Assembly (NCBI GenBank): GCA_021234155.1
Contig: JAJEKV010000070.1
Coordinates: forward strand, 5,236,754 to 5,300,753
Source of the DNA: Isoetes taiwanensis
Lineage: Eukaryota > Streptophyta > Lycopodiopsida > Isoetales > Isoetaceae
Reading direction: 5' to 3'
Length of the DNA: 64,000 nucleotides
Shown here piece by piece: positions 1 through 64,000 of the stretch. The stretch's first letter is position 1; every line of letters starts with the position of its first letter. A program made the position numbers and the translations under genes. The notes beneath the pieces are model-generated. The model searched no databases. It was not told where the DNA came from and worked only from the letters and a program-made list of their open reading frames with translations.

Positions 1-600
1 TTGTATTGAGTATCAAAACAAAGCATTTTCCCCCCTTTTTCTATGGATAAGACAGTGGAAACAATGGCAGTTGCAGCTACCTAAACAGCCAATTGAATCC
101 ATTTTAAGTCATCTTGAAAAATCATCAGCAAACTACTCTCCCTGTTGAATTGGGATACTAATGTCCCATGTTTTCAAGCATTTGAGACCAGGCTGAAACA
201 AATGATGTCCAGTTTTTGTAAGAGCAATGTATTGCTTATAAATTGTCCAATAGATTATTGATTATAAATTGTATTGCTCCAATTGTTTACTGGTCTTGCA
301 GTAATTCCAAATTGTCTTGGAATAGTATTCTGCAAATAATGTTGGTGGACACCTTGTTTTCTTTAGTTTAAGAAATTTTCTTAAGATTGAATACATTATG
401 CCAAGAATGGGCTTAGTTGGGTTCTATTCCTAAATGGCTTTTTTAAAATAAACAAGAGGAATAAGAATTCAACTATGGTTATTTAATATCATCTTTTTTT
501 AGAAGGAAGGAAGGAAGGAATGCCGTGTAGTTCTTGTAAATTTTAAGAGAAGGCAGTGGGTTGTTTTTTCCATTTATTTGCAAAAATAACACTTGAAACA
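1..600. other. AT-rich non-coding stretch
   Basis: No gene is recognised. The only structure seen is a short GGAA microsatellite at about 503-520. The stretch precedes the left arm of the inverted-repeat element. Confidence 0.5.
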
Positions 601-1243
601 ACTGCTACTTTTAAAAAACGACACGTCAGTTTTCTGTTAACTATATATCAACACTGGGAAACGACAACTAATTTTCAAAAGACTACATGTAGACCTTTTA
701 AGTTTTATTAAGAACTACATGTCTATTTTTGAAGAAAGCAACACTTGAAACCTATAGTTAGTTTTCAAAAGCAACGCATAAAACAACCGCTACTTTTAAA
801 AAATGACGTGTTAGTTTTTTTTATAACTACACCTGAAAGTATTTATTTTTATAAAACCACATATGAATTTTATGTAAAACAACACTTGAAAACAACATAG
901 TAAAAAAAAGCTACAAACACTGTTGCAAATTAAACGGGAGTGTTGCAGAACTCTCGTTTCAAAGATTCCCTTCAAAAAAACACCATGCTTTAAAAAATGA
1001 CCATTTTTAGAGTAACTGAAAATTTTCTTGAGGTTCAGTTTTTTTTTTTCTGCATTTTGACACCCCATTAAGTGTCAAGTTTGTATTTTTGAAATGCCAC
1101 AACTCAAAACTGGCAAAATCTAGACATGAATGTACAATCTCTGAAAGTAAGATTTCAAAAACATCAAAATAGAGATATAAAAATAATAAATATTTCAATA
1201 ATAATTTTCAGTACATCATTTTTGGCTAAACAAGGACAAAAAC

Positions 1244-1464
1244 GTATTCCGTAATACAGTTTACCTTCCAAAGAAAGGAGAAATGTATTTCCGAATACAC
1301 TTTGCACACAACGGTAAAACCAAAACGTATTCCGGAATACAATTTGGTTTTTACGAAAACCAAAAGTGTATTCCGGAATACACTTTGGCTTATGTCTTAA
1401 GGACAAAGTGTATTCCGGAATACACTTTGCTCTTCAGGAAAACCAAAAGTGTATTCCGGAATAC
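1244..1464. repeat. Six phased copies of a 14-bp palindrome (left array)
   Basis: Copies of GTATTCCGGAATAC or close variants start at 1244, 1285, 1327, 1368, 1410 and 1451, so the steps are 41, 42, 41, 42 and 41 bp. The last three copies have the longer palindrome AAGTGTATTCCGGAATACAC followed by TT. The first two are degenerate. Spacers are not conserved. A constant 41.5-bp period equals about four turns of B-DNA, so all sites would face the same side of the helix. This would suit cooperative binding of a dimeric protein, such as a transposase, which is inference. Confidence 0.85.
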
Positions 1465-1499
1465 ACTTTTGTTTTCCATAAAATGCCTTTTTTCGAATC

Positions 1500-4000
1500 A
1501 CTTGTCGGTGAGCCTTAACCTCCCGGAGGCTAAGGCTAATCATACCCATTACCAACAGAGGCAGTATGTTTAAACACATCAACGGACATGAAAAATACAT
1601 ATCGGTCTAGATAGTTCATTACAATAGTTTAATATGGTAAAAATAGAGCTTTTATGGACCTATCAGAACTTCACGTATGACAGCGCTTTTGTACATGTCT
1701 GATTAGTATGTAAATTGAATAGTATGTAGAAGATGCATCCATCAGACATTTATGGAATCGTTCCTTCAATTATTCTAATGCAAGTTAAACATACTAGCAC
1801 CAACAGATGTTCAGCAAATGAGCAATCAAAAGTGTTTAATGCGTACACCGTTATGGATATACGTGCATATTAACTAGAAAAATGAGGGGCAGATGTGCCA
1901 CCAGAATGTGCACATGCAAATGGGATTGATTCCAAAAACTGTTTTATTATGTAACCAGCCAGTTATGCATGACGAAACTTAATTTTCATACTTCTTTCTA
2001 TGCATGACAATCTAAATGCCTTAATGTGTTAAATAAGCAAGAATAGGCTAAATTCTTAGCAAAAAAGAAATAGATGCATCAACTGCGTCACGTATCTGGG
2101 TAGTTTAGAAGAAAATATAGAGGAAAAATTCCACTTACAGTAGATTCTTTTATTTGCAAACATATGTTCACATGCTTGGCCATTTTTAAGCAGCAGCTAG
2201 TTAATGTGCAACCCAATTATAGGAGGCCTTCCCATTACAAAAATTTTAGACGGTACTGGTCTGAGATGCTACAGCATGCATAAATAATGCAAATGTATTC
2301 TATATTTTTTCCAGACAAATCTTAAGCCACAAACAATTTTGTGTAAGGGTGTACACTTCTACACTTCCATGCGTGCTTTTTCCATGCACAAAGAGAGCAG
2401 CTCAAATGATGGCATTATTTCATAAAAGTCATAACTGTGTAATTACCTAGTTTTGTATGACAAAGCAAAGTTCATTGAGATGCATAGACGAGCATCATGA
2501 GATAAAAGCAATAGGGATGCATCGTACGTAGCATCCACACCTTACAAAACAATGTAGTTGCAAAAAACTTCCATGTTAGATACCTTGATGTGACAAATCA
2601 CGAAATTGCAACATGTAATTCAAATGTTTCAATGATCAAGATGGAGACATCATAAATAAACGGGTTTAATGTGCATATTCTTGCAAAAATACCATGATAT
2701 AGACACTGAATATGCCCTTAAGCCTTCTAGAAGTTTGTGACCATCAAATGCGTTTTGACCGAAGTACCAGCCTGGTTAGCACAAAAACATTAGTCCTGAC
2801 ATGCAAAAGTTAACAAAATAGGACAATATGTTCTATCTTTTACCTTTTAAGAAATGATGCAGACACTGGAATCTATTTCATTGTACAAATCAAGCTTCAA
2901 TGCAGGCACTACAGATAGAACAAATATAGATTCAACAATTGCATCTGACAATAAGCAGCCCACGCTTTTGAAGCCCACAGAATAATTCCAGCAGTGTACA
3001 TCATCATGTAATATCCAGATATGATACACCATTATTATTTCCTTAATTAGAGACCCTATAAAAACCAAGAAGTAAATCTGTAGCAGGCCTTCTAGACTGT
3101 CTAAGAGATCCATATAAATGAACATGAGAGTGTACGAAATATTGTAATAAAAAGTCTAGATGCTCCATATATATTCTGGGGGGTCCGTATAACAGAGAAT
3201 TACCAGATATTTGGCTTAATCTCCTACTCTTTAAAGTTTGGATCATGTTTGGAGTTTACAAACCAAACCAAAGTCTGCCATAGGTTGTTTTACAGAAAGC
3301 CAGAAACATTTCCTTACAGCAATATCTATTATTTTGAAGTAAACCAAAAAGTATGACAAGATCATAACCATGTACTAAAGCTTCCTGTTAATTGAGATTA
3401 AAGAACCATTCCCAAAGCAGTGTGGCAGCACCTTACTCAATGTGTTTTACTGCCCTGTAATCTTCAAAGTTTCAACTATTTTTCATGTGCAAACTAAAGT
3501 CTGAAAATAAACTGTTTACCTTGTCCAAATGGCAAAATCTAACAAAGAGTAGTAACAATGAAATCAAACAAAGAAATACCTCTTCCGATGCTGGGCCAAA
3601 GACTTGCAACAATACCTGGGCTCAGAAATCACAGACTTGCAGCGGGATGAAGTCACAGCTCAGAAATCCGGCTTCCCTGAATGGGCTTGATCTCATCTTT
3701 TGCGTAATCCGGAGCAGAAACTGCCCCAAAGTCAGAAATCTTGTTGCATGCTCTCATCTTCTCGCAATCTGCAGAGCTCGTGCCCTAACCGACCAGCAAA
3801 AAACGCCCAAAGAAAAATAACGGCCAAGACCAAAGACTTTTGTTGAAAAAATTTTCTGGATCGCCCAAAAAGGAGACGATGTACCAAAATGATTGGGTTT
3901 CTTGTAGGAGAAACCTAAATACAATCAAGCGCCAAACTCAAATTGGAGGCGCTAACTCCCCATAAAGAAATCGCCAAAAAAAACAAGAACTGCCAGGTTT
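1500..4000. other. Interior of the inverted-repeat element, nothing recognised
   Basis: About 2.5 kb of AT-rich sequence lies between the two palindrome arrays. Short open frames occur on both strands, but none shows a known domain or transposase motif, and no paired splice signals stand out. The element therefore looks non-autonomous. Confidence 0.5.
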
Positions 4001-4015
4001 TTTGAAAACCAAATC

Positions 4016-4464
4016 CTATTCCGGAATACAAAGTGTATTCCAGAATAAGATTTCCTATTTCTTTTTGAACCAATGTCCTGAATCCCTGGTCCCCACAAAA
4101 CAAAACAAAAAATCCTTTTTTATTTTATACCACGATCCTGTATCCCACAAAAAAAAAAAATCCCAAGGTTGTTGGTTTGTTTTTCTCTTTCGCTAATCCC
4201 TTCATTATTTAGAACTATGCTCATGTTTTAATTGCAACAAAAAGATTGCAAGATCATTGCAAATCCGGAAAATTCGAAAAATTGCAAGATCACTGTTGAG
4301 TCTCAAAAACTTGTACAGCAAATATGTATTCCGGAATACACTTCGAATTTCGAGCAAGACCAAAAGTGTATTCTGGAATACACTTTGACTTTCAAAAAAA
4401 GCAAAAGTGTATTCCGGAATACACTTCTGTTATTCTCGAATAGTAAAAGTGTATTCCGGAATAC
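4016..4464. repeat. Right palindrome array, four phased copies plus two outliers
   Basis: The 14-bp palindrome starts at 4326, 4368, 4409 and 4451, with steps of 42, 41 and 42 bp, the same phase as the left array. Two more degenerate copies lie at 4016 and 4034. The interval from 4034 to 4326 is 292 bp, close to seven periods, which may be chance. The copy at 4368 has one mismatch at the centre (TTCTGGAA). Confidence 0.85.
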
Positions 4465-5179
4465 AATTTTGGTACTTTAAAATATTATATCATTAAAAAA
4501 TGTCTCATTGTAACCTAAAAGTACGTTTTCTGGAAAATGATCCAAGCTAACAAAATGTTGTGTAGGACGTACTCTTAAATTAGAGGTTTTCTCTAACAAC
4601 ACACTTCAGGTAGATTCTAACTGTTAGGAAAAGTGTCACTTTGACATAGTCAACTTTATCTTTGCACAAAAAAATGAGTGATTTTGGGGGGGTCAAAATT
4701 CATTTTTATGCCAAAAATAAAAATTTTATCCCGTTTTACCCCCTTTTTTGTAAAAAAAAGGGGAATCTTTGAGGAATATTCCTTTTGCTCTCGTTTCGAT
4801 GATTTGCTCCCGTTTAATACGCAATCTTATTTACAGAAAACTACGCGTTGTTTCTAGCAAAATCGGACAAAATTCTATACGTGGTTTTTCATTGTTGTCT
4901 TTTGCAAAACAACAGTTAAAAACAACATGTGGACCTTTAAGTTTTATGAAGAACCACATGTCTATTTTTTAGGAAAGAAACACTTGAAAACTACAGCTAT
5001 GCTTAAAAAACAACATGTAGAAACACATATAATTCCTACGTGTAGATAATTTTGGCAATAGTCTATGCGTATCTAAAAGTTTGGCTAAAAACTACACGTA
5101 GTTTCGAGCAAATCCGGACAAAAAACAACACGTGGTTTTTTGATGTTGTTTTCTAGCAAAAACCACACTGAAAAACAAC

Positions 5180-5812
5180 ATGTGGACCCAGTATTGGGGT
5201 TGTTGTGCTAAGCTTCTTCCTCCCAACAAATCGGTGAAGGACCTTGGCCTGCTGCGAAACAATATCCACAAGCATATATTGCATTGGGTTGCTTGTTCAA
5301 CTAGTAACAAGGGTGCTCCAGAAACAGCCAAGTACTCGGCACAGTTCACGTCCACGATTGAATATTGGATGAAACTCTTGCAAGAACTGGGGAACATCAG
5401 CAGTGACGAGGGCACTTATAATGACTTCTGGCCACGTACTAGGCAAGCGCGAGCACCACCTGATGTAGCTGTAGTGGTGGAGCCAATTGCTACTATCACT
5501 CCTCCTTATGTCGGCCCCTGGAAGGACAAACCTGTACTGGAATTCAATCCATACAAAGATTTGAAGAAAGGTATGTTTATTATGGCACGCCCTGATGATG
5601 TGCTGTGCCCAACTTGGGTGGGCCTAGCTACTGAGGAGCCACAAATGGATGATAAGAAGGAGAACTTTGAGACTATTCTGGTGACTTGGTGGGAGCCAAT
5701 CCCGGTGAGGAACCAAGTCTACCCAGCTAATTATACCAAATGTTGGAAGAAGAGATGGAGGCCAACGACTGCAAGTGACCGCATAGAACTGGAGACTATC
5801 GACTACGCTTGA
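5180..5812 (+). CDS. Transposon-like ORF of 211 codons, function unknown
   Basis: The frame runs from ATG 5180 to a stop at 5810-5812, with protein-like composition throughout. The C-terminal half has the pattern of a small beta-barrel reader domain: KKGMFIMARP, then PTWVG, then ILVTWWEP and a final W-K-K-R-W-R-P segment. Similar tryptophan-rich modules occur in plant transposon proteins and in chromatin readers, but no family could be named. It lies directly beyond the right arm of the inverted-repeat element. The start is uncertain, because homology may begin upstream or the ORF may be a last exon. Confidence 0.4.
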   Translation: MWTQYWGCCAKLLPPNKSVKDLGLLRNNIHKHILHWVACSTSNKGAPETAKYSAQFTSTIEYWMKLLQELGNISSDEGTYNDFWPRTRQARAPPDVAVVVEPIATITPPYVGPWKDKPVLEFNPYKDLKKGMFIMARPDDVLCPTWVGLATEEPQMDDKKENFETILVTWWEPIPVRNQVYPANYTKCWKKRWRPTTASDRIELETIDYA

Positions 5813-6867
5813 GAGCCATCAAACAAGAAGAAGATACCTAATACTATTAAGATACCCGTGCATGCTGCTGAGGCATATGCAGCACTCGCAGGGGATGTCA
5901 ACTAGTGTATGAAAAAGAGTCATTCATGCAAGTGTAGTAAAAAATGGTCCATAAATTCAGGTATTGTCCATAATTAACGAAATTGTGCTTAAATCAATGA
6001 ACCCTAACTATAAGTTTAGATACATATGATTAGGTTTAGATATTATTCTGATTATTATTATGTTACGTTATATGTGATGTTGGTTGATCATGTTTGCTCC
6101 TCTTGTATTGGGAAGGGGAGTAGAGACCTAATAGCCATTACTTAGCGATGCTCCTAGTTTAGACTGGGTTTAGACCTTTTAGTTCCTATTATTATGTGGC
6201 CTGTGCAAGGAACCCACCGACTCACGGGCTATGATATGACTCAAAGATTACATAACGGAGCTAGAGGCGAGATGGAAAGAGGGTCCCCGCCGAAAGCGCT
6301 ACGGGGACCCCATAGCGGGCTAGGCTTATGGCCACCATTTCGAAAGGGGCGGCATGGGTCCGACACCTCCCGGGGCAATGGTGTCGCCAGCCTCCTCAAG
6401 AGCCGCAGTGTCGGCCGGCTCTTGTTTTGGGAGGTTAAGTCGGGGAAGGATCCTGTGTCGTCACGATTCTCTAGCCGCCCGTGGAACCTCTAGAGCCCGG
6501 GAAGGGGAGATGGAACCCTTCCTGCGTCGACGGACCGGGGAGAGGCAACCTGGAGTAGTCTCGATGGGTGATACCATGAGATTGTATATCCGGAAGGCTA
6601 AAGTCGTACCAGAGCCCGACCTCGCCCATCTGCAAAGTATGCACAGGAGGGGCGGATGGAGTGGTCAACCCTAGCCATTGTATATAGCCAGCCCCCCCCC
6701 CCCCCATTGTTATGACTCGGTCTGCTCTATCTTGAGGCCTAGCCATCAATCTACCTCCCCATGAGTCTGAGCCTTGGGTAGGAGCTCTCATGTTTTACGA
6801 CATGTGTTTATCTCTATTGTATCTATGGATGTAGGGATGTGCTACCCCTCGAGGTAGTTCGATGTAT
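5813..6867. other. Non-coding DNA passing into a GC-rich segment cut by the CACTA-like element
   Basis: The sequence becomes clearly GC-rich from about 6190, unlike its surroundings, and contains a poly-C run near 6693-6707. Open frames here look like by-products of base composition. GC-rich sequence resumes at 14253, so the segment was probably one unit before the CACTA-like element entered. A TATA-like TATAAAAAG follows at about 14481. An old LTR-element end is one possible source, but nothing proves it. Confidence 0.4.
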
Positions 6868-7189
6868 CACAAGGCCCCCAAAAATGAACTACTATGTTTA
6901 AGTAGTACTGAATCATCTAAAAACCATGATATATGTGGTGTTTTATGCATGAATTTATTTGATAGAAGAAAACCACATGGCGTAGTGGTTTGTCAATACT
7001 AATATTGGTTTGTGACATGGTTATCAATGGTGATCCTCAGTAGCGTAGTGGTTTGTTCACTAATCGTGGTTTATAAAGACTATTAGTGGTTTGTGATATG
7101 GTTATCAATGGTGGTTATCAATGCTATAGTGGTTTCTTCACTAATCATGGTTTATGAGATAATTTCGTGCATATAATAGTGGCTTTTTT

Positions 7190-8118
7190 TTTTTCTTTTT
7201 GAAGGCAAGGAGAATTTTTGTATTATATATAAAAAGTACAGAGTACAATGCTTCAATCTTCAAGGAGGAGTACTACAGGAGTAAACTCAACATCTTCATC
7301 CTCCATGAATTGAAACTTATTCAGATGAGTAGTAGCAGATCAAAAGAGTATAAGATAGATGCTAATAATTAAACCCGATTCTCAAAATGTTGTGATTGAA
7401 ATACGAATGGAGTCTTTGCATTGTTCCGGGTCGCCTTCCCCTAGCTTGGCAAACTCCATTGAAAGGGTCACCCCATGAGAGCGTCTTCCACTTCCATTTT
7501 CACATCAAGGAGCCCATATATCCTTGATATAAATAAGCACATCCATCTTGATAATCGGAGCAAATCACCATTTCTACCTGTGCACTACTTTTGGAGTAGA
7601 ATAGAAGACGAGCTATACAACCAAGCTGCCACTGCATATACTACTCTTACCATAAAACAAAAAGTGAAAGAAAGAAAACAAATCAGTGTAAGACGAGCAG
7701 CCTGCCACTCTGCTCATAGAAGCTGCCACCGCTTCATGGATTCTGGTCTCTCGGTTTATAAACAAACAGATCCCTATGAACTGAATCAAATCAAATGCTG
7801 CATTGTCGGGATAAGCAGCCCATCTGAAACCTAGCTAGACAAAATATATGCCGAGCCACCAGACTACTCCCTCAAAAGCCCGGTGTAAAATTTCCTGCCT
7901 ACATCATATCCCTAGCTCGGCTATTCAAAATGAAACAATCCCAACAGTCTATCTGCATACAAACTAAGAAGCTCCAAAAGTGCCTGGGTACCTGATTCTT
8001 TCTTCAAAACACAGTTTGCCTTTCCGCCAGCAAGAACCATAATGCTCTACAAAACTGCAAGATTTTACCTCTTTAGATGAGGCTTCTCCCACACAAGTCC
8101 AGAACATCAATCTGCTTC
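7190..8118 (-). mobile_element. 5'-truncated LINE tail, antisense
   Basis: The insertion starts with a T-rich run, the antisense of a poly(A) tail, followed by a pattern typical of plant LINE 3' ends (GAAGGCAAGGAG and AAAAAGTACA motifs). It is bounded by a 15-bp direct repeat, AATAGTGGCTTTTTT, at 7175-7189 and 8119-8133. That repeat is itself CACTA-like subterminal sequence, so the LINE entered after the DNA element. No reverse transcriptase motif is visible in these 929 bp, so it would be only 3' UTR. Confidence 0.75.
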
Positions 8119-8133
8119 AATAGTGGCTTTTTT

Positions 8134-11003
8134 AATCTAGTAATGACATCTTAAAACTATCCTAAACTGTGACATGGTTTGGATTAATAAGAAATATTGT
8201 CCCGATGCCACCTTAAGGCCACTGCACCAAAAGCTCTTGTATGGGAGTCTTAAGATTAAATTAGAACTTTTAGCTAACTTGCAGATATAAATCAATTATT
8301 GGAATGTCCCTTGTGAAAAGTCTCAGCATTTTAGATGGGCTTAGAGAATGTTTTAATATGTATTCTAGGATTTACCATGAAGGAATGTTTTTGAGTAATT
8401 CTTATATTGGAGAGGGATGACTACTTCAAGTATGGACTAGATAATGATGCTCTTGGTCGTTTTATATCTTTCCTTATGTAATAAAATAACTTGGAGATCC
8501 TAGGGGAAATTGATTTGATTGCAGAACGACACCCTTCCTGAAATCATTTAAGTAGACATTTAAGTAATTACAAGTTCCTGTTGGATTTGTGCAGACATTT
8601 AAGTCATCCAGCTTGCAAACCTTACTATTCTTTCTAGAAATGTCATATTTGGCCTTGGGGAAGTGGTTCTCTATAATGCCTGCTAGGCTTGTCTTTTTTT
8701 AGTCTTTTGTACCTTTGATATATTTGGTATCTTGTTCTTCATCATCTCTATTGTGATGGGAATGCATTTTGGGTATAGTTTATGGCTTTGAATTTGTGGG
8801 GTGGGGAAGGGGATGTGTGTGCAAGTGTTTCTATTTTTATATCTCATGTTGGGGAAAAGGTGCCTTGTGGCTTAATTTATATTATATATATATTTTTGAG
8901 AGATGGGATGCACCTAGGCAAAATTCTACGTTGGGGGCATTTGAAATTTTAAAATGTTTAGCATCATCATTAATGGAGGTGCCAACATTCAAAGGGCCCC
9001 GGCATTTTTTTTTCTTTTTTATTATTATTGCTTCGTTTCCCGCTTGCTCCGTTTCCCGCATTTGCGTCTTTGTGTGGGTTGCCTCTTTGTGTGGGTTCAG
9101 CTTGGCGTTCCGGCCTTGAATCGTTACCTGTTTGTAGTTTTCTATTGAGGTTTCTTTAGCCTTTGATGGGATCGTTTGGCTCCTTTTGATTTATTTCATT
9201 CTTGCCCCTTTGTTCGAGTTCTTTAATCTCTTGCATGGTTTTTATTTTAGAACAGATTCAATCAATTCGGCCTCTGGACTATAGCTTGAGGGCTTTCATA
9301 TTCGTTTGCCATGTAGGCCTTTCTTGCAGTTTTTTTGCGCTCAACCTTGGACGCTTCATGCAGGTGTGGTTTTCACGAGTTCAATGTTTATTTTGTTCAA
9401 TGTTTTCGATTTTGCATGCCTCGGCAATGCAAAGTTGTGCTATATATTTGTTAAAGAACATTAAATTGATTATATCAGTGTGGGCTAAAGATTTAACATC
9501 AACAATTTCTGAACTATTTTGCAGAATATTTGATTTGATCATACTGGGCTTGTGCTTCACCGGCATTATAAGGCATTATAAGACATTCAACAAGATTGTT
9601 GTTTCTATATCATTTGGTATGGTTTTTACAAACCTTTAGTAGTTTTTTCGTATGTTCTGCTGCACCTGGAATATCTTACTTCTTGGCATGATTTATTCTG
9701 CAACTTTTGCTTAAAAGGATTAGCTTGTGGCAGAATATAGTTTTTGCAAATTGTTAATTGCTTTTTGGTCTGTTACACCTTAATTCTAGAATCGTTTACT
9801 TTCTTTGCATAATCTGTTTGCATCTTTTGCCTAAAAGGTTTATGTGGTGGCATGTGCATTCTTGTGTTCTTGCCACGGGGGATTTGGTTGATGTGGCATG
9901 ATTTATGTCCTTGCTGATTTGGTATACATGATCTATTGGCAACCGATACTTAAGAGGATCAAGATATGTTCTTTATGGAGTAATTGCACTCGCCTCTCTG
10001 CAAGCTGCTATGAATGAGGTGAGTATTTTTTTTTTATGTCATTTATTTATTGTGATAAGGCCGACACAAAAACTAGAAAACTCTTGAGATTTGCAGACAT
10101 GTAAAGGTAGAAATCTGTGCAGCTTGTCTTTATTTAAGCAAGATGGTGTATAATGCTGAACTGCGGCTTCGTTTCCAAAAATTTGCATATATAGATTGCT
10201 CAGATATTCTTGTTCAATGATGTTTTTTAAATTTGTGTGTCTTTTTAGTCAACCTGGATTAGAAAATACAAAATAGGATACAGAAGTTTCTATAATGAAT
10301 TAACAATAATTTTTTTAGAAGTTTCAAAGTTTTTGTCATTTGGATGGACCAAATGGAAATACTAGGGTTCAAATCCCTGGCCCTTGTGGTGTATGCTACT
10401 ATATGCTTATATTCAAGTCCATATACAGCTTGACATCACAATAGTGCAAATAAATCCTAATTCTTGCTAGTTTATGGCCATATATATGTTTGTAAATATT
10501 GATATTTTGATATAAGATTTTTGCATTAATTTCCTTAATGGTTTGTCTCAGGAACCTTTCTTACTTGTTATATAAAGCAAGATCAATTACACAATATAAA
10601 CATCAAGAATATGATAAAAAAAAACATGTAACAAGTTCATGGAAAAAACATTGGACACTTCTATCTTTAAATGGCAATGGTTTCTAAGGTGTGCATGTAT
10701 TGTTATATTTATGAAACTAATACCAATTGCATCATCCAAAATGCCATTGATTTGTCCTTATCATTAAATAGGTTAAAGTTGCAAGGCTTGGCTATCTTGA
10801 TACTTTTTGAGGAAAAAATGGGATATTTTGTTGTAAGGAACAACATTGGCTCATACAAAAAGCTGAGAAGGACTTCATTAGACAACCTCATTGGGTTGCA
10901 CAAAAAATTAATGTAGAAATCATCACTATTAGACAGTTAGACCACATGTTTAAAACATGGCAGTAAAGTGCTATTAAAAACAAGTATTAAAGACTAGCTT
11001 CCA
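8134..11003. other. CACTA-like interior, no gene recognised
   Basis: The stretch is T-rich and intron-like. Open frames near 8769-9640 have unnatural, hydrophobic-biased composition and no known domain. A GGGTTCAAATCCC box at 10373-10385 has no convincing partner box. Confidence 0.45.
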
Positions 11004-11238
11004 TCCTATATTATAATGTTATTGGGTAAGTATGTCGTCAACCAAACCCTAACCCTATTTTCGACCTTTAGGGTTTTCATGTAGCTCCGCTTCAACTCCT
11101 GTATGGCCGCATCTCTGGCTATGGCGACCACAAAACCTTTTGCTCCTCTGTTCCTCTGGCGGCCATCAGACTAGAAACGGCCATATTCTTTTATGAGCAC
11201 TTATTAAACAGTCGCTTCTGAGATGGCAAAGCCCTGGT

Positions 11239-11805
11239 ATGCTGGTTGGTGGCGTAATGAGAATGGATAAGGCAGATCCGGCAGCAGTTGGGAAAGGGTT
11301 TGCAGGGGTTCGTGACCGTGGTGGAGCTTCGGCGGACATTCCTAATGCTATGAAGGATAAGAAAGGTCTGGATTCTCAGCTATGGCATGCATGTGCCGGA
11401 GGTATGGTGCAGCTACCTCCCGTGGGTGCGAAAGTAATATATTTTCCTCAAGGCCATGGAGAACAAGCTGCATCCCCACCGGAGTACCCTCGCAACTTGG
11501 GGCCATCAGGAAGCATCCCTTGCCGGATTATTTCCTTAAATTTTTTGGCCGATGCAGAAACAGATGAGGTTTATGCAAAGATTAGGCTTCAGCCAGAGAA
11601 TCCGTTTGGCATTGGAAATGGGCAGGAAGAAGATGAGCCCCCATCTCTTCCTGCTGTGGAAAAACCAGCGTCCTTTGCTAAAACTCTAACCCAGAGTGAT
11701 GCAAACAATGGTGGGGGGTTTTCTGTTCCAAGGTATTGTGCAGAGACTATATTCCCAAGGCTTGATTACTCTGTTGATCCTCCTATGCAGACTGTTTTGG
11801 CAATG
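11239..11805 (+). pseudogene. Auxin response factor fragment (ARF10/16-like)
   Basis: The open frame from ATG 11239 carries the conserved ARF N-terminus, starting near residue 44 with LDSQLWHACAGGM and continuing through YFPQGHGEQA, DEVYAKIRLQP and the B3 entry FAKTLTQSDANNGGGFSVPR. It matches the ARF10/16/17 clade as I know it. ARFs are nuclear transcription factors that bind auxin response elements through the B3 domain. Homology stops abruptly after residue 189 (PPMQTVLA), in the middle of the B3 domain, and the frame ends at 11826. The rest of B3, the middle region and any PB1 domain are missing. It lies in a Helitron, about 60 bp from a second gene fragment, so it reads as captured exon sequence. 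A truncated peptide could still be made. Confidence 0.9.
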
Positions 11806-11865
11806 GAGGCGAACTGCAAAGGGTAAAACTCAGGAGTCGAGAGCTCGCAGCAGATTGATTCAGCT

Positions 11866-12479
11866 ATGCACGATTTCTGTTTCACATATCCCTATGGGAT
11901 TGCAATATTTTTGGGCGGAATCCTGGCTATTTATTGAAAGGAAGCATTCCTTCTCTAGCCGGCGGAGTCATATCCGGATCTTTGTTGCTCTTTTGCGGAA
12001 ATCGGAGCCTCAAAGCCTACCAAAAATGCTGCAATTCTTTCTCCTCTCTTTTTCTTGAAACTGGTAAGTCCTCAACTCTTTTTCTTCGTTCATTTTAGTA
12101 CCAGATCATATGTACTGCTTTTTGTTCTTAGAAAAAGCATTTACTTCTGTCAGGTCTAGGTTATTAGAGACAGTCTATTGTTTTTTCAGCTTATACAAAT
12201 GTTTTGTGAGAGGAACATCCTTCTATCACGTGTATTGTAATCCATAAAACTAAGCTCTGACTTTTCCATCATGTGTATGTTCTGTAGTTAAGTGTCAGAT
12301 GCTTTGTAATTTGATATGTGCATGCTATACATCTGGATTGTATTGTTTCTTCACATAGTCATGATAATAACTGATATAAATGGCATTGCAGTTATATCAA
12401 TTTCTTTGACATATGTGATGGGCAAAAGATATTTGTCGACTTCAAAACTATTTCCCCCTGGCATTGTAGCTGCAGTAAG
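11866..12479 (+). pseudogene. TMEM14/FAX-family gene fragment, two exons
   Basis: From ATG 11866 the reading is MHDFCFTYPYGIAIFLGGIL, then after a one-base loss near 11925 YLLKGSIPSLAGGVISGSLL in another frame, up to a GT donor at 12064. A second exon at 12392-12479 follows an AG and reads LTYVMGKRYLSTSKLFPPGI, before GTAAGG. The codon phase joins correctly across the intron (ACT G|TT). The glycine-rich repeats and the YVMGKRY/FPPGIVA segment are typical of TMEM14 proteins; plant members are the FAX fatty-acid exporters. A third exon near 12872-12930 (FYLYKL) is possible. The frameshift makes it a pseudogene. It sits just after the ARF fragment in the same Helitron and strand. Confidence 0.8.
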
Positions 12480-13037
12480 GTAAGGTTTTAGTATCTTTTA
12501 GTCACACTGCAGGGCCTGCAAATTTAGAAACTGAAGCCAAAATATACATGGTTTTGCAGTGGAGTCATGAGTCTTTTCTATTTGAGGGGGTAATCACATC
12601 AGTAAAAAGTCTAATTGAATGCATCTACTGCAATATCTTTGTATTTTATGGTCTATTTCAAATTACGATGATGACTATTACCGTGTTTTGATTGATAAGC
12701 TACTACCTTTGCTTGCCTATGATAAAATGGCATTGCAGAGGTTTCAGATTATATAAATGGCTTAGAGTTTGTTACTACATGAGAATTGCACAAATCTGGA
12801 CTTGCCAGAGATTAATCTATTCCTTTTAGCATTTCTGTTAATGCCCCTCAATTGGAAATCTGTTAATGTTGCTAGATTTGCTTTGTTTAGTACGTTGTTA
12901 TTTTCGTTTTATCTTTACAAGTTAATCTTTAGAAGTGCGTGCACAGGTACAAGGATGTTGCTAAAACAGAATGACAGTAAATGGATGGTTGTTACACCTG
13001 CATTCCACTGTATGTTATATAAATGCTGGAACGTATA

Positions 13038-14070
13038 TCCTATATAATAATGTTATAGGGTGTTGTTATCCTATAATCTGGTGATAGATTGAATCAAAGA
13101 TGACAATGAAGTGCTGCTGCATGTAGACAAGAACCATATTTTATAGAACAATGGAACTACATCAGCTTAACACATTTAAGAATATGCTGTAACATATTTA
13201 AGAATATGCTGGAAGCGGAGCCAAATGCATATCTGTGGGATCTAAGTCTAGCACCTTATGAGGTACGAGAACAACTTTTTGCCCAGCTGTTCAAATTATC
13301 TGCTTATTCTAACTGCATGGATATATGTATATTGAGTGTGCAATATGCTGTTCCAGACAACATACAGATATCTGCTGAAGGACAGCATCTTCTTTCACAC
13401 ATTTTCTGCAGCATACTCTTCGTAAGCCAAACATCTGCTCTTTATGCGCATCATTCAAGACGCTAGGGTACCTGTGTTCATGTGTAGATAGGTCATGATT
13501 AAAACTCATGTATTGTCAACATAAAGCATAGGTGATTAAAAGTCTTATGTATTGTCAACATAAAACATAGCACAGATACAATGAGGGTATGAGGGCATTT
13601 TGGGCGTAATGTTCTTAAGTAATGTTCTTAAAGGCAACAAAAATGTCTGTCCAAATGTGTGGCAAATTTACACCTTATGCCTCTCTTAATTGGATTATAT
13701 TTTTTGGCTGCACAAGCTTCTCCTGGAGGTGTTAAAATCTGACATGTAAATAGATGTTTGAAACAAAACCAATGGTGTTTAAAAATCTATCTTATGGATA
13801 AACACAACTTACACTAACAAGGAAAGGTCCTTTTTCAATACTTTCTAAAGGGTAACTATTTTAGAAAAAGGCAATTTCCTTTTTAACCTTCACTTGGGGT
13901 CCCTTTTTAGCTCTTGCAAGCTACCCAAAGCACAAAAAATACCTTTTGATAGCGTAATACCTTTGGATATTTTTGTTATAATAAATGGTCAGTGCACACT
14001 TCTCTCATTGCGATTAAAATAACTACAAACATCCAACTTATGCCCAGCAACGCTGGGTACCGTTACTAGT
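13038..14070 (+). mobile_element. Possible inner Helitron sharing the same 3' end
   Basis: A second 5'-like end, TCCTATATAATAATGTTATA, follows an A at 13037. Only one hairpin-CTAGT end is visible downstream (14070). Either a shorter 1.03-kb Helitron is nested here or the outer element duplicated its 5' end. Which 5' end pairs with 14070 cannot be decided from this window. Confidence 0.45.
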
Positions 14071-14252
14071 TAAACCATGATGGTGAATTGTTATAAGAAA
14101 CTAGACAATAAATCATAAGTATGAACCACCTTATATAACTATTCATTGTTAATCAACATATTAACCCACAAAATAATATTACTTTACTATAGTGGTTTCA
14201 TGCAAAAATTGTTGTGAAAAACTGATAACAATTAATTTTTGGGGGCCTTGTG

Positions 14253-15707
14253 TATTGTTATTGCTAGTTTTGACATTGTTTATGCTTCCATAGGAGCCCA
14301 TAGGGAAGGGCGCGCAAGACACCTTCGTGTCCCCTTCCCCCACTAGGGATACCTTGGATTACGGGATAGACGTAGGGCCCGTGCAGTCGAAGGACGGGAT
14401 GGGGGATTTCCTACGAAGTGTACGGCCGGGCGTTGTATATTTGTAGGGAGCGTCACAATTTCTTTTGTGTTGTATGCCTATAAAAAGTTGCTTGCTTTGC
14501 ATTTCCACCTGAATTTGGATGGCTTATTTTTGTATGGTGAGCATTGAATGAATACGTAAGAAGATATCAAGAAGGCAATGTGAAATGTTGAATGATTACA
14601 AGAGGCAATGTCGCAGCTTGCTATCTCCAATAGGTTAGAATTTAGGTTGGAATATCAATAAATAATGTATTCAACTATAATCTTCTTTAGGTTGGTGAAT
14701 GATAATATGTTTATGAGTATCACTTTGTCAAAATTGACAATAGAACCAAGCAGAATAAGGAATCCGAGGCACTTGCAGGAAGAGACCCAGGACCATTTGA
14801 TGTTTTGTGCTGAAGATAGTGGAACATTTGATTGAAGGAAAGATCCAGATTCTAGAAGTGATTATAGAAAGTGGTTGTAATATTATCTGGACAGGAAATT
14901 CCTAATGAAATAAAGATCAGGTTGAAAGGTTCTCGTTAAAGAAATACAAGTCTAGTTGAAAGGCAACTCAACGCACATCCTGAAGCAATGTTCTAAAGCA
15001 GTCTAAAAGCCTCCCGATTTTTGAAATTAAGTTTTGAAGAAAGCTAACCTGCTCCAAGGGATCCTCATAGTCTTCTTATTCTGGTGCAGGTTGTGAAGAG
15101 GCAGACCTATTGCGACCACCTATCCCCCGACCATGGCCTATCAGGACACGCCCTAGACCTCTAACATACGCTCCAGCATTTGGAGCTCGAGCTTTGTCTG
15201 CCATTTTGACAGCTTCATCCCGACAGCAGACAACTTCGGCCTCCGTTAAACTTAAATTGACCTCGAAAGGTCACTTTAATTTTTAGTGTAATTTTAATAT
15301 TGCGTTAACTTTGAGTTTAATATTCTAACTTAAGGTAAATGGGTCTGAACGAATTTTGAGTTAATGCTTTTAAATCAAAAAATTTAATGGAATACTAAAT
15401 AAAATTATTAATGTAAAACTAACCTAAATCGTGGTGTGAAGGAAAACCTGCTAAAACCTTAACAGAACGCTATCTGCGAAGGTACCATGAGTGACATAAC
15501 AAATTATTATGTAAAAAAGTCTTTAAGAGATTCTGTTAGTAGTTAACATAACAAATTTCATGTGAAACTGGTTTTAACAGATTTTGTAATGGTAATAATT
15601 GAAACAATAAGTGGTGTAAAAGCTTCATAAAATTAACAGCGTAATATCAAGCAATTGGTTACCCATACCTTAAACAGATTTGTGCCCTATAGCGGATTAC
15701 CCATACC
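14253..15707. other. Right part of the GC-rich segment, then gene-free DNA
   Basis: GC-rich sequence from the left side of the CACTA-like element resumes and fades by about 14560. A short minus-strand open frame near 15070-15240 contains glycine/arginine-rich sequence (ARAPNAGAYVRGLGRVLIGH) but no identified domain. The remainder is AT-rich with nothing recognised. Confidence 0.4.
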
Positions 15708-16854
15708 CTAAACAGATTTGTGTCCTATAGCCGATTTGCTTTGGTCAGTTAACCGATCTTTAGCAGACTGAAGAATATGCGCCAACAAAGCTTCTTCGTC
15801 CATACCTTTGAGGCTATGGTCTGTTTCATTCTCGTACCAATTTTTGCGGCCCCAGTACATGCGGGAGCATATAATGAAGAGTATCGCCTTCTCTGGCAAG
15901 TTCTTCTGGGCTTTAAGGCTTTTGTGCAATTCTTTCCGGAAAATAGAAGCTAATTCTGCCATTGTACCCATCCAATTCATATCACAGGCTTTGTTCTTGA
16001 GGCTTTCATCTGCTTTGGTCCGAACCATCGCAAAATCTCGCTTCCAATTCGTGGCTTCCGTAGCGATTTGGACGTCTACCTCTAAGAATCTATCACTGGT
16101 TAAAATGAGAATACAATCAAAGCTGTAGAGCTTCTTATCTTTAAAATAAGTTGCTGCTGGATGATTTAAAGTGCCAGCACCGGGGATGTCCCAGAAAACA
16201 ATGCAAGGAAATTTAGAACTCGTATAACGCTTTATTTTATCAGTGGTTTCTGTAACCCCGACCTTGGCAGCATCTAACAAAATTTAGCACAAGAGTGAGC
16301 AAGTTTGCAAGAAAAAGCAACAATTAATCTTAAGGGCAGAAGGAAATTTACTTACCAGAACCTTGAAGTTGGAGGAAGCTGTTGATGAAAGTGGATTTAC
16401 CAACTCCGGAAGCTCCGCAGACGGCAAAGTTGAAGTGGTTGACGTGGTCAATACCAAGGTGTTTTCTTGCCCTTTCAAGAAGAACATCGCTTGGCTCCTC
16501 CCTCTCCGGAGGGTGGAGCTGGAGTGGCTTTTTAGGCTGCTTGCTCAGCCAATTCAGCGCAACTCCAACACCAGCACAAAGACCTACAACCCCTGCTCCC
16601 GCAGCAGCTCCAATAAGCAGTGGTGCTCCTGCGACAGCCGCTGCCCCTGCGACAGCCCCTGCGACAGCCGCTGCCACTGCTGGCCCAACAACCACTCCAA
16701 CAGCTACTCCAGCAGCGGCTACTGATGTAATAGCCACTCCTACAGCAGCCTTCTCGACCCAGTTTGGTACATTTATACCGAGCAGATCATACACATAACT
16801 ATTCCGGGCGTCCTCGCTCACAAACTCAAACTCATGCTCTACATCTTTACTCAT
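15708..16854 (-). CDS. IRG-like (immunity-related) GTPase, copy 1
   Basis: Two exons, 16356-16854 and 15708-16273, joined by a GT-AG intron whose phase works (G|AT gives Asp), encode 354 residues. The N-terminus has an acidic leader, then an Ala/Gly/Val-rich hydrophobic region (about residues 35-100) resembling a glycine zipper or membrane insert. GTPase motifs follow: P-loop GASGVGKST at 147-155, WDIPG at 194-198 and TKAD at 252-255. The layout fits the IRG family, known in vertebrates for cell-autonomous immunity at vacuole membranes; the role in plants is unknown to me. The frame is intact. A related copy lies divergently at 19099 and a broken copy lies just upstream. Its promoter region carries a MITE (16901-17309). 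Start chosen because MSKD is conserved in the broken copy. Confidence 0.85.
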
Positions 16855-16900
16855 AGCAGATCTTACAAACTCACAATCGTTTTCACAAGATCATGCTTTA

Positions 16901-17309
16901 TGGGCGACTCACATGAGAGTATTTTTTCCCCTGCGCTGAGAAGCAGCTGGTGCTATTTTCAGCTACTGATTGTTTTCTTCCCCTCAACGCGCCGTGCACG
17001 GCGCGACAGCTGAAGCTTCTAAACTGGGCTGAGAATTTGGTTTTCAGCACTGGGCCAGCCAATTTTCAGCTGGCCCATCGATACTTCTCCATATGAATCC
17101 ATATTAAGCAAAAAAACGCTGGCTGCAACAGAGCGTGACATTCTGGGCAGCGCTGCGAATTTCATAGCAGCACTGCAAATTGTTTAGCAGTCCCGCGTAT
17201 ACCCATCAGCGAAACTGCAGCAGCTGGAAAAGAAATCGATTCTGCTGCACCGCCGGTCACGCCCACCGCCCTTGCTGCTGCTAATTTAGGAGCTCATGTG
17301 AATCTTCCA
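16901..17309. mobile_element. PIF/Harbinger-like MITE in the promoter of IRG copy 1
   Basis: The duplicated promoter at 17895-18060 lacks this 409-bp segment and serves as a paralogous empty site (GCTTTAGTCTATC). Ends are TGGGCGACTCACATGAG and, in inverse, TGGAAGATTCACATGAG, 14 of 17 matching. TTA flanks both sides (16898-16900 and 17310-17312), with one further TTA on the right. A TTA target duplication with short inverted ends fits Tourist/PIF-Harbinger MITEs. It starts about 45 bp upstream of the gene start. Confidence 0.75.
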
Positions 17310-17459
17310 TTATTAGTCTATCAGTAGCTTCACTTTATAAGAAACCAAGCAGGAAATAAAGGAAGGACTGCATTTATTGAAGTCGTTCTAGTGAATGACT
17401 CCATTTATTAAAATCTCTTTAATTATTAAAGTACGGTGCCCAGCGCTGCTATCACAAAG

Positions 17460-17894
17460 ACCTTCAACCACTCCAGAGTCCAGCAGCGACCGCTACTGGC
17501 ACAACAACAGCTACTACAGCTACTCCAGCAGCGGCTACTGGTGTAATAGCCTGTCTTGGGCAAAGTTTTTAAACCCAATCGGAAATTTTCCTACTCTTTC
17601 ATCAAATAGCCGGATATTTTCAGTTCTCAATCGGAAATTTGTATTACTCTTATACAAATATGCATAAAAATCTATCGGAATTTTTCCTGCAATGTGCGAA
17701 CTGAACCGGAAATTCTTAGTTTCAACCGGAACAACCCTTCTCTACCCCGAAATTTGCCCAACAGTGGTAATAGCCACTCCTACTGCAACCTTCTCGACCC
17801 AGTTTCGTACATTTATATCGAGCAGAGAATACACATAACTATTCCGGGCGTCCTCGCTCGTAAACTCAAACTCATGCTCTGCATCTTTACTCAT
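17460..17894 (-). pseudogene. Broken N-terminal copy of the IRG-like GTPase
   Basis: From an ATG at 17892-17894 the minus strand repeats the start of copy 1 (MSKDAEHEFEF, then EDARNSYVYSLLDINV and VAVGVAIT). It is interrupted by a 216-bp insertion at 17552-17767 and then continues into the hydrophobic Ala/Val region before ending near 17460. The whole GTPase domain is missing. Its upstream DNA is homologous to the promoter of copy 1, so a segment with promoter and first exon was duplicated in tandem and cut within the glycine-zipper region. Confidence 0.8.
17552..17767. mobile_element. hAT-like MITE inside the broken IRG copy
   Basis: The segment interrupts the reading frame and is flanked by an 8-bp repeat, TAATAGCC, at 17544-17551 and 17768-17775. 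The intact copy has this word once at the matching place (about 16727-16735), giving an empty site. Ends share TTGGGCAAA in inverted orientation, and several CGGAAATTT words lie inside. An 8-bp target duplication suggests the hAT superfamily. Confidence 0.7.
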
Positions 17895-18070
17895 AGCAGA
17901 TCTTACAAACCCTCAAGCGTTTTCACAAGATCATGCTTTAGTCTATCAGTAGCTTCACTTTATAAGTAATCAAGCAGGAAATAAAGGAACGACTGCATTT
18001 ATTGAAGTCGTTCTAGTGAATGACTCCATTTATTATAGTCTCTTTAATTATTATAGTACGGTCGTCGGTG
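17895..18070. repeat. Duplicated IRG promoter segment
   Basis: This stretch repeats 16855-16900 plus 17313-17436, the upstream region of IRG copy 1 without its MITE. Shared words include TCTATCAGTAGCTTCACTTT and the GAATGACTCCATTTATTA block. Both copies end near an AGTACGGT...GCCCAGC stretch that resembles a decayed Helitron 3' end read on the minus strand. Confidence 0.75.
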
Positions 18071-19098
18071 CCCAGCACTTGCTATTGTACTGGGGACCTT
18101 TTGGCGTTGGCCTTGTATTGATCATCTTTGGGCTCTAATTAATGCAGGGTGCTACCATGGGTCCACTTTTGATGACTGTCTTGGTCACTTTGAATATTTA
18201 AACCATAAACATGTTTTGCATGCATCTGAAATTCATATGCATATACACTACATTTAATTGAATGGATTCAAACATGTCAAATATTTTAATGACCAACATT
18301 GTAGGAGGATAGGCCTTTCTTAAAGTGGGATCCGATGATCCAAAAATACACATAAAGAGTGACCCAAGTCATTATCCCAGAGGATTCACCTTTATCATAT
18401 GAGCATATGCCACCTGGGTGAGAAGAAACACCCCTATATACATACATAAAAGTGTTTTAAAAACACCTCTTTCGTGGATACACAAGAATGTCAGTAAAAG
18501 GGGGATTTAAAGCCCTAGTATACGTACAAAACATTAAAAAAAAAAAAAAAAAAAAACCTTCCAGAAACTTACTTGATTTATATGGGTCTTCGGTTTGAAT
18601 CCCCTGGGAACAATACTAGACATCAAATTAAAGCTCTCAAATACAATTAGATACAAGGTTTGTGCGCACTTGTTTTCTTTAATGCTGATATGTACTTTTT
18701 AATGTTGTGTTAACTTGGTATAGACGGCAAGCCTTTGTTGCCTTAGCAACTTGTTTAAACCTTACCTCTTCAAGGTTGAATTGGTAAGAAACATACCTTA
18801 TAAAGGGCCTGATTAAGGACCATGGCTAAGTGAAAAAGGTCAAAGGAGGCATTCTTATTTTTGGCTGGTGGCTTTTGTGGGCCAACCATCCTGCAGATGC
18901 CAACGTCTGCAAAGTAATGTGGATGGGCGAAGAGGACCCTGAACATCTTTGAAACGTAACTTCGTCGTCAAATGTAATTTTGAGTCGTCAAAAATTGTTA
19001 TTTCCTCGATAGTACATACATCTTTAATTCGGTTGGGTCCTAAATACTGTTGCTCTTATATTTGTAGCTTGATTGCTTTTTGCAAAGGAACTAAAGCT
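18071..19098. other. Intergenic DNA before IRG copy 2
   Basis: No gene recognised. There is an A-run at about 18535-18556. The final few hundred bases form the upstream region of the IRG-like gene on the plus strand. Confidence 0.5.
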
Positions 19099-20122
19099 AT
19101 GGCAACTGAGCAGGAATTTGATCTATACTCAGTGGTGAAGGCTCTAGGAGACTTGGGACAAGCGGCTGCTGTGATAGCAGGACTTGTTAAAGCACCAGCA
19201 GTGGCTGTTGGCGTTGGAACAACTGCTATTGCAACAGGGGGAGGTTTCTTACTTGGTATTGGAATCGGAGTATGCATCAAATGTCTAATTATTTGGTTGA
19301 GCAAGCAGCCTAAAAAGCCACTGCAGCTCCACCCTCCAGAGACGGACGAGCCAAACGATGTTCTTCTTGAAAAGGCAAGAAAGCACCTTGGTATTGACCA
19401 CGTCAACCACTTCAACTTTGCCGTCTGCGGAGCATCCGGAGTTGGTAAATCCACTTTCATCAACAACTTCATTCAACTTCAAGGTTCTGGTAAGTTTCCT
19501 TCTGTCCTTAAGATAAATTGTTGCTTTTCGTTGGACACACTTGCTCACCACGTATTAGGATAGTTTTCGTTTAGATGTTGCTGAGGTTGGGGTTACTCAA
19601 ACCACTGACGGAATAAAGCGTTACACATACACTAAAGCTCCCAATGTTGTTTTCTGGGACTTTCCTGGTGCTGGCACTTTAAATCATCCAGCAGCAACTT
19701 ATTTTAAAGATAAGAAGCTCTACGCTTTCGATTGTATTCTCATTTTAACCAGTAATAGATTCCTGGAGGTAGATGTCCAAGTCGCTGTAGAAGCCACGAA
19801 ATGGAAGAGGGCTTTTGCTATAGTTCGAACCAAAGCAGATGAGAGCCTCAAGAACGAAGCTTATGATATGGAAATAAGGGGTGACCGTCAATTGACAATG
19901 GCAGAATTAGCTTGTAAGTTCCGGGAAAATGTGCTGCAAAGCCTTTATGACCAGAAGAATATGCCAGCTAATGCAGTAATCTTCATCGTATCCTCCCGCA
20001 TTCAGAATAATAGCAAGGCGTACCAGTATGGAGAAGACGCCCTCAAAGGCATGGATGAAAAAGCTTTGCTAGGTTATTTGCTTCAATGCGCGAAAACCAG
20101 ACTAGCAATAAGCCCAAATTGA
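19099..20122 (+). CDS. IRG-like (immunity-related) GTPase, copy 2
   Basis: Two exons, 19099-19489 and 19575-20122, with a GT-AG intron at the same place as in copy 1, encode 312 residues. A hydrophobic Ala/Gly/Val-rich region spans about residues 20-66, then WLSKQPKKPLQLHPPE, shared with copy 1. The P-loop GASGVGKST is at 111-119, WDFPG at 158-162 and TKAD at 216-219. It is shorter than copy 1 because its N-terminal hydrophobic region is shorter. An upstream in-frame ATG at 18949 exists, but MATEQEF aligns with the start of copy 1 and is preferred. It is transcribed away from copy 1, and a 66-bp hairpin lies 50 bp after the stop. IRG assignment rests on motif order; the function in plants is unknown. 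Confidence 0.85.
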
Positions 20123-20172
20123 GGCCACCTAATTGTAGTCTACTCTATAAACAAGGTGTTAGTATACTTTGT

Positions 20173-20238
20173 AAATCTACTCCGGGTTGTGGTAAGCCCC
20201 GACATGTGTCCGGGTTAACCACATTCCGGAGTAGATTT
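20173..20238. repeat. 66-bp near-perfect hairpin after IRG copy 2
   Basis: The left arm starts AAATCTACTCCGG and the right arm reads the same word in inverse. Pairing continues with a few mismatches through about 32 bp per arm and almost no loop. It lies about 50 bp downstream of the stop codon. It could form an RNA stem in the 3' UTR or be a small foldback repeat. Confidence 0.75.
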
Positions 20239-20502
20239 ATCCCCATCTCACTTTGTTGGTTCTCCATTATGAGGTCTTGTTCAATATACGTGTGTATGTG
20301 TGTAGGGATACACCTATTCTCTAACTTGCAAGTAGGGGACTATTCAGTGGATTACTTCCGTGCTTCCTCCAGTAAAGTGTAATCTTATCGAAAGTTTGTG
20401 CTCAAACTTTCCAAGCATAGCATCTGTAGAATCTATCATAACATAAGTTATAAATGACACTACTTTACACAAGAGCAAGTCTGTGCTCATCAGAAATGCA
20501 TT

Positions 20503-20648
20503 GAAAATATATTCATATTTTTCTTTCATGCATCCTTGTAGCCCACTTGTGCTTGTTAGCCATTTGAAGCTTTAGGAAAAATATATTCATATTTTCTTTC
20601 ATGCATTTTTGTAGCCCACTTGTGCTTGTTAGCCCTTTGAAGCTTTAG
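20503..20648. repeat. Tandem duplication, 73 bp unit
   Basis: Two adjacent copies (20503-20575 and 20576-20648) share CATGCAT, GTAGCCCACTTGTGCTTG and GAAGCTTTAG with few differences. No gene is present. Confidence 0.8.
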
Positions 20649-22834
20649 TTGTCTTCTGCATGGAATATATGGCAAGAGGACATAGAGATCTCTATGCATG
20701 TTTACTTACGCTTAATATACACATACACATCAAGATATAAAAATGTGCTTGTTATATTCCATTTTACAAACTCAGTCATATTACTATTTGTCATCTTGCA
20801 CACGTCATCACTTTGTTCAAAATAATACCTTTCCTCTTTTGTATGTATGGTGGGGATTAGACACATGGGTTTCAACATGCTTGCATGGATCCTTGCATGC
20901 ACCCATGCATGTACATATTATGCTTATTACAACACCAAGAGCAATATTAAATAAATTTTACTACCCAAAGTTTGATCCTCAATATCATCTCATTCTAGAA
21001 ATGTTCTAGCTTCAAGGACGCTCTTTGTTTTTTCATCACTTTGGCAGGCAGTGGGTTAAGCATTGTGATCCTCACAATTTTCTTAAAAGCATCTCCGCAG
21101 CAAAATCCATTTAGTTACTTATTTGGAGAATAAATTATTAAAGAGGCCTAAGCTGAGAAACTCATAGCCAGTTCCAAACTTGGTAGTAATGCCCCTCTTA
21201 AACCTCTCATAAATTGAATAATGCATATGATTGCATCAGATGCATTCTTTCCCCTAAGGACAACCTGTTGGGCAAATAAAAATGTTTCAACTCATCATTT
21301 GATAGTTTATGACCACCTATCTTGAAGTCTTGACTTTCTTCAATACCTAGTATGGATGTTTGAAATATGTGTGCATTGGATGAAGGCACTAAATATGTAT
21401 CTAACAGATAATCAATGATAAGATCATAAGGTGCCTAAAATTTGAATGAATGAATAGGATATCAATGTACTTGCACCTACAGAAAGTCTGTTGGAATAGA
21501 ATAGCTCCTCAAACATTGAAATGCTTGTGCATTCATCATAACATGTAAAGAAGAAGAAGCCAATGATTAAAGCAGAAAACTTGTGCCAATTCAAGACCTT
21601 TGCATTGTTATAGTAACCTTTTGATAAAATATATAACATTCTGCAATCAAGCAACCTTCCTTTAACCATGCTTTCCCATGGAAGCCCATGAATAATAAAG
21701 GACTACAAAAGACGTACATGTAAACCACTGCCAAGTTGTGAAGAATCAAGATTATTGTTCTGATCTATTTGCTGCAACCCTTAGGTAGTTCATGATAACT
21801 TTTGATGTGAGTTCAAGTTTTAAATATAGCTCTTTAAGTTATAGTTGTTGGAGGCAGATTTCAACAGTTAGATCACTTGACTCAATTAGAAAAGGAAATC
21901 TTGCTTTTATAACTCCTGACGCAGTCCAAAACAACACGGGTGAGGACTTGAGAATGGAAATGGGGCATTACGTAGATCATTAATAAAAAGTAGAACACAA
22001 TGTCAAAGGCAGACTCATATTCAAAATTCAACTTCAAAATCAGATTCCAACTGAGCAATGTTGCCTTAACTACTCAAAACAGAATTAAGAAATGAAAGTA
22101 ACTTCTACATAGAGGAAAAGGGAACTGATGATGGAGGTTGGATTGAGGATTTGATAATGCAAAGTGGACAAACTGGAAGGATCCAGCAAAATCTCCACCG
22201 CCAAGCTCCCTGCTATTTTGTGACAGTTCCAGGCTACTGAGAAGAAAAAACCTTACTGATTTGAAAGCTACCTGTATGTTGCTTAAAGGCTATGTAGAGC
22301 TTGTGGCAAGCAACATGACGCTGATTTCTATACATGTTCTGTGCAAGTTACAGAAGCTTTTATTCTCGATTCTGCAAGTTTGATGCTTTTCATTGCTAGT
22401 TTAATCAGCCAGTTAACATTCTCTAAAGCAAAACAACCATACAATTATGCAGAGCAAAAGGGTTGAGAGGCAGGGCAAAATATTATTGATATGATGGGAA
22501 CTGGCATGATCCGGCATAGAATTTGTTGACAACAAAATAACAAAAGATATGCAACATGCCATACCCTAATGGAAACAGTGAATGACAGGGATTTCAAGTA
22601 ATATGCTTACCAATAAGACCTTCAAAATTTTGCAGCCAACAGACTTGGTTAAGCATACAAATTTGTTGCCTATAGAGGATCAAATTAATGAAAAAAACGA
22701 AGTCAATCAATGAAGAATGAACCAAAATCAGGAAGAAAGGTTACCATATTCAGCTTGCCATTTGGTGTAGTGCGGATAAATCCGTTTCAGGATAGTATAG
22801 TCGTCACTGATTTTGTCTGTTTTATGTACATATT
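20649..22834. other. Gene-free AT-rich DNA
   Basis: Open frames are short and lack family motifs on both strands. No transposon ends were found. Confidence 0.45.
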
Positions 22835-22855
22835 ATTGCCCAGCGTTGCTGGACA
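22835..22855. repeat. Hairpin resembling a Helitron 3' stem, no CTRR end
   Basis: TTGCCCAGC and GCTGGACAA pair around a three-base loop. The word resembles the stems of the Helitron ends at 14041 and 34503, but neither flank has CTAGT or its reverse. It may be a decayed end. Confidence 0.4.
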
Positions 22856-23211
22856 ATTTTTGAAACCTGTAAGGTTGGGTTATATTCATTATTTGTTTGG
22901 TTTGTGTATAGTGGCCCTCCCTTGTAAGTTGCGTCACATTTGCTTTCAATTGTGTGGTTGCACTTTCCTTTAATGCATGAGCAAGAGCTTTAGGCTTGAG
23001 TTGTTTTTGCCCCTTAGGTGAAGATCAAACACTGGCATATATAACTATAGAACCCCCAAAAAAACCTAAAATCATTTCAAAAAATTGAAAATCCAAACTT
23101 AAAATATTCAATTCAAAATCACATCAATGCTAAGAAAAACAGGGAGGGTTTTTTTTTTTGTTACAGTAGAATTATTGGTATGCTAGAATTTAAAAGAATG
23201 CAATTTCTGTG

Positions 23212-23343
23212 GGGGGCCATATATTCTGCCATTGTATTATTTGCCCAACTAAAAAGTGCTTTGAAACTAACATGTGTAGGGAGCCATGTATTCTGCCATT
23301 GTATTATTTGCCCAACTATAAAATGCTTCGAAACTAACATGCA
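23212..23343. repeat. Tandem duplication, 66 bp unit
   Basis: Two copies share TTCTGCCATTGTATTATTTG followed by CCCAACTA and GAAACTAACATG. No gene is present. Confidence 0.8.
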
Positions 23344-23723
23344 CCCACGATTGATTAAACTTGTGTGCTTACTTTAGTACATTTTATTCCATTTTGTGGG
23401 CGCAGACATAAGTAGTTTACAATGTGTGCTTTAGCCAGGCTTGCTTAACTTTGAGTATTTTATGCTTTATGTAAATGCCACATATTGTGCAATTTTTTTA
23501 TGTAATTGCGCCATTTTGTAGCTCCATTCTGGGGCATTAAGCAAGGGCATGCACTATAACGCATACAAAGGCAGCACATGTCAGTTTGTAAGGCTGCATC
23601 ATATATGAATAATATAACAATGAAATAGTGCAATCATAGTGTCATCTAAAAGGGCACTCAAAATGATCAAAGTTGACTTCTTAGAAGATGAGGACATGAG
23701 ACGATCATGAAGTAAATGTCATA

Positions 23724-23994
23724 ACTAAATGTTAGTATATATATCATTATTACAGTTGGCACATGATCGTAATAAATCCAGTAGCTTGTACTTAGTTCCT
23801 CACCAAGAACATCTTTAAGAGAAATACAGGAATGGAATCATGGGATCGCCTCCCATCATTACTAAATGTTAGTATATGTAGCATTATTCCAGGTTGGCGA
23901 TGATCGTAATAAATCCAAAGATAGTCCGTGACTTAGTTCCTGGCCAAGAACGTCTTGAAGAGAAATACAGGAATGGAACCATGGGACCATCGTT
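23724..23994. repeat. Tandem duplication, 137 bp unit
   Basis: Copies 23724-23860 and 23861-23994 share ACTAAATGTTAGTATAT, GATCGTAATAAATCCA and GAGAAATACAGGAATGGAA. An indel and several substitutions separate them. The surrounding 24-26.5 kb holds no recognised gene. Confidence 0.8.
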
Positions 23995-25256
23995 ATAAAC
24001 CTGGAGCTTTGGTTTTCAATGTTAGACACTCGTGGTATGTTGCAAGTGCAACCATTCATAAGTTGCCAATATTCTAAGAACTTACTTGAAGAACCATGCA
24101 GCCAAATATAAAGAAAAAATAACCATTCCTCATATTTCAGCATCCTTCTTTGATTCTATACACTCTCCAATATTTTGTTGCACTAACCAAGCTGGCAGAT
24201 GATGAGAGTCTAATATTGCTTAAAGCCTTATTGGACTACACATGTGGTTATCATTCAACATCCAGCACCATGAATTACTTACAGTAGCATATAAGCTCGA
24301 CACTATATGAAGTTTCCTAATACATATAAGTATTTCTATGAATCTGCAGAACATTTTGCAAGGGTATTTAATAAAAAACATGTGATACAACATCATCTTG
24401 ATCGATTCCACTCAACCATTTTGAAGCTCTTCTTTCGCATTGCAGATCACACGTATTGTACATGCACTCAGCAATCCTATCCAAGGTGTCACACTGGGTT
24501 ACAAAGGGTAGTTGTCAATTAATCCCTCAGCTTCGTCTTACCATCCTGCTCACCGAAGAAGATTAACCATGCAATCATGAAGCTGCATTACTTCTGTAAC
24601 AACATAGTTTTTGCTCATAGTATTACAGACAAAAGTAATGGACAGAAAAGTCAAATTGTTTGGCAGCACAGCTTCTAGAAGCATTATTTGAAGCAAACTT
24701 AGAACAATCTTATCAAGACCATTAAGAAAGGATTATAATCATGACCATCCAAGTAATCACATCGTAGAGGACTATAGAATGGTTTTGAGTATCCGCTGGA
24801 ATGTTGCCACATTTACCATGGATGGGTAACTTTTTAATTGACCTACCCAGTTTTTTGACCATCACAGCACATATAAGCACCTTCACCAAATAATTTATGT
24901 CATCATGATTTGCATCACTAATATGGTCATTATATCCTTTATATAATAGAAAACACTCATGATTTTTTGAAGGGCAATGAAGGGCTATGGAAGGGCAATG
25001 AAGGGCAGTTTGAAGGGCAATGAAGGGCAGTCAGCACCTGTGCAGCACATGTGTCGCCCACATGCTTTTTTGAGTATGTGAATTAAAAAACCACCCGGAT
25101 ATGAATAAGTAAAAACAACAACGATGAAATCTGATGCCAGCCCAGAAGCATTTAAACAATCATGCAAAGCTTTTCCTTTTTTAAAGAGAGCTTGCTACAT
25201 AAGCACACGTTTCTCAAATACTAACTAAAGCATGCTTATCAGGCATACTACCGTTT

Positions 25257-26043
25257 GTCATTGAGCTTGCTATGCGTGGAGCCGCCAATAAAAAATTGCT
25301 ATCTTCCCAGGCTGAATATGGTTGCAATTATGTATGGGCTTGTACACCAAAAAAGCTCAACTTCCAATTCTATTCTGGGATGCCAAAGGGTCCTAGTGTT
25401 TTATTTTCTAGCACTCTTCTTCTAAAGGTTTGCCAAAAATTGAGAAGCAAGATGTATTCACCGGAAAAAGTCGATCTAACTTCCTCGATTCTCCAGCCAT
25501 GTGGTCACATCGCCCACCCTTGGTCGTGTATAATCAAGCCTATATGCTCAACATGACCATATGCCACCGGTCGAATTTCTGCAAGAATAATAAAAAGTCC
25601 CTGCTAAAATATCCCGAACTTGGCTGAATAGATCTATAGAAAGAAGTCACGATAATACAAAAAAATAAGAAGCCAAAGAAAGTTGGCTATGAATCAAATG
25701 TTCCTGGAGGAAGGCAAGTAGATTGTGGGAAAAAAGCCAGCTACCATGAAAGAAAAATAGCAGCTCACTTGAACAGAATGTGGCACTGATTTAGCCAGCA
25801 TATTGGCTACCAAATAAAAAATAATTACCTAAAGCAAATACTACGAAACTGAAGGCTCACCAAGGCTCTTGGTTCTTGCAATGATGGCTGTCTCTCAAAC
25901 ATACTATGTCAGGGAGCATATACATCACCTGCCCAGGTCATTGAGCTTGCTGTGGCTGGAGCCGCCAACAAAAAATCGCTATTTTTCCAGGCTGGATATG
26001 GTTGTAATTATATGGGCTTGTACACCAAAGGAGCTCAACTTCC
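25257..26043. repeat. Spaced pair of a 107-bp sequence
   Basis: The segments 25257-25366 and 25937-26043 are clearly related: GTCATTGAGCTTGCT, GGAGCCGCCAA and GGGCTTGTACACCAAA are shared. A frame reading VIELAxxGAANKK is open in both, but no family is recognised. The 570 bp between them is unrelated. Confidence 0.6.
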
Positions 26044-26565
26044 TTATGCTAAAAGAACTCATGAGAATCAAACTTCAATGCCTCCTACACAATAATCGCC
26101 ACAATATCATTCCGATTATATTCACCAAAGAATCACCAGGCAAAGTTTCTTTCTTGCCTCTATAATAATGGGGTAAAGAGAGCATTTGAATGGCTATTCT
26201 GGATTAACAAAATCGTGCACCATTGTACTTGCTTAACTATGGTTTTGCAGAAAAAATTTAAAGGTATCATCACCAAGAAGCCTATCTGCCAATGAGAAAA
26301 TCATACACCAAGAAGCCTATCTGCCAATGAGAAAATCATACATAAGGTAGGAAAAACGTTCCTTAGTGGATTGAACCCGCAAAGAACTAATAGTATTCAA
26401 GATCTTTGGATATAGCACTCCAAAATTCTTCAAGAAGCACCGCCGAAAATGGATCCGGGAAGCTGTTTTGGGGCAATCCAGATGGTGGCAGAGGTCGAAA
26501 TGGCCAAAGCCGCTAAAGATGCAGCTACACTTGACCGCATATCCACCTCCGTGGCTAGAGTAGGC

Positions 26566-26837
26566 ATCAAAACGGGCTTGATAGGGTAACAAAAATTGTA
26601 ACGCATTTTTTAGTTGAATCCTCATCGTCCAACCGGGTCAATCAAATCGTGGCCATTGAATCTAGGGCTGGATGCAACACAGTAAAACATTATAATATAG
26701 GATCAAAACGGGCTGATAGGGTAACAAAAATTGTAACGCATTTTTTAGTTGAATCCTCATCGTCCAACCGCGTCAATCAAATCGTGGCCATTGAATCTAG
26801 GGCTGGATGCAACACAGTAAAACATTATAATATAGGA
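26566..26837 (-). mobile_element. Doubled Helitron 5' end, minus strand
   Basis: Read on the minus strand, TCCTATATTATAATGTTTTA starts at 26837 and again at 26702, each preceded by A in element orientation. Each starts a 136-bp unit, so the first 136 bp of the element is present twice in tandem. After the terminus, TGTTGCATCCAGCCCTA resembles TGTTGGACCCAGCCCTA next to the 5' end at 61493. The body would extend to lower coordinates. No certain 3' end (reverse of CTAGT with hairpin) was found. Confidence 0.7.
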
Positions 26838-27130
26838 TAGGATTCTCAAAAAGTCGTAGCCTCCAATTTATGTTGAGGTTTATTTTGTTTGGATGCATGT
26901 TCTATACTTACGTAAATCACCTGTAGGTGGGAATTCCTGGATTTTTTGCTAAATGTTTAAAATTGATAACTTTTGGGCCTGTGGTTTCTAGCGGCGCTGC
27001 TTAGATCGCCGCCACAACAGTGTTAAAACACTGAACACTTTTATTATCAAACTGTTACAAAACATATACAAACTGTTATAAAAAATGCTCGATTTGCAAA
27101 AATGCTCCTGCCTTTGTAACTTGCACAATT

Positions 27131-27215
27131 TTTGGGTTGCCCCTAGGGGGGCAAACCCTTGCTTATGTGGGTTTATGGCATATCTTAGGTATATGCTGGA
27201 ATATACCTAGGATAT
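27131..27215. repeat. Dispersed two-palindrome repeat, copy A
   Basis: Two adjacent palindromes make up the unit. One is GGGTTGCCCCTAGGGGGGCA followed by AACCC. The other is a longer stem from GGCATATC to GGATATGC. A related copy lies at 40669-40752. Flanking DNA is unrelated. Confidence 0.65.
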
Positions 27216-28203
27216 GCTAGTGACTGCTACAAACCCATTGTTGCCTGTAAACTGGCGGTCAGAATAGTAGTGCCGGGCATTACGGTGATCAGGCAAAAGG
27301 ATTGCATCCGGTTTTGAAGTTCCTGGAGGCTTGCAACAAAGGCAATGTACAATTGTCTTTTCGCTAAGTTTTCTAAGCACTGTTGCTTCAATATATGCAT
27401 GGTCAATTTTACAAGAAAAGAGATCGGAGTTCCTTTCTTTCATTGTGGAAGATATGTGGTCGGCTATACTTAACACTGAGTATTTTTTGAAGTTTTGCAG
27501 TCTTGCTAAGTATGGAAATGTAAAGGATAATCTCCAAGATGAGCCTGATAGTCCATGCTTGAGTTTGAACTTAGCATGGGGAAAGGCAAAGGGGTCCAGG
27601 GATATAAGAATTGTCCAGGCCAGTAAGCCACCAAACTGGCGTACTCATACGAAATGTAGACGTTAAGGACCTGAAAAGATCTCCCTCGATTTGAAGGTGA
27701 ATGGCAGCAATGGGACCAAGGGAATACAGAGCTTCAATCTTGAGAAGGAACCAGAACCAGAAGATGATGATACAAAGTTTAGCTAGATATCATGCAGTAA
27801 CAAAATAGAGAAAACACTACACGGAGGAGTTTCCAACGCACATTGGTTCTTATAGGTTGGCAAGTTTATTCCCCATAGTAGACAGAATTTTATGCTCTCT
27901 TTCCAGCATCTTTTCTCAATATGGATCCTTCACATTCATCTTGCTCGCGTCTCAAATTGGGCTTCTAAGTTTGCAAGTCATTGTTAAAACTCATTCAATG
28001 CATGCATTTCCTGCAAGATCTTTATAGTTCTATGCTGCGGCATGATGCCGGCTTTTGTGTTCTAGACATGGCAGCAATACATGCTAAGAAATTTAAGGTG
28101 TACATATACTTAGCAAATTCATGTGTAGATTGACAGTTTTCTTCCCTTTTAGCCTGGAGAATGCACTCTTATATGTCTGACATGGATTAATGTACATCCA
28201 CAG

Positions 28204-29835
28204 GCTTCTGTTTCTGCAAAAGCAGAACAAGATGCAAGGTGTCAAGTTGCGCCGTCACAAGTACAAAGGAAATATGGCAATGATGTGATAGAAAATGGAA
28301 GGCATCCAAGCATATGCATTTACCAAAATGATGACCATGGGTTAAGAAAACCCTCACTACAATGGACCCAACAACAACCACCAGGAGCAGATCCTAAAGG
28401 CCCTCCTGTGATGTTGTCTGGAAGCTCTCCAGCTTCACCCTTTTATGGGTTTTACAATGGTTACGTTGGCTATAATGAACACATATCAAAAAACAACTCC
28501 CAATACTTCTGGCAAGGTGACAATGTACATGATTTAGAAGGACACCATGCAACTGTTGACATACCATCTGCAGAATTACAGTCTAAGAACTACTCCCTTA
28601 CGAATAATGGTATTTCAATTCAAAGATAGATGCTGGCTTATGGTATGGTTATGTGCCCGTGAACTGCACAACAGCTCCATCAAGTAGCCACTTTACAAGT
28701 TGGAGCACTTTGTCATTAGATACAGGTACATGCATCAAACACGGCATTGCAAAATTCGTTTTTCTCCAAATCGAAATCCTCTTATGATCCTTCCATGGAG
28801 TACACAGTAGATGGATCACAGGTGAGTCACATTCAAACTCCTGGATTATTTTGGGGCCAAGCAAAGTTTTCCACCTTTTTGGACTGCCAAGGTACAAAGC
28901 CAGATCATAAGAAAGTTGTAAAGACTTCTGTTACTGATGGGGGGCTTGAGCTGAATTCAGTTTCAAATGAGCTTCCTCAACTGGAAATTAATAAAGAGTT
29001 CCAAATAGAAGAACATTTCGAGATGCATAAATCAACATGGGTGATCTAGTGGACTGATCTGAGATTCATATTATTACACTTCCTTGCTTTTCCTTTGAAT
29101 ATAGTATGGAAGGTGCAGTATATGCACATGTATACTTCCGTCTTAGCCATGTTATATCTGCCTTTTGAATCTTTAGCCTGACACAGCAATTCCCTTCGAG
29201 CATTAAGGTTCTGGTCACAGCAGCAACCGCAGGGAAAATAAAGCAGATAAAAGTCAGTGAATCAGATCAAGCTACGTTGGCATCAAGCAATGAAGTAATG
29301 GAGCCCACCAAAGAGCAGAATAATGGAGAAACAGGTTTAAGTGACACAATGGAAAGCTGTTTAGTTCCTTTGCTGAGACCTGATTCAACTGAGTTTGCAG
29401 CATCTTTGCTGCTTGGCCTCTGTCATTGAAGATACAGCAACTACTGAGAAAACTGCCAGTGGGAGGTCATGTAGACGATCCAAGAGGCAGAAGAATTTTC
29501 AAGCAAAAACACTACCAAATATTAGATCACTCTCCAGACAAGAGATCAACGAGGATCTACAACTTATGGGTGGATTGATGTGGTCTACCAGGGAAACAAA
29601 ATTTGGTATATTTGTAGGACCTGAGGAATCAACAGGAAGACGATCTGCAAGACAATGTAACATAACAAGGACAGATAGAGTGGCATCATCACAGCAGAAT
29701 GGTTCTGGATGTGAAGGAATTTCAAGAGAGAACAACACAGATGCATTAGTTTGGCTGGGTACATGGGGAGATTCAATACGCTGCAAGTGCAAGCAAAGAC
29801 AAAGAAACAAGCAACTAAAATTGTTGAACCTGTAA
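28204..29835 (+). pseudogene. Exon cluster of an unrecognised gene
   Basis: Several open stretches have natural composition and splice-like edges. One starts after CAG at 28204 and runs 141 codons (SLQWTQQQPPG, then GFYNGYVGYNEHIS). A clean 96-bp exon lies at 28726-28821 (FFSKSKSSYDPSMEYTVDGS, then GTGAGT). One starts after AG at 29208 (VLVTAATAGKIKQIK, then LVPLLRPDSTEFAASLLLG) and ends in a stop at 29427-29429. A third frame continues with basic sequence (RRSKRQKNFQAKTLPNIRSL). The frame change near 29410 and the missing donor after the first exon suggest decay. No domain was recognised; a nuclear protein is a guess from the basic stretch. Confidence 0.4.
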
Positions 29836-31183
29836 TTCTCATTTTGGCAGAATAACGGGTTCCTTCCAAATACACAGTTTTGTGCTGAATACAGCATGTC
29901 ATTCATTTATGTCTAGATAAGTGGACTTGAGAAATGGAGACCTTAATCATGATCTCCTCTTTTTTTGCATTCGGGTGTTGAACATTAGAGATAACCATAT
30001 CAACTCTTGTACATTTCAGGAACTGCAAACCAGCAATGTATAGAATTGTTGATAGTTGACTAACTATTAAGATTACATGGTATCTTAAGAAAAGATGCCA
30101 CTAGAAATGAAAACTGTTAACTTCCCACATAAAAAAATACAAGTACATGGCCGACTGCTATTGGGTGTTGTTTTTTAAGTTATTTAAGAAATTGTACTGG
30201 ATGCTGGATAGAGGCTACACGATTTTTGAATAATCTTAGGCATTTTCGTCTTTTAATTGTTTTTATAATTGTACATACAATATGCTGCATGTTACGACTT
30301 GTGGAAAGTTAGTTTACAGGACTTGGAAAAGAAAGGAGCTCTGGACTTGGAAAAGAAAGGAGCACTTCAACGTACCTTACATTTTTAGGTACGTTCTCTT
30401 CTATTAATGGCTCTGATCTCTGGTGTTGTTTTAGAAGAGTGGTGGCCTAATTCGGGGGGTTGAACTTAGTGCAAGCTCTGAACAAAGCTACAAGAGTATG
30501 ATACATGCTATTGTTCTGCATTCTTGGGTATAAGTTAAAGCATGTTCGGTTTGACCACCTTTAAGATATCCTGATATAAGGGGTCTAGGATTCTCATCCC
30601 TATGAAGCAACAAGTTGAAAGTAGGTTGAGCATCATAGATTTTTGCAAGATCTCCTACCATAATTGGAAAAATGAACAGACTCATTCTCATTAACTATAA
30701 AAGACATGATACGTGGATTGACAATCATTAAGTTGTTAGTCTGGTTTGGTAAGAATCAGGTTCGCAACATCCGACGTAAGTTAAAAGATGCCATTATTCC
30801 AAATTTTCAAGTTAAGAATATGTGTTATCGTTTGTTTCAGATGGTACTAAATTCTCCATGGTTTTTATTTGAATCTGAATTGAAATTCCACATGTCTCTT
30901 TCTTGGATATAGCACCATATATTGCCAACAATGACAGATACTTAAAACCTGGTCAAAGAGGCTACTTACAACTTTTATATCGGTTGAGACAAGAAAGATG
31001 CTTGTGAAGCTTGTTGAACTAAAGTCATATGCTTCATATGCATTATAAATACAGTCTCTGCAGACAAGCTTATATAGTTTTTAAGCAAAATAATAGTGCT
31101 TTTGAGCAAACATTTTAAGTCATGACGCAAGGCCTCACTTTCATGCATTCCCATAAAGGCGAATTCCCATAAAGCCATGATAT
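29836..31183. other. Gene-free DNA
   Basis: No gene recognised. A 25-bp direct duplication containing GGACTTGGAAAAGAAAGGAG lies near 30320-30362. Confidence 0.4.
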
Positions 31184-31307
31184 CAAGTATTCTATTGTCT
31201 AGACGTAGCAATTTGAATTGATTGTCAAAACATGATTTTGAACTATGATTTAAGCCACTTCACCCTCTGGCCATGGAGGGCAACCCTCCGTGCGTAGCAC
31301 CTTGTTT
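31184..31307 (+). repeat. Terminal-type repeat with double hairpin, copy A
   Basis: About 124 bp is shared with 47088-47211 and ends at the same point, CACCTTGTTT. Near the end are the hairpins GGAGGGCAACCCTCC and GTGCGTAGCAC. DNA outside the shared block is unrelated, as for Helitron-like elements that share only their ends. The end reads CTTGT rather than CTRRT, so the family is uncertain. Confidence 0.6.
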
Positions 31308-33096
31308 ATGCTTTCTACCTTGCATTTTTCTCGAGATCCGATGCAGCTAGAGCCAAAGAGAAGATGATGTTGGACTGTAGCTGCAATGCTGGACTGTGGC
31401 CGTAAGAGATAAGAAGGAGATAGATCTGGACTGTGGCTGTAAGCGATAAAAAGGAGGTAGATCAGCCCTGTCTGTACAGTAAAAGGGGGAGGCAAACTTC
31501 AAGAACTTCTGATCTATTACGAAACTCATTCTTATTGTTCTGAGCAAGATATCTAGATGCCAAATAGAATGCAATAAGAGTCAAAACGAAAGTGGATTGA
31601 TGCCCCAAATAGGTCGATTTTTGCACTATTGATAAATGTAGAGCAAAATCGAATAGAAAAAGAAATAATTCTTTGTAGAAATTATGCAGCAAGTTGAGCT
31701 GCAAAAGCTGTAGTAGAATCGCGCCTCTAGTAGCTTTGCATTGGCTAAGTAGAAAGAGAAATAATAAGCTGATAAGGACCTTTGATCTTCCAAGCTGCTG
31801 CAAGAGTCTCAAGAAAAACATGCCAGAAGCAAAGTAGAGCTGCTGATGCCGATTATCCCCAAAGTTAGAAAACACGCAAGCAGAAACATTTGAATCTCTC
31901 GCCCAAGCAGAGGGCTACTCCATTTGGAGGCAAAAATAAGGTCTTTCTTGTGGCCGGATCTTCCAGCTATTATAAGAAAGCTTCAAAACCTACAAAACCA
32001 GAAAATATCAGTAAATACTTATGCATTTAATTTAAAACATCGACAGAAAGCATGTGAAAAACCTTATAAACAAAGAAAACGCCATTAAAGCACCAGAGTT
32101 GTGTCATTTTAGAGAAAAACTTGAAAGAGAGGTAGTGCCAAGCAGTAGGATCTCAAAAATCTCGAAAGATATGAAGCGCATCGACGAATAGAGAGCGGCC
32201 ATAGCCAGACCTCTGCCATCGCCGCAAAACAAGAAAATGCAAGTACGGAATTTCCACCTACTAGTGGTATTAGGGCACTGCTGCCAGTTGCCCGCCGGAA
32301 ACCCCTCAAACCAGGTGGTTCCCTAGCACATCACAATCCAATTGGGTATGCTTTAAGCACAAGCTATTATGCATGCTTACATCTTATTGGTGTTCAAGAA
32401 ATAGAAGACTTTTTTCGCATGTCTTTATTGACTTGTGTGTGGGGCATATGCTATACTATGTTTAGCCTTGTCCTAACTCTTCAACCTTGAAGGAAAATGA
32501 GCTATAAATAGTCACAAAATATTAGCATATCCTGAAGGTAATCTTGTGACATTTTGTCCTACTACTACACATCTTTGTATTAAACCCAAAGGTCTATTGA
32601 TGGGATAGTTTAAGGTGAAATACATGGCTCCTAATTCACATATTAAAGGGTCCTTTTTGGAATAGATACATCCAAGAGTGACCAATGGCTATTTTCTATG
32701 CATATCCATGTTCTATGGGACATAATAAACATTTAAAAGCTGCGAGTCCTCACTTGAATTCCATTCTAAAATTGTTAATCTTTTTCACATTAGATACTCT
32801 ACCATAAGATCATTATTTGATTTTTTTTTTTTTTTTTTTTCAAATAATAGAAGGCAATCAGGTTTGTAAAGTGATTGTTGAACTACCGTCAATGGATGTT
32901 GCATGGTCTCAATAGCTCGAGCAACAGCAAATGGTAAGCTCAGCTTATGAGTTCCATTCTTATTGTTATTGAGCCTTACACCAGATAGGAGTTACTGCAA
33001 GCCTATTTTATTCATCAATTATGAGTGCCTACATTATGGGAGCTATTACCATCTTGGCCTACATCTTGCCTGAGGCTCTACCAGTTTCTAGATAAT
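31308..33096. other. Gene-free DNA
   Basis: A 47-bp-type duplication with GGACTGTGGC occurs near 31370-31460, and a T-run at about 32822-32840. No gene recognised. Confidence 0.4.
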
Positions 33097-33420
33097 ACAA
33101 GGCCCCCAAAAATGAACTTGCATTAAAAATCAATATGTACGTGGTTTCTTCATACAACAATTCATGGCTTTGCAAAACCACTAGTAGTTCATAATATATT
33201 TTGTGTACTAATTCTAAATTTTATACTAGCTTCTAAAAATCATCATTAGTTTATAAGATGGTTTGTAAGAGCATTGATTTTTCAATGCCATTGCTAGATC
33301 ATATCTTGTTCAATTACATAAATTCTACATCGTATAAATAGTTTTTGAAATCATCATTAGTTTGGGAGACACGTGTTGAGCATATATGGATTTCCAAGAC
33401 CATTGCTAGTTCATACAATA
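33097..33420. mobile_element. Left end of a second CACTA-like element
   Basis: ACAAGGCCCCCAAAAATGAA at 33097 matches the left terminus at 6869, followed by similar subterminal motifs (GTGGTTTCTTCAT, AACCACTAGTAG). No matching right end (GGGGGCCTTGT) was found downstream in the window, so it is truncated, or its right end has been lost. Confidence 0.65.
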
Positions 33421-33449
33421 TCATTAAATATACAAGAAATTTATTGCGG

Positions 33450-33804
33450 CGGAACATTTCGTCGGCTCACTCCTACAAGGGTGATTTATGTAACTTTGCA
33501 ATGTGCAAAAGATGTTCTTAAAATGTGAGACTTGATATTTCTATGATGTGAGAAGGTCCTACTGATGTGTGTTACCATTGAACGAGTAGACTATATAGCC
33601 ATAGCATGCAAATTGGCGTTCTCGCTGAACCTAAGAACTTGCTGTCCGTTGAAAATATTTTTAGTTGACTTGCTCCTACAGGGGATTTGTGTGTGACTTT
33701 GGAATGGTGCAAAAGATGTTCTTAAAATGTGAGATTTGATGTTTCTACATTATAAAAAAGGTCCTAATAATGTGTGTTACCATTGCATGAGTAAATTGTG
33801 TGGT
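33450..33804. repeat. Direct repeat pair about 206 bp apart
   Basis: Both copies share GCAAAAGATGTTCTTAAAAT followed by GTGAGA, and later GTGTGTTACCATTG. Divergence is moderate. An AGAAT microsatellite meeting its own inverse follows at 33817-33850. Confidence 0.7.
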
Positions 33805-34246
33805 GTCCAATCTAGAATAGAATAGAATAGAATAGAATTCTATTCTATTGTCCAATCTAAGAACATGCATGTGAATTTATCAAAAGGAAATAGCAAAAAT
33901 AACAAAGACAATCTTAACGACACTTCATCAGTAATGGCTTTAGGGAAAAATTGGTTCTAGTTCCATCTAACACAATAAGTGAAGCTCAGATCATCTAGGG
34001 TAGTATGATTTTTATACCTAGAGCATACAAAACTATCCTACTTAAAAGCTTAGCTAGATGAATCTCAATGGTCAAAGGTTTTATGGCATCAAAAAGTATT
34101 ATTGTGAAAGATATCAACATACCACGTTACATATGTCCAATATGTTCCTATATATTGCTTCCATAAAGAAAAGAGTATATTGCAAACTTTCTATAAAAGA
34201 AGTTTTAAAAGTATATGACATATAACAACCGGTCGGTTAGACTCTC

Positions 34247-34475
34247 AAGATTGGAAACCTCCCCAATTTTCCTATGTAGAAACCTCCCCAGCTTCGGGTG
34301 GAAGCTTGGGGAGGTTTCCATGAAGTGAAAGTTGGGGAGGTTTCTATAGATTAGAAATTTTTGATCTACGTGAGATTTCGGTGGAAGCTTGGGGAGGTTT
34401 CCATGAAGTGAAAGTTTGGGAGATTTCTACTTAGATTAAAAAAATTTGATCTACGAGATTCATGCCGCCTAAATG
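34247..34475. repeat. Foldback and tandem copies of GGGGAGGTTTC
   Basis: GAAACCTCCCC occurs twice on the left and its inverse, GGGGAGGTTTC, on the right. At about 34280-34321 they form an 18-bp stem with one bulge around GGGT. A 93-bp unit (GGTGGAAGCTTGGGGAGGTT onwards) is then repeated in tandem. Confidence 0.7.
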
Positions 34476-34491
34476 CATGAACTTAACATCA

Positions 34492-34530
34492 ACTAGTAAC
34501 GGTGCCCAGCCTTGCTGGGCATAAGTTAAG
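34492..34530 (-). mobile_element. Helitron 3' end, minus strand
   Basis: On the minus strand the sequence reads TATGCCCAGC, AAG, GCTGGGCA, CCGTTA and then CTAGT ending at 34492, followed by T. It matches the 3' end of the Helitron at 14070 almost base for base. The body should extend to higher coordinates, but no 5' terminus was identified there. Confidence 0.8.
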
Positions 34531-34622
34531 AACTTGTGAATGATGTTCATGATGAGACACCCTAATGGATTGGTTTTAATTCAGTACTCCTTCCTCAATC
34601 AATAAGAATCTCTAACACTTAC

Positions 34623-35264
34623 GCAAAACTGTGGAATAATTTTTAAAAACATAACGTACTCTAGTGCTCTTTCCTTTTGCTCTAGTCTTTAAACACTGAT
34701 AACATAGTAACGATCCTCCATGTTGAAGTAAAGTACCATTTGCACTTATAAGATTACCCTCTTTGCAGCTAGAAGATCAAGGTACACTATGTTGTTGTTG
34801 TTGTTGTTGTTGTGCATAGCATATCCCTATACCCCCTTGTCTATAGCAAAGTCCTGTTGTTTTTTGGCCGAGCAATAACATGAACAGCCATAATATCATA
34901 GCCAATGGTATTTGAACCCGTGCCACAGTTTTGATTCTCACACACACACCCGCACGCACGCATACATGCACACACACACAAAAACAATAAACAAATAAAG
35001 AAATAAATAAATAATGTTATTTAATAAACCAAGCTCAGCATCATTAAGGAGGTAAGCATGAAATTATGGGCATGAATGTGAGTGGACATGTGAGTGGGCA
35101 AAATTGTGGAATAATTTTTAAAAACATAACGTACTCTAGTGCTCTTTCCTTTTGCTCTAGTCTTTAATCTCTGATAACATAATATCGATCCTCCATGTTG
35201 AATTAAAGTACCATTTGCACTTAGAATATTACCCTCTTTGCACTTAGAAGATCAAGGTACACTA

Positions 35265-35351
<87 letters not shown>

Positions 35352-35508
35352 GCATAGCATATCCCTATACCCCCTTGTCTATAGCAAAGCCATGTTGTTT
35401 TTTGGCCTAGCAATAACATGAACCGACCCCTAATATCATAGCCAATGGTATTTGAACCCCTGCTACAATTTTGATTCATACATACACCCGCACGCACGCA
35501 TGCATGCA

Positions 35509-35543
<35 letters not shown>

Positions 35544-35621
35544 AAATGTTATTTAATAAACCAAGCCCAACATCATTAAGGAGGTAAGCATGAAATTATG
35601 GGCATGAGTGTGAGTGTCCAG
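34623..35621. repeat. 475-bp tandem duplication with SINE-like core and GTT tract
   Basis: Copies start at 34623 and 35098 and share nearly all sequence. Each has a GTT tract followed by TGCATAGCATATCCCTATAC. On the minus strand a B-box-like GGGTTCAAATACC or close variant lies upstream, and the CAA tract would be the 3' tail, as in some tRNA-derived SINEs. No convincing A box was found. The GTT tract has about 7 units in the first copy and about 29 in the second (35266-35351). CA-rich repeats follow. Confidence 0.6.
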
Positions 35622-35625
35622 CCAG

Positions 35626-37990
35626 AGTTCTTTGTGGAATTTTGGCCTATTATGAAGGATGATATTGTCCAATTCATTCAAGGAGTTTGACAAGCTCAAC
35701 ATATTTATCCTTCTTTTAATACTGGGGTAATTTACTTAGTCCCTAAGTCAAATGCCCCCAGCAGGATTAATGATTGGAGATCCATCTCCTTGACCACCAC
35801 CATGTACAAGTTGGTAGCCAACATTATTTCGGGTAGAATTGTGATTCATCTCCAAAAGAATATTACTGCTTGTCAATCAGCTTTTCTTCCCAATAGATCC
35901 ATTCTGAACAACTACACGAAGCTTTCCACTGGAACAGATTAACAAGGAAAGACTGTGTTCTTCTTAAGCTTGACTTTAGGCATGCTTATAATTGTATTTC
36001 CTGGACTTTTCTGGAGAAGCCCTTGGTTCATATTGGCATTCATCCCTATCTCATTAAGCTTATCATGGGTATCAACCACAATGCTTCTTCCTGTGTTCTT
36101 ATTAATGGCTCTCCAGGGAATTTCTTTCCTCTTAGAAGAGGAGTGAACTCCTTATCTTTTTATAGTTCCTGCTGAAATCCGTACTAAGTTGGTTCTCTGC
36201 TATCAATCAAAGGATCACCTGCAAGGCCTCACCATGCTTGATTCCCAAAATCAGCACTCTATCTTGCAGTATGCTGATGATACCTTTGTCATGCTTCAGG
36301 CCAATAATAGCAATTTCAATAACGTCTGCATCCAAAAATTTGACCTGGCTTGGGGATTCAGCTGAACCTGGTCAAATGTTCCATTGTAGCAGAGAAAGCT
36401 TGGCCTCACCTTGATACTCATGGAATTCAGTTTGTCCCTGAGGGACATTACCTAACTCTTCTTGGCCTCCCTTTGGCTCTTCATATGTCCCTTAAGACTG
36501 CTTGGCAACCTTTAATTAATAGGATTAGAAAGAAGCTTTGTCTCCTCAATGGGTCCTTGTCTCTTGCTGGCAGAACCCTTATTGCTAATTCAGTCCTAGA
36601 CAGTAATGTATATTTTTCTTTTGCTCTGATTGTAGACAAGGCTTTATACAATAAAATTAAGCAATGTATTAGGGATTTTATCTGGCAAGGCACTCATCTT
36701 ATTTCCTGGAATGATTTGACTCACAGCAGAAAAGGTGGTGGGGTTGGCTGTAAGTCCCTCCATCTTCAGGCTCAAGTCCTTGGGGCCTAAAGTGTATGGA
36801 AAGCTATCTCTGGCTTTCAATCTCTAGCTATGGACTTCATCAGATATTGGATCACTAAGAGTAAACCTTTTGATAGTGCAACCTTAAAGCACGCTTCCTG
36901 ATTCTGCCTTTAATGAATTTCAGTGTGCCCCAAATACCTCCCCTTTATTGAGAAATATTTTCAAAGCATGGAAATCCCCTTACTTTCAGCATGACAAGGT
37001 TACTAACTCAACCAGAGATACCTCCATATTTTGGTCCCCTATAATGGCCCCTCCTTCATATAGCTCTTTGGTGGCCTGCCACCCTACCTGTTATAAGAAC
37101 TGTCACAAGGCTGGTATTCTAACTGTCAAGAATCTTATAGATGACAATAATCAGTGGTTGCAATGGGAGGAGGTCAAGAAGCTGGTAGGTGGGAGTAAAA
37201 CTCATAGATTTATATACAATCATATAGTTAAAACATACTCCCCTCAGTTTGGTGATGGAACAGGTGAAAGTGGTTTACCTTTAAATTGGCTCTTCAAATC
37301 GAGAGGATGTTATAAAGTCTCCAAAGTCTATCATGCATGTCTCCCTATTAGAAGTCACATGCGTCTATTCAGGGCCTCTCTGCCAAAAAGTTTGAAGATA
37401 TCTTAGGTGCCAGTTGGAAATCTTATTCCTATCCTATGATTAAGTTCTTCTCTTGGATTGTTCTTCATAATGCTTTTCTTAATAATTCTAATATGATCAA
37501 GAGGAATTTCAAATTTGTTCAGAGCTCCATTTGCCCTCTCTACAAGTTCCAGGATGAGACTGTTACTCATATCTTTACCTGTACTTCTATTTGTAGCTTC
37601 GTGGACTGGCTGATTCAGTTAGGCCCTATACTTAAACTACCTGATCTGGACTTGGTTACTTCCACTGCTTAATTCTTCCAATACCGAGACTCTGTTGTTA
37701 GTACCTATGTTGTCCAGCTAGCATTATGGATTTCCTGGAAGCATAGAAACAATGTGGCTATAATAGGGAAGAAATGTGATCTTACCTGGATGAAATTAAA
37801 TTTCCAGTTTGAACTCATCCGATATGCCTTGCCTCATAAGGCTGTTAAGAAAGAAAAATTCGATCCCGAGTGGCAGCATTGGGGAGAGTCCAAATCTGAT
37901 TTTTTTTTTACGTGCTATGATTTATTAATTGATCAAAACTCATTTCTGGATTGCAAAGATTTTTGAACAAAGCAGGATACGTGTATTCTG
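35626..37990 (+). mobile_element. Broken L1-like LINE, ORF2 3' half
   Basis: Reverse transcriptase motifs appear in order: PKSNAPSRINDWRSISL near 35740, SAFLPNRSI near 35880 and QYADDTFVML near 36270. The thumb follows (LLGLPLALHMSLKTAWQPL), then the zf-RVT region (WIVLHNAFLNN, CPLYKFQDETVTHIFTC) and the terminal WISWKHRNN near 37730. The coding frame is broken by several stops and shifts (for example after QFIQG and after the YADD block), so it is dead. The endonuclease is absent, as for a 5'-truncated copy. The poly(A) tail and target duplication were not located. Confidence 0.9.
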
Positions 37991-38275
37991 GGAGTCGCTT
38001 CGGATAATGTTCCTAATCAAGACTCAAGCATCTCTCACCAAAGCAAAGACGAAAGCTACTTTTTGGCCGAAGTTTTTGCTCTGGAAGGCTTTCAAGGCAT
38101 TTATTCTTCATAAATATATAGGGACCCATAACCGGCTTCTCACAGAGAGACAATTCTGCTGTCTGGCTATAAATCAGAAGCATAGCTAAAAGACAGCACT
38201 GCAAACCTTTACATGTCCTTTGCAAAATTAAACTAAACTAATCCAAAAGCATTTAAAAAGGTACTAACCTTGCAA

Positions 38276-39504
38276 AAGCTCTTGAATGAACTGCTGGTTT
38301 TGTCTGAGCAAGGGAATCAACGCCCGGAACGCCGCTGAATTTCCAATGGCAAATGATTAAAAATTCACTTTAACTTGTCAATCTCGCTGCCTACAATAGC
38401 CCGGCTGCAGAAAGGTCACAGTTAATAGCTGCAGCTACAATTAAGCGTCAAGAAAATGAAGCAAAATGTCAGCACTTTGATGCTTCATAATATATGCCTG
38501 AGAAGGCTCTTTTTAACTGCCATGCTCTTATCAGAGAAAGCTTGTTGAGAATTCTTGTTAAATCAGAATTGTTAAATTAGCCCCTAGCGTTTAAACAATG
38601 ACAACGAAACCCAAGAGTTATTTTTACCATGTCACAAACTCAAAGGGCAAACTTTGCTTCAAATTTTAAAAAATATATAGAAGAAAGGAAGCTTACAGCA
38701 TCCAGCAGCAAAACATTGCAATTATCACCAGTGTAATACGCAACCTGCATAAAAGTAATTTAAAATTAGGAAGGAAACTGAAGCTAAAATTTGTAGAGCA
38801 TAGGAATTTAAAGCAATCATGCAAATCAGTAATCGCATACCATGGCTGACCTACAGAGGAGAGACAATGCTTAATTCAGAAAAATATAATGAATTTTACA
38901 ATCTCAAATATTTCACTAAGAGTACCTTTCTTGCCCTTGTGAATATCTCAAGAATTTAAGAAACTTTACATTCCATTTGTTGAGTAACACCTATATCTTA
39001 CCTTATTAACAATGTGTCTACGGCCAAATGTAAAAATGAGTCAAGGTGTTCAATGAGGGGGACTGCCAAATTAACTGAAAAAAGATAACTGGAGGTGTGC
39101 ATACAATAGCCCGACTGCAGAAAGGTCACAGTTAGTAGCTGCAGCTACAATTAAGTGTCAAGAAAATGAAGCAAAATGTCAGCACTTTGATTCTTCATAA
39201 TATATGCCTGAGACTTTTAATTGCCATGCTCTTATCAGAGAATGTCCCGCATGAAGCAAAATGTCAGCACTTTTAACTGCCATGCTCTTATCAAAGAAAG
39301 CTTGTTGAGAATTCTTGTTAAATCGGAATTGTTAAATTAGCCCCTAGCGTTTAAACAATGACAACGAAGCCCAAGAGTTATTTTTACTATGTCACAAACT
39401 CAAAGGGCAAACTTTGCTTCAAATTTTACAGAATATGTATAAGAAAGGAAGCTTACAGCAGCCAGCAGCAAAGCACTGCAATTATCACCAGTGTAATATG
39501 CAAC
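38276..39504 (-). pseudogene. Exon-like pieces of an unrecognised gene, partly duplicated
   Basis: Three exon-like pieces lie on the minus strand. At 39457-39504 an AG-bounded, GTAAGC-ended 16-codon exon reads VAYYTGDNCSALLLAA. A second copy at 38697-38744 reads VAYYTGDNCNVLLLDA. At about 38276-38338 another reads NSAAFRALIPLLRQNQQFI and QELLQ before a GTTAGT donor. The first two lie in a duplicated segment (about 38390-38840 and 39106-39590, roughly 716-760 bp apart) in which intron sequence is also conserved. The family was not recognised. A host gene or a captured fragment are both possible. Confidence 0.45.
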
Positions 39505-39599
39505 CTGCATAAAAGTAATTTAAAATTAGGAAGGAAACTGGAGCTAAAATTTGTAGAACATAGCAATTTAAAGCCGTCATGCCAATTGTTATTTTCTGT

Positions 39600-42237
39600 T
39601 GGAACGACATCACTAAAGAAGACCACCTGTGATCATTTAGAATGCACATTTTTACCATTATTTTCTTATTGCTTTGTGAGAAACACAGGGTGGACTCCTT
39701 GGACTTGCTGTCGTTGGTAAAGGTTTCATACCGGCCCATTTAGACAATCCAACACCAACGGCATGTTCATCGCATGGTCTTCAACAAAAACATGTAGCTT
39801 GTTGCAGACGTGGAGGGAAGATATGATGCTTAGAAAATGGGGGAAGTCAATATAAATGGGGCATACAGATTTGATCAGATTTGAAAACAACAATCGTACT
39901 GGAATGGATCTTAACACAAACGAAAAGAAATAGTAGTGCAATATACTGTAAAAACTTCGCCCGCCGAATGACTGCGCATTTGGGTGAGTAAAATGTAGGA
40001 GAGTAATGACCTAAAGAATAAAACTTGATCAGATTTGAAGACAGCAATGGTTGGCTTCTATACCTTCTACCTTGAGAGCCAGAGATTGTTTTCCAAAAGA
40101 GCCCGGGGGGTGCACCTTTATATATGGACAGATGGCATCTGCGATCGAGGGGGTGAGAAAACCCCTCAGATATGACTTTTTGGAGTAGAAAACCCATACC
40201 ATATGGTTTTTCAAACTTACATACAATATAGCCCCTATCCGTAGATTCACGATTCATTGTGCCAAATTATATAATCCCTTTCCGACTTTGTACCATATGC
40301 TTGCATGGACCATATGCTTGATAATGAAGGCGGAAAGCCTCGCCTTATCTTATCAGCAATTAAGAACATTTGGCAATTCTTTGATTTGCACCAAGTGCCC
40401 CAAAAACATTTCTTTGACATTGCCTTCCTAATTCTCCTCGGAAATGTTTCCCCATTATTCTTTTGGTTGCATACATCTAAAAAGAGGTGTGAAATATAAT
40501 TTCCAAACCTAACCAAATTGCATTACCCACAAAATGCTACATCAAGCTAACAAATATCTTACCTCTTTACAAAATGCTAAAGGCATCTAAAGAAGAACAA
40601 GACCCTACTCACGGGTTTTGCTTTACCACTAGAATGAATTTGACTGCTTACACGCCATTCTTTCATCTTTTGGGTTGCCCTTAGGGGCAAACCCTTGTTT
40701 ATGTGGGCTTTTGGCATATCCTAGGTATATGCTAGAATATCCCTAGGATATCTTTGGTGGACTAAAAACTTATGATTGGTCAGAAATGCTAGGTCACTTC
40801 GTTGGTGGGCAGCCGCTCTCCAAAACCGGCTAAACCGGAGAGGTCTTAAGAAGCAGGCAGAAATTTTGAGAAAAAAAATGGGGAACATCATTGTTTCTCG
40901 TGTCCGTTTACTATGTTGCAGTGCGACCAATGCTGAAGCAGTTTCGAAATTGGCACCGCATGTGGACATTAGCCGCCCGGCCAGCAATACCATCTACACT
41001 CTTCTAAGATTCTGAAAGAACCCCTTTGGGACTCTACCGCAAAGAAATCCAAATCCTTTTCAAGAATGATGTATATGAGACTGTAGTCTTAATATTTCAA
41101 GTGTAGATTTTAATATTCCAAGTGTAGAACCTCATGCAGCAAATAAAATCGTATTTTCGCTTGGGGTTTTGGTGCGTGGTAGGCCACTTTTGCAAGGTCG
41201 CAAATCAGATAAAGGCCGAGATTCATTGTCCAAGAATCACCCATTTCCAGAATCACCACATTCTCGTTGATGCAAGATCCATTGGTGTAGATCCGTTGGT
41301 GCGAGATCAAATGCTAGGTAAAAACTCTTCCGAAAAGTCCGTGTTTGTCCTTGCATTAGCTGTAAACAGCACAAATAAAAGGTTTTCTTAGCTTAAGATT
41401 CTCGCATTTTTTTAGCAAAACGAATTCACGGGGTTTTATCCTTTCTACCTGTATTTCTAATCTTCGATTTTGTCTCTTTCTCGATAATGATGTTCTTGAA
41501 TGTATCCGCGCCAATTTTAGCTATCCAAGCTTATTTTTGCTTGATCTTAACCATAATCCGTGCTAAGTTTGCAAGATTCCTACCACCTTGGATCCCTTTC
41601 TTTTCTCAAGACCTGATCTTAGACACTTTCCCTTCCATCGGGCCAATAGCTTTGCTATTGTTGAAGCAACCCTATTAGATGGAGCTTACATAGGCATCGA
41701 GTAGCAATCGTTAACAATGCTTAGAAGATGCATGGTAGTTACGCTTCTAATACATTGCTAAGAGTTGAATACCTGGAGTGAACAAAGTGATGATTAAATC
41801 AAATCTTTTGGCGGTGTCCAATAGCTAGAAAATTGCTTTTTTTCACAAAAGCTTCAAACCAATGGCCTGTTAGTTTAGTGTTAGTTTAAGTATGCTTCAA
41901 CCCGAAACATTCATTATTGCACAACCTATGAGATTTCTTGGTCATAATCTGAGATTAATACATTACTGGTACCTCTATTATGAGTCGCTTTTTGAAAACT
42001 GTCATAAGACAAAAAAGTTTGAATGCAAGTTGTTGGCAATTTAATGCATGCTAGGGTAATCTAAACGGATGCATTGAAGAGAATCATCTCTCGAAGTTCT
42101 CCAGTTTGGCATGGCGGGAAGAAGAGATCAGCCCTTATGGTAATTCAAAAATGCTTCCCGATTCTGCAAACCTTGACATGGCTTCCGGGTGCGAATCGCC
42201 GCTGATGTCTTCTAGTCTCTCTATCTATCAAACCGAC

Positions 42238-42288
<51 letters not shown>

Positions 42289-45200
42289 GGATGTCAATTC
42301 AGCTGCTAATGAGGAGGGTCGCAATTCCGGAGGAGACACCGATGATTCTTGTTCCCAGGGTATATAAAAATCATCCAACTTTGATGATTAAGTACCCGAG
42401 TAATGGAGACTTGGGATGGGCCTGCACTTCTACTTTTCGTGTTTAATGTAATCGCTAACTAAGACTTTATAATGTCAAGACCACAAGGTTTGGGAAGAGA
42501 ATTTTGAATCCACCGTATAGAAGTCGATGTTTTAATTTTTCTATCCGGTGGAGTTTTTCCTTAACGCCATTAATGGTTATGGTTATTTATGAGATGAGAA
42601 ACTAGATACCATGTGCTTGCTCTTCGGGTCTTATTACGATTAACTAAAAAGCATAAACTTTGCATTGGTTTTTTTTGATGGGCTGACTTGTTGGTGCACG
42701 CCGGATCATTAATGGCCTTAGGCCCCGCTCGCAAGCATTGGAAAACCAAAGATGACATGGTCTATGTTGCGTTTGAGGTATATTTGAAGACACATGATTC
42801 ATATCCTAATTGTTATTTTTTGAATGCGCTTGCTATTGATATTATAGGTTGGAGTTCTCAATATTCACGACTCCAATTGTGGTTTCAAAAGGTCGACTCG
42901 CACCGGGGATGATGATTGCATGGATTTAGATAATGGGAGAGGTGTATATGTCTATGCAAAATGAATATGATGATTACCCTGTTTCATTGCAATCATTAAT
43001 CATGTATTCCATGCTTCGTGTTTCTTAAAATACAAAGAAGAAGAAAATGTGTTGCTCTTTCATATAAGCAAACTTGTTCGTTGCCAATTGTTAAATTTTT
43101 TTCATTGGTCCGCTTTGACCTAAGAGGCTTTTTAAAACAAAGATGTAATACTCAAATCAAGTTGAACAATTTGTTGTAAAATATTTAAGGGTATCATGTA
43201 GTCAAAGGTTGTTTTAGAATGAAGTTACATTTTATGCTAGTTATTGTTGTTTTCACACTCTGTGATTACCATATTAGAAGTGAATATGGTCTTACCTTTT
43301 GTTGCCACATGAACTTGTGATGGGATATACATGAGGCTTACACTTTCATGATCTCAATAGGGCGCTTTGGTTATTCGGGAGTGAAGACATTCAAATGGTG
43401 ATTGAGAATATGGCTTCTCAAGGAAAAGAGCCAACATTCCTCGCATGGGCTATGATGATATACCCTTTGGCTGTTCTATCTCAGAGGCCTCATATGTTTG
43501 TATGACTACTTCAAGCAAATCGGTTTGCCCGTGTATGAGTTCTGAATCCAATGGTGATACAAATAACTAGCAAACTCTTTCCTTTAAAATTAAGTTACAA
43601 TAGAGACTAATTTGGACTTTAGTTTTAGGTGGCCGGTAGTTGTGGTTCTTTTCCGCTCTGCCTCGATTGCACAATAGAGACTAATTTGCACTTTAATTTT
43701 AGGTGACGGTAGTTGTGGTTCTTCTGCTTCGCCTGATTGCACATGTAACACTTCCCATATGAACCTAGTGGCAACAACAATGTTTTTGCAAGAACTCAAG
43801 GTTGTAAGTTACTCTTCTAGAGATCACTTTGATGATGTTTCATTGCATTGTCTTTGAGGCATGATCCTCTACATGAAACAAGGTGCATGAATCAGAGTCT
43901 ATCTAGCCTTTGAATTTGCATATTTGAGCATTGCGAATCTTGCATTTCAAAATTCCACGTGAGAACTAAGGCAAACAAAAGAAAGTAGGGCCCATAACTC
44001 GCATGAAATTACAACTATGTGTGGCCTTGTGTTGTTTTAGATGTGGCATGATGAAATTGTCGGAGATCTCGGATGATTAGGCTCGAGCCTTGCTTTCAAC
44101 ATGGGATATTGTGAAGGTTGGATGCCTATAAATGGTTTTCTTATCTTTTTAAAATTCCATATACCAGATTCCAATTTAAACAGATATTTGGTGGTGCCAA
44201 AACTATGATGTTGCTAGCAAATGGTTGTCAAAGAGGTTCTTCCTCAATGGAGAACAATTTTCCGTGTGCTTTATACTGCTGTAACTATACTTGAATTTTG
44301 AACTCTTGGCAAGCTCGAGAAGCAATGTTGTGGGTAGTTATGTTATGTCTATATACGATTGATCAGCATGGACCTGGTAATGGTATTGCATTCGCAGAAG
44401 GTAACTGAATCCCATCTTCATAACTTGTGGCATCGTTTGATTAAGTCATGTGTTTGGCTTGTAATTGCTCATTTTCATGGATTAAACATGTTTACTTACA
44501 AATTTACAAATGGTGAGGCTTCTCGAGCTTCCTTATAGACATCTGCAAAGGCAGCTAGAACTATAATATTTGCCTAATGTTCTATCAGGTTATGGGCATT
44601 AAAAAAAGGCTTATTGGAAGACAAAGATGTGAATTTACATTGAAAACCTTATGCCAAAGGGATAAGTTACAATGTTGGAAAAAAAAGGGCTATGCTATTG
44701 GGGGAAGACAAAGATTTGAATACATTTGAAAACTGTATGCCAAAGAGACAGGTTACAACGTTGAAAAACAAGGGTTATGAGTTTGATGAAAGACAAAGAT
44801 GTGAATTTACATTTGAACACCATATGGCTTACATGGCACACAAAGAAAGGATGATGACTTAAAGCAAGCAAAGCAGCCTAGATCAAGCATCCCTTATAAT
44901 CTTTAGTTCTCATATTTGCAAACATTGACGGCATAAAGATAATGTTCTATCATGGAGTGCAAATGTTATGCCATCCAAACACTTCGTATAAGGACAAATA
45001 TGTACATGACTCTTCTCAAATTTTTTCATTCATTGCATATTTGAAAATGCAAAATGGTCCTAGAGCTCCACTTTGTAGCATTTTTAAACATATTAGTGCC
45101 TTAGTCTAGTTAATGATATTTAAATGTGCATTTTGTCACATATCATTTAAGGTAAGACTTTGAAAATCTTCGAGGTTGCCACCTCGGCTCCAAATATTGA

Positions 45201-46510
45201 AGCATAGTATTAAAAGCAAGATTGTGCCAAAAGAGTTTTTGTCTTGCTAGGAGTCATCTTTGCTCCAAATATTGAAGTACACGGCTAAAAGCTATATTTT
45301 ACATGTTCTTTTTGATCTATCAATGCATAACTTCGGGTTGTGTTGTTACAACTTTACCTTCTAATGAAAAGTCTGCTTTCTAATAGTTTATTAACTCAAA
45401 TAGAAAAGCAAAATTCCAATCCACATATTCAAACGAACATGATTTACACATGCAACCAATGCAAGATTAACAAACCAGGCGCACGAGGGTCCATGGGGCG
45501 AGAGTGTATTTTCAGGGTTCCGTTTTCGCTTCTTTTGAGTTGGGTTTTGTTTATTTTGTGTGGAGCCATATAAATGCTACAAATGCAGGTTGTCATTTTC
45601 TTAGTCCAAGAAGGCGCTCATTGTCTATTTGGACTTGAACTTATGACATGACTGAGATAGCAAACGAACCCACATTGTCTATTTGGACTTGAACTTATGA
45701 CATGACTGAGATAGCAAACGAACCCAAAAGCAATAGTGTTTTTATTTATTCATGCCTATAATGTGTAGAAATAAGGTTGAATCCAAGATAATTCTTTGTC
45801 TGCGGATTGGGAAATATCAGCAGTTGAATGACATTCAAGCAAAAAAGATACTGGAGGGCTAGAGGATGGCCGGGTCAAGATTAAGAATCTCCAATGCTTC
45901 CTGCTCAGCTAGCTTTGCATTTCCGTGGCCTCTGCAGGCAGCAAGGAATGCCCTTCAAACTACAATATTAGGTTGGCAGGGCTTTGTATCTATGATGTTC
46001 TGATGCACTCCAAGCATTGAGTCAAAGTGGAAACGACAGATGTCCACTAGACCCTCATGGCTCATAAGCTATCTGGTTATATGCCATATGTAGTGCAGAT
46101 GTTTTGCTTCGTGTGGCTATCTCAAATGTAGTACAAGGAAAAAGCGAAAAGGTCGGACATATGTTGTATCGCTCACATCATTCAAGTTCTCGCAAAGACA
46201 AAAAGTTGTAATCGACTATTATTTTTTCCCAACTATATAAGGTAATCACGTTAACAAAAGCATCTCCACATGCAAACATGTGGCTAGAATGAAAACTAAT
46301 TAGTTAACTGAAATGAGATGACAAAGTGCAAATGCTAACAATTGCAGATCAGTGCAGTTTCTCTCTCATGTAGCAAATTTTATTGAAGCCATTTGTAGAG
46401 TAATGCAATAATCAGTGCTATATTTTGCTCTTGAATGGTCCAAAATGACGCGGTGTTTTTAATTGTTCTTTGTTTCTGTTTGGGAGAAGCTGTCTAAGTG
46501 TGACCATTAT
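39600..46510. other. Long gene-poor stretch with small repeats
   Basis: No complete gene. A 17-unit ATG microsatellite lies at 42238-42288. Tandem duplications occur at 43598-43741 (74-bp unit), about 44598-44835 (three copies of roughly 85 bp) and 45619-45726 (54-bp unit). An open stretch at 43344-43505 ([19 protein letters not shown] onwards) and one at 40776-41015 have natural composition, but no family was recognised. Confidence 0.45.
40669..40752. repeat. Dispersed two-palindrome repeat, copy B
   Basis: This is the partner of 27131-27215: GGGTTGCCCTTAGGGGCAA, then GGCATATCCTAGGTATAT with its inverse. The common sequence ends at GGATAT. Confidence 0.65.
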
Positions 46511-46513
46511 GGA

Positions 46514-46647
46514 TTATGGACATGTAACTAGATTCTGTTTTCCAGAGCTTCATGCTGCATTATCTTTAAGAAATAAGATTTTATGGACCTGTAACTAGAT
46601 TCTATTTTCCAGAGCTTCATGCTGCATTATCTTTAAGAAATAAGATT
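46514..46647. repeat. Tandem duplication, 67 bp unit
   Basis: Two adjacent copies differ at very few positions (TTATGGACATG against TTATGGACCTG). The low divergence suggests a recent event. Confidence 0.85.
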
Positions 46648-46937
46648 TTAGAGTGGTAGTGTGGATTCCTGAATATGATAAAGTATGGGAGGATGGACAT
46701 TTTTAAATGTTGATAAATGACATGCTTCTGCGCTTACAGGATGTGCACATCTCAGAATTTTATATGTCCTTCCGTTGCTAAAATAGGGTTTTCTAGTTGG
46801 ATTTGGAAGTAGATTAGCTTCAAAAACTCAGGTGAAGCTATGGCAAAAGGTTTCCCGAAAATTCAAACGTTTCTCTAGCTTTTGAGTTTCAATAAAATTG
46901 TAGCATCTTCACGAACAAATGCAAGACAAAATGCCAG

Positions 46938-47066
46938 AAGATGTTGCTGAAGCTTTTGATGTTGTTCTTCACAAAGGAGAAGTTGGCCATGTTTATAACA
47001 TTGGTACCAAGAAGGAGAGGCGTGTTTTGGATGTGGCAACGCAAGCTTTTTGATCTTCAGCCAGAG
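46938..47066 (+). pseudogene. UDP-rhamnose synthase (RHM-like) exon fragment
   Basis: After a CCAG acceptor the exon reads DVAEAFDVVLHKGEVGHVYN, then IGTKKERRVLDVA, and after an internal loss of bases KLFDLQPE before GTAGCT. This matches the C-terminal part of the UDP-glucose 4,6-dehydratase domain of plant RHM proteins, which make UDP-rhamnose for cell walls. The frame breaks after DVA. Only this exon is present, with splice signals on both sides. A repeat block shared with 31184-31307 starts 21 bp downstream, so capture by a transposable element is likely. Confidence 0.85.
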
Positions 47067-47087
47067 GTAGCTATTTAGTACGTTGTT

Positions 47088-47211
47088 CAAGTATTCTATT
47101 GTCTAGAAGTAGCAATTTAAATTGACTATCAAAACATGACTTTGAACTATGATTTAAGCCACTTCACTCTCCGACCATGAAGGGCAACCCTCCGTGCGCA
47201 GCACCTTGTTT
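47088..47211 (+). repeat. Terminal-type repeat with double hairpin, copy B
   Basis: This is the partner of 31184-31307. It contains the hairpin region AAGGGCAACCCT and GTGCGCAGCAC and ends at CACCTTGTTT. It lies directly after the RHM-like exon, supporting the idea that it is the 3' end of an element that carries that exon. Confidence 0.6.
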
Positions 47212-47740
47212 TTCTTGTTCCTTTGTCTCTTATTTCAAGTTCCCAAAATTGACATTATTCTTATTCCTTTCTTAATACAACAAAAAAAAGGACATAAAAA
47301 TGTTTGTACCACATGGAATTAAATTTGTTGGCTACTGCCCATTATGTACATGCATAATTTCCTAACTTCACAAAAAGGTAATTCGCCACCTTAAAAATGG
47401 CAATCTGTTTGTTTCTATAAAGAATAAGGATCCACTTCGCCGTACAACTTCACCAACATGGGAAGTAAAAAAAGAGACTCTTTAATTCAATAATGACTTT
47501 AATGTAAAATAGAAGCTTGCTCATGTAAAAGAAGGCAAGATCATATAAAGCTATTTGCCATCCTTGTATCCCATTTGGTGCAAATCAAAAAGTTTTAATG
47601 GTTTTCCCTTTGAAAGCCGATGAAGATTCCTCTCGCCAACATCGATGATGCGTAAATCATATACAAGAACACGAACCTAGTAGCCGAGAGAGGAAACTTT
47701 TCCGACCTTGGGTGGTCCGCATCTCCATAATGAATTATAC
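47212..47740. other. Gene-free DNA
   Basis: No gene recognised. The stretch separates the double-hairpin repeat from the degraded 3' end of the flippase fragment. Confidence 0.4.
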
Positions 47741-47799
47741 ATGTCGATTGGACTATTGGTTCTTGTTCCCGAATAGGAGATATCGCGCCGCTCTTGAAG

Positions 47800-49230
47800 G
47801 GTTGGGAGGATGAGAATTGGAAAGCTTATTGAACCATGCAACAAAGGTTCATGTACGATCCATTCTCAACAAAGATGTATAGAAATTGGAACACCCTTCG
47901 ACACCTCCCTCGATTCGGCCCTTTGGTTGATGATGAACCTGATTGAGTGTGACCGCTTTAGTTGTTGTAGTATATTTATTGCACTTGGACGATATATAAA
48001 ACCGAAAATATTTGAAGGCAAAAATAGGTCCCATGCCTACAATGACATGGAGCATTTTCACCAAAGGAGAATAAGTTAGAAATAAATTAAAGAACCATAA
48101 ACAAAATGCACAAGCCACCATTTTTTATGTCGGACATATGCAAGAGACGTACCGGGTGATTTAACATGAAATCGATGTTTCAAAACGCTATTGTTACGAT
48201 CCAATAACAATGGGATGTTTGTGAAACATAATATATTATGAAATGAAGGGAATTCTTGAGTTAATCGAAAAGATGAATTAAGTCAATTTGAATAGATCGA
48301 ACTAACGGATAGCATAAAAAAGCAAGGTATGTCATTGTTTGATATGCACCTATGCAAAGACCTAACTTCATGAACCTCACAGGATTTGGGAAGGCAGATA
48401 CGAGATATTTGCATATCATGCACCAAAATTTTACAAAAAAAGGTATGCTTACCAAAGATTGTTAACCAATAACAAGATTGTCCGCATATTTGGAACATCA
48501 CAAAGCATGCCCCACGCGATCGGGCGGCTTGCAATGAAGTTAATCATGTAAAATGCCGTAAGGTTGCCCCAAATAGCTATATGCTGGATTATTGTAAAGG
48601 AACTGCATGTACAAGAGAATGGATTAGCTAATTGCCAAAAAGACCCCCCCAGTCCCAAGTCAGGTGCATACTTAGTTTCAAGGACAATAACAAATGCCTG
48701 GAGGCAACCAGATAATGCTACCATAGATACCTCCTGAAACTCTGTTTTTTCATGTGCATATATGTGCATGGTAAGTACAAACACATGTGAATAATGAGAG
48801 CCATGAGTTGGGTTATCAATACTCACATGGTACAATGCCCTTCCAAACCAGCCCGCAAATGTACTGGGATTAAGCAAACTGTTAAGGAAAATTGTCACCC
48901 ATGCTTTAGATGCAGGAGATGCAGGAGATGCATGAGCGTTATCGATAGTGAACATGAAAAATGAAATTGATACAACTGTATATACATACATAACTGTAAT
49001 TACTCTCGCTTCCTCAATTTTGAGAATGCCTATCCTTTCCTATAATTCATATCTGAATGTAGCCTTCAAGGGCCATTCGCAAAGTTAAGAAGATGCAGAC
49101 TAACTACTAACCATGTCCAGAAACCATTAGCATTTACATGCCACCTTGACCATAGTACAGAATCTGTGGGTGCTGCATGACAGTTTTCTCACAAAGATCC
49201 TTATCAAGAATATTGACCATAACAGGTACA
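47800..49230 (-). pseudogene. P4-ATPase (ALA-type flippase) fragment, at least five exons
   Basis: The C-terminal membrane part of an aminophospholipid flippase (closest in memory to ALA2) lies on the minus strand. Exons: 49138-49230 (VPVMVNILDKDLCEKTVMQH), 48827-48878 (LLNPSTFAGWFGRALYH), about 48672-48792 (EVSMVALSGCLQAFVIVLET), 48453-48602 (SFTIIQHIAIWGNLTAFYMI) and about 47800-48060 (GMGPIFAFKYFR and tail). Phases join correctly between several exons (ATT, AAT). P4-ATPases move phospholipids across Golgi and plasma membranes. The N-terminal two thirds, with the catalytic aspartate, is missing. Two residues are missing in SGC-LQAF, exon 48453-48602 is frameshifted, and the tail is broken, so this is a pseudogene, possibly captured with its introns. 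Confidence 0.85.
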
Positions 49231-49701
49231 CTAGTGTCAGCCTCAAAAATTAACTTCAAAGTGCATAAAGTAGGTGCATAAAGTTAACTTCAAAGTGTCA
49301 GCCTCAAAAATTGCACTAAAAGATCAAGGGGAGTTCACATAGTTATAGCCGTACAATTCATGTGAGTGACCCAAAAGGGTTTATTTTGGACTTGAACCAT
49401 ACATATACTCTTACCGATGGGGCTTTTTTTAGGTGACTCTGGTTCAATATGTGGCTGAAATGGGGGTTTTTGGAAGATTTCTAAGGCGTATACAAGGGGG
49501 TTTTCGGCGACCCCTTGCACGCACATGTGGTACCCCCTATATGATAGGTGCACCCCCCGGGTAAAAGATAAAGCAAGGCAATAAAAAACCCAATCAGATA
49601 TACATCTCGAAGTGGATTGTTATCAACTTCGAAGAACTGCAAAACCACAACTAATAGTTATTATGCATAAAAGAAGCAATATGACTGAAATATCCTCATA
49701 C

Positions 49702-49842
49702 CTTCCTTAAATCATGGGTCAAAGATAGAGGTCGTGAATCCGTTTCACTCTTATCTTTGTTTAGGAACTCGCTCAAGCTTTGCAGACTTTCAAGTGTATC
49801 TTTAGTAGACTCCAAAGCAGAATAAGACAATGTAGAACTCCA
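49702..49842 (-). pseudogene. Exon-like fragment, family unknown
   Basis: The minus strand reads LSYSALESTKDTLESLQSLS and then EFLNKDKSETDSRPLSLTHD before a GTATGA donor. Composition suggests a real, hydrophilic and helical protein segment. It does not match the flippase downstream. No other exon of it was found. Confidence 0.4.
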
Positions 49843-49849
49843 GAAATAA

Positions 49850-50934
49850 ATGATACTGATACAATTGATTCAGACATAAAATAAACGAAACACTTTGTTT
49901 TTCCAGAACCTATATTCATATGAAGTTTCTGTCATAAAGATTCAATCAGGCCCCTGTTTTGGGGCCCAAAAATAAGGCCCGAGATTTGAATGAGGCAATG
50001 AAGGGAGGGTTAGATGCATAGCTCACCTCTTGTTATGGTTGGGGACGACCAGATCTAGCAACTTTTCGAGCTCCTTAAACCACAAGGCCCCTGCTTTGGG
50101 CTCAGGACCGGGCCTCCATCAGTGGGCAATCAACTACCTCTATTTTAAGACCTCCGCTAATCCGCCCCCCTCACAAACTATAGCATGCAGAAAAGCTTGA
50201 GACGCTCGTGAGTGCCAAAAACTCTACATGAACTACATTATTCGATTCAACATGAGCAAAAACATGAACTGCCCAAATCGACCACCTATGGATCTCTCCT
50301 TCCCGCCTTTGCTCCCTTCACGTTCAAAGCCGGAAGTATGGGCTTTCGAATCGCGATGAGACCTCGACCAGTGATTCGGTTGACTCACCCAAAACCCTAA
50401 ACGTTCACGCAGTTGGTCCATACGTGACCATTAGGTGAACCCCCCTTGCAAAAGAGCCAGAGATTAGTTTTCCAGAAGCTTGAATCTTCTATCCTGCAAA
50501 AATAACCACATTGCAATTAGTTTTGGTACGATGGAGCTTCGTATTTTCGCTTTCGTGCTTTGTTTCATGCTCATCTATGACGATGCCGCCCAACTGAAGA
50601 GCTCCACAGCTCCAAGGGTCCGCAGATAAAGGCCGTAAGGTTTTCAAAGTGAGATTTGAGATTCGTATTGTGAGAGAAAGCTGGTCTAGAATTCGTAAGC
50701 AAGAAATTCGTCGTCATTGAATGGGGTCGGCTTGGCCAACTTCAAAATTCTGAAATAAATGCTGGCAACGGAGATGCCGCAAGGGGGAACTCAGGCCGTA
50801 GCGAACGCCGCATCGTGCAAGCCTGGATCAATGCCGCACAAAGTCCAACACACTACCATCTTAAAGAAGAAGATAAGAGTCTAAGCTACTTGTCATTTTC
50901 AGACTAGACAATGCAATAATCGATCTGACTATTT
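49850..50934. other. Mostly non-coding, with a small signal-peptide-like ORF
   Basis: A 32-codon frame at 50531-50629 starts MELRIFAFVLCFMLIYDDAA, which resembles a secretory signal peptide, possibly a first exon. No downstream exon was found. C-rich words (CACCCCCCGGG at 49553, AACCCCCCTTG at 50438) recall the GC-rich word at 40108. Confidence 0.3.
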
Positions 50935-51190
50935 TTTTATTATTATTTTTTTTTAGGAAAGGAAGGATTTTATATTAATCATAAACTAAAAAGTACATAA
51001 GTATGGCCTGAAGCCTTCACAATAACAGAAGTTCAAAGAGCTTGGACTATATACAGCCAAAACCATGGAACCAAGAAGACCATAGAGATCACCGACCAAA
51101 AACCAATGTACCAAATATGTACCCTATTGCTGTAACTCAATCATTTTGGTTAGTGGATAAAAAAAACATATCTATCTATTTCACTCCATT
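50935..51190 (-). mobile_element. LINE 3' tail remnant, antisense
   Basis: A T-rich run is followed by AGGAAAGGAAGGATTTTAT and AAAAAGTACATA, the antisense of a plant LINE 3' end, much like 7190-7240. No target duplication was found. Confidence 0.5.
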
Positions 51191-51316
51191 TTTTTTATTG
51201 TGATTTAAGATCTTGCACCTCCTCCTTTTTCACGTCATTTACTTGAATTTGAAAGTTGATATTATTGTTTCTTGGAAAGGAAAACAATAACTCTTTGATT
51301 TTTACCAACCTTAGGG

Positions 51317-52092
51317 GATGGACGAGAACCAACCTTTCCGGAGAAGGGGGTCGATATGGTGCATTTGCCACAGGATATGTGTCTTGGGTCGGATGATGTG
51401 GATGATTTAATTCAAGACATATTTCCTGATATCCAACAAAACTGGAAAGAGGTGATTTTTTGGACACACTGTACTATACTATCACCTTTGAACCATTTTG
51501 TGGATGAGATCAATAGGAAGGTGGCGTCACTTATCCCTGGAGAAACGACAGACTACTTTAGTGCTGATCGAATCATAGACACAGACGGTCAGCAAGCAGG
51601 TCTATACCCCATTGAGTTTCTAAATGCACAAACTCCAAGTGGTGTACCGCCCCACGAGCTAAATCTGTGAAGGTGGGAATGATTGTCATGTTGTTGAGGT
51701 CTACGTCATTGATTATACGAAAGCTAGGAAGACGTGTCATTGAGGCCGAGATAGTAACTGGAACCCATGTTGGTAACACGGTTCTTCTATCTCGCATTCC
51801 AATTGTGCCTAACGATTCAGGATTGCCCTTTCAGTTTGAAAGGGTTCAATTCCCTTTGCGGCCAGCCTTTGCCATGACGATAAACAAGTCTCAGGGCCAG
51901 ACAATGCATAAGGTGGGGTTATATCTTCCAAAGCCTGTCTTTACGCATGGACAATTATATGTGGCATTCTCAAGGGTACAAAACCGACAAGGAATTCGAG
52001 TCGCTATCAAGGACCCACCATCCATGCCTCAAGAAGATGCCAATACAATTTCAAGGTTTACGAGGAATGTGGTTTATACAGATGCTTTGTGA
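51317..52092 (+). CDS. Helitron helicase, C-terminal part
   Basis: The open frame carries the Pif1-like helicase end of a plant Helitron RepHel protein: GDGREP, VHLPQDMCL, ILSPLNHFVDEINRKV, LNLKVGMIVMLLR, LGRRVIEAEIVTGTH, then motif V/VI sequence FAMTINKSQGQTMHKVGLYL and LYVAFSRVQNRQGIRVAI, ending at a stop at 52092. RepHel cuts and unwinds DNA during rolling-circle transposition. The Rep domain and helicase motifs I-III are missing upstream of about 51317. Between MLLR and the LGRR motif a dozen or so residues are missing, including the usual GLCNGTR signature. It is therefore a dead remnant despite an open frame. A Helitron 3' end at 55798 on the same strand may belong to it. Confidence 0.9.
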
Positions 52093-52435
52093 TGGAGGTA
52101 AGTGTCATGTCCTCGACTAAAGCTTTGACAACCATATAGTGCATGTATATATGTGTTTCTTCTCAAAGACTCTCATGTTTCTTTGGCACTTATTGACCTT
52201 CTGAATTTGTGCAGATAATGAAGCCCTTACACACCCTTCTGCATTCCTCGAACTTGAAATCCTAAGCCAAGGGCGATAGTTCACGTGCATCGTAGGGATG
52301 GTGAGTGTAAGATTTGTTAGTTCTAACAATAACAATTGCTTATATGCTTCTTAGCAGGTTATTTTATCATCTTAATTAAGGATTTTATCAATGCATTTCT
52401 TTTATCTTACTTTGAAATGATATTTTATTATTGTA
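52093..52435 (+). other. Helitron tail sequence before the GC-rich insertion
   Basis: AT-rich DNA follows the helicase stop and runs to a GGAAG microsatellite at about 52434-52460. Nothing coding is seen. It is probably the 3' part of the same Helitron, continuing beyond the insertion to 55798. Confidence 0.4.
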
Positions 52436-52439
52436 GGAA

Positions 52440-55250
52440 GGAAGGAAGGAAGGAAGGAAGTTACTTTTATCGTCCACGGAGACCAATCTGCCTATGGGAC
52501 CCAATAATAAAAACGCAGCCCAGTTTGATTACGCCGGATTAAAAACCCCGCCCGGAAAGGGTTTTCGAGGGAAAACCGCGGGCAAAGAATCACCGACAAA
52601 ACCGCGGCTAATCATATAAAAATGCGTAAACATCCCAATATATACAATCATGCACCACCCCTCGTAGTGCCTTAGTCACCGGACAGCCAAAGCGGGGCAA
52701 AGGTGACCTCGCAGGTCCAGTACCCCCCGGATGTATGACCCCGGGCACGCATCGACGGTGTGTTCATCGAAATGCAAGGGCACGCCCAGTCGCACTAAGG
52801 GAGCCGTGATCGGCCCGAACCGACCAACGCCGGGCAACTCGAAAGTGTGAGACTCATCCTCAACGGCACCCGCTTGATAGCAATCGACAGTCCCGGCCCC
52901 GGTTCCCCGGGGCTCCCCAATCCACCGCCTGCCTCGACGCGAAGATGGTGGGCACCTCGTATGCGAATGGAGGCAATGAGCCTCAAGCTTTTCGTATTTG
53001 GGAACGCAGTAGAGCCGTGGGCCCCGCTAACACCTGGTTGATGTGCTCCTTGTAATGGGCCATTTTGACCGCTCTAGAGCAATGGGGTCCCGCGAGCTTG
53101 CCAAGGAAACAAGCATCTAGGTACTCCCGCAGTCGCCACGATCGTCACCGCTACCACCAGACGATCCGCTCTCGCACATTCCATCCGGGCGAACCAATCT
53201 CTCTTACCCCTCCAACAAAGCCCTAAGGCACCAGCGGACTCATGGCCACAAGTAGTAGCCGTGCGGGAGCCGAGCATCACCCATAGTAACCACTTTCTGA
53301 AAATAGACGATGTGTCTATCAAGGGCTGCCCTGCCGGCAAGAATCCGATTTCGCAGCAGAATCCGATAGGGGACCGGGTTCACCCTGCGCCCGGTACCAA
53401 AAATGCCTTCTCGTGACCTGCCCAAGTCATTCCAGTGTCGCCAAGAGACGACCGCCCCAAACCTCGACGTCGCATTTAAGGACAGTTCTCGACCGCCCTA
53501 ACAGGATGTGACCGATGGCCCCAATCATATAGCTCGCCGGTGACAAGTGTTCTCAAGATGGCATAAAGCTTTCCACCGGCTGCCACCCGCAAGCGGATAG
53601 ATGCCTCCCGCCAGAGCGAGGAGGGGAACTCCACCCCCAGGTACTTTGTAGGGTGGGCGACTTCCACAGGCCCCCCGATATGTGAGTGCAGAGGAGGCAT
53701 GGGGTGACGGAAGAGGATATGAGAACCACCCCGGTCTTGGCCGATTGACGCCAGATGTCCTCAGAGGCCCGACAAAATGTGTCTAGGGCATCCGTGAGAT
53801 CGCATATCTTCGGGTGTGGGCCAGCCAACATCGTCCGCATAGATGAGCCGGGCGATGACCTGCAAAAGATGTATGCCATCCCCCCATGCCTCGAAGCCGT
53901 GGCTCTAACCGACAATGTAGAGGCCAAAAAGTGTCGGGCGAGAGGGGCAACCCGCCGACCCCGATACTATCGTAAATGCTTGGCCCGGCCGACCGCATCC
54001 CGCCAAAACAACTCTCATACAACTCAGATATGGCATTACGCACAGCGCCGAGCCCCAGCTGACGCAGCCTAGCCCACAACTTTCCGGGACCAGATCAAAA
54101 GCCTTTCGCGGTCCACAAAGCGGCAATACAAGTCCAATGCAGTGATTCCTACTGCCTTCAATCGATGCCAGCCAGAAAGATATGGTCAATCGCTGGAGTG
54201 GCTGGGTCGAAAAGCTTACCTGCGGTGAGGGGCTCGCGACATCCGGCCGCCTCCGCCCGGGGTCAATCGGCCGCCGAGAATGCCACCAACAAGCTTGGCA
54301 AATACCGAATCGACCATGATCGTCCTGCACTGGTCGACAAAGGTGGGTCGCCTTTGTGAATGGGAACAACCCCCTCGCTAGGGTCCATTGTTTGGGAAAC
54401 CCTCCCGCAATGCTCGCTGGAACCGTAGTGAGGACCCAAGACAAGCCGCTACCCTAATTTGAGTAATCCCGCCCGCATACCATCGAGGTCACCGCCTTCC
54501 CATTAGCTAGCCGCTGCAGTTCCTTCCTCAACATCCCCTCATCCACGAGAACCAATGGGGGCCATCCCGTGGGGGTATATGCACGCTGCCCCTCGGGCGG
54601 GTCATAGAGTGCTTTTAAGTACCGCTCCCACGCCTCGTGTGATGTCCCCAGAGGGTCGGGCTGGCCTTCAAGCACTCTCAAAAAAAGGTTCGAGGATGAG
54701 TGTCCAAAGAGGTCAACATCTCCCCGATGCTTGGTAAGGTACCGCCTTTGTGTCCTTCATGATGGGCCAGATCGGGTGGTGGTGGCCTCAAGCGGCACTG
54801 ATCCGTGATGTGACGGAGCTGCCGGGCTATGCTTTTTACAACCCGCATCAAACCATCGGTTACGCTGAATGTTGCTGACCCCGAAGCGGCGACGCTGGGG
54901 TTCGCAAAGCAATCGGCCCGGTCAGATCCCGTAATAGCCGGTCACTTGGTCCGTCTCGTCGCTTCTAGTGTGGAGGTCCGCACCATCGGGAGGCCTCATG
55001 AGCATCTTGCCAGAGTCCTCCTCAGCCGCCATAATCGAAGTCTCAACCGAGGGACGGGCGAGGGGCGGTATAGGGGGTCCCGCTGCGGCTCGCCAAAACC
55101 AGTCCAAATAAAGTGGGAGGATCCGAAGTCGACCTCCCCATCCCACCGGAGTTATGCGGTTGTTGATAACACCCGCTATGCGGTTGCCGTTAGAGCAAAA
55201 AGTTCCCTCGAAGTACACATGCAAGGGAACTTGCTTCAGGTTAGGAGGCA
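52440..55250 (-). mobile_element. GC-rich non-LTR retrotransposon remnant
   Basis: This 2.8-kb block is far richer in GC than its flanks. On the minus strand, in several frames, it shows reverse transcriptase pieces: LRKELQRLANGKA (about 54500), FPKQWTLARG (about 54380), KAFDLVPE (about 54090), CPSRPTLFGLYIVG (about 53910), a YADD-like region near 53830 and the thumb HPTKYLGVEF (about 53650). The order fits a LINE reverse transcriptase. Many frame breaks are present. A TTCC repeat on the minus strand at its low-coordinate edge could be the tail. It lies between helicase and 3' end of a Helitron. Confidence 0.75.
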
Positions 55251-55549
55251 TCACACACATTGGCGTTTGTGATGGGAGACGGTTCAAGGCCTGGGCATCG
55301 ATCCCACATGATGCAGTTGGTGACTATGAGCTTCCCGAGTTTCTAACTAAGTATAACATTGTTGTTGGTAGACCTGAGTCACGTGTGTGGGACATGTTAT
55401 CAGAGCATGTTTACACATTCATGTTCGCCACCATAGGTACGACGGGAGGAGTTTCTATATCTATCAGCTTCGCAAATGAGCTTCACATTGAGCCAACAGA
55501 CGTTCCTAGAGTTGTTTGGGACAGGTTCTTCATGATGTGGATCCATTGA
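55154..55549 (+). other. Open frame after the GC-rich block, unrecognised
   Basis: The second half (FKAWASIPHDAVGDYELPEF to FFMMWIH, from about 55280) has AT-rich codon use like the Helitron flank, whereas the first part overlaps the GC-rich block. No family recognised. It may be a fragment carried by the Helitron that ends at 55798. Confidence 0.3.
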
Positions 55550-55767
55550 GCCAACGGACATAACCTCTATTTGCACCAAAAATGTTTTGTATTTGTACTT
55601 ATTTTTGTTTATGAACTTCATATTATGTGTACACTTTAAAGGTAAAGTTTGTTTCCTTTCAATATGTGTCTATTGCACCTAAACATATATTGTCTTAAGT
55701 GCATTGCGCACGTTCGTGACACAACAATGACTAACGCACATAGATGCCAACACACGTCCACGACTAA

Positions 55768-55798
55768 TGCCCGGGATCGCCGGGCACACGTTTCTAGT
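55768..55798 (+). mobile_element. Helitron 3' end, second family
   Basis: A perfect stem, TGCCCGG and CCGGGCA around GATCG, is followed by CACGTTT and then CTAGT (55794-55798) and T. The sequence differs from the ends at 14070 and 34492, so it is another Helitron family. The helicase at 51317-52092 on the same strand is the probable partner. Confidence 0.8.
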
Positions 55799-55802
55799 TT
55801 CT

Positions 55803-56465
55803 TTTTGTGAACATTGGCCTTCCTCATTGATATGTTATAATATCTTTTAGATGAAGGGCGATAAGCCATGAAGTTTTATTATTTAACTGTTATCCCTTTT
55901 CTAGTTATCAAGTTTATTGCTAACTTTGACATGTTTGGGTGCAGGTATCAAGACCATCACTTAGAAGTATTATTTCAAATTTGATGGCTTGAAGATACGA
56001 TTATAGATAATCAGCCATACTTTTTGGAAGATTAAACGATTGGTGAAAACCTTCTTTTTTGGATTATCCAGATACCCAAGGCATTCAGTCAAAATAAACT
56101 TCAAACATGTGTTTGAATGATAAGCCTGCATAGTTTGGGGGCTAATGATGTACTTGAGAACAAATAGTTCAAGAACATATACTAACCTCTACGAACAGAC
56201 ACAATTTTGTAAAGACATATTAAAGTGTATCATCGAATCTAATAAGTATTTCTTTTGATCTTTTAATCCATAAAGAGTCATATATGATGTTCATGGCCTA
56301 TAAGACTAGGCTGGTTTTGTTTGCCTTGATAAGTATTCATGGACCATGTATATGGAGTACCATCTTGGATTAACTTAGTCCATGTATCGATGGATAATAT
56401 TATCAAGGGATTGACCAAGGTAGATCATTGTGCTAGTAGGGGATTATCAATGCTAGTGCTGTTTG
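55803..56465. other. Gene-free DNA
   Basis: No gene or repeat structure recognised between the Helitron 3' end and the LINE remnant. Confidence 0.45.
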
Positions 56466-56469
56466 TTTG

Positions 56470-57600
56470 TTTTTTGATGGATAGAGAATTCTATTAATTT
56501 TGAGTAAAAGTTACATGACTATATAGCATATACACATCATCTTGTACCAGTTTGAAGAGGAAGTACCTACAGAGTCAATCTTCAACCTTATAGGTGGTAT
56601 TGAAGATCTCTATTCGTCGTTAGAGTTTGATAAAGGTTGCCCAGACCATCTCTTCCAACGTAGTCTCGAAATCATGTACACATTTATACTTTCTTAAACA
56701 CATTTCAAGAGCATACATCAATTGTGTGATTGAGGTGTATTCTCTATTGAAGACAATTGCCCTCCTTCTTTTCCATATCATCCATAATAGCCATGCTCTG
56801 ACTATCTGAAACGCAATGCATTTGGAATGTACCCATTCCACTGGATAAGTGCCTACGAGATATCCGTAGGTTTGGAATAGTGTTATGAGAACTTTAATGG
56901 GAGGGTACTACTGTGAGGGCTTGCATGATACAAGCCAGATGACATGTGCCTCTTTGATCTTTGTAGCTTCCTATGATTCTTTGAGTCCCTTACAAGCTGA
57001 TATAGTAGTTGTCCAAAAAGTACTTTCAATATATTTTAAGTGCATTAAACATCAAAAAATGGGTGAAGATAAATTTACCCCAGTTTTGTTGATTCCGCAG
57101 CAAACATTTCTCTTCTGGTGGAATCACCAAAATTGCGCAGTAACTGCACAGTCACGCTGACTGCATTTGCCCCTTAACCATTTTTTTGCTCAGATCTTTG
57201 AGTTTGAATACCTCAGCCGATCGAGCTCCAAATCGATTCGGATCACTTCTATGTGAGACGGAATGAGACGGATTAGAGGAGGTCATCCATGCAAACCAAA
57301 CATCAGATCGAGCGCCTCCAGATTCAGCCAGTTTCAAAAGGGCAAAAAATTGCCCTCAAAATGCGCAGTTAGTACATTACTGCGCAGTTTGGGCGAGTGA
57401 TTCCGTGGGACGGAATTTTTTTGTGGTGATTCCATCGGAAGGGATATCTCTGCCGCAGAATCACCAAAACCGGGGTAACTTTAACCTCACCCTCAAAAAA
57501 TGATGGTTATATGTGGGACTACGTAAAAATAACTTAGTAGTCGTGTTTGTAGTCTTCGCCAGCTCTTGGTGGATAGTGACAACACATGTTGAAAATGACA
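56470..57600 (-). mobile_element. LINE ORF2 C-terminal remnant, antisense
   Basis: A T-rich start (about 56465-56477) is followed on the minus strand by an open frame, 56620-56841, reading IVRAWLLWMIWKRRRAIVFN and then a cysteine/phenylalanine-containing tail. This is the terminal region of plant L1-like ORF2 (the W-W-IWK-R pattern after zf-RVT). Further upstream coding is broken. A Mutator-like MITE (57061-57492) was inserted into it or its edge. Confidence 0.7.
57061..57492. mobile_element. Mutator-like MITE with 9-bp target duplication
   Basis: Terminal inverted repeats of about 70 bp start GGGTGAAGATAAATTTACCC (left) and GGGTGAGGTTAAAGTTACCC (right, inverse) and continue with GTTTTG and GATTC-GC blocks, ending near GGAATCACCA. 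The flanks are an exact 9-bp duplication, TCAAAAAAT, at 57052-57060 and 57493-57501. Long inverted ends plus a 9-bp duplication are diagnostic of MULEs. No transposase fits in 432 bp. The perfect duplication suggests a fairly young insertion. Confidence 0.9.
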
Positions 57601-58494
57601 TTGCAATTCATTTTTAGCAAATTGTGGTTGCTAGAAAATTGAGATGTCCAACTTCATTCATTTGCATTGATGGGTGATTCATTTTATATTTGAAACAATT
57701 TAAAGTTGGATGTAGTTTCTCTACGGGTTCCTTAAATTGGATTTGTTTATAACATCTAAACAATGGATGCATTAAAATCCATTATTATTTTATAAGAATT
57801 CTAAAACTAGAAAGACACATGACCTTTTGTAATCACAATATTTCCCTTCTAAAGACCAACTCAAGACTTGAACATTTTATTTGTTATAATGTTTCGAAGA
57901 TTGCTATGCTATTTCATTTATATCGATGTTATTTGGTGACTCTTTTGTTTTTGTGCCAAAATTACACTAAAAACATAGCATATGGATGAACATCTAACAA
58001 AAATGATTGAAATTTTTAAGCGAAACATTCTTTGAAATCCTACTATTTTTCTTTATTGAGACTACACAACCCAATGTACCTTGCATTTTAGTAGAAATGA
58101 CGAAGTTTTTAAGCTAAACATTCTTTGGAATCCTACTACTTTTCTATTATTGTTATAGAGGCTACACAACCCAATTTACCTTGCATTTTATCGTGCAATA
58201 ACACATTTGCCTCTCCTCTTTTAGATGCTATAATTAATCCTAGATGTCACTATCATTCGATTTAGACTGTATGCAATATAAAAAGGTTCAATATCCAAAT
58301 TTGCCCCTCTTCCTTAACTAACCCTAAATGGAAATTTTTATTGAGGAAAGACTATTTATTCTTGGATTATACCATTGTTACGATTTTGTATCTACAAGTA
58401 AGTGTAGATAAAGAAGTAGAACAAAAGCATATCTCAAGCACTATTTGCAAAATCATAGAAATGATGCGTGCAACGTTGTAATTGGTTGTGTGGT
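57601..58494. other. Non-coding DNA, probably Helitron interior
   Basis: AT-rich with a short repeat (CTACACAACCCAATNTACCTTG twice, near 58064 and 58153). No gene recognised. It precedes a Helitron 3' end. Confidence 0.4.
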
Positions 58495-58534
58495 TGTTGT
58501 CATGTGTAGCAACGCCGGGCACACATTTACTAAT
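58495..58534 (+). mobile_element. Decayed Helitron 3' end near the transporter gene
   Basis: GCAACGCCGGGCACACATTTA is followed by CTAAT, similar to the end at 55798 (CCGGGCACACGTTTCTAGT). The left arm of the stem is damaged. The terminus lies 115 bp beyond the stop codon of the convergent transporter gene. Confidence 0.6.
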
Positions 58535-58648
58535 TAAGAATAAAATGGAAGATGATTTACAAGAAAACCAAATATATTACATTAATGAACACTCCATTAC
58601 TCAATACCATATGTGCTATTGGTTGTATAATACCAATCAACCACGTCT

Positions 58649-61196
58649 TTACCATCCCTTTCCAATCAGCCACAGCCAATCAAGAGTAACTCCAGCAAAT
58701 ATCCCTCCCAAAAGAAAGAACACCAATATATTCCCCAAAGCGTTTTGCTCAGGGCCCTGAAATATTTCGAAGACATGTTAGATTACAAATTGCACTCAAA
58801 TATACTGAATTCAAAATTATACCTTGTAGCCATTTGGAGCGTCCATAAGAACACATACAGTTAGATAGCCGTTAGAAATACCAAGAAGTATACAAAGTAG
58901 CAACATCCATCCTTGATCTCCATAGTTAGCTGTGAAGTAGAAAGCTGGTATGAAGGCATATCTGGCAAGACAAGCTGCTAATAATCCTGGTCTGTACTCT
59001 AATTTGAGAAGGCTAATAAGTGGAATGTAGCGTCCAATAAGGTCACCACCGTTATACAATGCAATAAGCACTACCACATACCTAAACCAAAAACATACAA
59101 GAGATTATCATAGCGCATCAAAAGTTAAGCATTAAATACTAGTAGTCTATTCTGAATTCAAATGCAAGGAATCAAATAGAATATTAAATTATTACCATGA
59201 CCCTAATCCATGGTTGCCAGTATCCTCCGCCAAGAACCCAGGGAAAATCGATAATGTTAATACATATATGGAGAAAAGATCAAAGACATAATCTAAATTT
59301 TGAGAAAGGAGTTGAAGATTGGTTAGACGAGTCGGGGGCTTCTCATTCTCTGGGTCCTTCACAGAATATACAAAATGAAAGTTAATATGCAAGGCATGAG
59401 TTAGCAAAGCAATAACAAGTTGCTTACTAGCCCAGTTTGTGGCAATGTAATGCCAGCAGCAGCGAGATCTGCGTTAACAGTTTTGGCACCTTCCAAGGCA
59501 GCATGCTTTCGGTAGTGTTTAACAGTTTCAAGACGAGGGAAGATGAATGCATACAGCATTAGACATAGGAGCTCAAAGCCAGCCGAGATGAAGAAGAATG
59601 TAACTGCAAAAAGAAAACAAAACTTCGACTTATTTTACTTTCCTGTATGGCTAAATGAATTCCAGAACGAGAGCCAAAAGTTTGACCTAATTCTTTTCCC
59701 TATATCATGAATTCAAGACTGCTGCAAATTAAAGGATGCTTACGTGCTCCTTTGCGCAGCCCAGTTCTTGTATCTGGAAATGCTGCTTTTGTTGCCAATC
59801 TTAGACACGAAGTGGCCGCTCCACAAGCAGCTAAACCTCCGGAAAAGGACTAAGGAAAAGGAATTCCTTCAAATCAAAAAACAAACAAAAGAGTTCATTT
59901 ATATATAAAATTCTCGATAAAGATTATTGTACCTGGACGAATTCAGGTGTCATATAAGATAAGTCGCCTACTAATCCCCCCTGTACAAACGCATCTGCAA
60001 GCCCAAATGCAGCACTCAAAACGCAGAGGCCTATATAGGGCCCAATTCCGCCATGGCCTTGAGTGGCAAGGTCCAGCTGCATGTTTAATTTTATCCCTAA
60101 TTAATCAACACTATAACATCTTTTTCTCATTTTAAAATGGAATCTTACCACCGGAACCAACAATGCACTGAGAAAGAAGATTGAATACCCCGACAAAATC
60201 CTTAACCGAGTGTTTACACTGGCTTCATAATAGGTCAGCAATCCCGTTGTGATGAATGCAAATGGTTGATATACCAACGTAAGAACTCTCGACGGATGAT
60301 AACGCTACATGAAAGAAATTCTTTGTTGGTTAGATCTTTTTTTTTAAACATATGAACACGGATTGCAGAGAGCATACAATTCACATATTAAAACAGAGGA
60401 TCTGTAAAGAGAAAATCTATTCACATATGGTACGCATGCTCAGACATGAATTCGTTTAGAAAGGGGATAAAAAATGATCTCAAGCTCCATTTTATCTGAA
60501 AATGGAAGAATTTTAGATATTTGCCAAGAAATTTTAAGCTCTTGTGGTCCCTGTTGTCTTCTTTAAGATTCTAAGTGCGACAGGTCATCACTAAAGAAGT
60601 CGCATTTGCTGAGAGCCATTCTTTATGAGTCAAAATAAACGTGGCCAGAGCTTCAAAGAAGTCTTATTTAATATATGAGCCATTCGTTATGAGTCAAAAA
60701 AGTGCATATGCACTCATAATTATCCACCATAGCTGGCAATTTCAGAGCTTGGGATTTTGTTACTTTTATATGCATCTTGTCTCGCATTGAGCTTACATTT
60801 GCTTCATAATTCTATGAAACAGGCTGCCGAACCTTGCCTATGCAATATGCTAAAATTTGACACAAATTTTTACAATGCTGGACCCTGTCGATGTAAAGAA
60901 AGAACTGTGCAGATGAAGAATCCAAAAAAGTGCATACCGGAAACACTTGGACGTAATAATCCTCCACAGTTAGCATGCTGTTCCAAGTGACCAGAGAGCC
61001 GAGTCCTAGCAGCCAGCATACGAAATACGCCAAATATTTGTCCTGCCATTCACAAAATTGGACGCATCAATCGGAATGCGAATCCACCATAAAATCTAGT
61101 AGCAAAAACAGACGATTATGCAGTAGATGATGAAGAATTTTGGAGAAACAAATGGATTACCTTAGATTGGGGAGGCAAAGGGGCGGCGTCTGTCAT
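58649..61196 (-). CDS. Equilibrative nucleoside transporter, nine exons, intact
   Basis: Exons: 61161-61196, 60938-61042, 60149-60304, 59933-60076, 59744-59849, 59428-59603, 59196-59356, 58823-59081 and 58649-58756. All introns are GT-AG and 66-633 bp, and phases join to one frame of 416 residues plus TAA, close to plant ENT3-type proteins. The protein starts MTDAAPLPPQSK and has the first membrane helix WLLGLGSLVTWNSML, the conserved HPSRVLTLVYQPFA, the GGLVGDLSYMTPEFVQSF signature, PRLETVKHYRK in the central loop, NGGDLIGRYIPL and the ending GPEQNALGNILVFFLLGGIF plus WLWLIGKGW. ENTs carry nucleosides across the plasma membrane or tonoplast, in plants often with protons. Helitron termini lie on both sides. 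Its regulation is not visible. Confidence 0.95.
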
Positions 61197-61492
61197 GGCT
61201 GCCGGACTTCCCCTGTCCGGCCACAAAAGGTTCGGCTTAAAATTTATGTTTCACCTTTTTCCAAACATTGCAAAAGTCCTTTCCAGTCCACACTTCCCAG
61301 CGTGAAGTAACTTCTGAGTAAAATAATACTCCCAACTTAATTGCGTCAAACACGTATATCCTTTTCACTTCTAAATTAAGATATATATATAAAAGGTTAA
61401 ATGTCGTTTTCGGACAACATTCTTGTGTGAAGCTTCTACACTCCAAATCAATTGGTCAAACATGTGCGTCCACTAAAATAGTAAGAATAGAA

Positions 61493-64000
61493 TCTTATAT
61501 TATAATGTTATTGTGTAAGTGTTGGACCCAGCCCTAATTTGGACGATCCAGATTTGATCAAGCCAATGGAGGAGATGATGCCACGTCATATCCTTAAAAA
61601 TAACTTGGGTTTTTTTTTGGCTAGGGTTAGCGAGGGCGGCCATCGCACCTTCGAGGTCTCTACCATTATTTGATCCTCATTCCGGCGAGCAGCTTGGGGC
61701 AAAACGAAGATGTATTATAGGGGTTCCAAGCATGAGCTCGAAGTTCGTGGCTATGGCCACCATCGAAAAAGATGGTCAGCCAAGAATGTACGATATTTAT
61801 TTTGAGGTTGATGTTGCGAAATTAGTAGACCGTAAGAAGCCCGAAGCCCAGATCGTTGCGGCCCTCCCCTCTTTCAAGATCCTTCCGCCATATGTAATAG
61901 CAGAGTTGGTTAAGCTTTTGTTTCCAATCCGGACAGCTAGGGTGTGGCTATATCTTGAGTTCAAACTCGGAACATGGTTCAAAGTCTTGAAGAACAGCTT
62001 ATAGATTTTGACGGCATAATGTGCAAATTTACATCTATTTTCCTTTCAAGCCGCCTTCACCGGATCAAAAGCCGCTCGAGTAGAGCATAATGTCTCAAAA
62101 AGCTGGCGTGGTACACCTTTTCTTTTTGGTTCCAGAGCATGCTACAAATAAGTATTCTTCTCCCTTGATCAATGTTACACAATAAGTATGCTTCCATGAT
62201 CCGCCTGATATCGCGCAAGAACTTATGTGGGTCCAACTCGCTAGATGGTCGTCCGGCAAACCGTAGAACCTAGCTTCATTTTTGTTAGGCATCTTTTCTC
62301 GAACTTCTATTTACGAGGTAATGATACTTCTTCTCATGTTTGCACACCTCTTCCTTTTGAAACAGAGCCTCGAGCCTCTCCACATTGCTCCCGAAGAGAA
62401 ACATTTAAAAAATGTTTTTAATTATAAGCTTTTCCCTTTTGCAACAATTTTTTTCTAAATGTTGCATCTTTTTATGCCATTATCATCTTTTGTGTATGAG
62501 TTGGTCCATTCATAGCTTTGGTAGTCATACTTGCTTAGCTTAGGTATGCCCTACGTTGTGAGTGACTGAGTTTTATGTCTTTTGGTTTTAGAATCAACAA
62601 TATGAATAGAAAGACCTGTTTTTGTCTCGGAAGCTTCCTCGCTCGCCGACATCATGTTGTATCTTGGAATGCGATTGACCTTCACCTTACATGGTAAGTT
62701 GATCCATGTATATGTATATGTTATGAAAGTACCATAATGCTTGGAGCCATTAGTCTTAAGTTTGTAAGTTGATATGTTTCTCAAATACGAGGCTGGATGA
62801 TTGCCAAGTACAGCTTTCAAATCAGGCCTTTGCACGATGTGCCATCATGGAACAAGATGATTGTTTGCGATGTGCACAAATAACCGGTTTATGAAGCTAT
62901 TGCGTGCCATTATATTATAGCCTTATTCTTTGCAAAGAAAAGCTTTCTTTCAAGGTATGCTCGATCCCCCATTTACACATTCCTCTATCAAATAGCTATT
63001 AGCGAGGCAATGCCACAATGACAATTCTTTTGCATTTTCTACATCCAAGCAAGATAATTTTAAACATGGCTCCACAATAATTTATCTTGGCGAGCTATGC
63101 CTTTGTATCTCATATGTGTGCAAGTTAGTAGGTTCTGTTAACTGCACAAGAACCATTTCTAGAATGTTCTATTTTCTTTCTACATTGTTTTGCGGTGGTG
63201 TAGGAACTTTAAAATGCACCAAGTGATCCCCGTGAAACTGGTTATTTAAAGAAGTCGCCAACTAAACATAATACAATGGGAAACTATTTTCTTCTATAAA
63301 ACACCACAGCCAGTGGCCAAGCTTTTGAAGAACAAAGGCAAAATGTATGCAAAGAATAGTATAGCAACAATAGTGGCAACAATTGTACTTTGTTGTGCGG
63401 ATGTCAAATTATGCGCTTGAGTTGCCACTATATGCTTGAGTTGCTACTATATGCAAGAAGAAATAGCCACAGATTTGAAGATACCGAAGAGCATAAATCA
63501 GATAGTCAATTTTCTTTTAATAAATTCGGGTTTCACATCCATGACCTTGGGCATTTCACAACCGACTATATTGAATAAGAAAAACTTAGAAAGTGCAAAT
63601 AGAATTTGACTTGAAGTTCAATTTGAAAAAAGAAACTATTGAGTCGCAAATTATTAAGTATACAGATACAAATTTGATAGGACATGGTCTCGCATATAAA
63701 CCTTTGTATATGCAATTTACGCTGATTATTGAAGATTTCCTTTATGCATCATGGTCCCGGAGGAGCTCTCATGAAAATTCAAACTTCGAGAACAAGAAAC
63801 ATCATTTTTCCAATGCACCCCATTCTGTTGTAGCCTTATTCTTTTGCAAGGAAGGCTAAAACTCCATTCTTCTTTTCTTCTATCATGTGCAATCTAAGAA
63901 GGCAAAGTAGTTTTGATGACAGGATAAACATTAGCAAGGGAATGTTTTCACATCATGCTCGCCATTGGTTTGCAAATATATATTTCAAAAGATTCTGTTG
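61493..64000 (+). mobile_element. Helitron 5' end, body runs off the window
   Basis: TCTTATATTATAATGTTATT follows an A at 61492 and matches the 5' ends at 11004 and 26837. Similarity to the latter continues into the body (GTTG-A-CCAGCCCTA). No hairpin-CTRRT end was seen before 64000, so the length is unknown. Just inside, a 90-codon open frame (61732-62004; MSSKFVAMATIEKDGQPRMY onwards) has natural composition but no known domain. A minus-strand open stretch at 62551-62835 (VNRIPRYNMMSASEEASETK) is also unrecognised. The rest is AT-rich without genes. Confidence 0.75.

Follow-up and report, generated by a model that had tools for sequence, protein, structure and literature searches.

Stepwise capture of host sequence by Helitrons is already known from maize, and the case presented here is a further example. 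In the sections of Dong et al. 2011 (PMC3288121) that deal with the ZmhelA2/ZmhelA3 series, stepwise capture is described, including the addition of a fragment beside the first 25 bp of the 5' terminus, as are internal pseudo-termini. For Helraiser, capture by read-through past the 3' end is described in the corresponding part of PMC4778049.

The element analysed here lies in a stretch of 64,000 nucleotides from Isoetes taiwanensis (G000:C1079:5236754-5300753, genome size 1.66 Gb), referred to as the window, to which all positions refer unless a locus is named. It is almost certainly a non-autonomous plant Helitron that took up host sequence in steps, namely a piece of an ARF gene and a FAX gene. 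Like the maize ZmhelA2/ZmhelA3 elements, as far as they are described in the sections cited (PMC3288121), it carries several host fragments, has relatives that differ by one fragment near the 5' terminus, contains internal pseudo-termini, shows TC...hairpin...CTAG ends and is inserted between A and T. Unlike in that account, the captured genes and the plant are others and the 5' end has been exchanged; compared with the maize series as presented there, the material here includes the likely parents, the ARF insertion on both of its sides, a leader free of FAX and elements with FAX only. Host DNA transduced by a Helitron and ended by a 3' hairpin and CTAG is likewise found in Helraiser/Helibat, where, according to the part of PMC4778049 cited, read-through adds DNA at the 3' side, whereas the ARF piece appears to have entered on the 5' side, ahead of a FAX gene already present. 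In a limited literature search, the titles of papers on ARF and Helitron did not mention capture of an ARF gene by a Helitron, and no paper was found for Helitron together with FATTY ACID EXPORT.

Element boundaries and insertion site

The Helitron extends from 11004 to 14069 and is preceded by A. The sequence-only reading had assigned it canonical ends and the span 11004-14070; the ends and the start were confirmed, and the last base of the element is 14069, position 14070 being the host T. The 5' end (11004-11224, + strand) begins with TC at 11004 (TCCTATATTATAATG...), and its portion 11004-11174 is a multi-copy 5' end of a different type from those of the other three ARF-FAX elements. The 3' end (13950-14069, + strand) terminates with CTAG at 14066-14069 (...CCCAGCAACGCTGGGTACCGTTACTAG, followed by T) and contains a hairpin with a 7-bp stem (14042-14058), placed 11 bp from the end (stem z -2.25, equally good in 6/200 shuffles). 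Both ends are repeated across the genome, with counts that are lower bounds.

The flanks of the element are part of a repeat. To find empty sites, they were joined at 11003/14070 and used as a query, and the best 40 of 1746 first-look candidates were scored. The joint was spanned by 38 of these 40 rows, the other two being the window's own halves. Six of the 38 were aligned, and all six paralogous sites were gapless at the joint without duplication, reading ...ACTAGCTTCCA/TTAAACC..., i.e. ...CCA/TTAA..., where the slash marks the joint. The window element inserted precisely between A and T without duplicating its target site, and it combines the properties by which Helitrons are recognised: 5'-TC/3'-CTRR termini, a short hairpin about 10-12 bp ahead of the 3' end, A/T insertion without duplication and multi-copy ends. 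Pack-MULEs are transposons with gene pieces, terminal inverted repeats and target-site duplications; the element resembles them in having gene pieces aboard and differs in that its empty sites show no duplication.

The longest open reading frame inside the element encodes 195 aa, and no Rep match was obtained with three window ORFs and the FAX protein (the 61-aa and 120-aa ORFs were left out). As it contains no RepHel transposase, the element is non-autonomous.

Elsewhere in the window, pattern matching with mismatches allowed pointed to a possible Helitron-like element of about 4 kb on the minus strand (22822-26837) and to further Helitron-like termini, one of them a 5' end (near 61493, +) and three of them 3' ends (near 58533, +; 34489, -; 17419, -).

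Origin of the captured sequences

The first captured piece (11225-11801, + strand) derives from the first exon of an ARF gene of the ARF10/16/17 type and matches locus L014 on contig C1044 at 98.8% over 577 bp. L014, the likely parent, has B3 and ARF_AD domains and two long open frames with an intron between them, and its frame runs past the break point of the captured piece; it also carries a miR160-like site, which we take to link it to the ARF10/16/17 clade. The window piece lacks the parent's ATG and is cut within the B3 domain. A single, weak B3 match (0.24) was obtained with its ORF, extending over 27 of 101 positions, compared with a full B3 in the parent, and the domain scan detected no ARF_AD in the fragment, which does not possess the complete B3 and ancillary domains of a functional ARF. 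Its 195-codon ORF (11239-11826, + strand) comprises ARF residues followed by MEANCKG, the last seven codons being read from a Helitron leader remnant and the FAX 5'UTR. An ARF N-terminus cut in B3 and open for 195 codons is what had been read from the letters alone, and no full-length ARF reading through 11805 was found. Within the common 560-bp region, the piece differs from L014 by seven substitutions, five nonsynonymous and two synonymous (against 426 and 135 sites), a pattern close to neutral. With so few changes since the parent, a frame that is still open over 195 codons is expected.

The ARF piece might work via small RNAs, with a transcribed element giving rise to siRNAs that lower the parent ARF. 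Identity to the parent extends to 453 of 557 21-mers and 438 of 554 24-mers, and maize Helitrons with captured sequence are described, in the relevant part of a review (PMC13317346), as siRNA reservoirs able to silence their donors. Against this, the element is devoid of the parent's miR160-like site and its three inverted repeats (of at least 16 nt) all lie outside the ARF part, so that such an activity is considered unlikely.

The second captured piece is a FAX (Tmemb_14) gene, which extends from the 5'UTR to 3' sequence (11813-12825, + strand) and matches locus L011 at 95.3%. Its three exons (11866-12063, 12392-12479 and 12560-12618) run from start to stop codon, and the ATG at 11866 is located 64 bp past the ARF joint on the same strand. 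The earlier description of FAX sequence with an intron about 60 bp behind ARF in the same orientation was therefore accurate, whereas the two-exon fragment that it envisaged turned out to be the whole gene, with all three exons but disabled. Relative to L011, a 1-bp deletion shifts the frame in exon 1 and 15 bp are deleted from exon 3; the open three-exon frame of a functional FAX/TMEM14 gene is lost in the window copy. The read-through FAX protein from the window matched Pfam PF03647 (E 2.5e-22), the query being a hand-made read-through translation that wrongly included 12947-12972 as a fourth exon. This fourth exon was rejected, as the gene ends in exon 3.

L011 (contig C1019) contains an open three-exon FAX gene ending in ...GGNHISKKSN, and no matching Helitron terminus was present in its 9.5-kb stretch. 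This open gene is, judged by sequence comparison, the likely FAX parent of the window copy; as the correspondence between L011 and the captured sequence ends at 12825, this locus is perhaps not the exact donor. Over about 1 kb that includes the introns, the two sequences are separated by 25 substitutions, and the retention of introns indicates capture from DNA rather than from mRNA. Three other loci (L051, L058 and L059) were rejected as FAX parents, with matches of 101, 59 and 54 bp, plus 19 bp in L058, in the stretches compared.

Structure of the chimera and order of capture

Between ARF and FAX, 13 bp of the native Helitron 5' leader remain (GCAATGGAGGCGA, 11800-11812, + strand), as identified by comparison with L017, L012 and L020; GC is common to this remnant and ARF (2-bp microhomology). 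All 19 first-look candidates of a search for the ARF-FAX joint were scored, and the joint was spanned at four of these places: the window, L013 (C770), L010 (C908) and L009 (C1087). No ARF-FAX arrangement lacking Helitron ends was encountered: both ends are present in L009 and L010, which have one type of 5' end in common, and a Helitron 5' end is present in L013, for which the stretch examined yielded no 3' end. The 1.5-kb flanks of L009 and L010 do not match each other, so that this version of the chimera moved as a unit. In L010 (3195-6420), a CTAG end lies 3 bp before the ARF-FAX element and another 5' end directly past the element's 3' end.

The sister copies bear on the proposal that the 195-codon frame encodes a truncated ARF peptide or a chimeric protein under selection. 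This frame is intact in the window, and a 170-codon open stretch is also kept in L013. That stretch is out of frame with the parent ATG, owing to a net 29-bp deletion in the ARF part of L013, and the longest open ARF stretches reach 90 codons in L009 and 89 in L010, where assembly errors may have shortened them. In the window, the parent's ATG and 5'UTR are lost, the B3 domain is reduced to the 27 positions given above and FAX exon 1 is frameshifted. Together with the ratio of five nonsynonymous to two synonymous changes and a frame broken or shortened in all three sister copies, these observations make a selected product very improbable, and a selected form of the peptide suggested by the sequence-only reading finds no support.

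The sequence of events can be approached from the forms of the leader. The native leader (...CTAATCTACCTGTTGTTGTTGAGATGAACGCAGATAGCAATGGAGGCGATGG) is found in L017, a locus without FAX exons. In L012, a FAX-only element for which no 3' end was located within the stretch examined, it is uninterrupted and joined to FAX at GGCGA. L020 and L021 are likewise FAX-only, with a small leader deletion; they have flanks in common and may be one insertion in duplicate. In L013, the leader ends at CTACCT and is followed by ARF from 8 bp before the ATG and then by GCAATGGAGGCGA and FAX, with ARF replacing 22-25 bp of the leader. At the 5' joint no overlap was seen, and at the 3' joint GC is common to both sides, a pattern that fits insertion during gap repair. 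The leader is split by ARF in L013 and uninterrupted in the FAX-only L012, which argues that ARF entered an element already bearing FAX. Divergence alone leaves the order of the captures undecided (25 substitutions over about 1 kb in FAX, 7 in 560 bp of coding sequence in ARF); from the forms seen, we infer that FAX was captured first and ARF second. The joining of two unlinked host genes, proposed from the window alone, is borne out by likely parents on two contigs, to which the present analysis adds that it would have taken two steps.

That the ARF-FAX fusion already existed in a host gene and was captured in a single step is the least credible alternative, since, even with all four near-identical ARF pieces outside the parent (window included) joined to FAX among the best 40 of 1082 candidates scored, a 13-bp piece of Helitron leader separates ARF from FAX, the leader of FAX-only elements meets FAX at the same joint and no host locus with the fusion occurs among the 19 places scored.

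Under stepwise capture, the start of the ARF piece also records changes of the 5' end. The piece begins with its ATG behind the original leader in L013, 15 bp later behind a different multi-copy 5' end in the window and later still behind a third 5' end in L009/L010. Three different 5' ends on the same chimera imply that the 5' end was exchanged at least twice. No second copy of the window's 5' end joined to ARF was detected among the best 40 of 231 candidates scored, and the last exchange in the window line accordingly rests on one copy.

A copy of about 29 bp of the original family's 5' terminus, apparently filler, is present at 13038-13066 (+ strand) and missing from the corresponding position in L015 and L016. 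A second, nested Helitron starting at 13038 was considered and rejected, because the insert consists of only these about 29 bp.

Divergence at CG/CHG motifs

Clustering of differences at CG/CHG motifs was assessed by circular shift. Compared with the parent ARF, 50 of 63 differing positions in L009 and 72 of 117 in L010 fell at such motifs, a zone that makes up 34% of the sequence (p 0.001 for L009 ARF, p 0.0025 for L010 ARF). The FAX parts behaved similarly (L009 70/123, p 0.0035; L010 80/159, p 0.003), as did L021 compared with L020 (188 of 398 differences in a zone of 19%, p 0.0005). No such clustering was observed for the ARF paralogue L022 (34/107, p 0.6) or the FAX-only L012 (6/21, p 0.48), and it was not significant in the window (ARF 5/7, p 0.08; FAX 15/46, p 0.2). 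With 42 ARF substitutions in L009 and, depending on the alignment, 87 or 92 in L010, these two copies look older, and the differences in L009, L010 and L021 include many indels and transversions. The differences at CG/CHG motifs are probably not a sign of age but noise introduced at methylated cytosines by assembly or base calling. Because of their clustering, L009 and L010 were not used as clocks, and dating of the captures by divergence was dropped in view of the pattern in L009, L010 and L021. The error pattern could serve as a methylation footprint, and it warns against the dating of transposons by divergence in this assembly.

Family relatives and the leader

The remainder of the element (12826-13949, + strand) is common to several other elements of its Helitron family, and its portion 13067-13949 also occurs in L015 (C967:730000-739500, minus strand). 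There, a Helitron_like_N match lies beside FAX and the family leader; this Rep-like reading frame is located on the same strand downstream of a PPR-like frame (named by eye), FAX sequence, the 13067-13949-like sequence and a copy of the leader. Helitron_like_N is abundant in the genome, with at least 150 matches (every one of the 150 candidates scored, out of 1813, exceeded the cut-off). Since a leader copy is situated upstream of the Rep match in L015, the leader may be the 5' region of the Rep gene.

L012 (C401:360500-370000, minus strand) combines a Helitron 5' end and the leader with an open three-exon FAX frame, whose first splice donor is GC, not GT. It may thus hold a whole, putatively working FAX gene behind a Helitron leader. 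These arrangements, with ARF including its own ATG in L013 and an open three-exon FAX in L012, each directly behind the leader, are the basis for a tentative and rather doubtful proposal: cargo would be acquired at the 5' side by template switching at a transcribed 5' gap and put under the transposase promoter, and exchange of ends would keep it mobile. The proposal depends on the leader being the transposase's own promoter and 5'UTR. If true, this route would be distinct from 3' read-through and could carry whole working genes.

Three further observations were made on relatives of the element. In L015, upstream of the leader, the PPR-like frame continues into the first exon of FAX, but in another reading frame. 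A similar arrangement of FAX and leader is present in L024, about 21 kb from L015. In L016 and L026 (C974:5562905-5576051), about 13.1 kb of sequence in the opposite orientation, flanked by Helitron-like ends, seems to split a FAX copy, the pairing of the two ends being a guess.

Discussion

The likely parents, the joints, FAX-only and FAX-free leaders, different 5' ends and the empty site were all seen directly, and the following history would connect them. An element of the family would have taken up FAX as DNA, introns included, immediately behind the 5' leader. Subsequently, a piece of ARF exon 1 about 590 bp long, beginning 8 bp ahead of the ATG and ending in B3, would have entered the leader of the FAX-carrying element and replaced 22-25 bp. 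The 5' end would then have been swapped once in the L009/L010 line and once in the window line, with the ARF start trimmed each time, before the window element inserted between A and T within a repeat. The pieces were probably joined by template switching or filler-DNA repair, not by 3' read-through; RepHel from autonomous relatives would have moved the window element, and the captured cargo is presumably neutral.

Gene capture of this sort is ordinary for plant genomes, whose genes are reshuffled by Helitrons, while the capture step itself is still debated. The series described here is unusually complete for one genome, comprising a FAX-free leader, FAX-only forms, ARF together with FAX, exchanged 5' ends, likely parents and empty sites. 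It argues that a second gene can enter a Helitron on the 5' side, an entry for which 3' read-through alone does not account.
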